Shown here: positions 1-44,645 of the stretch, one piece after another
Numbering within the stretch: position 1 is the stretch's first letter
Layout of the letters: the number at the start of each line of letters is the position of its first letter
Assembly: GCF_937128705.1 (NCBI RefSeq)
Contig: NZ_CAKZMP010000099.1
Location: 1 to 44,645, forward strand
From: an uncultured Kiloniella sp.
GTDB lineage: Bacteria; Pseudomonadota; Alphaproteobacteria; Kiloniellales; Kiloniellaceae
Direction: 5' to 3'
Length of the DNA: 44,645 nt
Notes under the pieces: model-generated
The model's input: only the letters and a program-made list of their open reading frames with translations
The model's database searches: none
What the model was told of the DNA's origin: nothing
Position numbers and translations under genes: made by a program

Positions 1-135
1 ATTGGATTCTACGCCACACCATTTCTTGGACCTATTAACCAGACAGTAATCACTGAACAGCGCGCAACCGAGATTGAGCTTCCAGTGAAAATCGAAAAGG
101 TGGATGATGTGGAAGCTGTAGTTGGAGAAGAATAA
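1..135 (+). CDS. C-terminal end of an unidentified protein (partial)
   Basis: Frame 1 is open from the first base to a TAA at 133-135, giving 44 residues that begin IGFYATPFLGPINQ and end in an acidic tail (VDDVEAVVGEE). The first part is fairly hydrophobic and the tail is charged, which would fit the cytosolic end of a membrane protein, but I do not recognise the family. It is followed at once by a strong hairpin that should end its transcript. The gene starts upstream of the window, so nothing can be said about its operon. Confidence 0.6.
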   Translation: MGFYATPFLGPINQTVITEQRATEIELPVKIEKVDDVEAVVGEE

Positions 136-143
136 AGCACACC

Positions 144-172
144 CTTTGCCTGGGATTAATCCCCAGGCAAAG
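144..172. terminator. Bidirectional hairpin terminator
   Basis: An 11-bp perfect stem (CTTTGCCTGGG, 144-154, against 162-172) with a 7-nt loop lies between two convergent genes. The stop codon of the minus-strand hydrolase sits inside the loop (156-158). The run of T is poor on both strands, so efficiency is uncertain. Confidence 0.6.
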
Positions 173-962
173 AAGATTTAATCAAATCCCCCACAAGCTC
201 AGCCTGTTTATAAACCATAAAATGCCCACCACCCTTAATGACGTGGACAGGCTGCTGTATCCGTTTTATGGGGAATGTGCGGTCACCCTCGCCATGTATA
301 TGCACGAGCTCCGTCCCCTCCCGCATCGGAGGCGTTTGCCAGCCTGAAAGCTGCGTGAGCGCCCAGCGTAGGTCTGAACTTGAATGCCTGTCTACCATAT
401 CCTTAAAGAGCGTTTGCTCCTCTTTGCTCACATAATCATGATATTTTCCCCACAATGGCAAGGAAGCCAGAGTAACGCTCTTGGACATAACATGTTGAAT
501 CCCTAATTTCTTGATTATGCTAAAATGAGGCGGAAGCTCCTTTCGGCTTTTGATACTGGAAATGATTAGCACTTTCCTGATCGGCATGATCGCGGCTATT
601 TCCTGACTCATCATCCCACCAAATGAATGCCCAATGCCCACCACAGGACCTTTATTTTCGACATCCATTTTTTTACGAATAGATTCCGCTAAAGCATCTG
701 CCATTTCCAACCAATTAGGTGCTCGATCTTCATTCCACGTCGAACCTCCATGTCCAGGAATATTGCTGATATAGCAATCCCAGGATTCTGGCATAAGGTG
801 CATCAAGGGAATTAAAGTACCTGCCGAAAACCCTGTGCCGTGTAAAAAGTGTACGCGCTGCTCAGGATTTTCAACCTGTCGATGGAAGCCCTGTATGGCA
901 TGCCCAAATGAGGTTTGCTGTTGCCAGGATTCTATATTGGTTGACTCTAATAGTGTATTCAT
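156..962 (-). CDS. Alpha/beta hydrolase
   Basis: This 268-residue protein is an alpha/beta-hydrolase-fold enzyme, probably a soluble esterase or C-C/thioester hydrolase of unknown substrate. The oxyanion-hole HGTG motif is at residues 41-44, the nucleophile elbow GHSFGG at 111-116 (Ser113), a likely acid Asp227 in GEGDRTFP, and the catalytic His247 in GGGHF. There is no signal peptide. It lies 78 bp downstream of an SDR gene on the same strand, so the two may be cotranscribed, and it ends inside a hairpin terminator. The ATG at 962 is the only good start. Family is clear from the motifs; the substrate is not. Confidence 0.85.
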   Translation of the reverse strand: MNTLLESTNIESWQQQTSFGHAIQGFHRQVENPEQRVHFLHGTGFSAGTLIPLMHLMPESWDCYISNIPGHGGSTWNEDRAPNWLEMADALAESIRKKMDVENKGPVVGIGHSFGGMMSQEIAAIMPIRKVLIISSIKSRKELPPHFSIIKKLGIQHVMSKSVTLASLPLWGKYHDYVSKEEQTLFKDMVDRHSSSDLRWALTQLSGWQTPPMREGTELVHIHGEGDRTFPIKRIQQPVHVIKGGGHFMVYKQAELVGDLIKSSLPGD

Positions 963-1040
963 ACTGTTTTTATATTGTATGTTGTCTTTAATAATAAAAA
1001 TTTAAGTTCGCCAAATATAATCATTAGCCCTATAAACTTA

Positions 1041-1748
1041 TTATACGTTGCGAATATCAAAACTGATCACTTCAGCAATATCATTTGGCCTTCCCACTCG
1101 ACCGATAGGATGAAAATCGTTGAAACCACCGGTGAGTGTGTCTTCAATTTGATCTGGCTCGATAAAAGATCCAAAAATCGGGGTCACAACAACAGCTGGT
1201 GAAACAGCATTTACCCGGATGTTGAATTCGGCAAGCTCCATGGCCAGATGCTGTGTTAATGAATGTAAGCCAGCTTTTGCCATAGAGTAAGCGGACGAAG
1301 GGGTCGCTTTAATGGCTTGCTTTGCCCACATAGATCCGATGTTTACAATTGCGCCCCCTTTATGTTCTTTCATATTGTTTGCAACGGCTTGTGTTATGAA
1401 AAATAGGCTTTTGTTTAAGTCGTGATAGCTATCGAAATCGCGATGAGTATGATCCAGAAAAGCGACAGGTTTGAACGTTCCTGCAGCATTGATTAACTTG
1501 GAAATATGGCGCTTCTCTGTTTCGATTACTGAAATGAATCGTTCAACTTGCCCCGAGTTTTGAAGATCAACGGCATGTATGTCGATCTGCCCTGATCCAT
1601 TTTGCTGTAATTCAGATTTGACCGTTTCAAGTTTTGTAGGGTCTCGACCAACAAGAACCAAGTTCTGCCCTTTGTCTCTCAAAATTTGTGCAACTGCTTT
1701 GCCCATGCCGCTTGAGCCGCCAATAATTAGTGATGCAGTATTCGTCAT
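1041..1748 (-). CDS. Short-chain dehydrogenase/reductase, C-terminus shortened
   Basis: A 235-residue classical SDR. The NAD(P)-binding glycine motif GGSSGMG is at 10-16, the NAAG motif at 87-90, and the catalytic Ser139, Tyr154 and Lys158 (YSMAK) are present, so the catalytic core looks intact. Classical SDRs of this type normally run on after the helix ending in DIAEVISF with about 20 residues holding the conserved WVTG...VDGG strand; here the reading frame ends DIRNV followed by two stops, so the last strand is missing. This may be a truncation or a decaying gene. Its promoter at about 1789-1818 is flanked by two related dyads typical of TetR-family operators, though no TetR gene is in the window. 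Confidence 0.75.
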   Translation of the reverse strand: MTNTASLIIGGSSGMGKAVAQILRDKGQNLVLVGRDPTKLETVKSELQQNGSGQIDIHAVDLQNSGQVERFISVIETEKRHISKLINAAGTFKPVAFLDHTHRDFDSYHDLNKSLFFITQAVANNMKEHKGGAIVNIGSMWAKQAIKATPSSAYSMAKAGLHSLTQHLAMELAEFNIRVNAVSPAVVVTPIFGSFIEPDQIEDTLTGGFNDFHPIGRVGRPNDIAEVISFDIRNV

Positions 1749-1761
1749 TCATTTATCCAAT

Positions 1762-1840
1762 CTATCTATAGGTAGGCAATGTATTTTTATAAAATGGGAG
1801 TATTAAAAGGTTTGTCAATTTATTTATCTACTAGTAGATA
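1762..1840 (-). promoter_or_regulatory. SDR promoter with paired TetR-like operators
   Basis: Read on the minus strand, a TTGACA -35 box (1818-1813) is followed after 18 bp by TTTTAT (1794-1789). Two related dyads bracket it: TATCTACTAGTAGATA, a perfect 16-bp palindrome at 1825-1840, and CTATCTATAGGTAG at 1762-1775, a 14-bp palindrome with one mismatched pair. They share the TCTA/TAG core and their centres lie 64 bp apart, about six helical turns. Palindromes of this form are typical of TetR-family repressors; that assignment is inference. Confidence 0.55.
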
Positions 1841-1904
1841 GATTAGGTGAGGTTTTAAAGGAAACCCGTTCTTAATTATTGCAATTTAAGGGCGTGGGGA
1901 ATGG

Positions 1905-2798
1905 TTACTCAAAAAAAGGAATAAGGTGTTCTGTAACTGCTCGGGGGTTTTCTTCTTGGGCAAAATGCCCGCAATCAATAGCATGACCTTGGACATTTTC
2001 AGCCCAGCTTTGCCACAAACCAAGCGGATTTCCTGTTTTGGCAGGAAATCCCTTATGTGCCCAAAGAAAGAAGAGAGGGGCTTTTATTTTGTCACCATTT
2101 TTTCTGCTCTCTTCGTCGTGCTGCCGGTCAAGGGTAGCCCCTGCGCGGTAATCCTCACAGAGGGCGTGCAGGTGATTGGGATCTCTAAATTGTTCCCTAT
2201 AGCTCTCTAGGGCTTCCGGGGTGAACACATTGAGTGAATTTTCCTGGGTCCAACTTTTAAGTGTCCACTCGAGATAGGTGATAGGATCTGCTTTTATCAT
2301 GTTTTCTGGTAGCGGTGCTGGTTGCGCAAGGAAAGTCCAATGATAAGCCTTAAGTGCCATCTCAGCATTGAAACGACCCCACATCTCGGCAGTAGGAACG
2401 ACTTCAATGATAGCCATTTTTTCTATTTCTTCAGGATGATCCAACGCCATACGATAGGAAACTCTTGCTCCTCTGTCGTGACCAATGACTGAAAAGCGTT
2501 TATAACCAAAATGGTTCATAAGCTCGATCATGTCTTGAGCCATGGTACGTTTGGAATAGGGGCTGTGCTCGCTATCCGTTACGGGAATGCTACTTTCCCC
2601 ATAGCCGCGCAGATCGGGAATAATACACTGGAATTTTTGTGCGAAGACCGGGGCGACTTTTCCCCAGGTTGCATGGGTTTGCGGATAGCCGTGGAGTAAG
2701 AGCAAAGGCTTACCAGTACCTGCAGTGTGAACGCTTAACTTCACTCCATTTACTTGTACAAAGGATTGGGTGAACCCGGATAAGGTTTTGGACTGCAT
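1905..2798 (-). CDS. Alpha/beta hydrolase of the fluoroacetate dehalogenase family
   Basis: 297 residues, closely following the haloacetate/fluoroacetate dehalogenase pattern: oxyanion-side HGYPQTH (36-42), DLRGYGESS (62-70), nucleophile elbow GHDRG with Asp108, the carboxylate-binding arginines Arg109 and Arg112, halide-site His153, Trp154 and Tyr217 (DYRAG), and base His278 (DCGHF). The family would hydrolyse the C-halogen bond of haloacetates through an aspartyl ester. One catalytic position differs: the acid that is normally Asp in (L)DIVPT is Glu132 here (EVVPT). This could still work as an acid or signal another substrate such as an epoxide-like compound. No signal peptide. It stands about 100 bp upstream of the SDR operon on the same strand. 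Confidence 0.8.
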   Translation of the reverse strand: MQSKTLSGFTQSFVQVNGVKLSVHTAGTGKPLLLLHGYPQTHATWGKVAPVFAQKFQCIIPDLRGYGESSIPVTDSEHSPYSKRTMAQDMIELMNHFGYKRFSVIGHDRGARVSYRMALDHPEEIEKMAIIEVVPTAEMWGRFNAEMALKAYHWTFLAQPAPLPENMIKADPITYLEWTLKSWTQENSLNVFTPEALESYREQFRDPNHLHALCEDYRAGATLDRQHDEESRKNGDKIKAPLFFLWAHKGFPAKTGNPLGLWQSWAENVQGHAIDCGHFAQEENPRAVTEHLIPFFE

Positions 2799-2876
2799 TG
2801 CTCTCTTACTCTTTGCTCGTTTTAAACGGAAGGTTGTTTAGATAAAGGGTGTTTAGTGCAAAATGCAATGATGTCT

Positions 2877-3660
2877 TTATTTTACGGTTAGACTTTTGTT
2901 GAAGAATTTGATCACTTTTTCATTAAACGCTTCGTGAAATTCTTCTCTGTTTAAGGTGGGGACATCGACACAAACTGTGTTCCAAACTCTTGGGTTATGT
3001 TCTTTCAGTAAAGGATTGCAGGGAGAGAGAAACGCAAAGTGCCCGGCATCTTTAACCAGATGATACTCTGGCGTTTTGGGTAAGAATTTAAAGATTAGAC
3101 CTGCATTGGTCTCTGTTGGAACATTTAAATCTTGTGTCCCCGACCAAAGTTGAAGAGGCAAAGTCACCTTTTCTAATGAAGATTGATCAAAGGCAAAGCC
3201 AAGTCCCGGAGCAATCACGACGGCAGCAGATATTCTTGGGTCGTGGTTCCAGTCACCCGCTGATCGCTGTGCAAGGTCAGTGATTGCGGCGGCGTTGTGA
3301 TCGCCAAGTATACAGGCAACTTCATTTGGACTTTTTTTTGCAATGCGAGAGAAGGTTATGAATATTGGGCACAGCTCCGCTTGAAACCAGGGCTGTGTAT
3401 TCTCCGGCAGAAAAACCGAAAATGCCAATTCTGGCTGGATCAATATTAGTCTTGCCAATCCAGTTGTTGAGCAAGTGGTCAATCGTCAGCTTTATATGGC
3501 GCGGGCGATCCAGCATCCAGCGTTGCGGAGGATAGCTCTCGTTTTCATAGCTATTTCCGGTGTGGGTTGGTGCAGCAGCAATATAGCCTGCTTCAGCAAG
3601 AGCTTTGGCCAAATTCGGGGGTGTGTAAAAACGGCAACAGTATGTGTTGCTATTACGCAA
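2877..3660 (-). pseudogene. Decayed dienelactone-hydrolase-like gene
   Basis: Two overlapping frames together match one predicted dienelactone hydrolase (COG4188-like). The upstream frame (down to 3322) carries LAKALAEAGYIAAAPTHTG, the RPRHI segment and the nucleophile elbow GFSAG. The downstream frame carries the remaining half: DPRISAAVVIAPGLGFAFD, GTQDLNVP and the His motif AGHFAFLSPC. The switch falls at a run of eight T on the plus strand (3332-3339), a 1-nt frameshift. The front is also missing: the frame is closed by a stop at 3664-3666, and the usual signal peptide and first strand with its HG motif are not found. A homopolymer sequencing error could explain the shift but not the lost N-terminus. 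Confidence 0.75.
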
Positions 3661-3767
3661 CTGTCATCTGGTAATTATTTTTGCAAGCTATTTTGAACTT
3701 GGCAAAAAAAGCTCGGACGGGTATTTGTTTTTTGTGAACTACTTTAAGCTTTAACAAGGAACGATTT

Positions 3768-3884
3768 ATGACCCGTATTATCACCTCTGCATATATCCGC
3801 ACGAGCGTGTTCGGGAATCGTTCTCTCCGAGCTTATGTTACTCGTGTTTTTCGATCAGCATTTCGTGGATGCACACAATTATAA
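3768..3884 (+). CDS. Small basic protein, 38 aa, unknown
   Basis: A short frame starting MTRIITSAYIRTSVF and ending FRGCTQL, with seven arginines, no lysine and no acidic residue. A good Shine-Dalgarno AAGGA (3756-3760) lies 7 nt before the ATG, and a possible promoter (TTGGCA at 3699-3704, 17 bp, TATTTG at 3722-3727) lies upstream. The arginine spacing would give an amphipathic cationic helix. I do not recognise it. Its neighbour at 4186 also opens with M-x-R-(I/V)-I and is basic at its N-terminus, so the two may be distant relatives. Being so short it could be chance, but the ribosome site argues for translation. Confidence 0.45.
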   Translation: MTRIITSAYIRTSVFGNRSLRAYVTRVFRSAFRGCTQL

Positions 3885-3934
3885 ATCCACTGAGTGTCAC
3901 ACCTTTTCGGCACTGACTGTCTGAAAAATAGTAT

Positions 3935-3954
3935 TTCACCTATTCACCTATAAT
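3935..3954 (+). promoter_or_regulatory. Tandem TTCACCTA repeat running into a TATAAT box
   Basis: TTCACCTA occurs twice head to tail (3935-3942, 3943-3950) and the second copy overlaps a perfect TATAAT (3949-3954). No good -35 box is seen 17 bp upstream, so the tandem repeat may be an activator site in its place. A transcript from here would carry the hairpins at 3981-4020 and 4045-4073 ahead of the 54-residue protein. Confidence 0.35.
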
Positions 3955-3980
3955 TTGTTTAATTCTTAACGTTTGGCCTT

Positions 3981-4020
3981 CATAGGCATGGGATCTGTGT
4001 TTTTACACCCATGAACTATG
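3981..4020 (+). ncRNA. Multi-segment RNA hairpin in a leader region
   Basis: Nested complementary segments CATAG/CTATG, CATGGG/CCCATG and GTG(T)/ACA(C) close one long imperfect hairpin with a T-rich loop (4000-4004). It lies in the 301-base stretch between the two small proteins, which otherwise holds no gene. It may be part of a structured 5' leader for the 54-residue protein or an end signal for the 38-residue one. Confidence 0.35.
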
Positions 4021-4044
4021 TGCTGTTTGTCTGACTGCTCTGAA

Positions 4045-4073
4045 ATATCTTCTCCAATATTTGGCGAAGATAT
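4045..4073. repeat. 29-bp near-perfect palindrome
   Basis: Arms ATATCTTC (4045-4052) and GAAGATAT (4066-4073) plus an inner CCAA-TAT-TTGG give 12 of 14 possible pairs. It lies 112 bp upstream of the 54-residue protein. No T-run follows, so a protein-binding operator or a leader hairpin is likelier than a terminator. Confidence 0.5.
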
Positions 4074-4185
4074 GTGGGGGCTGGTCTTACAGTGTCTTTT
4101 GCCGACAGAGTCATGTTCAAATTTGGGGTGTTACACGAGTAACTATTAAATACCGACAGTCGTGCTTACAATTATGGAGTAAGTC

Positions 4186-4350
4186 ATGGCTAGAGTTATC
4201 AAGCTATTCAATCGTATTCTTTCTCGCCTTAAGGCAAGAGTTACAGCTGTTGATATTGAGGATCTTCCCGCGTCAATTCGTGAAGACATTGGATTACCTG
4301 CAGACCCCGATCCACCAAAGTGGCCATTTCGGCAAGAGCACTTTTGGTAG
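4186..4350 (+). CDS. Small protein with DUF1127-like DIGL motif, 54 aa
   Basis: The frame opens MARVIKLFNRILSRLKARV, an amphipathic basic helix, followed by an acidic hinge and IREDIGLPADPDPPKWPF, ending in an aromatic EHFW. The (R)-x-DIGL signature after a basic helix resembles DUF1127/YjiS small proteins, which in alphaproteobacteria are often RNA-linked or stress-related; the match is partial and the proline/tryptophan tail is not typical. A Shine-Dalgarno GGAG (4176-4179) lies 6 nt before the ATG. It follows a 300-base stretch rich in hairpins and is followed by an imperfect 14-bp hairpin. Too short for usual gene-length cut-offs, but the codon pattern and ribosome site support it. Confidence 0.6.
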   Translation: MARVIKLFNRILSRLKARVTAVDIEDLPASIREDIGLPADPDPPKWPFRQEHFW

Positions 4351-4387
4351 GAGGCTAGGGGTAACAAACTAAAGTATTGGGCGTTTA

Positions 4388-4437
4388 AAAATGGATAGAA
4401 GGCATATTAAATTTGTAATCTGGCTTCTGTCCATTTT
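4388..4437 (+). terminator. Possible weak terminator hairpin
   Basis: AAAATGGATAGAAG (4388-4401) pairs with CTTCTGTCCATTTT (4424-4437) over 14 bp with one G-T wobble and a 22-nt loop. It begins 37 bp after the 54-residue protein stops. The stem is AT-rich at its base and gives four U at the end, so it could end that transcript. Confidence 0.4.
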
Positions 4438-4571
4438 GCTTGTGGTGCATTTTTGATGAAAATCTTGGGTAATAAAATTACAAATTCAATAAAGTTTGTG
4501 AAGTTGAAAGGGGTAATCTTTGTTGGTTTTAATAGGTTTATACTGAGTTTTTATTCATAAATAAAACTTGT

Positions 4572-4630
4572 ATCTGCTATTTTGCAGATCATGGATGCGA
4601 AATTATTCATTTATCTGCAAATAAGCAGAT
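4572..4630. repeat. Twin dyads ATCTGC-N6-GCAGAT
   Basis: The identical 6-bp arms ATCTGC and GCAGAT occur twice with a 6-bp centre each (4572-4589 and 4613-4630); the centres are 41 bp apart, close to four helical turns. Such duplicated equal-spaced dyads are expected for a dimeric regulator binding one face of DNA. The regulator is unknown; the nearest candidates are the MerR protein just downstream or an unlinked TetR/GntR protein. Confidence 0.55.
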
Positions 4631-4780
4631 GTCATTATCTTGGTATGGTAACGAGATACTGCCGTTGGGATTAGACATTTTTTTGTATTATCAAGTGTTT
4701 ATGTTGATTGCGTCGAAGATGATGACGTAAGGATATCTGTTTCGATCTTTGAAAATGCATTTGATAAATAAAAAAATTAA

Positions 4781-4799
4781 TTGACCTTTACGTAAGATG
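4781..4799 (+). promoter_or_regulatory. MerR-type promoter/operator box of the regulator at 4815
   Basis: TTGACCTTTACGTAAGATG at 4781-4799 matches 17 of 19 bases of the box before the paralogous regulator on the minus strand (25190-25172). It starts with a -35-like TTGACC and holds the palindromic core TTACGTAA, as expected for MerR proteins, which bind between -35 and -10. The start codon follows after only 15 nt. Confidence 0.6.
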
Positions 4800-4814
4800 T
4801 TACAAAGATGAAGT

Positions 4815-5201
4815 ATGAATGAACAGGGCTTGTATAGCATTACGGAACTTACACATGAGTTTGGGATTACAACCCGAACCTTGAGGTTCTACGAAGGCAA
4901 GAATTTACTCAACCCACACCGGGAGGGGCGGAAAAGGTTATACACTTCGCGTGACAGGGCAAGATTAGTACTAATCTTGCGTGGTAAACGCTTAGGGTTT
5001 TCCTTGGCCGAAATTCGCGAAATCATCGAAATGTATGATTTGGAACCCGGTGAAAGTGGTCAAATTCAACGTTTGCTCGAGTGTATTGCTAGACATCGTT
5101 CCAAGCTTGTTGAGAAGAGAGAAGATATCGATGAGATTCTCTCTGAAATGGCAAGAGTAACCGCTGTGGCATCGCAACGCTTGGATGAAATAAAAAAATA
5201 A
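4815..5201 (+). CDS. MerR-family regulator, LiuR-like
   Basis: A 128-residue DNA-binding regulator with an N-terminal MerR winged helix (YSITELTHEFGITTRTLRFY, residues 6-25), the conserved KRLYTSRDRARL stretch, and a C-terminal coiled coil (about 80-128). It is about 60 percent identical by eye to the regulator heading the liu operon at 24772-25155 and has no metal-binding cysteines. LiuR-type proteins control branched-chain amino-acid and fatty-acid catabolism genes; the position directly before the ABC/acyl-CoA synthetase operon suggests control of that operon and of itself through the box at 4781. A conventional Shine-Dalgarno is weak, and the start lies very close to the predicted promoter. 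Confidence 0.85.
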   Translation: MNEQGLYSITELTHEFGITTRTLRFYEGKNLLNPHREGRKRLYTSRDRARLVLILRGKRLGFSLAEIREIIEMYDLEPGESGQIQRLLECIARHRSKLVEKREDIDEILSEMARVTAVASQRLDEIKK

Positions 5202-5255
5202 ACCTGTTCAGTAGGATGAGACGTGATCCTTTGTGATCATAGAGAGGGCGCATCA

Positions 5256-5309
5256 ATGAGTTCCCATTCACGGGATGAATGGGTGTCTCGGTTGGTGCCA
5301 ACAGGATAG
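5256..5309 (+). CDS. Candidate leader peptide, 17 aa
   Basis: A short frame MSSHSRDEWVSRLVPTG begins with ATG at 5256, 7 nt after a strong Shine-Dalgarno AGAGAGGG (5241-5248), and stops with TAG at 5307-5309 in the loop of the hairpin at 5294-5316. An 8-bp hairpin (CCCATTCA 5263-5270 with TGAATGGG 5276-5283) lies within it. It is in the same frame as the ATPase gene that follows, separated only by this stop. No run of a single regulatory amino acid is seen, so a classical amino-acid attenuator is not shown. Confidence 0.45.
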   Translation: MSSHSRDEWVSRLVPTG

Positions 5310-5320
5310 TGGCATTTTTT
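5294..5320 (+). terminator. Terminator/attenuator before the ABC operon
   Basis: GGTGCCA (5294-5300) pairs with TGGCATT (5310-5316), the outer two pairs being G-T wobbles, with a 9-nt loop, followed directly by six T (5315-5320, overlapping). It lies between the MerR gene and the first ABC gene, and the leader peptide ends within it, so read-through into the operon may depend on translation. Confidence 0.45.
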
Positions 5321-5360
5321 GTCGCGGACAGGGAGAAGTTGTTTGGTTCAATCGGGCGAC

Positions 5361-6164
5361 ATGTTGCTCGAGGCGAATGGTATTAACCTTCGCTTTGGCG
5401 GAATTCGGGCTTTAACAGATGTGAGTTTTTCTGTCCGCAAGGGAGAGGTCTTCTCAATAATTGGCCCGAATGGAGCTGGTAAAACCTCTATGCTTAACTG
5501 CATTTCTGGACGGTATAAGCCCCAGGAAGGTGAGATTATATATAGAGGGAAGAACCTGATTGGCCGGTCAATTAATGATCGTGCCGCTATGGGGATTGGC
5601 CGTACCTTTCAGAATTTGGCACTTTTTAGCCATATGTCTGTTCTCGATAATATCATGGTGGGGCGTCATCACCTTCTTAAGAACAACTTCTTTACAGGTA
5701 TGCTCTATTGGATTGGCGGGGCGCGAAAAGAAGAGCTGAGCCATCGTCGTGATGTTGAAGATATAATTGATTTCCTAGAAATTCAGCATGTGAGAAATGA
5801 GCCCGCGGGTACTTTGTCTTATGGCTTGCGAAAGCGCGTAGAGCTTGCGCGGGCGATTGCGATTAATCCAGACCTTATTCTTCTGGATGAACCCATGGCG
5901 GGTATGAACCTTGAAGAAAAAGAGGATATGGCCCGCTATATTCTTGATCTTAACGAAGAGCTAGGTGTGACCGTTGTCATGATTGAACATGATATGGGGG
6001 TGGTCATGGACATATCAAACCGTGTGATGGTGCTGGATTTCGGCAAGAAGATTGCTGAGGGCTTGCCAGATGAAGTCATGGAAAATGAACATGTTAAGCA
6101 TGCTTATTTAGGAGAAGAAGATGATTTGCTCCATGATGAAGAGGCAGAGGCGGTCGCATTATGA
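5361..6164 (+). CDS. livG: Branched-chain-type ABC transporter ATP-binding protein (LivG-like)
   Basis: 267 residues from the ATG at 5361. Walker A GPNGAGKTS is at 35-43, Q-loop Gln84, signature LSYGLRKR at 152-159 (the usual LSGGQ is changed, as is common in LivG proteins of this subgroup), Walker B LILLDEP at 172-178 and switch His210. It energises uptake through the permeases encoded downstream. An in-frame TTG at 5343 has the better Shine-Dalgarno (GGGAGAAG at 5331-5338) and would add six residues; the ATG has only a weak GGG. The stop overlaps the next start by 4 nt (ATGA), so the two are translationally coupled. Substrate is unlikely to be only amino acids given the CoA ligases in the operon. 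Confidence 0.88.
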   Translation: MLLEANGINLRFGGIRALTDVSFSVRKGEVFSIIGPNGAGKTSMLNCISGRYKPQEGEIIYRGKNLIGRSINDRAAMGIGRTFQNLALFSHMSVLDNIMVGRHHLLKNNFFTGMLYWIGGARKEELSHRRDVEDIIDFLEIQHVRNEPAGTLSYGLRKRVELARAIAINPDLILLDEPMAGMNLEEKEDMARYILDLNEELGVTVVMIEHDMGVVMDISNRVMVLDFGKKIAEGLPDEVMENEHVKHAYLGEEDDLLHDEEAEAVAL

Positions 6165-8194
6165 GTAACAACGAGAAAAAGCCAAACCTAAGTGTTGTCG
6201 GCAATGCGCACGTTATTGCCGGAAATGATATTGCCTGGAACACAACGGCTTCTGGTCAGGTTGATGTCGAGCTTTACGACACACTTCCTAAAATTCTTGC
6301 CTATAATGCTGCTCATTATCCGAATGAAGTCGCGCAACGAGAAAAAGAATTTGGAATTTGGAACCGTTTCACTTGGAAAGAGTTTAATGATCATGTCGGG
6401 CGTATGGCTCTTGGCATGGCCGAATTGGGGGTAGGGCAAGGAGACACCGTTGTCCTGATAGGCGATAACAGGGTCGAGTGGGTCTGGGGTGAAATTTCTG
6501 CACATGCTTGTCGTGCGATGAGCATGGGTATTTACCGGGATGCGCTGGAAGATGAAATTGCTTATCTAACTGACTATACTGAGCCCAAGGTTGTTATCGC
6601 TGAAGATGAGGAACAGGTTGATAAGTTTCTTAATCTTGAAGACCGCATTCCTTCTATCAAACATATCATCTACACAGATCCGAGAGGAATGCGTAAGTAC
6701 GATGATCCCCGGTTGATATCATTGGACGACCTTGAAAAACTTGGGCAAGCATCGCTGGATAAAGACAGCAATGCCTATGATCATTTAATTAACGCCACAG
6801 ACCAAGACGATGTTGCGATACTCTGCACAACATCGGGAACAACATCCAACCCTAAACTGTCAATGTGGCCGCACAAGGCATTTATTGGGCATGCTGCGTC
6901 TTATCTGCGCGCAGATCCTAAGACTTCCGAAGATGAATACCTAGCTGTTCTTCCTTTGAGTTGGGTGATGGAGCAAATGTATTCAGTGGCTTGGAATCTA
7001 ATCTCTCGTATGAAAGTTAACTTCCCGGAAGAGCAATCGACAGTGATGGCGGACTTGCGGGAAGTGGGGCCAAGTTTTGTTCTTTTGGCTCCCCGGGTTT
7101 GGGAAACGATTGCGGCGGATGTCCGGGCAAGGATGATGGATTCAAGTCCTTGGAAACAAAAAATGTACGACTGGGGCACGAAAAAAGCTTTGGAAGCATT
7201 TGAAAAAGGACAAGAATCTTCTGCTGCGGAATGGTTGTTGATGCGTGCCTTGCGGGATCGTCTCGGCTTTAAAAATCTGAAATCGGCCGCGACAGGTGGC
7301 GCAGCGATGGGGCCGGATACTTTCAAGTTCTTCCTCTCGATGGGAATTCCTTTGCGCCAGCTTTACGGGCAGACTGAAGCACTGGGGGCGCACACTATTC
7401 ATAAGGCCGATGATGTAAATCACGAGTCAGTTGGCTCACCAATGCCTGGGGTGGAGCTCCGGATTGATAATCCGGATAAAGAGGGTCTAGGTGAAATATG
7501 TGTTAATCACGGCAATATGATGAGTGGCTATTACAAGAATGAAGCGGCCAGTAAAGAAACATTCGGAGACGATGGTTGGTTCCTAACAGGGGATGCTGGT
7601 TACTTTAATGATGACGGGCATTTGGTTGTTATTGACCGAATTAAAGATTTGGCAAGTACAACATCTGGTGTGAAGTTTTCGCCACAATATATTGAAAATA
7701 AACTGAAATTTTCAACGTATGTTGCTGAAGCTGTTATTCTTGGTGCGGATAAACCCTATCTGACTGCGATAATTTGTATTCGTTATCCTATCGTTTCAAA
7801 ATGGGCTGAAAAGCGACGCCTTCGCTTTACGACTTATACAGATCTATCTGCACAATCAGCTGTTTATGAACAGCTGCGTAAAGAAGTTGAGATGGTAAAT
7901 GCCACTCTGCCGCCTGCGCAACAGATCAAAAAATTCTTGCTGTTGTACAAAGAACTGGATGCGGACGATGGCGAACTCACACGGACAAGAAAAGTACGCC
8001 GCGGTGTGATTGCTGATAAATACGGCGATATTATAGACCGTCTCTATTCTGATGATGATCATGTTGATATTGATACGGTTATTCATTTTCAGGATGGAAC
8101 GAAGCAGCGAATTGTTACCACGCTTAACATTGAAAATTTAGGGTCGGATGATGCAAATCCTCGCCCGGAAAAACAGCTGGCTGGGGGGCGTTAA
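6161..8194 (+). CDS. Long-chain-type AMP-forming acyl-CoA synthetase
   Basis: 677 residues of the ANL adenylate-forming superfamily, long-chain/bubblegum branch: P-loop TTSGTTSNPK at 223-232, YGQTE at 402-406, TGD at 476-478 and the linker motif DRIKDLASTTSGVKFSP at 492-508, then a C-terminal domain ending in a charged tail. It would convert a carboxylic acid, ATP and CoA into acyl-CoA, AMP and pyrophosphate. Length fits this branch (about 600-680). It overlaps the preceding ATPase gene by 4 nt and its stop lies 1 nt before the permease start, so it is an integral member of the transporter operon and probably activates the imported substrate (inference). No signal peptide or membrane anchor is seen. 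Confidence 0.88.
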   Translation: MSNNEKKPNLSVVGNAHVIAGNDIAWNTTASGQVDVELYDTLPKILAYNAAHYPNEVAQREKEFGIWNRFTWKEFNDHVGRMALGMAELGVGQGDTVVLIGDNRVEWVWGEISAHACRAMSMGIYRDALEDEIAYLTDYTEPKVVIAEDEEQVDKFLNLEDRIPSIKHIIYTDPRGMRKYDDPRLISLDDLEKLGQASLDKDSNAYDHLINATDQDDVAILCTTSGTTSNPKLSMWPHKAFIGHAASYLRADPKTSEDEYLAVLPLSWVMEQMYSVAWNLISRMKVNFPEEQSTVMADLREVGPSFVLLAPRVWETIAADVRARMMDSSPWKQKMYDWGTKKALEAFEKGQESSAAEWLLMRALRDRLGFKNLKSAATGGAAMGPDTFKFFLSMGIPLRQLYGQTEALGAHTIHKADDVNHESVGSPMPGVELRIDNPDKEGLGEICVNHGNMMSGYYKNEAASKETFGDDGWFLTGDAGYFNDDGHLVVIDRIKDLASTTSGVKFSPQYIENKLKFSTYVAEAVILGADKPYLTAIICIRYPIVSKWAEKRRLRFTTYTDLSAQSAVYEQLRKEVEMVNATLPPAQQIKKFLLLYKELDADDGELTRTRKVRRGVIADKYGDIIDRLYSDDDHVDIDTVIHFQDGTKQRIVTTLNIENLGSDDANPRPEKQLAGGR

Positions 8195-8195
8195 G

Positions 8196-9089
8196 ATGAA
8201 CTGGGATCTTTTATTCCAACTGATGATCAATGGTATCATTGTCGGCCTGTTATATGGCGTTGTCGCCATGTGTTTTGTTCTGATTTACAAGTCCACACAG
8301 GTTGTTAATTTTGCCCAAGGTGAGTTTCTTGTTCTCGGCGCATGGGTTTGTTGGTTTTTTGTCATGAAATGGCAATTACCCTTTGTTTTGGCCTTCTTAT
8401 TTGCCATGGCCTTTATGACGGTCTTTGGTATTCTGGTTCAGATGGTAATTCTACGACCATTGATCGGAGAGCCGATTATCTCTGTGATCATGGTAACTAT
8501 TGGATTGTCCATTTTCATGCAGGCGCTTATGAACTGGGTCTTTGGTAATTCAGCTGAGCGCTTTCCTTCTGTCTTTGGCGATGAAACCATATCGATAGGC
8601 GGGCTTCAGGTTGAGACAGCTTATCTCATGTCGCTGGTGCTTTCTCTCGTCGTCATGGGATTATTCTACTACTTCTTCAAGTTCTCTCGCTATGGACTGG
8701 CCATGCGCGCAACGGCCTATAATCAGCAGGTTGCCCAATCATTAGGTATATCAGTTAAACAGGTTTTTGCTATGGCTTGGGCTATCTCTGCGCTGGTGTC
8801 CTGTATCGCCGGAGTTGTTCTGGGGCTTGTGAATGCTGTTTCAAACTCATTGGCGATTATTGGCATTAAGGTTTTCCCGGCAGTCATCGTTGGCGGGCTT
8901 GATTCAATTGTTGGTGCCGTTATTGGTGGTGTCATCATTGGGCTTTTGGAAAACTTGGCAGAGTTTTTTGATGGCCAATTCTTACACATCGGCAACATGT
9001 ATACCGTTGCTCCGTTTTATGTGCTGATCATTATCTTAATGATAAGGCCCTATGGTCTTTTCGGCACCAAAGATATCGAACGCATCTAA
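8196..9089 (+). CDS. livH: Branched-chain-type ABC permease (LivH-like)
   Basis: 297 residues starting MNWDLLFQLMINGI, with about eight hydrophobic segments and the LivH features GIIVGLLYGVVAM near the N-terminus, VNFAQGEF (about 38-45) and the loop GLAMRATAYNQQVAQSLGI that contacts the ATPase. The ATG at 8196 is preceded by the G-rich CTGGGGGGCG and begins 1 nt after the synthetase stop; a longer frame from 8148 would overlap the synthetase and lacks a ribosome site. It forms the membrane channel with the LivM-like protein. Confidence 0.9.
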   Translation: MNWDLLFQLMINGIIVGLLYGVVAMCFVLIYKSTQVVNFAQGEFLVLGAWVCWFFVMKWQLPFVLAFLFAMAFMTVFGILVQMVILRPLIGEPIISVIMVTIGLSIFMQALMNWVFGNSAERFPSVFGDETISIGGLQVETAYLMSLVLSLVVMGLFYYFFKFSRYGLAMRATAYNQQVAQSLGISVKQVFAMAWAISALVSCIAGVVLGLVNAVSNSLAIIGIKVFPAVIVGGLDSIVGAVIGGVIIGLLENLAEFFDGQFLHIGNMYTVAPFYVLIIILMIRPYGLFGTKDIERI

Positions 9090-9108
9090 GAAAGGGAGCG
9101 GTTAAGTT

Positions 9109-10173
9109 ATGTCACATGTTCCTCATCCGCGCCCTTGTGGTGATTTCAGAACCACATACAGCGACGATACATCGTTATTTCGTACTAAAGTAGAAGGCTA
9201 TGCCGTTTACCTCGGGATTTTTGCTCTGCTGTTTGCACCGTTGGTGTTTAATGATTTTTATATCAGCCAGATGATTCTAATCGGCATTTATGCAATAGCA
9301 GCTCTTGGTTTGAATGTTCTTGTTGGTTTTACCGGGCAAATTTCCCTTGGGCATTCAGCCTTCTTTGGGTTTGGTGCTTTTGCTTCAGCTTGGTTGAATA
9401 ATACAACAGGGATACCTGTGTTTATTTGTATTCCGCTCGCGGGGTTAATGACGACCGCGATTGGGATGATATTTGGTATCCCTGCTGCTCGTCTCAAGGG
9501 GCTTTATCTGGCCATTGCAACCTTGGCATCCCAGTTCATTCTGCAAGATTTCTTTTCTCGTGCAGATTGGTTCTCTGGCGGGGCGTACGGTTCTGCTGCC
9601 GAGGTTGTGAATTTTCTGGGTATCGACCTTGATACCGATCAGAAATATTTTTACCTGGTCCTTTTCTGGGTTGTTGTTTCTTTTCTCGCAGTCAGTAACC
9701 TTCGTCGTTCCAGAGATGGTCGCGCACTGGTCGCGGTTCGGGATCATTATCTGTCTGCTGAAATTATGGGCATTAACCTGACCCGTTATCGGATTATGTC
9801 ATTTGGTGTTTCCAGTTTCTTTGCCGGCCTTGGCGGTGCTCTTTACGCGCATTATCTGCAATATGTTTCGGTTGAAGGCTTTACTATTCTGTTATCCATT
9901 CAGTTCTTGGCCATGATCATTATCGGTGGCTTGGGATCGGTTTCAGGATCGCTGCTTGGGGCTATTTTCATTCTGCTGCTGCCACAATTTATGGAAGAGA
10001 TCGCCAGTAGCGCAGCCGTGGTTTTTGAAGGCATTGAGCAAAGCAAAGCCTATATCAAAGAAATGTCCGTTGGCGCAGTGATTATTCTGTTCCTTATCTT
10101 TGAACCAGAAGGACTTATTCATCGCTGGCGTCTTATTCGGGCCAGTTGGAAGCTTTATCCATTCTCTCACTAA
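9109..10173 (+). CDS. livM: Branched-chain-type ABC permease (LivM-like)
   Basis: 354 residues with a polar N-terminus of about 30 residues and then roughly nine to ten membrane segments. The LivM core ALGLNVLVGFTGQISLGHSA begins near residue 65, and the ATPase-contacting loop includes GRALVAVRDHYLSAEIMGIN. A Shine-Dalgarno AAAGGGAG (9091-9098) precedes the ATG. It pairs with the LivH-like permease 19 bp upstream. The N-terminal extension with two arginine/histidine-rich stretches is slightly longer than in E. coli amino-acid systems apart from their own extensions. Confidence 0.9.
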   Translation: MSHVPHPRPCGDFRTTYSDDTSLFRTKVEGYAVYLGIFALLFAPLVFNDFYISQMILIGIYAIAALGLNVLVGFTGQISLGHSAFFGFGAFASAWLNNTTGIPVFICIPLAGLMTTAIGMIFGIPAARLKGLYLAIATLASQFILQDFFSRADWFSGGAYGSAAEVVNFLGIDLDTDQKYFYLVLFWVVVSFLAVSNLRRSRDGRALVAVRDHYLSAEIMGINLTRYRIMSFGVSSFFAGLGGALYAHYLQYVSVEGFTILLSIQFLAMIIIGGLGSVSGSLLGAIFILLLPQFMEEIASSAAVVFEGIEQSKAYIKEMSVGAVIILFLIFEPEGLIHRWRLIRASWKLYPFSH

Positions 10174-10243
10174 GAGAGAGGCATTCATTCCGCGGCGGCC
10201 GGGGTGGAAATATAATAATGATGCCGCCAAAAGGGAGAAAGAC

Positions 10244-11470
10244 ATGAAGCAGCGTATTCTCGCCGCAACACTTGCCCTGGCGGCAGCTAGCAGCCCAGCC
10301 TTGGCAGAAGATTCAGTATTTGTTGGTCACCTTGTTGATTACACAGGTCCAACATCGTTTGTAAGTAAGTTCTATGGTCCGGGCGTACGTGATGCCGTTG
10401 ACTACATCAATTCAACTGGGGGAATTGATGGTACTAAAATCGAAATGGAAACCATTGATTATGCTTACAAAGTTCCGCAAGCGATTGCGAACTACAAGAA
10501 GTGGAAATCAAAAGGTATGATCGCATTACAAGGCTGGGGTACGGGTGATACCGAAGCTTTGATCTCGTTTGTAGCAAAAGATCAGGTTCCTGTTTGGTCC
10601 GCATCATATTCCGGTCACTTGACTGATCCGACGGGTAAAAACCCGAAGACGAAGAAGCCTGCGCCATACAACTTCTTTTATGGCCCTTCCTATACAGATG
10701 CATGTCGTGCTCTAGTTCAGTGGGCGGCAGGTGATGCCAAGGAAAAGGGGATTTCCGATCCAAAATTTGTGCATACAGGGGATAATCATCCCTATCCGAA
10801 TGCACCAAAAGAAGGTTGTGCAGAGTACGCGACAGAATTAGGACTTGAAGTCCTGCCGCCTGTTGTCGTGCCACTTGGCCCCGGTGATTTTAAAGCACAA
10901 TGCCTGACCATTAAAGAATCAGGTGCTAACTATGCCTATATTGGTAACCTTGGTGGCTCTGTAATTTCTCTTCTTAAATCCTGTAACACAGTTGGCGCTG
11001 ATGTGACTTATATGGGGAATGTCTGGGCTGGTGATTATCTGACTATTCAAGCTGCAGAAGCAAAAGACTATGTCTTCCCGACAGCAACACCTTTCTGGGA
11101 TGCCGCTGCTGATGGTATGGCGCTTGTTTATAAAATTGCAGATGATAGTGGCTTTTCCAAAGACGCCAAGCCAACACATCACTATATCCGTGGCGTTTGC
11201 TCGGCTTATTACATGAAAGAAGCAATGGAGTGGGCAAAGGCGAATGGTGGTTTAACGGGTGAAAACATCAAAAAAGGGATGTATGTGAACCAGAACTGGA
11301 CACCTAAAGGCCTTGAGGGCGTTTGCCTGCCATCAAGCTGGTCCCCTGAAGATCACCGTGGAAGTACTGTTGTATCCATTAATAAAGGATCTTTCGAAGA
11401 CGGTGCTGTGAACATTGAGCGGATTGCTGAAATGACACTGCCGCGTCGTGACGATTGGGTTGGTTACTAA
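10244..11470 (+). CDS. Periplasmic substrate-binding protein of the Liv-type ABC importer
   Basis: 408 residues. A signal peptide MKQRILAATLALAAASSPALA with cleavage after ALA (residue 21) marks it as periplasmic, followed by a type I periplasmic-binding fold (Peripla_BP_6): VGHLVDYTGPTS, the GTKIEMETIDYAYKVPQA region and QGWGTGDTEALISFV. Several cysteines (DACRAL, EGCAEY, AQCLTI, KSCNT, GVCSAY, GVCLP) are more than usual and may form disulfides. The ATG at 10244 with AAGGGAG (10231-10237) is the right start because the signal peptide follows directly. It is followed by a terminator, which would raise its level relative to the last two genes. Confidence 0.9.
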   Translation: MKQRILAATLALAAASSPALAEDSVFVGHLVDYTGPTSFVSKFYGPGVRDAVDYINSTGGIDGTKIEMETIDYAYKVPQAIANYKKWKSKGMIALQGWGTGDTEALISFVAKDQVPVWSASYSGHLTDPTGKNPKTKKPAPYNFFYGPSYTDACRALVQWAAGDAKEKGISDPKFVHTGDNHPYPNAPKEGCAEYATELGLEVLPPVVVPLGPGDFKAQCLTIKESGANYAYIGNLGGSVISLLKSCNTVGADVTYMGNVWAGDYLTIQAAEAKDYVFPTATPFWDAAADGMALVYKIADDSGFSKDAKPTHHYIRGVCSAYYMKEAMEWAKANGGLTGENIKKGMYVNQNWTPKGLEGVCLPSSWSPEDHRGSTVVSINKGSFEDGAVNIERIAEMTLPRRDDWVGY

Positions 11471-11480
11471 TCGTAAATTA

Positions 11481-11518
11481 GGTCAGGTCTGTCTTTGGTC
11501 AGACCTGACCTTTTCTTT
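11481..11518 (+). terminator. Internal terminator after the binding-protein gene
   Basis: A perfect 11-bp stem (GGTCAGGTCTG 11481-11491 with CAGACCTGACC 11500-11510), 8-nt loop, followed by TTTTCTTT. It begins 11 bp after the binding-protein stop and before the LivF-like gene. Partial termination here is a common way to obtain excess binding protein. Confidence 0.85.
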
Positions 11519-11575
11519 ACATGTTATTTTACAAATCTGGATTTGAAATCTGGCCTTAATCTAAGGATCTCCCCT

Positions 11576-12403
11576 ATGAGTTCTGTATCTCAACTTCAAA
11601 ACCAAACTCAGGATGAAATCATTCTGGCCGTTAATAATGTTGAAGTGGTCTTCAATGACGTTATTCTGGTGCTCAGAGGATTGAACCTGACGGCTGAACG
11701 CGGGAAAATTACCGCGCTATTGGGGGCCAACGGGGCAGGGAAATCCACAACACTTAAAGCTATCGCAGGATTGTTAGGATCTGAAGATGGTGAGGTTAGT
11801 CGCGGTGATATTGTTTATAATGGCATGAATATTACCCAAACGCCGCCAGAACAGCGTGTTCGTAACGGGACGTTTTTGGTTATGGAAGGCCGTGGTATTG
11901 TCCAGGATATGACGGTGATCGAAAACCTTCGCCTTGGTGCCTTTACCCAGCCCCAAAAAAATGTCGCCGAAGACATGGAAAAGGTATTTAATTATTTCCC
12001 ACGGTTAAAAGAAAGAACAGGGCTAGCCGGGTATCTTTCTGGTGGTGAGCAACAAATGTTGGCGATTGGTCGTGCTCTCATGGCGCGTCCAAATCTTATT
12101 ATGATGGATGAACCTTCCATGGGGCTTTCACCGCTGCTCGTCAAAGAAGTTTTTGGTATTATCAAGCGTATGAATGAAGAGCTTGGAATTAGTGTTCTCC
12201 TTGTCGAGCAGAACGCCAACATGGCGCTTCGGGCTGCGGACTACGGCTATATCATGGAGAACGGTAAAATTGTTCTTGATGGAACCGCAGAAGAATTAAT
12301 GAACAACGAGGACGTCAAGGAGTTCTATCTTGGCGGCGGCGGTAGCGAACGTAAGTCATTTAAAAATATCAAATCTTTCAAACGACGTAAACGCTGGCTG
12401 TAA
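11576..12403 (+). CDS. livF: Branched-chain-type ABC transporter ATP-binding protein (LivF-like)
   Basis: 275 residues: Walker A GANGAGKST at 50-58, signature LSGGEQQ at 154-160, Walker B LIMMDEP at 174-180 and the catalytic/switch region LLVEQN near 208-213. The C-terminus is extended by a lysine/arginine-rich tail (SERKSFKNIKSFKRRKRW) not usual in LivF. The ATG at 11576 has AAGGA (11563-11567) upstream; an earlier frame opening at 11495 would start inside the terminator hairpin. It is the second ATPase of the importer. Confidence 0.88.
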   Translation: MSSVSQLQNQTQDEIILAVNNVEVVFNDVILVLRGLNLTAERGKITALLGANGAGKSTTLKAIAGLLGSEDGEVSRGDIVYNGMNITQTPPEQRVRNGTFLVMEGRGIVQDMTVIENLRLGAFTQPQKNVAEDMEKVFNYFPRLKERTGLAGYLSGGEQQMLAIGRALMARPNLIMMDEPSMGLSPLLVKEVFGIIKRMNEELGISVLLVEQNANMALRAADYGYIMENGKIVLDGTAEELMNNEDVKEFYLGGGGSERKSFKNIKSFKRRKRWL

Positions 12404-12467
12404 CAGCCTTATTGTCTCTGTGCTTTACTTTTAAACCTGATGAATGCCGTGAATTGGATTGCTTTTA

Positions 12468-13715
12468 ATGACTGATTATTTTGATCATAAGGAAACTCGT
12501 AGCCAGAATGAACGGGAAAATGATCAGTTACAAAAGCTGCAAAGGTGCCTTTCTGAGGCAAAAGAAAAGGCTCCATATTATCGTAAGACACTTGCCGATA
12601 TTGAGCCGGATCAAATAAGTTCTATAACAGATCTGGCAGTGCTGCCTGTTGTCCGCAAATCAGATTTGATAGAGATGCAAAGTGATGCGTCTCCTTTTGG
12701 TGGGTTAGGACAAGTTTCTACAGGGGAGATGGCACGACTGTTCCTGTCTCCAGGGCCGATTGTAGAGCCGCAAGGGGTTGACGGCGATATCTGGCGTGTT
12801 GCTCGCGCTTTACATGCTGTGGGGCTGCGAAAGGGCGGCGTTGCCCATAATTGCTTTGCGTATCATTTTACGCCTGCCGGGATCATGTTTGATTTTGCTG
12901 CCCGTACATTAGGTTGTGCAGTTTTCCCCGGTGGTGTCGGACAAACCGAAAGCCAAGTACAGGCAATCAATCGTTTCCAAGCCGATGCCTATATGGGGAC
13001 GCCTGATTTTTTAAAAATCATACTTGAAAAAGCTGATGCATTGGAAACGCCGATATCTTCGATAAAACGTGCGCTGGTAACGGGTGGACCGTTATTCCCT
13101 GATTTAAGGCGATATTACGAAAGTCGACATATTCATGTAAGGCAGTGTTATGCAACAGCAGACGTCGGCCTTATTGCTTACGAAAGCGAAAGCCTTGAGG
13201 GAATGATTCTTGACGAAGATGTAATCGTTGAGATTGTACGTCCGGGTACAGGTAACCTTGTGGCAGGGGGGGAGGTTGGCGAAGTGATTGTAACTTGTTT
13301 TAATCCGAACTACCCACTCATACGTTTTGCGACAGGGGACTTGTCAGCGTTAATGCCAGGTCAGAGTCCCTGTGGGCGGACAAATCGTCGAATTAAGGGC
13401 TGGATGGGGCGTGCCGATCAGACAACAAAGGTACGAGGCATGTTTATTCACCCCGAACAGATCGCACGGATTGTTGAAAAACATGAAGAAGTTGTAAAAG
13501 CACGTTTGGAAGTTAGTGAGAATGCAGGACGTGACAACATGGCTTTACATTGCGAGATCACAAGTGATTGTGATCGTGAAAGTTTACGTGAAAGGTTAGA
13601 GGAAAGCATTCGATCTGAATGCCGGCTACGTGGGGAAGTGACCTACACAGAGATTGGAACGTTACCCAACGATGGTAAGGTTATTCATGACGACCGACCG
13701 ATCACCAGTGCATAA
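12468..13715 (+). CDS. PaaK-like (phenylacetate-CoA ligase family) protein with altered P-loop
   Basis: 415 residues resembling phenylacetate-CoA ligases: an N-terminal helix with APYYRKTLAD (about 33-42), the region VRQCYATADVGLIAYE, an LIRFATGD motif, GWMGRADQTTKVRGMFIHPEQI (linker and start of the C-terminal domain) and a final GKVIHDDR with the expected lysine. The phosphate-binding loop, normally a Ser/Thr/Gly-rich SSGTTG-P, reads LSPGPIVEPQG here, so ATP binding may be altered. ATG 12468 is used; TTG at 12459 is in frame. It closes the ABC operon. It might activate an aromatic or related acid, or have another role; the substrate is not shown by the sequence. Confidence 0.75.
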   Translation: MTDYFDHKETRSQNERENDQLQKLQRCLSEAKEKAPYYRKTLADIEPDQISSITDLAVLPVVRKSDLIEMQSDASPFGGLGQVSTGEMARLFLSPGPIVEPQGVDGDIWRVARALHAVGLRKGGVAHNCFAYHFTPAGIMFDFAARTLGCAVFPGGVGQTESQVQAINRFQADAYMGTPDFLKIILEKADALETPISSIKRALVTGGPLFPDLRRYYESRHIHVRQCYATADVGLIAYESESLEGMILDEDVIVEIVRPGTGNLVAGGEVGEVIVTCFNPNYPLIRFATGDLSALMPGQSPCGRTNRRIKGWMGRADQTTKVRGMFIHPEQIARIVEKHEEVVKARLEVSENAGRDNMALHCEITSDCDRESLRERLEESIRSECRLRGEVTYTEIGTLPNDGKVIHDDRPITSA

Positions 13716-13733
13716 AAATATTTAAGGAAATAT

Positions 13734-14777
13734 TTAGGGTAGAATATTATCCAAGTCGCTTTGTAGCTTTTTGATTTCATCTTCGGCATCTTGGCTAAGT
13801 TTGGCTGGTTGTTCGGTCGATTTAGCTGATGATGGACTTGGTTTATCAATATGTGCGGCGCTCACCCATCTTGATATAGCACCAATCAAAGCCTTTCGAT
13901 CAATTGGTTTTGAGACGTAATCATCCATTCCAGAGGCGAGGTAGAATTCGCGATCACCCTTCATGGCATTTGCAGTCAAAGCAATGATTGGAATGTCTGA
14001 TGTCGGGGCAGGAAGATTACGAATTCGTTTTGTGGCTGTTGGTCCGTCCATTTGTGGCATCTGGACATCCATTAAAATAATATCGAATTCTTGTTTTTGA
14101 ACAATCATGTAAGCTTCGATACCGTTATTAACGATATGTAACCTACAATTTAATGATTTGAGTAATGACTGAATTACCTTTTGATTTATTAGATTATCCT
14201 CGGCCACTAATATCTTGATGGTTTTTCCTATATATTCAGGAACATGATCTCTAGCTCGTTCGGCTTCATCTTCTTCCCTAACTTTTTGCTCATCTCCTTT
14301 TTCCACAAGGATTGTGAACCAGAAGGTTGACCCTATGCCATCGACGCTTTCGACCCCGATCTCGCCGCCCATTAAATGTGTGAGCTGTTTGCAAATAGCT
14401 AACCCCAGACCCGTACCGCCAAATCTTCGAGTTGTGGAAGAGTCTGCCTGAGAAAAGACCTTAAAAAGGTTTTCTTGATTTTCCAAAGAAATGCCTTCGC
14501 CAGTATCTTCAATTTCAAATCGCAACTTTATTTTGTTACCAATAGTTTCCATTTGCTCAATAATAATAGAGATCTTACCCGTGTGGGTGAATTTAATAGC
14601 ATTTCCAATAAGGTTATAAATAATTTGTTTTATACGCCCGGGATCACTTTTGATAATATCTGTATTAATGGGTGAGTTTAGTATTTGAAACCTCAGGTTT
14701 TTTGCTCTTGCCCTTGATTCCCAAAGTGCTTCGGTTGTGTCCAGTAAACGATTTAACGAGAAATCTATTTTTTCCAA
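13734..14777 (-). pseudogene. Histidine kinase remnant: HATPase_c plus receiver domain
   Basis: 347 residues from a weak TTG. It begins EKIDFSLNRLLD, the segment that normally follows the HisKA domain in hybrid kinases. The ATP-binding domain has N-box YNLIGNAIK (about 54-62), G1 DTGEGI (91-96) and GGTGLGLAI (120-128); the receiver domain (about 187-305) has acidic AED at 192-194, phosphoacceptor Asp237 (LMDVQMP) and Lys290. No H-box with phosphorylatable His is present. The frame reads back to a TAA just before RAEKIELEKIDF with no ATG or ribosome site, and overlaps the end of the sensor fragment in the -1 frame. It is best seen as the 3' half of one broken gene. Confidence 0.75.
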
Positions 14778-15394
14778 TTCAATTTTTTCAGCTCGTTATT
14801 TTCTACGTTATCAAGGTCTGCAGAAAGCTTGTTTAGGTTATCTATCAGTTTGGATAGACCAACTCTGATTTCTGCATGATTATGTGTTTTTTTATTATTC
14901 ACGAGTGTAATCAGGTTAATTAGGTCTTTCTGGATGACTTGTGTATTATCACTGCCGTAATAATTCTCTGAAAACGTGAATAGTATTTTAGGGAAAAAGA
15001 CTTCAATATCTTTGTATAGTGCATTTTGATTTTTAAATATTTTTATGATTTTTTTTCGTTGAATATGGTTTCGCTTGTATGCCCTGAAGAGGGTTTGGAA
15101 CTCTGGATTACTGAGCTTTTTTGTATCCAGACTGCTTTCTATGTTTCTAAGGGTCTGGTCGATTGCTTGATCTGCTTGATCATATTTTCCGTAATCTGTT
15201 CTTGTTCCCAGACGTTGTTTTAGAATTTCTTCATTGATATGCGTCTCGTTTGTTTTCAAGTCTTGCAGCATCAGGCTCATTTGCTGCATTTGAACTGGGT
15301 GGGTTCGCTGTGTTTCTATGTAGGTGAAAATTATTATCGCACAAAGACATAACGTAAATATTATCAGGATACTTTTGGTTATTGCGCTATGCAT
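14765..15394 (-). pseudogene. Histidine kinase remnant: membrane anchor and DAHL-like sensor domain
   Basis: About 209 residues: a short cytosolic start, one membrane segment (ILIIFTLCLCAIIIFTYI, near 10-27) and a long helical region (about 35-200) with the pattern of the DAHL double all-alpha sensor domain (LMLQDLKTNETHINEEIL, then FKNQNALYKDIEVFFP). A second membrane segment and the HisKA domain should follow but the frame ends at NELKKLNWKK. GGAGG lies 5 nt before the ATG at 15394 (2 nt before an adjoining ATG at 15397). The coding is much more AT- and Asn/Lys-rich than the flanking operons. With the 3' fragment it forms one deleted hybrid kinase. Confidence 0.7.
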
Positions 15395-15595
15395 CATTAC
15401 CTCCGACTTTCGAAGACGGAGATTTCAGCTGTGCCATAGACTTCCATCAAGCAGATGAAAGCGCAGTCTTTCGTTGGATTGTGACAACAAGCCATATTAA
15501 CTCATGATGTAATTGTTAGGTCATGATGCTATCTATGGTCGTATATAAGGCTTAATTATTCGTAAAGTGTTTAAGCGTAATGATAAAAGATAATT

Positions 15596-15627
15596 AACCC
15601 GGTGCCACACAATGAAAACACCGGGTT
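15596..15627 (-). terminator. Terminator of the liu operon
   Basis: A 9-bp stem AACCCGGTG (15596-15604) with CACCGGGTT (15619-15627), 14-nt loop, 37 bp past the thiolase stop. On the minus strand it is followed by an AT-rich stretch with TTTT. It is the only hairpin between the operon and the kinase remnant. The rest of 15398-15663 shows no gene. Confidence 0.55.
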
Positions 15628-15663
15628 TCTTGAGCTTCTTTATGAGGATCGACTTGTACGAGT

Positions 15664-16848
15664 TTAAATAAGTTCGACCGCCAAAGCAGTGGCTTCACCG
15701 CCACCAATGCACAGACTTGCAATCCCTTTTGAACCGCCTGTGCGTTTTAGGGCATGTAGCAATGTGACAATCAATCTGGTGCCCGACGCACCAATCGGGT
15801 GCCCCAAAGCACAGGCCCCACCGTTGATGTTGACCTTTGCTGGATCGAGATTTAAATCTTTAATCGCAGCGAGTGTTACAATGGCAAAAGCTTCGTTAAT
15901 TTCATAGAGGTCTACGTCATTCGTAGACCAGCCTGCTTTGGCTTGAACCTTTTCAATGGCGCCGACTGGTGCTGTGGTAAACCAGCAAGGCTCTTGAGAA
16001 TGGGTTGCATGAGCTTTGATCGATGCCAGAGGTTTTAACCCCCGTTTATCAGCTTCGGATTTTCGCATTAGTATCAAGGCTGCTGCGCCATCGGAAATAG
16101 AAGATGAAGATGCGGCTGTAACTGTACCATCAGGGCGGAATGCGGGGCGAAGATTTGGAATTTTATTTGTATCAACCTTAAACGGTTGCTCATCACTTTC
16201 AACGATGGTCTCGCTTTTGCGATTTTTGACCGTTAGCGGTTCAATTTCGTCTTTGAAGTAACCAGCTTCTGTTGCCTGTTTGGCACGGTTGAGGCTTTCG
16301 ATGGCAAAATCATCTTGCTCTTGGCGGGTGGCTTTGTATTTGTCTGCGGTTGCTTCGGCAAAGGTGCCCATCAGGCCGCCTTTGTCAAAATAAGCATCTT
16401 CCAAGCCATCCATGAACATGTGATCAATAACAGTGCCGTGGCCCATACGCATGCCACCGCGTGCTTTAGGTAAGATGTAGGGTGCATTGGTCATACTTTC
16501 CATGCCACCAGCAACGACAATATCAACGCTACCTGATGAAATAGCGTCGTGCGCAAGCATCACGGTCTTCATGCCAGAACCACAGACCTTATTGATTGTT
16601 GTACAGCCTGCCGAAAGCGGCAGACCGCCTTTGATGGCTGCTTGCCTCGCCGGGGCTTGCCCTAACCCAGCAGGTAAAACACACCCCATCATAACTTCCT
16701 GAATGTCTTCAGCGTTAATTCCGGATCTTGATACGGCAGCTTTAATTGCCTCTGCACCTAAATCAGTCGTTGAAAGCGGAGATAAGGCTCCTTGAAAAGA
16801 GCCCATTGGGGTACGGGCAGCAGAAACGATAACGATTGGATCAGACAT
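15664..16848 (-). CDS. atoB: Acetyl-CoA C-acyltransferase (thiolase)
   Basis: 394 residues, a complete type II degradative/biosynthetic thiolase: nucleophile Cys89 in NKVCGSG, His350 in ALGHPIGASG and Cys380 in LCIGGGEA. It cleaves acetoacetyl-CoA (or 2-methylacetoacetyl-CoA) with CoA to acetyl-CoA units. As last gene of the leucine-degradation operon it would process acetoacetyl-CoA, although no gene for activating acetoacetate is found in the operon itself; the HSD10-like SDR just upstream suggests it could also finish isoleucine breakdown. The start ATG at 16848 follows the SDR by 62 bp. Confidence 0.9.
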   Translation of the reverse strand: MSDPIVIVSAARTPMGSFQGALSPLSTTDLGAEAIKAAVSRSGINAEDIQEVMMGCVLPAGLGQAPARQAAIKGGLPLSAGCTTINKVCGSGMKTVMLAHDAISSGSVDIVVAGGMESMTNAPYILPKARGGMRMGHGTVIDHMFMDGLEDAYFDKGGLMGTFAEATADKYKATRQEQDDFAIESLNRAKQATEAGYFKDEIEPLTVKNRKSETIVESDEQPFKVDTNKIPNLRPAFRPDGTVTAASSSSISDGAAALILMRKSEADKRGLKPLASIKAHATHSQEPCWFTTAPVGAIEKVQAKAGWSTNDVDLYEINEAFAIVTLAAIKDLNLDPAKVNINGGACALGHPIGASGTRLIVTLLHALKRTGGSKGIASLCIGGGEATALAVELI

Positions 16849-16910
16849 AAATTTTATTCCCAGTACTGTAATCTGGATTTCATCCAGATAAAGGTGTTGG
16901 TGTTCTTGAT

Positions 16911-17663
16911 TTAAGAGAGGCGGACGGCACCATCAAGGCGAATTGTAGAGCCATTGAGAAAAGCATTTTCACAAATGTGTGCAACTAGACTTGCAAATTC
17001 TTCTGGCTGTCCTAGTCTTTTTGGGTGAAGGCTTTTTTCGACCAGAGCATCTTTTACCTTGTCGGACATACCTGCAATCATCGGCGTTTCCATGATGCCA
17101 GGGGCGATTGCCATGACGCGTATTGAGCTTCGGGCCAGCTCTCTGGAAAGCGGTAGGGTCAAAGAGGCAACCCCACCTTTGGATGCGGCATAGGCCGCCT
17201 GACCAATCTGGCCTTCCCAAGCTGCAATAGAAGCCGTGTTTATAATAACACCTCGCTCGCCATCAATCTCATCGTATTGCACCATGCGTTCAGCGGCGAG
17301 ACGCATAACGTTAAATGCACCAACGAGATTGATGTCGATTGTCTTTTTGAAGAGATCCAGATCATGAGCGCCGTCTCTACCGACAAGTTTTGCCCCAGGA
17401 GCAATACCAGCACAGTTTACAACAATGCGTATGGGACCAAGCGTATCTTCAATAATCTTGACCGCTGCTTTAACAGCATCCGGATCAGTGACATCGGCTG
17501 TGACAGCTGTGGCATCAATATCCTCAGCGACACGGTTAACCCCTTCGTCGTTGAGATCCATGAGGCCACAATGCACACCTTTTGAAGCTAAATGCCTTGC
17601 AACGGCTTCGCCTAATCCGGAACCTGCGCCAGTGATCAGCGCTGTAAGACCAGATAATTTCAT
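16911..17663 (-). CDS. Short-chain 3-hydroxyacyl-CoA dehydrogenase (HSD10-like)
   Basis: 250 residues. TGAGSGLG at 11-18 and acidic Asp36 indicate NAD binding; catalytic Ser145, Tyr158 and Lys162 are present, and the C-terminus ends in the strand GSTIRLDGAVRLS. The long insert around KLVGRDGAHDLDLFKKTI and the overall pattern match 3-hydroxyacyl-CoA dehydrogenase type 2 (HSD17B10 family), which oxidises 3-hydroxy-2-methylbutyryl-CoA in isoleucine degradation and 3-hydroxybutyryl-CoA. A good AGAGGAAA ribosome site precedes the ATG. Sitting between HMG-CoA lyase and thiolase, it probably feeds the thiolase. Confidence 0.85.
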   Translation of the reverse strand: MKLSGLTALITGAGSGLGEAVARHLASKGVHCGLMDLNDEGVNRVAEDIDATAVTADVTDPDAVKAAVKIIEDTLGPIRIVVNCAGIAPGAKLVGRDGAHDLDLFKKTIDINLVGAFNVMRLAAERMVQYDEIDGERGVIINTASIAAWEGQIGQAAYAASKGGVASLTLPLSRELARSSIRVMAIAPGIMETPMIAGMSDKVKDALVEKSLHPKRLGQPEEFASLVAHICENAFLNGSTIRLDGAVRLS

Positions 17664-17695
17664 AACTTTTTTCCTCTTGTCAAAGGTCAGATTTG

Positions 17696-17705
17696 ATTAC
17701 GTAAT
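17696..17705. promoter_or_regulatory. ATTACGTAAT palindrome inside the liu operon
   Basis: A perfect 10-bp palindrome in the 56-bp gap between the HMG-CoA lyase and SDR genes. It shares the TTACGTAA core with the boxes before both MerR regulators but lacks the rest of the 19-bp box, so it may be a weak or secondary regulator site, or chance. Confidence 0.3.
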
Positions 17706-17719
17706 ACAAAGAGATGGAA

Positions 17720-18625
17720 TTATTCGTTTCGCATTGCCAAAGAGATTTTAGAATTTGGATTACGGTCTAATTTGTCGGCGATGAACCAAGCCGTTTCTAC
17801 CAACTTATCTATGTTGATTCCGGTTTCTACGGACATGCCATTGAACATATAAGCCACATCTTCGGTCGCAACATTGCCGGACGCACCACGGGCATAAGGA
17901 CACCCACCAAGACCTGCGATAGAGGCGTCAAAAACAGAAATACCGCACTGCCAAGCGGCAAAAATATTCGCCAAAGCCTGACCATAGGTGTCATGAAAAT
18001 GTCCGGCAAGTTTTGCCACGGGAACTGACTTTGAAACTGTTTGGATCATTTGTTGAGTTGCAAGGGGTGTTCCGGTGCCAATGGTATCGCCAAGGCTGAT
18101 TTCGTAGCAGCCCATCTCAAAAAGAGCTTTGGCAACGCCAGCTACTTTTTGTGGCGCAATCTGACCTTCGTAGGGACACCCCAGTACGCAAGATACATAA
18201 CCGCGTACTTTGATGTTCTTTTCTTGGGCCGCTTGAACAACGGGTTGAAACCTCTCAAGGCTTTCCTGAATAGAGCAGTTGATGTTTTTCTGAGAGAAGC
18301 TTTCTGAAGCAGCACCAAAAATAGCGACCTCTTTTACACCAGCTTCAACTGCCCGCTCAAACCCTTTGAGGTTTGGCGTTAATACAGGGTAGCTAATATC
18401 AGGCTTGCGCGTAATTCTAGAGAGGACTTCATTTGCATCAGCCATTTGAGGCACCCATTTGGGCGAAACAAAAGCAGATGCCTCAATTGCTAATAGGCCA
18501 GTATCTGACAAACGATTGATAAGCTCAATTTTTGCTTCGGCTGGGATAAGCGTTTTTTCATTCTGCAGTCCATCACGCGGGCCGACTTCGACGAGCTTTA
18601 CTTTCTGTGGGGGAGTAGGCTGCAT
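17720..18625 (-). CDS. liuE: Hydroxymethylglutaryl-CoA lyase
   Basis: 301 residues, DRE-TIM-barrel lyase cleaving HMG-CoA to acetyl-CoA and acetoacetate, the last specific step of leucine degradation. Arg17-Asp18 in [10 protein letters not shown], metal ligands His209 and His211 in GHFHDTYGQ, and catalytic Cys242 in the lyase signature [14 protein letters not shown] are all present. I place the start at the ATG at 18625, 6 nt after GGTGAGG; an earlier ATG at 18640 lies inside the carboxylase gene and has no clear ribosome site. It overlaps the end of the upstream carboxylase region only in its leader. Confidence 0.92.
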
Positions 18626-18626
18626 T

Positions 18627-20609
18627 TTATGCCTCACCATCTAGTTCAACCAGCACATCACCTTCGTTGACCTGATCATTTACCTGCCCCAGAAAAGCTT
18701 TCACTGTGCCTTTGGTTGGGGCAACAATGGTGTGTTCCATTTTCATGGCTTCGAGAACCATCAAGGGATCACCAGCATTTACTTTGTCGTCAATGGACGC
18801 AAATATTTTGATGATTTTTCCTGGCATTGGGGCACGAAGGCCACCAGTATCTTCTTCTAGGTTTTCGGCAGCAATCAATGGATCAAACAGGTGGACCTGA
18901 TAGTGCTGATTTTCTAAGAAAATATGGCGTTCCAATTCGTGACAGATAACGGAAGCCTTGGTTATTTTACCATCTACCGTGACGGTCACTCTATCATTGT
19001 TCACCTGACCGGAAACCATGTATTCCTTTTTGTTGATCAAGAGGCTGTAACCGTCTGCGTGATATGTCGCAACGACGTTATGCTCCAAATCATTTTCGAT
19101 GAAGAGCAGTCGTTTTTGTGCTCTGCCCCCTAAACGCCATCCGTCTTGGGAACCCCAAGGTGAATGAGGATCTGATTGAGGAATGTTTGGTGTATGTCCT
19201 TGTAATTCCACAAGAGATGCGAGGATTAAGGCGAGGTCCGAAGCCGTTGATTTCTCGGGGAACAGGCTTTCCTGTTCTCTTTCTATCAAACCGGTATCCA
19301 GTTGGGCTGCTTTAAAAGGAGGCACATTGGCAAGTCGATTAAGGAAAGCGACGTTGGTTTCAAGCCCGACGATATGTGTGTCGTTAAGGGCCGAACTTAG
19401 TCTGTCCAGTGCTTTTTCCCGTGTTTCATCCCATGTAATTAGTTTGGCGATCATCGGATCGTAATGTGGCGAGACAACACCACCTTGTTCGACACCAGCA
19501 TCAATGCGAATGTTTTCAGAGGCGGTTGGAAATGTCAGGCGAACCAGTTTTCCTGTCGCAGGGAGAAATCCATTATCAGGATCTTCGGCATAGATCCGGG
19601 CTTCAAATGCATGGCCGGATAGTGAAATTTCATCCTGTTTTGCTGGAAGAGGTTCTCCGGCTGCGATACGAAATTGCCATTCAACAAGATCGAGCCCTGT
19701 AATAAGTTCTGTAACAGGGTGTTCTACCTGTAGGCGTGTATTCATTTCCATGAAATAAAATTCGCCATTTGGGGCAAGAAGAAATTCTACGGTACCTGCG
19801 CCACGATATCCTACAGCTTCTGCAGCCGCGATCGCAGCTTTGTGCATGGCATCGCGGGTTTCATCACTTAATCCGGGGGCGGGGGCCTCTTCGATAACTT
19901 TTTGATGGCGGCGTTGAGACGAACAATCACGTTCGAACAGATGGATTGTGTTGCCATGGTTATCAGCAAAAACCTGTATTTCTACGTGGCGCGGATTTTC
20001 GATGAATTTTTCAATGAGAACACGGTCATCGCCAAACGCTGCTTTTGATTCTCGCTGACAAGATGCAAGCGCTTCTTCAAACTGTTCAGCTTTGTGCACG
20101 ATCCGCATGCCTTTACCCCCACCACCAGCAGAGGCCTTGATCATTACAGGGTAGCCAATTTTCTTTGCTTGCTCGACAAGGTGAGCCGTGTCTTGGTTTT
20201 CGTCCTCATACCCCGGCGATAAAGGAACACCGGCTTCTCGCATCAGGCGTTTGGAAGCTGATTTATCCCCCATGTCGATAATTGACGATGCTGGCGGGCC
20301 AATAAAGACAATATCATTCTGAGCACAATTGTTGGCAAAGCTGGCATTCTCAGAAAGAAATCCATAGCCGGGGTGAATAGCCTGAGCACCTGTTGCCTTT
20401 GCTACATCGAGTATTTTATCTGCGAGGAGATAGCTTTCCGCAGGAGGTGGAGGACCTATATGGACGGCTTCGTCGGCTTCCTGTACAAAGGGCGCATCCC
20501 GATCTGCGTCTGAATAGACGGCAACGGTTTTTACGCCCATTAAATGGGCGGTCCTGATTATGCGTCTGGCGATTTCACCACGGTTTGCAATAAGGATTTT
20601 ATTAAACAT
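18627..20609 (-). CDS. liuD: Methylcrotonyl-CoA carboxylase, biotin-carrying alpha subunit
   Basis: 660 residues with an N-terminal biotin carboxylase ([15 protein letters not shown] near 8-22; ATP-grasp glycine loop [14 protein letters not shown] near 160-173; [14 protein letters not shown] near 288-301), a linking beta-rich domain and a C-terminal biotinyl domain with the biotin lysine Lys623 in EAMKMEH. It carboxylates biotin with bicarbonate and ATP and works with the beta subunit to turn 3-methylcrotonyl-CoA into 3-methylglutaconyl-CoA. Length and order are typical. It lies between the hydratase and lyase genes of the same pathway. Confidence 0.93.
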
Positions 20610-20635
20610 TCAATTCTTCCTGATCCAAGTCCGAT

Positions 20636-21421
20636 TTAGGCGACCCAATAAGCTTTGCGTTTTTCGAAGAAAGCGCTGAGACCTTCGCGTCCCTCGGGCT
20701 TTAACCGTTGTTGAGCGATGAGTTCAGCTGTTTCATTCATTAAGGTATCGTCGAGTTGTCGATGACTAACCGTTTTAATAAGCTTCTTTGCCACATGAAG
20801 GGCGTCAGGTGCCGCAAGACCCAAAGATGACAATAGGTCTTCTATGGTTTGGTCCAGTTTCTCATCAAGACAGCTTTCATGAACAAAGCCGATATCGGCT
20901 GCTTTATCCGATTTAAAAATTTCAGCGGTCAGGAAGTACCGTCGGGCTTGTCTTTCTCCCATAGCAGCCACGACATAAGGTGCAATAGTCGCAGGAACCA
21001 GCCCGAGCTTTACTTCAGACAAGCAAAATTTGGCGTATTCCCCTGCAATTGCGATGTCTGCCACTGCTGTAAGACCAACGCCGCCTCCAAATGCGGCCCC
21101 CTGTACACGTGCGATAACAGGTTTAGGGCATTCAGCTATAGTATTGAGCATGTGGGCGAGCTTGAGCGCGTCGACCCGGTTTTCTTCTTCTGTAAAATTT
21201 GCTGCGCGTTTCATCCAGCCGAGATCGGCACCGGCACTGAAGCTCTTACCTCTGCCACCCAGCACAATTGCCCTTATGTCAGGATTTTTACCCAATTCAT
21301 TAAAGGCCTGGGTTAATTCTGCGATCATTACTTCATCAAGCGCATTGTGGACTTCCGGGCGGTTCATCCAAACCCATGCATTAGATGATTTGATTTCTAT
21401 TTCAAGTGTTTGATAGGTCAT
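20636..21421 (-). CDS. liuC: Methylglutaconyl-CoA hydratase (crotonase family)
   Basis: 261 residues of the crotonase fold, with NRPEVHNALD (about 21-30), the oxyanion motif GGRGKSFSAGADLGWMKRAA and GAAFGGGVGLTAVADIAIA. Genes at this place in liu operons encode the enzyme hydrating 3-methylglutaconyl-CoA to HMG-CoA; that assignment rests on context plus family. I use the ATG at 21421, after AGGA; an upstream GTG at 21442 would overlap the beta subunit and adds seven residues not typical of the family. Confidence 0.88.
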   Translation of the reverse strand: MTYQTLEIEIKSSNAWVWMNRPEVHNALDEVMIAELTQAFNELGKNPDIRAIVLGGRGKSFSAGADLGWMKRAANFTEEENRVDALKLAHMLNTIAECPKPVIARVQGAAFGGGVGLTAVADIAIAGEYAKFCLSEVKLGLVPATIAPYVVAAMGERQARRYFLTAEIFKSDKAADIGFVHESCLDEKLDQTIEDLLSSLGLAAPDALHVAKKLIKTVSHRQLDDTLMNETAELIAQQRLKPEGREGLSAFFEKRKAYWVA

Positions 21422-21425
21422 ATCA

Positions 21426-23033
21426 TTACATCCTGAAGACACCGAATTTGGTGTCTTCTATTGGTGCATTAAGGGAAGCTGACAAGCCAAGGGCTAGAAC
21501 CCGACGCGTTCGAGCGGGATCAAATACACCATCGTCCCAAAGACGTGCAGACGCGTAATAAGGCGAACTCTGTTCTTCGAACATGTCGAGCATTGGTTGT
21601 TTAAATTCTTTTTCTTCCTCTGCTGACCAACTACCACCTTTTGCTTCGATATTGTCACGGCGAAGTGTGGACATGACTGATGCAGCCTGTTCACCGCCCA
21701 TAACCGAAATGCGTGAATTCGGCCACATCCATAAGAAGCGCGGCTGATAAGCTCTGCCGCACATGCCATAGTTACCAGCCCCGAAGCTTCCCCCGATCAG
21801 AACAGTGAACTTCGGTACATTTGCTGTCGCAACGGCGGTAACCATTTTGGCTCCATCTTTTGCGATACCGCCTGTCTCGTACTTACGGCCAATCATAAAG
21901 CCGGAAATGTTCTGTAGGAAAACAAGCGGAATACCCCGTTGCGCACAAAGCTCTATAAAGTGGGCCGCTTTCTGGGCACTTTCTGAAAAGAGAATACCGT
22001 TATTGGCAACAATACCGACAGGATAGCCCCATATGCGTGAAAAGCCACAGACAATACTGGTACCGTAACGGGCTTTGAACTCATCGAAACGAGACCCGTC
22101 AACAATGCGGGCAATGACTTCGCGCACATCATAGGGTGTTTTTAGGTCACTGGGGACAACACCATAAATTTCCTTGGGATCATAGAGCGGCTCTTCAGGC
22201 TTGGACAGATTGAGCTGGTTGGGTTTTTGCCAATTCAAATTGTCAACAACATGTCGGGCGATGGTCAGAGCATGTGCATCATTTTCAGCCATATGGTCCG
22301 CGACACCGGACAGACGAGTATGAACATCTGCGCCACCAAGATCCTCGGCCGAGACAATTTCGCCTGTTGCTGCTTTTACGAGGGGAGGACCGCCCAGGAA
22401 GATTGTCCCCTGTTCCTTGACGATAATTGTTTCGTCAGACATGGCCGGTACATAAGCACCACCAGCAGTACAAGACCCCATGACAACGGCGATTTGGGGG
22501 ATACCCATGGAAGACATCTGGGCCTGATTATAGAATATCCGACCAAAGTGATCTCTATCAGGGAAAACTTCGTCTTGGTTGGGAAGGTTTGCGCCACCTG
22601 AATCAACCAGATAAATACAAGGGAGCCTGTTTTCCTGTGCAATTTCCTGAGCCCGCAGATGCTTTTTAACGGTCATGGGGTAGTAAGTACCACCTTTGAC
22701 CGTTGCATCGTTTGCCAAAATCATACATTCGACACCGGATACTAAACCAATGCCCGCAATAACACCTGCGGCGGCAATGTTGGCATCGTACATGTTATGG
22801 GCAGCTATCGGTGAGATCTCTAAAAAAGGCGAGCCGGGATCCAGCAAAGCCTCAACGCGTTCTCTTGGAAGCATTTTCCCACGAGAAAGGTGCTTTTCGC
22901 GTGCTTTTTCCGGGCCGCCTTTTGCTGTTTCAGCCAAGATGTTGTTCAGATTATCTACCAAGCCCTGCATATGAGCAGCATTGGCCTTGAATTCTTCTGA
23001 TCTAGGTGAAATTTTAGAACGTATGACAGACAT
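21426..23033 (-). CDS. liuB: Methylcrotonyl-CoA carboxylase, carboxyltransferase beta subunit
   Basis: 535 residues, the two crotonase-like lobes of acyl-CoA carboxyltransferases. Visible markers are [12 protein letters not shown], the acyl-CoA-side [14 protein letters not shown] and [14 protein letters not shown] in the first lobe, and [20 protein letters not shown] and [20 protein letters not shown] in the second. It transfers the carboxyl from biotin to 3-methylcrotonyl-CoA. The [14 protein letters not shown] stretch is typical of methylcrotonyl rather than propionyl enzymes. Its start overlaps the stop of the dehydrogenase gene by 1 nt (TAATG). Confidence 0.93.
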
Positions 23034-24208
23034 TAGGCTGTCTCCCCAAAGAGTTCCCGACCGATAAGGTATCTACGGATTTCGCTGGTACCTGCGCCAA
23101 TTTCATAGAGCTTGGCATCGCGCCATAAACGGCCAGTCGGGAATTCGTTGATATAGCCATTGCCGCCCAGAACCTGAATTGATTCGCCGGCCATCCATGT
23201 GGCTTTTTCTGCGGAATAGAGGATAGCACCAGCTGCATCTTTTCGGGTTGTCTCGCCACGATCACAGGCTTGCCCAACGGCATATACATAGGATCGACAG
23301 GCGTTCCACGTTGCGTAGATATCTGCCATTTTACCTTGCATCAATTGAAACTCGCCGATGGCTTTGCCAAATTGTTTCCGCTCGTGGATGTAGGGGACAA
23401 TGATATCCAGACAAGACGACATAATACCCAAGGGGCCACCAGATAAAACCGCACGTTCATAGTCCAGACCAGACATGAGTACGCGTACGCCACCGTTTAA
23501 GTCACCAAGAATATTTTCTTCCGGGACTTCACAGTCTTGAAAGACAAGTTCACCGGTGTTTGACCCACGCATGCCAAGTTTGTCCAGCTTTTGGGCAACA
23601 GAAAAACCGGGGAAATCCTTTTCGATAATAAAAGCGGTGATACCTTTTGGCCCTGCTTCGGGATCAGTTTTGGCATAAACAACCAACGTATCGGCATCAG
23701 GGCCGTTTGTGATCCACATTTTGTTCCCGTTCAGAACATAGCGATCACCCTTTTTTTCTGCCTTAAGGCGCATGGAAACAACGTCAGAACCAGCACCGGG
23801 CTCTGACATGGCTAAGGCACCCACATGTTCTCCGGTGATTAGTTTTGGCAAGTACTTGGATTTTTGCGCGTCGGTTCCGTTACGTTTGATCTGATTGACA
23901 CAGAGATTTGAATGGGCGCCATAGGATAGAGCAACAGATGCTGAAGCACGACTGAGCTCTTCCATTGTGACAATATGGGCGAGGTATCCCATACCGCTGC
24001 CGCCATAGCTTTCATCGGCAGTGATTCCCAATAGTCCCATGTCACCCATTTTACGCCACAGGTCCATGGGAAATTCGTTGGTTTCATCAATCTCGGCAGC
24101 ACGGGGGGCGATTTCTGCATCAGCAAAGGCTTTGACGCTATCTCGCAACATGTCGATTTCTTCACCGAGGTTGAAGTTTAGACTTGGGAAGTTATGGCCT
24201 GTACTCAT
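23033..24208 (-). CDS. liuA: Isovaleryl-CoA dehydrogenase
   Basis: 391 residues, an FAD acyl-CoA dehydrogenase: [14 protein letters not shown] (133-146) and [13 protein letters not shown] (165-177) form the flavin/substrate region. The catalytic base is Glu251 in the [13 protein letters not shown] segment, the position special to isovaleryl-CoA dehydrogenases, while the usual C-terminal Glu of other family members is replaced (GAGTSEIRR). It oxidises isovaleryl-CoA to 3-methylcrotonyl-CoA and passes electrons to ETF (not encoded here). Second enzyme gene of the operon, 24 bp after the thioesterase gene. Confidence 0.95.
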
Positions 24209-24232
24209 GATTTTTATCTCCAGTGAGGAAAT

Positions 24233-24733
24233 TTAGTTTGCTGTACTTGTTTTTTGAATTTTTGCGATAGTCGCGGCGACGTCAGGTTTGTTTTCCATAC
24301 GCATAAAGGTGCCTTGAGCCGCGGCAACATGGACTTCTGAATTATCGTTTTGCAGGGCGTAAACATCCATGCGGGCGATTGTAACACGTCTGCCTGCTCT
24401 GAGGACGGTGCCTTTGCCAATTAATTTTTTTCCTGCGCCGGGTGCCATCATGTTGATTTTGTATTCTACTGTCAGAATTGAGTCATTTTCTTCTATCAAT
24501 GTGTAGGTGGCATAGCCCCCCACATAATCAGCAAGGGCACCGATAACCCCACCTTGAAAGAAGCCATGGTGTTGGGACAGTTCGGGACGAAATGGCAGCT
24601 CCATTTCGACGTAACCAGGTTCAATGACGGTTAACTCTGCACCAAGTGTTTTGCCGAAACCTGTATTGTTGTAGCTATCGCGAATGAGATCAGCGTAGTC
24701 CGGGTTTCGAGGTTCAAAGTGTGTTTTGGTCAT
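24233..24733 (-). CDS. PaaI-type hotdog thioesterase
   Basis: 166 residues with the hotdog-fold motif QHHGFFQGGVIGALADYVGG (about 54-73) and the strand TVEYKINMMAPGAGKKLIGKG, matching PaaI/acyl-CoA thioesterases that act as tetramers in the cytosol. In catabolic operons such enzymes free CoA from dead-end thioesters. It is placed between the regulator and isovaleryl-CoA dehydrogenase and is presumably cotranscribed with both; this thioesterase is not part of the core leucine pathway. Confidence 0.8.
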   Translation of the reverse strand: MTKTHFEPRNPDYADLIRDSYNNTGFGKTLGAELTVIEPGYVEMELPFRPELSQHHGFFQGGVIGALADYVGGYATYTLIEENDSILTVEYKINMMAPGAGKKLIGKGTVLRAGRRVTIARMDVYALQNDNSEVHVAAAQGTFMRMENKPDVAATIAKIQKTSTAN

Positions 24734-24771
24734 CGGTTCTTCCCTGTGTTCTTTTATTTTAGCTCGGGTTT

Positions 24772-25155
24772 TTATTTTAATTCATTGAGCCGTTGTTGAA
24801 CGGAGCTATTCACCTGATTAAGTTCTTCCAGAGTTTCCAGAATGTCTTTTTGTTTTTGTTCCAGCTCTGCCTGTCGTTCAGCGATGCGCCCCTGTAGTTT
24901 CTCGAGTTGTCCGCGCTCCCCTGGGGCATGATCATACATTTCGATGATCTCTCTGACTTCTGCCAAGCTAAACCCCAGACGCTTCCCTCTTAGAATGAGC
25001 TTTAATCGTGTTCTGTCCCTTGGTGTATATAGACGCTTCCGAGCTTGCCGTTCGGGGTTGAGAAGTTTCTCATCCTCATAAAACCTGAGAGTACGCGTGG
25101 TAATCCCAAATTCTGCGGTGAGTTCCGTAATAGTATAGTAGCGTCTTTTTGTCAT
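24772..25155 (-). CDS. liuR: MerR-family regulator of the liu operon
   Basis: 127 residues: an N-terminal MerR winged helix (YTITELTAEFGITTRTLRFY, 7-26), KRLYTPRDRTRLKLILRGKRL region and a glutamine/glutamate-rich coiled coil (about 78-125). LiuR is the established MerR-type repressor of leucine/isovalerate genes in proteobacteria; the position as first gene of the liu operon fits exactly. Its ATG lies 4 nt after the predicted -10 box, implying a leaderless or nearly leaderless mRNA. The paralogue at 4815 has the same layout. Confidence 0.9.
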   Translation of the reverse strand: MTKRRYYTITELTAEFGITTRTLRFYEDEKLLNPERQARKRLYTPRDRTRLKLILRGKRLGFSLAEVREIIEMYDHAPGERGQLEKLQGRIAERQAELEQKQKDILETLEELNQVNSSVQQRLNELK

Positions 25156-25159
25156 TTTG

Positions 25160-25190
25160 ATAGTATTTATGCATTTTACGTAAACGTCAA
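25160..25190 (-). promoter_or_regulatory. liuR promoter/operator box
   Basis: On the minus strand TTGACGTTTACGTAAAATG (25190-25172) begins with a -35 box TTGACG; after a 19-bp spacer comes TACTAT (25165-25160). A 19-bp spacer is the hallmark of MerR-controlled promoters, and the palindromic TTACGTAA core lies within it. The start codon at 25155 follows after 4 nt. The rest of the 194-bp gap up to 25349 is AT-rich with no gene. Confidence 0.7.
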
Positions 25191-25349
25191 TTAAATTGTT
25201 ATATATTAATTATAACAAGTAGTTGTGTTTTTGTTTGATGAGGATTTTGTTGTTTAAGTTAGGTGTAGGTTCTTGTTTTTTTTAATAAAAATCCTATTTT
25301 GTAATTTCTTGATTGGCATCCCCTTTATTTTGTTCTCAGAGAGTAATAA

Positions 25350-25949
25350 ATGACTTTGTCGCAAAGCATTCCGAGTATTTCGGTTGTTGATATCAATAAC
25401 CTTGAGATTGAAACCGAGAGATTAATTCTGAGGCGTTTTAAAAGCGATGATCTTGATTCTCTATACAAACTTCGAAATCAGGGGGATGTTGTTCGTTATC
25501 TATACGAAGAAGAGCAGACCCTGGACGAAACAAGGAGAACCCTTGATAAGCGGCTAGAGATGAATAGCCTTAACAAAGACAATGACACGTTAATCTTAGC
25601 TGTAGAAGAAAAGAGAACAGGTGATTTTGTCGGCGATCTTATTCTCATTTTAACCAGTGCTACTTTTTCTCAAGGCGAGATTGGTTTTGTATTCAATCCA
25701 AAATTCCATGGAAAAGGTTACGGGTTTGAGGCATCAAAAGAGATCTTGCGTTATGGTTTTGAGGATCTTGGATTACATCGCATAGTTGGGCGTTGCGATG
25801 GGCGAAACAAAGCTTCGGCCGCTTTAATGAAAAAACTTGGGTTAAAGCAAGAAGCCCATCTTATAGAGAATGAGTGGATTAAGGGCTGCTGGACGGATGA
25901 ACTGGTTTTCGCCATGCGTCATTCTCAATGGGATGACCTGACGGTGTGA
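25350..25949 (+). CDS. GNAT-family N-acetyltransferase (RimJ/RimL type)
   Basis: 199 residues. IETERLILRRFKSDD (about 20-34) is the typical opening of RimJ/RimL-like acetyltransferases; FVFNPKFHGKGYGFEASKEIL holds the acetyl-CoA pyrophosphate loop (HGKGYG), and GRCDGRNKASAALMKKLG the last core helix. It acetylates an unknown amine, perhaps a protein N-terminus or small metabolite. It stands alone between the liu promoter region and the phytase-like gene. Confidence 0.85.
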   Translation: MTLSQSIPSISVVDINNLEIETERLILRRFKSDDLDSLYKLRNQGDVVRYLYEEEQTLDETRRTLDKRLEMNSLNKDNDTLILAVEEKRTGDFVGDLILILTSATFSQGEIGFVFNPKFHGKGYGFEASKEILRYGFEDLGLHRIVGRCDGRNKASAALMKKLGLKQEAHLIENEWIKGCWTDELVFAMRHSQWDDLTV

Positions 25950-26008
25950 CCAAGCGTCATAAGCTTTTAATAACTACCAAAATCTCCTAAAACGGTAACT
26001 TCCAAAAA

Positions 26009-26026
26009 CTGACATGAATTTGTCAT
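26009..26026 (+). promoter_or_regulatory. Candidate Pho box
   Basis: CTGACAT-GAAT-TTGTCAT: two heptamers 11 bp apart, each one base from the CTGTCAT half-site of the PhoB consensus with the usual 4-bp gap. It lies 65 bp before the start of the phytase-like gene. No convincing -10 box is found at the expected 10 bp downstream. Confidence 0.45.
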
Positions 26027-26090
26027 GCCTTTGAAATCAGAACGCGGCATAGCAGGGGAGAATAAATACAATCCATCGGGAGTCCACGTA

Positions 26091-28319
26091 ATGAAAAATC
26101 TTGGTAAGTCCGCAAGTCTGGCCGTTGTGGCTATGTGTCTTGCAACATCGGCGTTTGCCGTTGAACCTTTTAGCCGCCTGTCTTCTTTTCCAATTTATGA
26201 AAATCTGCCCAAAGGCAAAGATAAAGCGACAGAAACGGTTGCTGAGATTGTTGCACCGGCGATGAAGGGAACGATGCTTGTTTACACGGACTCCGAATTG
26301 GAGGCGATTGGTAAAGTTGATATATTTGATCCTGCCAACCCTAAACCCGCTGGCGTAGTAAATGTTGGTGGTGAGCCGACATCTGTGACTGTCAAAGGTA
26401 ACTACGCTTATGTCGGGGTTAATACCTCTAAGAGTTATGTAAAGCCTTCCGGCTATATGGCGATTGTTGATCTCAAAGCCAATAAGGTCGTCGCAAAATG
26501 TGATGTGTCCGGACAGCCTGACAGTGTTGCACTTAGCCCGAACGGAAAATACCTTGCGGTTGCCATTGAGAACGAGCGGGATGAAGACTTGAACGATGGT
26601 GTCATTCCGCAAAATCCGGCGGGCCATCTTGCGACATTCCGTTTGAATGATACGGGGCTGCTTTCAAATTGTGATAATGCTGCTGTCACTGACTTAAAAG
26701 GTCTGACGGACATTGCGCCAACTGATCCTGAGCCTGAGTTCGTTTCTATCAACGGGCTTAATCAGGCTGTTGTGACACTTCAGGAAAACAACCATATCGT
26801 TATTGTTGATCTGGAAAATAACAAAGTTATAAATCATTACTCTGCTGGTACATCGTCAATCACTGGCGTTGATAACACAAAAGATAAATCCATTTCCCTA
26901 ACGGAAAGTCTTTCTGATCTTAAGCGCGAGCCAGATGCTGTTTCTTGGATTGATGATGATCGTTTTGTAACGGCAAACGAAGGTGATTACGAAGGCGGAT
27001 CACGTGGTTTTACCGTGTTTTCCAAATCAGGTTCGGTGTTGTTCGACAGTGGTTCTCAGACAGAACGTTTGGCTGTATCTATGGGGCACTATCCGGAAAA
27101 GCGGTCTCACAAAAAGGGAACAGAGCCCGAAGGTGTAACTGTTGGAACTTACGGTAAGGATCGCCTTGTTTTTGTCGGGCTGGAACGTGCCAATCTTATT
27201 GGTGTTTATCAGGATGTGAAAACGGCTGGTGGATTGAATAATCGTTTTGATTTTGTTCAGGCATTGCCATCTGGCGGTGTTGGCCCCGAGGGAATTGTTA
27301 CTATCCCATCGCGTGGACTTGTTGTTATCGCAAATGAAAAAGATGCTGTTAAAGACGGCTATCGCTCAAACCTGACGATTTATAAACAGGGTAATGAGGG
27401 CGTAAGTTTGCCGCAGATTGTGTCTGTCGATGGGCCGAATGGTACACCGATCGGTTGGGGTGCCCTATCAGGCCTGACCGCTAATGCGACCGATCCATCA
27501 ATCCTCTATGCTGTGAATGACAGCTTCTATTCCACAGCTGATATTTTCACAATTGATGTGGCGTCTCGTCCGGCCCGTATTGTTTCGTCTCGTCGTATTA
27601 CCAAAGCCGGGAAGCCTGTCGAGAACCTTGATCTTGAGGGTATCGTTGCCGCACCGGATGGTAGTTTCTGGGTTGTTTCCGAAGGAAAGCCGGAAAAGCG
27701 TGAAAGCAAGCTTTTACATGTATTACCAACGGGACAGGTTGCCCGTGAAGTTGCTTTGCCAACTGAGCTTGAAAGCCAGATGAAAAAGCATGGACTTGAA
27801 GGAGTGACACTATACAATGATACGCTTTACATTGCCGTTCAACGGGCGTGGAAAGATGATAAAAAGGGCTATACGAAAATCATTTCTCACGATCTGAAAG
27901 CAGGAACCTGGGGTGTAAATGCCTATCGTTTGGATGAACCTGAAAGTCCAGCTGGTGGTTGGGTTGGCCTGAGTGAAATCACAAGCCTTGGCAATGGTGA
28001 GCTTGCGATTGTAGAGCGTGATAACAAGGGCGGTCCAGATGCGGCGATCAAACGCGTTTATCGTGTATCTGTTAAGCACACTGCCGCTGCTGAACTTGGC
28101 GCAAAGGAAGTTCCGGTTTTACGTAAAACGCTGATCAGAGATGTTCTTGCTGATTTGAACCGGGCGAATGGCTGGACGCCTGACAAGCTTGAAGGCTTGA
28201 CGGTTGCTGCCGACGGAACCTTATATGCAGTCACGGATAATGACGGCGTCGATGATTCAACTGGCGAAACTTTGTTCTTGAACTTGGGGCCAATTGATAA
28301 GGTTCTTGCCAGTCAGTAA
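26091..28319 (+). CDS. Secreted beta-propeller protein with esterase-like phytase domain
   Basis: 742 residues. A signal peptide (MKNLGKSASLAVVAMCLATSAFA, 23 residues, cleavage before VEPF) sends it to the periplasm or outside. The N-terminal two thirds show propeller-like repeats (KVDIFDPANPKPAG, YMAIVDLKANKVVAKCDV, HIVIVDLENNKVINHY, PDAVSWIDDDRFVTANEGDY). The last third (about 470-735) matches the esterase-like phytase domain: GALSGLTANATDPSILYAVND, LDLEGIVAAPDGSFWVVSEG, HGLEGVTLYND and KLEGLTVAADGTLYAVTDND. It may release phosphate from organic esters, as the candidate Pho box would suggest. The ATG at 26091 with GGGAG (26079-26083) is chosen because the signal peptide follows. Confidence 0.75.
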   Translation: MKNLGKSASLAVVAMCLATSAFAVEPFSRLSSFPIYENLPKGKDKATETVAEIVAPAMKGTMLVYTDSELEAIGKVDIFDPANPKPAGVVNVGGEPTSVTVKGNYAYVGVNTSKSYVKPSGYMAIVDLKANKVVAKCDVSGQPDSVALSPNGKYLAVAIENERDEDLNDGVIPQNPAGHLATFRLNDTGLLSNCDNAAVTDLKGLTDIAPTDPEPEFVSINGLNQAVVTLQENNHIVIVDLENNKVINHYSAGTSSITGVDNTKDKSISLTESLSDLKREPDAVSWIDDDRFVTANEGDYEGGSRGFTVFSKSGSVLFDSGSQTERLAVSMGHYPEKRSHKKGTEPEGVTVGTYGKDRLVFVGLERANLIGVYQDVKTAGGLNNRFDFVQALPSGGVGPEGIVTIPSRGLVVIANEKDAVKDGYRSNLTIYKQGNEGVSLPQIVSVDGPNGTPIGWGALSGLTANATDPSILYAVNDSFYSTADIFTIDVASRPARIVSSRRITKAGKPVENLDLEGIVAAPDGSFWVVSEGKPEKRESKLLHVLPTGQVAREVALPTELESQMKKHGLEGVTLYNDTLYIAVQRAWKDDKKGYTKIISHDLKAGTWGVNAYRLDEPESPAGGWVGLSEITSLGNGELAIVERDNKGGPDAAIKRVYRVSVKHTAAAELGAKEVPVLRKTLIRDVLADLNRANGWTPDKLEGLTVAADGTLYAVTDNDGVDDSTGETLFLNLGPIDKVLASQ

Positions 28320-28341
28320 GACTGAAGGTGATCAACGCAGA

Positions 28342-28376
28342 AAGGCTCTAACTGTTTGCGGTTAGGGCCTTTTTTG
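28342..28376. terminator. Rho-independent terminator after the phytase-like gene
   Basis: An 11-bp stem AAGGCTCTAAC (28342-28352) with GTTAGGGCCTT (28361-28371), one G-T wobble, 8-nt loop, followed by a T run to 28375. It sits between convergent genes and may serve both. Confidence 0.88.
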
Positions 28377-28392
28377 TGAGTTTTCTGCCTAA

Positions 28393-29859
28393 CTATGATG
28401 TTGACGTTCGTAACTGTCCCACAAAATTCATAACTTGTTGTTCCAGTTGTCCAGCTTCTTCAGCGAGGCTTGAAGCTGAATTTTGTACTTGCTGAGCAGC
28501 AGAACCTGTTGCGCTTGCTGTTTCTCTGACCTGTATAATATTAGATGTTACCTGTTCTGTTCCGTTTGCAGCTTGCTGGACAGACATTGTTATCTCAGAT
28601 GTCGCAGCGCCTTGCTCTTCAACAGCTGATGCAATTGCCGTCGCAACCTCATGAATTGACTTAATCGTTCCAGATATACTCTGTATGGCTGACACGGCGT
28701 CTTTCGTTTCAGTTTGGATAGAGTTGATCTGTGAAGAAATATCTTCTGTTGCTTTTGCTGTTTGATTTGCCAGAGATTTCACTTCGGATGCAACAACAGC
28801 AAAGCCTTTTCCAGCTTCGCCAGCTCTCGCTGCTTCGATTGTAGCGTTAAGTGCTAGCAGGTTTGTCTGTTCTGCGATGTCGTTAATAAGTTTGACGACT
28901 TCACCAATTTTATCCGCGGCGAGGGCCAGACCTTCAATCTTGTCATTTGTAAGTGATGCTTCTTCTACCGCATTGTTTGCTATGTCGGCTGATCGCTGTA
29001 CTTGTGAAGATATTTCATTAATGGATGCTGATAACTCTTCTGTAGCTGCCGCGACCGATTGAACATTTGTTGATGCTTCTTCTGCGGCGCTTGCAACGAC
29101 GGATGTTTGGCTGGATGATTGTGTTGCAGCGCTCGACATATCTTGGGCAACCGTTCTCATGCCGTTTGCTGATCCGGATAGAGTAGAAATAATGCGCCCA
29201 ATAGATGCTTCAAAGTCATTTGCCATCTGTACCCGAGCTTCGTTATTTTTCTCTTTTGCTGTTTGTTCTATCAATAATTGTTCTTCGCGCGCTTTTTCAA
29301 TTTCTTTTTGAGCAAAGGTCGCTTCGGATAATGCCGCAGCCGCTTGGCTGAACGCAGCTTCTAATTTAATAGCCAACCATAAAAGAACAACGGTTTCGGC
29401 GATAACAATTACGGCATGCAATACTACCCGGAAAAAATCAGCCCCTGAAGGGAAGATAGCTACTGGTAGTAAGAAATTTAATACTAAATGGTGAACCGCG
29501 ACAGTCGCTGCGGCGATGATTATTGCTCTCCAGTTGCAAAGTGCAGTTACCATAGCCAGGCTTGCAAAAAAGTACATATGGATGTCAATTTGCCAAGGAT
29601 GTCCCTTGAAAAGATAGGTTATGATGGCTGGCATCAAACTTAACCCGACAGCGATGATATAGTGCGTTGCTGCGGCGTTAATACCGGCAAATTTCCACGT
29701 AAGCCCAACCGCAAGAGATACCGCAATCGCCATAATCGTAACGTCTAAAAACGGGACATCGAGAATGATGGCTATTATTGGTGTCAAAACGATGTGCGCA
29801 AAAATGAATAGAATAAACATCTTTGCAGCACGGGTTCTAATCGTTTGTAAGTCGTTCAT
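28393..29859 (-). CDS. Methyl-accepting chemotaxis protein with multi-pass membrane sensor
   Basis: 488 residues. About six membrane segments occupy residues 14-164 with short loops, including the [15 protein letters not shown] stretch also seen in other alphaproteobacterial membrane sensors; there is no large periplasmic ligand domain. A coiled region (about 165-215) leads to the signalling domain with the tip [21 protein letters not shown] (central 20 residues here near 340-360) and [15 protein letters not shown], which contacts CheA/CheW. It probably senses a membrane-linked signal such as redox or a lipid-soluble compound (inference). No che genes are nearby; a small membrane protein gene lies 34 bp upstream on the same strand. 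Confidence 0.88.
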
Positions 29860-29893
29860 GGCTTTAGACTCTTATGGTTATTTATACGTGAAC

Positions 29894-30226
29894 TTATGTT
29901 TCTGTGAAGAAACAGCTACCTGTCGCGATGGCATCAAGTAATAAAAACGCTGAAGGAAGCTGTATATCCGTTGTTAGGATTTCTTTGCCAAAATCGACAA
30001 TGAGTAAATTATCCCAATAACCTATTCTGACTAATCTGGCGTCCATGGTGTCGAGTGCTTCTATGTTTTCTTGAAAAGTTTGCTCTGGTGAAAACAGTAC
30101 CGCAACTTGTTGAACGCTTTCTGCTGGGCGAAAATACATATACCCCAGATAGACACTACTGAATAGTATCAGCAATAACGCCGGGGTTAGATTTTTAAGA
30201 GAAAATTTATTCTCTGCTTCCATCAA
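29894..30226 (-). CDS. Small single-pass membrane protein, unknown
   Basis: 110 residues (109 if the second Met at 30223 is used). A short charged N-terminus is followed by one membrane segment (LTPALLLILFSSVYLGYMYF, about 13-32) and a C-terminal domain of about 75 residues outside the membrane containing MDARLVRIGYWDNLLIVDFG and ending CFFTET. By orientation rules the C-terminal part should be periplasmic. I do not recognise the family. It lies 34 bp before the chemotaxis gene on the same strand and may be its partner; a perfect 10-bp hairpin stands just upstream of its start. Confidence 0.6.
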   Translation of the reverse strand: MMEAENKFSLKNLTPALLLILFSSVYLGYMYFRPAESVQQVAVLFSPEQTFQENIEALDTMDARLVRIGYWDNLLIVDFGKEILTTDIQLPSAFLLLDAIATGSCFFTET

Positions 30227-30239
30227 GTGTTCCCATGGA

Positions 30240-30266
30240 TATGGTTGTTTTTAAATAACAACCATA
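30240..30266. repeat. 10-bp perfect inverted repeat upstream of the small membrane protein
   Basis: TATGGTTGTT (30240-30249) pairs with AACAACCATA (30257-30266) around a 7-nt AT loop, 14 bp before the start codon at 30226. It may be an operator, a leader hairpin or an end signal for the LysR transcript. The remainder of the gap to 30482 shows no gene; a weaker GATACC/GGTATC dyad lies at 30439-30457. Confidence 0.5.
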
Positions 30267-30482
30267 CTTTCCCTTTAAAACGATCCCATTCGTAGGGTGC
30301 GCTTTTTGTTTTTGATACAGATATTTAAAGGGCGACAGGTTAATATCTTGCTAATTGTAATTGATTTTTGGGGCGGGTAAATCGCTACAAGCATTGATTT
30401 GCAACTATTTAGCGAAAAGGCGCCGTAAGTTACATCTGGATACCGGGGATTGGTATCTGGTGGCTATTTGTAATTTTTAAGC

Positions 30483-31388
30483 CTAGGTTTCTGGTAAAAA
30501 TACTTTTCTCTCTCTAGTTACTTTTTCAACGATGAAGTCGACGGCTGCTCTTATTCGGGCAAAGCCTTGCAAGTCAGCATGGTAGATAAGCCAGAAGGTC
30601 CGCATGAAGTTGACTTCTTCGCGAAGTACAGGGACGAGGTTTTCCTGATTATCAGCCATAAAGCAGGGCAGGATACAGATACCAGCCCCTGTTGAGGTTG
30701 CGTGCATCTGGGCAATCAGGTTTGTACTGCGTAGTTGGGGACGCAGTTCTTTTCCTATTTGAGGGACGTAGTTCAGTTCTGGAGAGAAGATCAAGTCTTC
30801 AATATAACCTACCAGACGATGCTCTTTTAATTGATCTTTGTGAGTGATTGGTCCCCGACGTTCCAAATACTCTGGTGATGCATAAAGGCCCAGGCGATAG
30901 TCGGTGAGTTTACGGGATCGCAAACGTCCTTCTGTCGGGCGGCTGAGGCCAATGGCGATGTCTGCTTCGCGTTTTGAAAGGCTAAACATGCGTGGCATTG
31001 CGACGAGATCAATTTCCAACCCCGGGTGTGATCGACAAAGATCACAAATTCTCGGAGCCAGAAAATAACTGCCAAAACCATCGGGTGCCCCAATCCTGAC
31101 GGCCCCGGTTAGATCTAGATCAGCCCCGGCAATTTCATTTTGAACACCCATTGCCATGGTTTCCATGGACTCCGCCGCACCAAGTAATCGTTGCCCTATT
31201 TCTGTGAGCGCATAGCCTTGGGGCCCGCGTTCGAACAAGGTTGCGTTCAACGCGGTTTCGAGGGCCTGAATACGGCGGCTGACTGTGGTATGATCCACTT
31301 TCAGGCGTTTTGCCGCAATTGTCAGTTTTCCTGTTCGCGCAACGGCGAGGAATGGGCGGAGGTCATTCCAGTCAAAAGTAGGGTTCAT
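30483..31388 (-). CDS. LysR-family transcriptional regulator
   Basis: 301 residues: helix-turn-helix at about 8-50 (FLAVARTGKLTIAAKRLKVD, then TTVSRRIQALE) and an effector-binding domain from about 88 on (GAVRIGAPDGFGSYFLAPRI). It is transcribed away from mmsA with 224 bp between them, the usual layout for a regulator of its divergent neighbour, so control of the valine operon is likely. I use the ATG at 31388; a GTG at 31403 would add five residues without support. Candidate binding dyad in the gap: TGCA half-sites around an A tract near 31431-31449. Confidence 0.85.
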   Translation of the reverse strand: MNPTFDWNDLRPFLAVARTGKLTIAAKRLKVDHTTVSRRIQALETALNATLFERGPQGYALTEIGQRLLGAAESMETMAMGVQNEIAGADLDLTGAVRIGAPDGFGSYFLAPRICDLCRSHPGLEIDLVAMPRMFSLSKREADIAIGLSRPTEGRLRSRKLTDYRLGLYASPEYLERRGPITHKDQLKEHRLVGYIEDLIFSPELNYVPQIGKELRPQLRSTNLIAQMHATSTGAGICILPCFMADNQENLVPVLREEVNFMRTFWLIYHADLQGFARIRAAVDFIVEKVTRERKVFLPET

Positions 31389-31612
31389 AATGTATTTTCG
31401 CACACTGGTTTGTCACTATTACCTATAGCTGTGCAAAAAAAACAATGCAAGTCTATGTGACAAGATCGAGAAGCTGGCATCTTTTGTTCAGATGATCCGA
31501 TTTGGATTTTTGAATTTACAGGCAGATGCTCTTTTAAACAATTTGCCGCGTCCTGTGTCCTGTGTTTTTCGACATATGATCAGACGCGATCACTATTTGA
31601 AGGAGATGCGGT

Positions 31613-33112
31613 ATGACCGCTGAACTCTATCACCTGATTGGTGGCGAAAAAGTAAATGGTACTTCCGGACGTTTTAGCGATGTTTTCTGGCCAATGACCG
31701 GAGAGATTGCCGCGAAGGTGCCTCTGGCTTCTGAAGACGAATTAAGAGCTGCTGTGGAAAATGCCAAAGCAGCACAACCGGCTTGGGCGGCAACTAACCC
31801 GCAAAAGCGTGCGCGTGTGATGCTCAAGTTCTTACATCTTTGCCAGGAAAACTACGACGAACTTGCCGAAATGCTGTCCCGTGAGCATGGTAAAACAATT
31901 CCTGATGCCAAAGGTGATATTCAGCGTGGCCTAGAAGTTGTTGAATTTGCGTGTGGTATCCCGCATTTACAAAAAGGTGAGTTTACCGAAGGTGCTGGCC
32001 CGGGCATTGACATGTTCTCTATGCGCCAACCTTTGGGCGTTGTCGCAGGCATTACGCCTTTTAACTTCCCGGCTATGATCCCGATGTGGAAATTTGCACC
32101 TGCAATCGTTTCTGGAAATGCTTTTATCCTTAAGCCTTCCGAACGTGATCCTTCATTGCCACTTCGTCTGGGTGAACTGATGCTGGAAGCTGGTCTTCCG
32201 GCTGGCATTTTGAATGTTGTGAATGGCGATAAAGTATCTGTGGATGCTATTCTGGATGACCCGGATATTAAAGCCGTTGGTTTTGTTGGTTCGACACCGA
32301 TTGCTGAGTATGTCTATACACGGGCAACCGCGCAGGGTAAGCGAGCTCAGTGTTTTGGCGGTGCGAAGAACCACATGATTATTATGCCTGACGCAGATTT
32401 GGATCAGGTCGCGGATGCGTTGATCGGCGCTGGTTATGGATCTGCCGGGGAACGCTGTATGGCTATTTCTGTGGCTGTTCCTGTGGGTGAAGAAACAGCT
32501 GACCGTCTCATCGAAAAGCTAACGCCACGTGTTGAAGCATTGAGAATTGGCCTGTCGACTGATCCCGATGCTGATTTTGGCCCTATGGTTACAGCCGAAG
32601 CAGTTGAACGTACCAAGGGCTATGTTGGTATTGGCCTTGAAGAAGGCGCAAAGCTGGTCGTTGATGGTCGTGACTTTGTCATGCAGGGCTATGAAGAAGG
32701 TTTTTACATGGGCGGGTGCCTGTTTGATAACGTGACCCCTGATATGCGTATTTACAAAGAAGAGATTTTTGGCCCGGTTCTCTCTGTTGTACGTGCCAAG
32801 GACTATGAAGAAGCACTTCGTCTGCCAAGTGAGCATGAGTATGGTAATGGCGTTGCGATTTATACCCGTGACGGGGATACAGCGCGCGACTTCATGACCA
32901 AGGTGAACGTTGGCATGGTTGGCGTGAATGTGCCAATTCCTGTGCCGCTTGCCTATTACACATTTGGTGGCTGGAAGCGTTCTGGTTTTGGTGATTTGAA
33001 CCAGCACGGGCCAGATGCAATTCGTTTCTACACCAAGACCAAGACGGTAACTCAACGTTGGCCTTCTGGTGTGAAAGAAGGTGCCGAGTTCTCAATTCCA
33101 ACAATGGATTGA
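31613..33112 (+). CDS. mmsA: CoA-acylating methylmalonate-semialdehyde dehydrogenase
   Basis: 499 residues of the aldehyde dehydrogenase superfamily, MmsA branch: MRQPLGVVAGITPFNFPAMI (137-156), cofactor site GFVGSTPIAEYVY (223-235) and catalytic Cys282 in GSAGERCMAIS. The usual general-base Glu region is replaced by CFGGAKNHMIIMPD, the mark of CoA-acylating MmsA enzymes. It converts methylmalonate semialdehyde, NAD and CoA to propionyl-CoA, the last step of valine breakdown. A strong GAAGGAG precedes the ATG. First gene of the valine operon. Confidence 0.95.
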   Translation: MTAELYHLIGGEKVNGTSGRFSDVFWPMTGEIAAKVPLASEDELRAAVENAKAAQPAWAATNPQKRARVMLKFLHLCQENYDELAEMLSREHGKTIPDAKGDIQRGLEVVEFACGIPHLQKGEFTEGAGPGIDMFSMRQPLGVVAGITPFNFPAMIPMWKFAPAIVSGNAFILKPSERDPSLPLRLGELMLEAGLPAGILNVVNGDKVSVDAILDDPDIKAVGFVGSTPIAEYVYTRATAQGKRAQCFGGAKNHMIIMPDADLDQVADALIGAGYGSAGERCMAISVAVPVGEETADRLIEKLTPRVEALRIGLSTDPDADFGPMVTAEAVERTKGYVGIGLEEGAKLVVDGRDFVMQGYEEGFYMGGCLFDNVTPDMRIYKEEIFGPVLSVVRAKDYEEALRLPSEHEYGNGVAIYTRDGDTARDFMTKVNVGMVGVNVPIPVPLAYYTFGGWKRSGFGDLNQHGPDAIRFYTKTKTVTQRWPSGVKEGAEFSIPTMD

Positions 33113-33122
33113 GTCTAAAAAT

Positions 33123-33177
33123 ACGGGATGTTTCCTGATTGCTGTCATGGCAGTTGGGGCATCCCGTTCTCTTTATT
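33123..33177 (+). terminator. Internal terminator/attenuator after mmsA
   Basis: ACGGGATG (33123-33130) pairs with CATCCCGT (33160-33167), enclosing a smaller CTG...CAG hairpin, followed by TCTCTTTATTT. It lies between mmsA and the acyl-CoA dehydrogenase gene, so mmsA may be expressed above the rest. Confidence 0.55.
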
Positions 33178-33197
33178 TCTGAATAAAAGATAAACTG

Positions 33198-34349
33198 ATG
33201 AGCCAATTTGAACTGAATGAAGAACAGTGTGCTATTCAAGAAATGGCACAGGATTTTGCCCGTGACAAAATTGCACCTTTTGCGTTGGAATGGGATGAAA
33301 AAGAACATTTCCCTGTTGATGTAATGCGTGAAGCGGCTGCTCTTGGTATGGGGGGGATCTATGTTCGGGATGATGTCGGTGGCTCTGGCTTGGGACGTTT
33401 GGATGCTGCGTTGATTTTTGAAGCGCTTTCTGCTGGATGTCCGGCTGTATCGGCCTTTATTTCTATTCACAATATGGCATCGTGGATGATTGACCGCTTT
33501 GGCACAGAAGAACAGCGCCAAAAGTGGTTGCCGCAAATGATGACCATGGATCTTATCGCCAGCTATTGTCTGACGGAACCATCAGCAGGATCTGACGCTG
33601 CAGCTTTGAAAACCAAAGCGGTTCGTGATGGTGATGACTTTGTCCTTAATGGTGCGAAACAGTTTATTTCTGGCGCGGGGACATCTGATCTTTACTTGGT
33701 TATGGCTCGTACGGGCGGTGATGGGGCAAGTGGTGTTTCTTGCTTTCTGATACCAAAAGATGCAGAGGGTGTTTCTTTTGGGGCCAACGAAAAGAAAATG
33801 GGATGGAAAGCGCAACCGACAAGAACCGTCGTCATGGAAGACGTGCGCATTCCTGCTGCCAATATGATTGGTGAAGAAGGGCAGGGCTTTAAAATTGCCA
33901 TGATGGGACTTGATGGTGGTCGTTTAAATATTGGTGCCTGCTCTCTTGGTGGTGCACAATCTGCCTTGGATAAAGCCATTGGCTATATGGGCGAACGTAA
34001 AGCCTTCGGGAAGTCACTTGCTCAGTTTCAAGGACTACAGTTCAAAGTTGCCGACATGGAAACTGAACTGACCGCGGCCCGCACGCTTTTATATACAGCG
34101 GCAACCAAGTTGGATGCGAAAACACACGACGCCACGCGCTGGTGCGCAATGGCGAAACGTTTTGCAACAGATACCGGTTTTACTGTGGCAAACGAGGCCC
34201 TTCAAATTCATGGTGGTTATGGATACCTGGCGGATTACGGTATCGAAAAAATTGTTCGAGACTTAAGAGTTCATCAAATTCTGGAAGGGACCAACGAGAT
34301 TATGCGACTGATTATATCTCGTGATCTGTTGAAAGGAGACAGAGCATGA
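33198..34349 (+). CDS. Isobutyryl-CoA dehydrogenase (acyl-CoA dehydrogenase family)
   Basis: 383 residues: SYCLTEPSAGSDAAALKTKA (about 118-137), FISGAGTSDLYLVMAR and the catalytic Glu363 in ILEGTNEIMRLI, the standard C-terminal position. The gene lies in the valine operon with 3-hydroxyisobutyryl-CoA hydrolase and mmsB, so the substrate is most likely isobutyryl-CoA (ACAD8-like), oxidised to methacrylyl-CoA with ETF as acceptor. The next start overlaps its stop by 4 nt. Confidence 0.88.
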   Translation: MSQFELNEEQCAIQEMAQDFARDKIAPFALEWDEKEHFPVDVMREAAALGMGGIYVRDDVGGSGLGRLDAALIFEALSAGCPAVSAFISIHNMASWMIDRFGTEEQRQKWLPQMMTMDLIASYCLTEPSAGSDAAALKTKAVRDGDDFVLNGAKQFISGAGTSDLYLVMARTGGDGASGVSCFLIPKDAEGVSFGANEKKMGWKAQPTRTVVMEDVRIPAANMIGEEGQGFKIAMMGLDGGRLNIGACSLGGAQSALDKAIGYMGERKAFGKSLAQFQGLQFKVADMETELTAARTLLYTAATKLDAKTHDATRWCAMAKRFATDTGFTVANEALQIHGGYGYLADYGIEKIVRDLRVHQILEGTNEIMRLIISRDLLKGDRA

Positions 34350-35419
34350 CAGATGAGTTGATCGTTCGGCAAGAAGGTAGTGCAGGACGCATTACGCTTA
34401 ATCGCCCCAAGGCTTTGAATGCTCTTTCTTTGGATATGGTTCACGGAATGTTGGCTGCTTTGGAAAGCTGGCAAACAGATGAAACAGTTCGGGTTGTTAT
34501 TGTTGATGGCGCTGGTGAGCGCGGCTTGTGTGCAGGGGGGGATATTCGCGCCCTTTATAAATCTGGACAGGAACGCGATGGTGTTGCCCAAAAATTCTGG
34601 GCCGATGAGTATAAGCTCAATGCGCTTATAGCCAATTACCCAAAACCCTATGTTGCTATTATGGATGGCATTGTCATGGGTGGTGGTGTTGGCATTTCTG
34701 CACATGGCAGTAATCGCTTGGTGACAGAACGGTCCATGATTGCGATGCCTGAAACCGCCATCGGCCTTTTCCCGGACGTCGGTGGTACGTGGCTTTTGGC
34801 GAATGCGCCGGGTGAAGTTGGCACATTCCTGGGATTAACCGGGCATCGTATCGGGGCGCAAGATGCTATTTATGCCGGATTGGCAGATGTTGAAATCCAA
34901 AGCGACAAGCTGCCGAACTTGATTGAAGTACTATCTCAGGCCGATTACGGTACTGATGCGCGGGCAGATGTTGATAGTTTGCTCAGAAGTTTCACCGTGA
35001 GTTCCGGTCAATCTCAACTTGCTGAAATCAGAGGGCAAATTGATCAGATATTCTCTTCTAACTCTGTCGAGGAAATTGTGACTGCTGCTGAAAAAGCAGA
35101 TAGTGATTTGGGACAGAAAATAGTCAAAGATCTTGCTGGTCGCGCACCGCATTCGATGAAGGTAACGCTGGCTGCTATTCGTAAGGCCAGCACGCTGGGC
35201 GGGATCGAAGAAGATCTGGATATGGAATACCGTCTTGCGTGTCGCATGTTCGAACAGAAAGATTTTTTCGAAGGTGTACGTGCGGTTGTTATCGATAAAA
35301 CCGGAAATCCCCAGTGGTCCCCCGCGACATTGGAAGCTGTGTCTGAGGCAATGGTGAGCGATTGTTTTGCAAGTCTCGGATCAAATGAACTTGGTCTGTC
35401 ATCTGGGATAATCCGGTAA
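34346..35419 (+). CDS. 3-hydroxyisobutyryl-CoA hydrolase
   Basis: 357 residues, crotonase superfamily but longer than hydratases (about 260), as for HIBYL-CoA hydrolases. Motifs: NRPKALNALSLDMV, oxyanion GLCAGGDIRALYKSG, IMDGIVMGGGVGISAHGSNR and MPETAIGLFPDVGGTWLL, where the Glu and Asp residues serve hydrolysis. The C-terminal domain has RKASTLGGIEEDLDMEYRL. It frees 3-hydroxyisobutyrate from its CoA ester in valine degradation. Coupled to the dehydrogenase gene upstream by an ATGA overlap. Confidence 0.92.
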   Translation: MTDELIVRQEGSAGRITLNRPKALNALSLDMVHGMLAALESWQTDETVRVVIVDGAGERGLCAGGDIRALYKSGQERDGVAQKFWADEYKLNALIANYPKPYVAIMDGIVMGGGVGISAHGSNRLVTERSMIAMPETAIGLFPDVGGTWLLANAPGEVGTFLGLTGHRIGAQDAIYAGLADVEIQSDKLPNLIEVLSQADYGTDARADVDSLLRSFTVSSGQSQLAEIRGQIDQIFSSNSVEEIVTAAEKADSDLGQKIVKDLAGRAPHSMKVTLAAIRKASTLGGIEEDLDMEYRLACRMFEQKDFFEGVRAVVIDKTGNPQWSPATLEAVSEAMVSDCFASLGSNELGLSSGIIR

Positions 35420-35438
35420 ATCGGAAGAGGAAAAGAAC

Positions 35439-36320
35439 ATGAAAACTATAGCATTTATCGGACTGGGTAACATGGGCGGCCCAATGGCGGCCAACCTGGT
35501 AAAAGCCAACTATACGGTTAAAGGCTTTGATCTGTCCGAAGAAGCAAAAGATCACGCCAGAAAAGATGGTATTGAAATTGTGGATAATGTTGACGAAGCC
35601 GTTGCTGCTTCGGATGCGATTATTACGATGCTTCCGGCGGGAAAGCACCTCCTCAGTGTCTATGAAGTCACATTGAAAGCCGCGAAGACGGGATCACTTT
35701 TCATTGACTGTTCAACCGTTGATGTTGATAGCTCACGCACGGCCCATGACGCGGCTGAAAAAGCGGGTATGTTATCCCTCGATGCGCCGGTTTCCGGTGG
35801 TGTTGGTGGCGCAACAGCTGGTACCTTGACCTTTATGGCTGGTGGTACCAGAGAAGCTTTTGATAAAGCGCATGAGCTTCTAGATATCATGGGTGGAAAG
35901 GTTGTGCATTGTGGCGGTGCAGGCAATGGACAGGCTGCAAAAATTTGCAACAACATGATCCTCGGTATTTCCATGATTGCTTCTTCAGAAGCTTTTAATC
36001 TCGCGGAAAAACTGGGACTAGACCACCAAGCCCTGTTTGATGTTGCTTCCACGTCTTCTGGTCAGTGCTGGTCAATCAACACCTATTGTCCTGTTCCCGG
36101 GCCAGTGCCAACCAGCCCTGCAAATAATGACTATACACCGGGATTTGCGGCGGCCTTGATGCTGAAAGATTTAAAACTCTCACAAGACGCTGCCAAATCT
36201 GCTGGTGTGCCAACGCCGCTTGGGTCTCATGCAGAAGAGCTTTATCAAAGCTTTAATGATGCAGGTGGTAGCGGGATTGATTTTTCAGGTATCATCAACC
36301 ATTTAAAGAGCGATAAATAA
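35439..36320 (+). CDS. mmsB: 3-hydroxyisobutyrate dehydrogenase
   Basis: 293 residues, beta-hydroxyacid dehydrogenase family: NAD-binding GLGNMGGPMA (8-17), substrate-binding DAPVSGGVGGATAGTL (115-130), catalytic Lys168 in GNGQAAKICNNM. It oxidises 3-hydroxyisobutyrate to methylmalonate semialdehyde, the substrate of mmsA at the head of the operon. A GAAGAGGAAAAG ribosome region precedes the ATG. Confidence 0.94.
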   Translation: MKTIAFIGLGNMGGPMAANLVKANYTVKGFDLSEEAKDHARKDGIEIVDNVDEAVAASDAIITMLPAGKHLLSVYEVTLKAAKTGSLFIDCSTVDVDSSRTAHDAAEKAGMLSLDAPVSGGVGGATAGTLTFMAGGTREAFDKAHELLDIMGGKVVHCGGAGNGQAAKICNNMILGISMIASSEAFNLAEKLGLDHQALFDVASTSSGQCWSINTYCPVPGPVPTSPANNDYTPGFAAALMLKDLKLSQDAAKSAGVPTPLGSHAEELYQSFNDAGGSGIDFSGIINHLKSDK

Positions 36321-36372
36321 CATTCTGTTTCGTTGGTTTTCCTTTCGGCGATAACGTAAATTTGGGGTGATC

Positions 36373-38007
36373 ATGTTAAGTCACGGGTCTGATTATCATG
36401 CGGTTAAAGAGGCCTTTGAGTGGGATATCCCAGATAGTTATAATATCGGTGTTGATGTCTGTGATAAATGGGCCAAACGCGCCCCGGATCGCTTGGCGCT
36501 GAGTTTTGTGGATATTGATGGCAATGTCGCAGACTATAGCTTTGGTGATCTGAGAGATTATTCAAATCGTATGGCTAACCTTTTGTCGTCATCGGGGATC
36601 AACCGGGGCGACAGGGTTGCCATTTTACTACCTCAGTCTTTAGAAACAGCATTTTCGCACATTGCGGCCTACAAAATGGGCTGCATTGCGGTACCCTTGT
36701 TCATGCTCTTCGGTGTCGAGGCGTTGGAATATCGACTGTCAAATTCAGGTGCACGGGTTGTTATTACCAATCAGTCTGGTGTCGAGAAAATTAATGAAAT
36801 CAAAGACCGATTGCCAGATTTGAAACACGTCTATTCCATTGATGGGGCTTCTGCAGGTGGCGGGACTTCTGCTGGGGCAAAGGATCTGCATCGGGATTTA
36901 TTGACCCATTCCACAGATTTTACCCCTGTCGAGACGAAACCGGACGATCCGGCCTTGATTATCTATACCTCTGGAACGACAGGGCAACCAAAGGGTGCTC
37001 TCCATGCGCATCGTGTCTTACTCGGACATCTACCGGGTGTTGAGATGTCACATGATTTCTTTCCTCAACCTGGCGATAAAATCTGGACACCTGCAGATTG
37101 GGCTTGGATCGGAGGGCTTCTCGATGTGTTGCTACCTGCACTACACCACGGCGTAACAGTTGTTGCCCGACGTTTTGAAAAGTTCACGGCCGAAGCAGCA
37201 TTTGATCTGCTCGCGGAACAGGGGATCAGGAATGCTTTTATTCCACCGACGGCACTTAAGATGATGCGGTCAGTTTCTGATCCTGAAATTCGCTGGGATC
37301 TAAATATGCGCTCTATTGCGTCAGGCGGAGAGTCTCTGGGGACAGAGCTTCTGGAATGGGGTCAAAAAACATTCGGACTAACAATCAATGAATTCTATGG
37401 GCAAACAGAATGTAATATGATTGTGTCGTCCTGCGCCAAAATTATGGATGCAAGACCGGGCGTAATGGGCCGTGCCGTTCCTGGGCACAATCTGGCGATT
37501 GTTAATGATGAGGGCGAGATCCTTCAGCAAGGTACGCTGGGCAATATTGCTGTTAAGTCTCCTGATCCCGTAATGTTCCTCAAATATTGGAACAACCCGG
37601 ATGCAACAAAGGCAAAATTTGCAGGTGAATGGCTCTTAACAGGGGATACGGGTATTCTTGATGATCAGGGTTGGATACAGTTTGTTGGCCGGGATGATGA
37701 CGTCATTACGTCATCGGGTTATCGCATTGGCCCCGGTGAAATTGAAGACTGCCTGATGGGACACCCCGCCGTTCGTATGGCGGGTGTAGTTGGTAAACCG
37801 GACCCGCAACGAACTGAAATTGTTAAGGCCTTTATCGTACTCAATGATAATTTTCTTGGGGATGATAAGCTGGCATCAGAAATTCAGACCTTTGTTAAGA
37901 AGCAACTTGCTGCGCATGAATATCCGCGCGAAGTCGCTTTTGTCGATGCCCTGCCTATGACAACAACTGGTAAAATCATTCGACGAGAACTCAGAGATTT
38001 GGGGTAA
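36373..38007 (+). CDS. AMP-forming acyl-CoA synthetase (ACSM-like)
   Basis: 544 residues with P-loop YTSGTTGQPKGALH (about 196-209), DWAWIGG, YGQTE, TGDTG, the hinge GRDDDVITSSGYRIGPGEIE and the acylation lysine in TTGKIIRREL at the C-terminus. The overall shape is that of medium-chain acyl-CoA synthetases. In the valine operon it may activate isobutyrate, methacrylate or another short branched acid, but the sequence does not fix this. Start: ATG at 36373 rather than GTG at 36367, which lies within the ribosome-site GGGG. Confidence 0.85.
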   Translation: MLSHGSDYHAVKEAFEWDIPDSYNIGVDVCDKWAKRAPDRLALSFVDIDGNVADYSFGDLRDYSNRMANLLSSSGINRGDRVAILLPQSLETAFSHIAAYKMGCIAVPLFMLFGVEALEYRLSNSGARVVITNQSGVEKINEIKDRLPDLKHVYSIDGASAGGGTSAGAKDLHRDLLTHSTDFTPVETKPDDPALIIYTSGTTGQPKGALHAHRVLLGHLPGVEMSHDFFPQPGDKIWTPADWAWIGGLLDVLLPALHHGVTVVARRFEKFTAEAAFDLLAEQGIRNAFIPPTALKMMRSVSDPEIRWDLNMRSIASGGESLGTELLEWGQKTFGLTINEFYGQTECNMIVSSCAKIMDARPGVMGRAVPGHNLAIVNDEGEILQQGTLGNIAVKSPDPVMFLKYWNNPDATKAKFAGEWLLTGDTGILDDQGWIQFVGRDDDVITSSGYRIGPGEIEDCLMGHPAVRMAGVVGKPDPQRTEIVKAFIVLNDNFLGDDKLASEIQTFVKKQLAAHEYPREVAFVDALPMTTTGKIIRRELRDLG

Positions 38008-38020
38008 AGATTTTGTTGAA

Positions 38021-38049
38021 GTGAGAGTAATCAAAAGGATTACTCTCAC
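38021..38049. terminator. Hairpin between convergent genes
   Basis: A perfect 12-bp stem GTGAGAGTAATC (38021-38032) with GATTACTCTCAC (38038-38049), 5-nt loop. No T-run follows on either strand, so it may act as a bidirectional terminator with partial efficiency or as a 3' stabiliser. Confidence 0.65.
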
Positions 38050-38058
38050 CCGTACTGA

Positions 38059-38616
38059 TTATAACCAAACCTGATCTTTTAGGTTATGAGTAATCAACTT
38101 TTGATAGAGGCGGTCTCTGACCTCCGTGTTTTTAGGGTCGGCCCAGTCTCGTTCTATAAGATCCCAATCCGGATCTTTGGGGGCCAGTCCCAAGGTTTCG
38201 ATATAATCTTGTTCTGTCACCAAAAACTGGGTGCCATAGGTCAACAGGTATCCGTTGGTCTGGTCCCTGTTTTCTTTGGCTTCGGGGTAGAACACGGTCC
38301 AGAAGTTTGTATAGGCCATACATCTGGATGGACAGAGAAGTTTGCCATAATCGAGTTCTGATCTTTCGCCCGTGGGGACTGGGGTCGTTTTCATTTGGAT
38401 AATTTGGGATAGATGTGACCACCCTTTAAACCCAAGCGCTTTTGCGATTTGAGATAAACAATGTTTGCGCTTTACGGTCTCGATAATCTCGAGATCAGAA
38501 AGCTTTTTTAAATCCGGGTTCTTTTTAATGAAAGCAAGGCTCGCTTGTTTCCCCGTTGTGATATTACGGTGAAGAATGCGGGCGTTGTGTTTTAGCTCAT
38601 GGATAATATCAGCCAT
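38059..38616 (-). CDS. Unknown protein with a Glyoxalase_8-like N-terminal motif
   Basis: 185 residues. The segment SDLEIIETVKRKHCLSQIAK followed by ALGFKGWSHLSQII (about 40-73) resembles the helical motif found in glyoxalase-related proteins and some antitoxin-like proteins (A-x-x-x-G-F/Y-x-x-W-x-x-L). The remainder (80-185), with CPSRCMAYTNFWTVFYPEAK and YLLTYGTQFLVTEQDYIETL, is not recognised; two cysteines CPSRC could bind metal. Soluble, no signal peptide. It is alone between convergent and same-strand neighbours, 178 bp from the Lrp gene. Function unknown. Confidence 0.65.
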   Translation of the reverse strand: MADIIHELKHNARILHRNITTGKQASLAFIKKNPDLKKLSDLEIIETVKRKHCLSQIAKALGFKGWSHLSQIIQMKTTPVPTGERSELDYGKLLCPSRCMAYTNFWTVFYPEAKENRDQTNGYLLTYGTQFLVTEQDYIETLGLAPKDPDWDLIERDWADPKNTEVRDRLYQKLITHNLKDQVWL

Positions 38617-38793
38617 AGAGTTTCTCCTTGTACCGGATCTATCCGCTCCTCGCGATCCAGAGAATTCTTTGGGTGATTACTCATCGTCTACGTCGATAAT
38701 AACAGGGTGTTATGACTTTTGGCGGCGAGGCACCCCTGTGTACCTTGCGCCGGACACTAAAATAAAAATAATCAGATGACAATAGGATTGTAT

Positions 38794-39282
38794 TTAGGAA
38801 TCTTTGGTTTCAACTAAATCAAGGGGAAGTCCTGTGGTATATTTGACCTGAGAAACGGCAAATCTGGAATGAACCTCGGCAATGTTAGGGAGCTGTAACA
38901 GATGGTCTCGCAGGAAACGCTCGTAAGCACGCATGTCCGTTGTGACAATGCGTAGAATATAATCCATACCCCCGCTGACAGTATAACACTCAGTGATCTC
39001 GTCAAAGCGGCTTACCCGGCGTTCAAAATCCTCAAGTCCATGCTGCGCCTGTGCAGAGATTTTCACCGTGGTAAAGACGACGATTTCTAAACCAAGACTG
39101 TCAGAGTCAATAATAGCAACACGGCGTTTTATAATCCCTTTTTCTTCCAAACGTTTTATCCGGCGCCAACAGGGTGCTGGGGAAAGACCGACTTTGTCCG
39201 CAAGTTCTGCATTGCTGATATCAGAATCCGTTTGCAGAATCTTGAGGATTTTTTTATCCGTATTATCAATCTTTGGCAGCAT
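38794..39282 (-). CDS. Lrp/AsnC-family regulator
   Basis: 162 residues: helix-turn-helix DISNAELADKVGLSPAPCWR (21-40) plus RRIKRLEEKGIIKR, then a RAM ligand domain (about 65-150) with GGMDYILRIVTTDM. Lrp proteins bind amino acids and wrap operator DNA as octamers. It is transcribed away from leucine dehydrogenase with 441 bp between them, so it probably senses a branched-chain amino acid and controls that gene. The gap contains a dyad at 39434-39461. Confidence 0.9.
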   Translation of the reverse strand: MLPKIDNTDKKILKILQTDSDISNAELADKVGLSPAPCWRRIKRLEEKGIIKRRVAIIDSDSLGLEIVVFTTVKISAQAQHGLEDFERRVSRFDEITECYTVSGGMDYILRIVTTDMRAYERFLRDHLLQLPNIAEVHSRFAVSQVKYTTGLPLDLVETKDS

Positions 39283-39723
39283 AAATATTTCTCATATTTT
39301 TAAATAATTGAAACCAGATTGCTATTATAGCGAATTGATTGTGAAAATAGAAAGAACATTTCTTTCAGCTTGAAGCAAAATAATAGAAGCCAAAAAACAA
39401 AAATAATTGGCAGAAATAAACAGAGCTTGAGAAACATGCTTAAGCATATGTTCAAGCATGTGTTTTCTGGGAGAGAGCTGCACATTAGTTTGTGTTTTTG
39501 ATCACTTTGATACCCCAAGACTGGCTACGGGAAGCTGGCTAATTGGATTTCAGGTGGTAATTGGCACTGATTAATGATTTGGTCTTCAATCGTCATTGTG
39601 TTGGCTTTGATCCAATAAAATGACGTGATTACCTCATATGCATTTACCGCCCCATTTACCTTGAGCTTATAGATTTAAAGGCGTCACCAAACAAATTGGT
39701 TAAGACGAACTGGGGAATAAATT
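39283..39723. promoter_or_regulatory. Divergent promoter region, Lrp gene and leucine dehydrogenase
   Basis: No gene is supported in these 441 bp. The first 140 bp are very AT-rich. ACATGCTT (39434-39441) and AAGCATGT (39454-39461) form an 8-bp inverted repeat around a 12-bp centre that itself contains AAGCATAT, a plausible Lrp binding cluster. A tandem ATTTACCgccccATTTACC lies near 39640-39660 and the gene start at 39724 has GGGG upstream. A 72-residue hydrophobic frame on the minus strand (39300-39518) is considered spurious. Confidence 0.5.
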
Positions 39724-40827
39724 ATGTCTGATACATCGAACATGGATGTCTTTAATCACGAGGCCTTTTCCGGCCATGAGCAGGTGGTATTCTGTCAGGA
39801 TGAAACCACAGGTCTCAAGGCTATCATTGCAATCCATTCGACAGCACTTGGTCCTGCTGCTGGTGGATGTCGCATGTGGCATTATCGGGATAATAGCTCT
39901 GCTTTAAACGATGCTCTCAGGCTTTCAAAAGGTATGAGCTATAAAAACGCCATGGCCGGGTTAAGTCTGGGTGGCGGCAAAGCCGTAATTATCGGTGACG
40001 CCAAGACCGATAAATCCGAAGAGCTTTTCCGTTCCTTTGGGCGTTTTGTAAATGGACTTGGTGGTCAATACATTACCGCAGAAGACGTTGGAATATCTGT
40101 TTCAGACATGGAAGTTGTCTCCCAGGAAACCCCTCATGTGGCGGGGTTGAATTCTGGACTTGCCGCGAGTGGTGATCCTTCTCCCTTCACCGCTCGCGGT
40201 ACTTTTAATGGTATCAGAGCTGCGGTTAAGCACCAGCTGGGCAAAGACAGCGTCGCTGGTTTAACCGTCGCTGTGCAAGGGCTTGGACATGTCGGCTGGC
40301 ATTTGTGTAAGGAGCTACACGCCGCTGGAGCCAAGTTAATGGTAGCAGACATCAACGAAGATGCTGTTCAACATGCGGTTAAAGAATTCGGCGCTTCAGC
40401 AGTTTCCTGTGATGAAATACTCTTTGTTGAGTCTGATGTCGTTGCCCCTTGCGCGTTGGGCGCAGTGTTGAACGAAACATCTATTCCCAAGCTGAAAACG
40501 AAAATCGTTGCAGGTGCCGCGAACAATCAACTTGCCAAAGATACAGATGGTATGTTGTTACGAGATCATAATATTCTTTATGCACCGGATTACGTGATTA
40601 ACGCTGGCGGTATCATCAACGTGGCGGCAGAAATTCATGGAAAGTATGATCGTCAGTGGGTCGATGAAAAGGTAGCCGCTATTTACGACGTTTTGCTGGA
40701 TATCTTTAAACGCGCGGACCAGGAGCAGGGCGCAACAAGCGCGATCTCTGATCTTATTGCCCAAGAGAAAATTGCAAAGGCGTCTGAATCTGGAAGGCCT
40801 GAGTTAAAAAAAGATATCGTTGCTTAA
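39724..40827 (+). CDS. Leucine dehydrogenase (Glu/Leu/Phe/Val dehydrogenase)
   Basis: 367 residues. GPAAGGCRMWHY (43-54), the substrate lysine Lys74 in MSYKNAMAG, catalytic Lys86 in SLGGGKAV and Asp121 in TAEDVGIS have the same 12 and 35 residue spacings as in Bacillus leucine dehydrogenases. NAD-binding GLGHVGWHL is near 186-194. It oxidatively deaminates leucine, valine and isoleucine to 2-oxoacids, feeding the liu and mms operons in this window. Single gene with its own promoter region and a strong terminator behind it. Confidence 0.93.
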   Translation: MSDTSNMDVFNHEAFSGHEQVVFCQDETTGLKAIIAIHSTALGPAAGGCRMWHYRDNSSALNDALRLSKGMSYKNAMAGLSLGGGKAVIIGDAKTDKSEELFRSFGRFVNGLGGQYITAEDVGISVSDMEVVSQETPHVAGLNSGLAASGDPSPFTARGTFNGIRAAVKHQLGKDSVAGLTVAVQGLGHVGWHLCKELHAAGAKLMVADINEDAVQHAVKEFGASAVSCDEILFVESDVVAPCALGAVLNETSIPKLKTKIVAGAANNQLAKDTDGMLLRDHNILYAPDYVINAGGIINVAAEIHGKYDRQWVDEKVAAIYDVLLDIFKRADQEQGATSAISDLIAQEKIAKASESGRPELKKDIVA

Positions 40828-40867
40828 ATAAATTAAGTCTGAGCATCTGAACCCAAGTAATTAAACA

Positions 40868-40903
40868 ATCAGCCCTGGATCTCTGATGCGATCCAGGGCT
40901 GAT
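40868..40903. terminator. Strong bidirectional terminator
   Basis: A perfect 14-bp stem ATCAGCCCTGGATC (40868-40881) with GATCCAGGGCTGAT (40890-40903) and an 8-nt loop, between the convergent leucine dehydrogenase and soeC-like genes. Its stability is high although the T-runs are short. Confidence 0.82.
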
Positions 40904-40908
40904 GTGTT

Positions 40909-41862
40909 CTAAACCTTCTCTGCACCGTAATAGAGGCTTACAGTATGTTTTGCTTCTGCAAAAAAGAGCCATCTTTCGGTGACAATCCCCAGTCCTCCAG
41001 ATAATATTGAGAGTATGATTGTAAGGTTGCTTAGGGTGGCATTTGAAATCATGCCTGAAAGTGAAATCAGAAAGATTGGGAAAATAAAGCCAAAGATAAA
41101 GGTGATATTTCTCAGTTTTTGTCTGTGCTTTCTGGCAATTTTAAACCCCATTTCTTTCATCAAGTAGTTTGCTTCGGTATGGGCAGCTTCCAAAAGGCTA
41201 ACTTTACCCATTGATCCAAGGCCCGTTGCACTTCCAACAGTGCTTTGGGCTGTATTTTCATTGATGTATTGCCAGTAATAAAACTTGTGTACGACTGCGA
41301 TGATAATCAATGCGATGGTTAACATGTCAAACAGTTGGTCGTTTTTACCCTGTAAATGCAAAATGGCATTCAATAACAAGGCACCCGTCGAGAGGGATAA
41401 TACTAGGTAGCCAGCAGGTACAAACTTGTTGTGCCATGCTGCAACAGGTTTCAGGCAGGCATATATCATTGATGTGCAATAGACAGTTGCACAGCACAGC
41501 AATAACGCAGCGCTGCCGATAAGCGGGAGAAGGGCAAATTCGCTACTTGAGAAAAATATCCACCAGAGACCATAGATTCCTGTGGGCAGGAAGGTGACGA
41601 TTGCCAAAATACCTTCGCGACTTAACCATGATGACCGCCACTGTGTCAGTGCACGCCAAGCTCGTTCTGGTCGACCGAGGTGAAATGTTGAAGACAGAAG
41701 CCCCAAAACAATCAGAATGAAGGCTGTGCCAAACCCGCTGAGAGCTAAAGTTTGATCGGTTGGGATTACGCCAAGCATATGCCCAAGGATAAGAAGAAAA
41801 AGAAGTCCGTAACCTGCGCCTGAAGCGGTTGTGAAGAGAATAACTGACTTTGCTGGATGCAT
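40909..41862 (-). CDS. soeC: Membrane anchor subunit of a molybdoenzyme (DmsC/SoeC-like)
   Basis: 317 residues with about eight membrane segments (first VILFTTASGAGYGLLFLLIL), including the DmsC-type motif STFHLGRPERAWRALTQWRSSW (central part near 61-80) with its conserved HLG-P arrangement and SREGILAI. It anchors the catalytic complex to the inner membrane and passes electrons to quinone. A segment AAHTEANYLMKEMGFKIARK is near 228-247. It follows the iron-sulfur gene by 18 bp. The Soe assignment comes from its partners; a DMSO-reductase-like role is the alternative. Confidence 0.78.
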   Translation of the reverse strand: MHPAKSVILFTTASGAGYGLLFLLILGHMLGVIPTDQTLALSGFGTAFILIVLGLLSSTFHLGRPERAWRALTQWRSSWLSREGILAIVTFLPTGIYGLWWIFFSSSEFALLPLIGSAALLLCCATVYCTSMIYACLKPVAAWHNKFVPAGYLVLSLSTGALLLNAILHLQGKNDQLFDMLTIALIIIAVVHKFYYWQYINENTAQSTVGSATGLGSMGKVSLLEAAHTEANYLMKEMGFKIARKHRQKLRNITFIFGFIFPIFLISLSGMISNATLSNLTIILSILSGGLGIVTERWLFFAEAKHTVSLYYGAEKV

Positions 41863-41880
41863 GTGAAAACTCCTTTCTTT

Positions 41881-42630
41881 TTAGAGCGATAAGACTTTGT
41901 CAGCCCATCGCGCTAACAGGCCAGCTTTTTCAGTTTCAACAGGGGAGAGACTAACGGGTTTATCCGAAACCGTATTCTCGTTCTGTTTAGGGCGAGGCGG
42001 CAAATATTTATTTGTCGGCTTGTAATCAAGCTCTGCCATCAAATCAAAACCTTCACGTTCTGCGACAAGCTTGCTGACATCAGAGTTTGGATCGCCCAGA
42101 TCACCAAAGGATCTTGCGCCAACTGGACATGTTGAAACACAGGCTGGTACTCTGGATGCCTCGGGCAAATTTTCGTTGTAAATCCGATCAACGCAGAGGG
42201 TACATTTTTTCATGATGCCGACATCTTCGTCGTATTCTCTGGCTCCATAGGCGCAGGCCCATGAACATAGTTTACAGCCTATGCATTTATCGGCATCAAC
42301 CAGAACTATACCATCTTCTTCACGTTTGTAGGATGCACCTGTCGGACAAACCGTGACACAGGGCGCATCATCACAATGAAGGCAGCTTTTGGGAAAGTGA
42401 ACAGTACGGCTGTCGTTATCATCATCAACGACTTCGAAGCTATGGATACGGTTAAACCACACACCATTTGGATCGGCACCGTAGGGATCGATATCGGTTA
42501 GGGGGGCAGAGTGACCGCCGGTGTTCCATTCTTTACAATTTACAGCACAGGCGTGACAGCCGACACAGATATCAAGGTCGATAACCAGACCGAGTTTCTT
42601 TTTACTACCGTTTTGTGGAAGACAGGTCAT
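41881..42630 (-). CDS. soeB: Iron-sulfur subunit of a molybdoenzyme (SoeB/DmsB-like)
   Basis: 249 residues with sixteen cysteines in four groups for four [4Fe-4S] clusters: 22/25/28/32 (CVGCHACAVNC), 83/86/91/95 (CLHCDDAPCVTVC), 116/119/122/126 (CIGCKLCSWAC) and 143/146/164/168. The pattern from the opening MTCLPQNGSKKKLGLVIDLD to the tail TNKYLPPRPK agrees with SoeB of roseobacters as I remember it. It moves electrons from the molybdenum subunit to the membrane anchor. No Tat signal is present, consistent with a cytoplasmic complex. Overlaps the upstream gene by 4 nt. Confidence 0.82.
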   Translation of the reverse strand: MTCLPQNGSKKKLGLVIDLDICVGCHACAVNCKEWNTGGHSAPLTDIDPYGADPNGVWFNRIHSFEVVDDDNDSRTVHFPKSCLHCDDAPCVTVCPTGASYKREEDGIVLVDADKCIGCKLCSWACAYGAREYDEDVGIMKKCTLCVDRIYNENLPEASRVPACVSTCPVGARSFGDLGDPNSDVSKLVAEREGFDLMAELDYKPTNKYLPPRPKQNENTVSDKPVSLSPVETEKAGLLARWADKVLSL

Positions 42631-44645
42631 GGTTTTTCTCCTGCCAGCGTATCATCTGATGTGGGTACTTTTGTCTCTTTAGGCGTTGAGCCTTCTGATT
42701 TTGGGATGTTGTCCCCAAAGTCGGCGCCATAACGTAAAACAGCCATTTGTTCCGGCGCATTGGGCAGCGGGGCAAAAGCCTCAAACATTGGTTCCGTTTC
42801 GCCTTCTTCCTGTGCGTTACACTTTTCAATGCGCACCCTGAGATCATACCAAGCTGCCTGTCCGGTGACGGGGTCAGAGTTCGAATAACGGTAACCGTCT
42901 TTTCTTGGTGGAAGCAGCTCTGAGATGATATGGTTTAGCAAGAAGCCACGGTTAGATTCCGGTGCTTTATCATTCAGGCCCCAGGCGCCTTTACGTTTAC
43001 CGATAGCATTCCAGGTCCAAATCGTGTGGGGATTAACGCCGCTCATCAATTTTACCTGCGTTTTCACGCGACCATGTGGTGAGATAACCCAGATCCAATC
43101 TTCGTTGACAATGCCATGTTGCCCTGCAGTTTCTTCATTGATGAACAGGCGGTTTTGGGCAGTGATTTGTCTTAACCATGCATTCTGAGACCCCCAACTG
43201 TGATACATATGCATTGGGCGTTGGGTCACAGCATGCAGAGGATATTCTTTGCCATCCACTGCCTTTTCTTCCAAGGGCATGTACCAGATTGGTAAGGGAT
43301 CAAATGTCTCGTCTATTCGACTGCGTAGATCATCGGGCGGTTGGATGTCACCATGCCCCTGTGCCGCGAGGCGGAACTTTTGCATGTGTTCCGAATAGAT
43401 GTGCATCACAATACGTTCTGCATTGGGGATCCATCCCATTTCATGAGATCGATCAAGATAGGAACGATTGGCAAATTTAAAATAGGACTGTTCCGGGGTG
43501 AATTCATCAGACCAAAAGCAGCCGTTATCAATGTATTTCTGTAATTGATCCGGATTGGGGTCACCTTTGCCGTGACTGTCACCGTCTTTTCCGCGCCTGT
43601 CAGCAAGTGGTCCAACCCCCGGTGTGCGTTCGTGATTTGTGATGTAATCAGAATAACCACCGGGGTACATGGCGCTGCCGTCTTCTTTGGCCATGCCGGG
43701 TAAGCCAAGCCGTGCACCTAGATCCAATAAAACATCCTGAAACGGGCGTACATCTCTATCAGGCTTTATAACTGGCTGCCTGATAGAATCAGCCGGGCCA
43801 TGTGCGCTACAGATTGGACGATCTAGTAGGGAAATCGCATCCCACCGTTCAAGATAAGTTGTATCGGGTAGAACAAGGTCGGCATAAGGCACCATCTCGG
43901 AATGATAGGCATCTGAATAGATGATCTTGGGGATTTTGTAACTGCCGTCTTCGTTTTTATCTGTGAGATATTTGATCGTTCCGGGCACATTCATAGAGCT
44001 GTTCCAGCTCATATTCGCCATATACATGAAAAGCAAATCCACAGGATAGGGATCACCTTTCCAAGCATTATGAATGACCATGTGCATCATGCCGTGAGAG
44101 GCCAGTGGATATTCCCAGCTGTAGGCTTTGTCTATGCGTTTTGGTGTGCCATCAGGTTCAACCAGCAAGTCTTCCGGACCCGTCGGGAAACCAAGAGGCA
44201 TACCGGGTAACGGTGTGTTGGCGATGGATTCATGTCCGGCAGGTTTTGGTCCAGGAGGACAGGGGCGCGGGAAGGGGGGCTTGTGTCTGAAACCACCGGG
44301 AACATCAATAGAGCCCAATAGCATTTGCAAGACGTGAATGGCACGGCAGGTATGAAAACCGTTTGAATGGGCAGAGATCCCGCGCATTGCATGCATGGAA
44401 ACCGGTCGCCCGATCATTTTATCCTGTTTACGTCCAGCCCAGTCTGTCCAGGCTACATCAAGCTCGATTGTCTCTTCGAAAGCGACATGCGCGATTTCTG
44501 CTGCAATACGGCGAATATTTGCTGCACTATAGCCAATCTGATCGGCAATAGCTTCTGGTGCATATTGAGGATCAAGATAACGATCAGCCATCAAGTGAAA
44601 CGCCGGAACAGCCTTGCGACCATCTGGCAAAGTGAACTCTCCAGC
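42627..44645 (-). CDS. soeA: Molybdopterin oxidoreductase catalytic subunit, C-terminal part (SoeA-like)
   Basis: About 672 residues are visible; the 5' end, including the expected N-terminal [4Fe-4S] site, is beyond the window, and the frame is open to base 44645 without a start. It is a DMSO-reductase-family molybdoenzyme: MHAMRGISAHSNGFHTCRAI, the partner-binding region MYMANMSWNSSMNVPG, DLVLPDTTYLERWD and the C-terminal molydopterin-binding domain with RPMHMYHSWGSQNAWLRQI and VNEDWIWVISPHGRVK. With SoeB and SoeC-like genes downstream it probably oxidises sulfite to sulfate on the cytosolic side; thiosulfate, polysulfide or DMSO-type substrates remain possible. Its stop overlaps the next start (ATGA). 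Confidence 0.8.
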   Translation of the reverse strand, partial: AGEFTLPDGRKAVPAFHLMADRYLDPQYAPEAIADQIGYSAANIRRIAAEIAHVAFEETIELDVAWTDWAGRKQDKMIGRPVSMHAMRGISAHSNGFHTCRAIHVLQMLLGSIDVPGGFRHKPPFPRPCPPGPKPAGHESIANTPLPGMPLGFPTGPEDLLVEPDGTPKRIDKAYSWEYPLASHGMMHMVIHNAWKGDPYPVDLLFMYMANMSWNSSMNVPGTIKYLTDKNEDGSYKIPKIIYSDAYHSEMVPYADLVLPDTTYLERWDAISLLDRPICSAHGPADSIRQPVIKPDRDVRPFQDVLLDLGARLGLPGMAKEDGSAMYPGGYSDYITNHERTPGVGPLADRRGKDGDSHGKGDPNPDQLQKYIDNGCFWSDEFTPEQSYFKFANRSYLDRSHEMGWIPNAERIVMHIYSEHMQKFRLAAQGHGDIQPPDDLRSRIDETFDPLPIWYMPLEEKAVDGKEYPLHAVTQRPMHMYHSWGSQNAWLRQITAQNRLFINEETAGQHGIVNEDWIWVISPHGRVKTQVKLMSGVNPHTIWTWNAIGKRKGAWGLNDKAPESNRGFLLNHIISELLPPRKDGYRYSNSDPVTGQAAWYDLRVRIEKCNAQEEGETEPMFEAFAPLPNAPEQMAVLRYGADFGDNIPKSEGSTPKETKVPTSDDTLAGEKP

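Follow-up and report, generated by a model that had tools for sequence, protein, structure and literature searches.

Organization and Distribution of the P1–P2 Locus

The window analyzed here is the whole stretch of 44,645 nucleotides from an uncultured Kiloniella sp., and the locus under study lies near its beginning, between a broken hydrolase gene ending at about 3660 and a MerR gene starting at 4815, a tract in which, as already pointed out in the first-pass annotation, no ordinary gene is present. Two short open reading frames (ORFs), of the sizes given there and each preceded by a good Shine-Dalgarno (SD) site, are found in this tract:

3768..3884, + strand, P1, putative leader ORF of 38 aa; frame and SD site kept in eight of nine Kiloniella genomes
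4186..4350, + strand, P2, DUF1127-like small protein of 54 aa; present in eight of nine Kiloniella genomes

Single-sequence searches (58 genomes for each ORF) retrieved P1 followed by P2, adjacent and in the same order, in eight of the nine genomes of the genus, source genome included, and both frames, whose conservation had been left as a point to verify, are kept in all eight; the genome without the pair (G006) is a 1.5-Mb assembly that is 77% complete. Outside Kiloniella, the matches of the P2 sequence in its 58 genomes were all at E 0.11 or worse, and a P2 profile run against 289 genomes of the class, with at most 23 candidates scored per genome, returned two Kiloniella matches plus weak and short ones in five other genomes, none of them credible. 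The best outside match of the P1 sequence (E 0.007, in G023) was absent from the profile search at E 0.01. The P1 profile recovered, among 61 genomes of the order (52 of them non-Kiloniella), the eight Kiloniella sequences and two weak matches with internal stops, and, among 385 genomes of the class with at most 19 candidates scored in each, two Kiloniella sequences and one 17-residue match within a 339-codon frame. A model of the leader (R1) found the eight Kiloniella loci and no others in the 61 genomes of the order (at most 82 candidates scored per genome). No Rfam family reached its gathering score in the window, the interval 3690–4450 having a single sub-threshold match (E 2.7), and in the open-access literature, searched through the openings of abstracts, no paper on the Kiloniella P1–P2 unit was found. 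Taken from sequence comparison, P1–P2 thus appears to be a leader-ORF unit with long-range RNA structure, restricted to the genus among the genomes sampled.

The genomic setting is partly shared. The MerR-livG-AMP ligase-liv cluster lies about 1 kb downstream of the unit in six of the eight species, and in G002 and G003 two genes are located between the unit and this cluster. On the minus strand at 2877–3660, the alpha/beta-hydrolase-like gene is apparently broken, with two frames overlapping at 3322–3482 and none of full length; a related hydrolase family (F10, 250–338 aa) occurs near the unit in six relatives, and from its position and weak family matches we read the broken gene as a member of F10. 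Another family (F9, about 340–346 aa) is represented by a gene upstream of P1 in G005, G004, G007 and G008; in G002 and G003 its gene lies downstream of P2 instead, and the stretch inspected around P1 contained none in the window and in G001. Upstream of MerR, at about 4572–4631, two mutually complementary dyads, ATCTGCTATTTTGCAGAT and ATCTGCAAATAAGCAGATG, were observed; an 18-bp helix mapped there by hand has, in an eight-species control alignment, a mean of about −22 kcal/mol and 84–86% of cells paired, and the dyads are possibly a regulator site or a leader structure of the MerR gene.

Probable Extent of the Transcription Unit

A promoter is predicted upstream of P1 and a terminator-like hairpin follows P2:

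3699..3727, + strand, predicted weak sigma-70-type promoter, TTGGCA-17 nt-TATTTG, 8 of 12 consensus letters
4388..4437, + strand, terminator-like hairpin after P2, dG −22, z −6.8

The promoter was not listed by the promoter pattern scan because the latter requires 9 of 12 letters and a final T; by eye, TTGGCA and a 17-nt gap leading to a TA-rich hexamer recur upstream of P1 in all eight species, with a variable spacer sequence. A hairpin after P2 with at least four T in the next eight bases was likewise found in every species, weak in G005, by a lax test run without shuffles, and a stricter terminator scan listed none at 4388..4437.

The first-pass annotation had placed the beginning of a leader of about 220 nt near 3960, downstream of a perfect TATAAT (3949–3954) preceded by a tandem octamer, TTCACCTA. 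Both motifs are there, but by eye neither is conserved among relatives, in which the hexamer reads CATAAT, CATAAT, CAAAAT or something unrelated; moreover, TATAAT sits within a predicted helix (H3, below), and for these two reasons it was rejected as the P2 promoter and is unlikely to work as a promoter. By eye, no conserved promoter was seen between P1 and P2. Since the upstream promoter and the hairpin after P2 are conserved and TATAAT is not, P1 and P2 are probably carried by a single transcript, in which the promoter, weak but conserved, would be followed by P1, some 300 nt of structured RNA, P2 and the final hairpin. We infer a transcript start near 3734, hence the leader is probably about 450 nt long and contains P1 as an upstream ORF (uORF). 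The broader idea of a regulatory leader ahead of a small cationic protein finds, on the other hand, good support in the comparison.

The interval 3734–4200 folds better than 100 of 100 shuffles (z −4.2). Between P1 and P2, the following local elements were recognized:

3945..3957, + strand, 5′ arm of helix H3, containing TATAAT (RNAalifold, four closest species; mapped by hand)
3981..4020, + strand, linker hairpin F, nested, dG −14.4, z −3.5
4045..4073, + strand, linker hairpin G, near-palindrome, dG −11.2, z −6.4
4118..4130, + strand, 3′ arm of helix H3, closing the linker domain (RNAalifold, four closest species; mapped by hand)

Hairpins F and G had been described beforehand and hold up as described, one and none of 200 shuffles, respectively, being as good. 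Counterparts with a few compensatory pairs are seen in the four closest species, in an alignment fitted by RNAalifold; the linker fold covers these four species, the linkers of the other four aligning poorly. Neither of two refuting conditions set out in the first-pass annotation, a lack of conservation of the frames and a lack of compensatory changes, came out against the proposed unit.

Constraint on P1 and P2 and the Relation of P2 to DUF1127

The two ORFs evolve in different ways. P1 has a dS of 0.37 and a dN/dS of 0.69 overall, with 0.34 over codons 1–16 and 0.99 over codons 17–36 (27 of 28 species pairs used for these blocks), the latter holding one arm of the long-range helix H1 described below. 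The neighboring MerR gene has a median dS of 1.15 (18 of 28 pairs usable), and P2, in a block of 21 codons that surrounds DIGLP, a dN/dS of 0.08 with a dS of 1.87 (14 of 28 pairs usable); pairs left out of these values were saturated or undefined. Because of this contrast in dS and dN/dS, P1 is, as judged from the substitutions, constrained mainly as RNA and P2 as protein. The P1 frame is nonetheless kept in eight of eight species despite the RNA-type constraint, a pattern expected of a leader ORF.

The similar M-x-R starts of P1 and P2 that had been remarked upon are real, but they do not imply homology, given that a comparison of the P1 and P2 profiles aligned a single column; P1 as a copy of P2 or a relative of DUF1127 was rejected, profile similarity being absent. 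P2 can be called no more than DUF1127-like. The Pfam DUF1127 model (PF06568) did not match P2 up to E 1, nor any of the eight orthologues up to E 10, and genes in the same nine Kiloniella genomes that are DUF1127 score above the Pfam cut-off; aligned to the DUF1127 proteins of the genus (hhalign), P2 gave a weak match of 22 columns around DIGL at 37.8% probability. With the DUF1127 small proteins, P2 shares a DIGL-type motif and a basic N-terminal stretch, and it differs from them in lacking a Pfam match and in the shortness and low probability (38%) of the 22 aligned columns. Its predicted structure is a two-helix model of low confidence (pLDDT 61). The 22 true DUF1127 genes of the nine Kiloniella genomes were also scanned for P1-like uORFs up to 500 nt upstream, and by eye none was present among the candidates displayed, the automatic choice of start having failed for at least two genes (L080 and L090).

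Predicted Long-Range Helices Between P1 and the P2 Leader

Two predicted helices join the P1 region to the leader of P2, and together with a hairpin over the P2 start (E, below) they were found in all eight species; none of the three figured in the first-pass annotation. Their arms, and two further segments in and next to P1, are:

3799..3807, + strand, segment A1, GCACGAGCG, able to pair with 3839–3847 in competition with H1
3837..3847, + strand, 5′ arm of H1, GTTACTCGTGT, inside P1 codons 24–27
3893..3914, + strand, hairpin D, directly after the P1 stop and abutting H2 without a gap, z −2.4
3914..3923, + strand, 5′ arm of H2, TGACTGTCTG, just after the P1 stop
4133..4143, + strand, 3′ arm of H1, ACACGAGTAAC, ending 43–48 nt upstream of P2
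4153..4162, + strand, 3′ arm of H2, CCGACAGTCG, overlapping hairpin E

H1 and H2 cross each other, with 9–13 nt between their 3′ arms. When all ungapped stacks of the P1–P2 region were ranked species by species, H1 was the strongest in seven of the eight and third in the remaining one. In H1, 97.6% of cells are paired and one pair changes from U-A to C-G in G003, G008 and G002; in H2, 93–94% of cells are paired and double changes occur at two neighboring pairs, both in G005. Hairpin D has 89.6% of cells paired and three pairs with double changes, one each in G003, G002 and G008, where the change in G008 is A-U for G-C, and G003 and G002 have mismatches elsewhere in the hairpin. The pairing of A1 with 3839–3847 was discarded as a covarying hairpin, with 94.4% of cells paired in the eight species but no excess of covariation. 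Just after the 5′ arm of H2, the segment AATAGT..TTCACCT (3924–3948) is well conserved in most of the eight species and mostly unpaired in the model.

A scan of the whole alignment ranked H2 first (9.43) and H1 second (8.11), the next candidate having 5.5; with 23 permuted pairing rules, the highest score obtained was 6.93. However, among 30 overlapping control windows taken on both strands from neighboring genes of the same species, six reached the score of H1 and one that of H2, so that this score alone is not decisive. Conserved helices with a mean energy like that of H1 and H2 are also present in the neighboring genes, as a rule with a smaller share of cells paired, and a single control helix (upstream of MerR) is stronger than H1 by this measure. 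Considered together on alignment A3, H1, H2 and D have 94.1% of cells paired vs. 27–41% when slid, six pairs with double changes (equally high in 2 of 500 shuffles) and a covariation of 0.247 vs. 0.189 after shuffling (0 of 500 as high); further pair types showed no excess (243 of 500 shuffles). As for strength, the best two helices linking the P1 region to the P2 leader reached −31.9 vs. a control mean of −15.6 (sd 3.0, minimum −26.3), and the best single helix −17.5, values equaled in neither case by any of 242 controls, which were half-overlapping segments of equal size from neighboring genes of the same species. Under a null that keeps the tree pattern, in which one side of each pair is swapped for real columns of equal variability, the pairing of H1 plus H2 was equaled in 262 of 20000 trials and their double-change cells in 1011 of 20000; taken singly, both helices fail the 5% level under this null (349 and 432 of 5000, 7–9%). 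From the controls combined, the presence and position of H1 and H2 are therefore strongly unusual, and their coordinated change is supported, though modestly, with no more than eight species to draw on.

Predicted Structure at the P2 Start

The initiation regions of the two ORFs differ in their predicted folding. That of P1 is open and folds weakly (0 to −3.6 kcal/mol), for which reason an occlusion of the P1 start was rejected. Over the P2 start, a hairpin is predicted in eight of eight species:

4158..4191, + strand, hairpin E, pairing the P2 start codon, z −4.1; SD sequence GGAG (4176–4179) mostly in the loop

In E, AGUCGUG (4158–4164) pairs with CAUGGCU (4185–4191), which includes the start codon of P2, and five more pairs form in the window. 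Pairing in its lower stem reaches 94.6% of cells in the eight species, with zero double changes and no excess of covariation, the start codon forming one side. Among 59 long ORFs per species, no more than 5.1% equal P2 in the stability of the initiation region. Because the 3′ arm of H2 shares bases with the 5′ arm of E, the full formation of one precludes that of the other.

Hairpin E by itself could be a simple RNA thermometer or a standby element for P2, with P1 as an independent small protein; its prediction together with the structured P2 start in all species and the dN/dS of 0.34 in P1 codons 1–16 would fit this scheme, but the way in which the P1 region pairs with the P2 leader, the low dS of P1 and its near-neutral second half would be left unexplained, and we regard it as very unlikely. 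The leader could also belong to an mRNA akin to those of type I toxin-antitoxin systems, where P2 would be a toxic small cationic peptide silenced by the leader structure and by an antisense RNA. The hok mRNA carries its small protein behind a leader ORF and a long-range structure, which the P1–P2 arrangement resembles, a promoter-like site on the minus strand (4433–4404) would read antisense into P2, and an N-terminal helix is predicted in P2 with low confidence. Promoter-like sites are nevertheless not above chance (two found, 2.7 expected), phages and plasmids gave no match and a DNA search of the source genome returned one copy only; this is the least probable of the explanations considered here.

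A Proposed Translation-Dependent Switch and Its Alternatives

The overlap of H2 with E, and the position of one H1 arm within P1, suggest a mechanism by which translation of P1 may govern that of P2. One transcript would run from near 3734 through P1 and P2 and end at the hairpin 4388–4437. Without ribosomes on P1, codons 24–27 would pair with 4133–4143 to form H1, which would disfavor the crossing helix H2 (3914–3923 with 4153–4162); without H2, hairpin E (4158–4191) would close over the P2 start codon and P2 would not be made. With ribosomes moving or paused over P1 codons 19–32, approximately, H1 would be held open, H2 could then form, taking the 5′ arm of E, and the start codon of P2 would be freed. 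The amount of P2 would in this way reflect the efficiency of P1 translation. Since the H1 arm would be left uncovered by a ribosome at the P1 stop, the signal would have to be ongoing translation, or pausing at about codons 19–32. What the comparison shows is that the unit and its helices are conserved, that H2 and E overlap and that P1 is constrained at the RNA level; the promoter and terminator, the direction of control and the mutual exclusion of H1 and H2, as opposed to a stable pseudoknot, are inferred. Judged from the sequences, we give roughly even chances to P1 being a leader ORF whose ribosomes break H1 and let H2 open E, so that P2 is translated.

Folding calculations (ViennaRNA) are consistent with this switch. 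When the P1 region was masked, which mimics its cover by ribosomes and takes away the greater part of the 5′ arm of hairpin D as well, H2 beat E in eight of eight species by 1.0–8.5 kcal/mol. Unmasked, the best fold with H2 minus the fold with H1 and E ranged from −3.0 to +5.3, and masking shifted the balance toward H2 in every species; because of this shift we propose that translation of P1 opens H1, permits H2 and makes the start of P2 accessible. What argues against a clean switch is that the fold containing H2 was preferred even unmasked in four of the eight species (G007, by only 0.1, G004, G005 and G001). The switch would moreover be weaker if H1 and H2 were present together in a pseudoknot, as they could be.

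The two helices may constitute a stable long-range pseudoknot bound by a regulator, e.g., P2 itself or another RNA-binding protein, the translation of P1 being secondary. H1 and H2 do cross, the 9–13 nt between their 3′ arms were judged long enough to span H1, hairpin D directly adjoins H2, and, with a pseudoknot penalty of 9.6 kcal, the estimated energy differs from that of the best alternative by about 1.5 kcal/mol at most in G000, G007, G004, G005 and G002, but is poor in G003, G008 and G001. A precedent is offered by the E. coli infC-rpmI-rplT mRNA, whose translation is controlled with the help of a long-range pseudoknot to which bL20 binds (PMC10931766); the likeness to P1–P2 lies in a long-range mRNA pseudoknot governing the translation of a downstream gene, and the difference in that the E. 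coli pseudoknot is the binding site of an autorepressor and P1–P2 has no known protein ligand. RNA binding has been ascribed to one of the DUF1127 proteins, from Rhodobacter sphaeroides (PMC12218461), but P2 matches DUF1127 weakly and, as the P2 start is open either way once H2 is formed, H1 would be left without an obvious role. A stable, protein-bound pseudoknot is an explanation that we consider unlikely.

Comparison with Known Leader-ORF Systems

The nearest known systems are the S. meliloti leader discussed below and the toiL-topAI leader of E. coli, in which ribosome stalling is sensed by a uORF together with structure at the start downstream (PMC12121999). In both toiL-topAI and P1–P2, by analogy, ribosomes on a uORF would reshape the RNA near the downstream start, and the occlusion of that start by structure, typical of toiL-topAI, is predicted for P2 as well, by hairpin E in eight of eight species. 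In E. coli, the toiL sequence forms a hairpin directly with the downstream ribosome-binding site (PMC12121999), whereas the arm in P1 pairs 43–48 nt upstream of P2 and not with the P2 ribosome site, and would act, if at all, via a crossing helix.

The distance is also unusual for translational coupling. According to a review (PMC12548453), in most studies little coupling is seen beyond about 30–40 nt, and in one a gradual fall was observed from +50 to +350 nt; coupling by RNA unfolding, in which upstream translation strips structure from the downstream start, resembles what is proposed here, but the gap between P1 and P2 is 301 nt.

In Sinorhizobium meliloti, duf1127_1 is preceded by a leader of 279 nt with a 29-aa uORF located 30 nt after the transcript start, and a transcription attenuation, presumably by Rho, that needs C-rich codons of the uORF has been reported (PMC12218461). 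P1–P2 is similar in having a uORF and a long leader before a DUF1127 gene, or a gene resembling one, in an alphaproteobacterium, and differs in what is conserved, namely helices formed over long distances and a hairpin at the start codon. A Rho-dependent attenuation between P1 and P2, relieved when the translation of P1 is impaired, was weighed for Kiloniella too. The shared layout of uORF, gap and small gene (PMC12218461) argues for it, and in eight of eight species the RNA beyond the P1 stop is richer in C than in G. However, over P1 codons 1–16 the excess of C is slight or absent (C 0.23–0.33, G 0.23–0.27), the largest excess of C over G, 0.11–0.16, lies around the 95th percentile of the background (0.138), and H1, H2 and E would remain without explanation; no credible relative of P1 was found outside Kiloniella in the genomes sampled. 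On balance, attenuation of this kind appears quite improbable in the Kiloniella unit.

Going beyond the switch itself, we tentatively suggest a relay of mutually exclusive helices, in which H1, H2 and E would carry the translation state of P1 over about 300 nt to the start of P2; the unit would be a genus-specific translation sensor in which uORF control was reached independently of S. meliloti and acts on translation rather than on transcription, a possibility to which we assign less than even odds. If this is true, crossing helices that relay a signal across about 300 nt would widen the range of such control, and the unit would suggest that different alphaproteobacteria place DUF1127-like genes under the control of uORFs, a hint that DUF1127-like proteins, which are poorly understood, may have a part in the response to translation stress.
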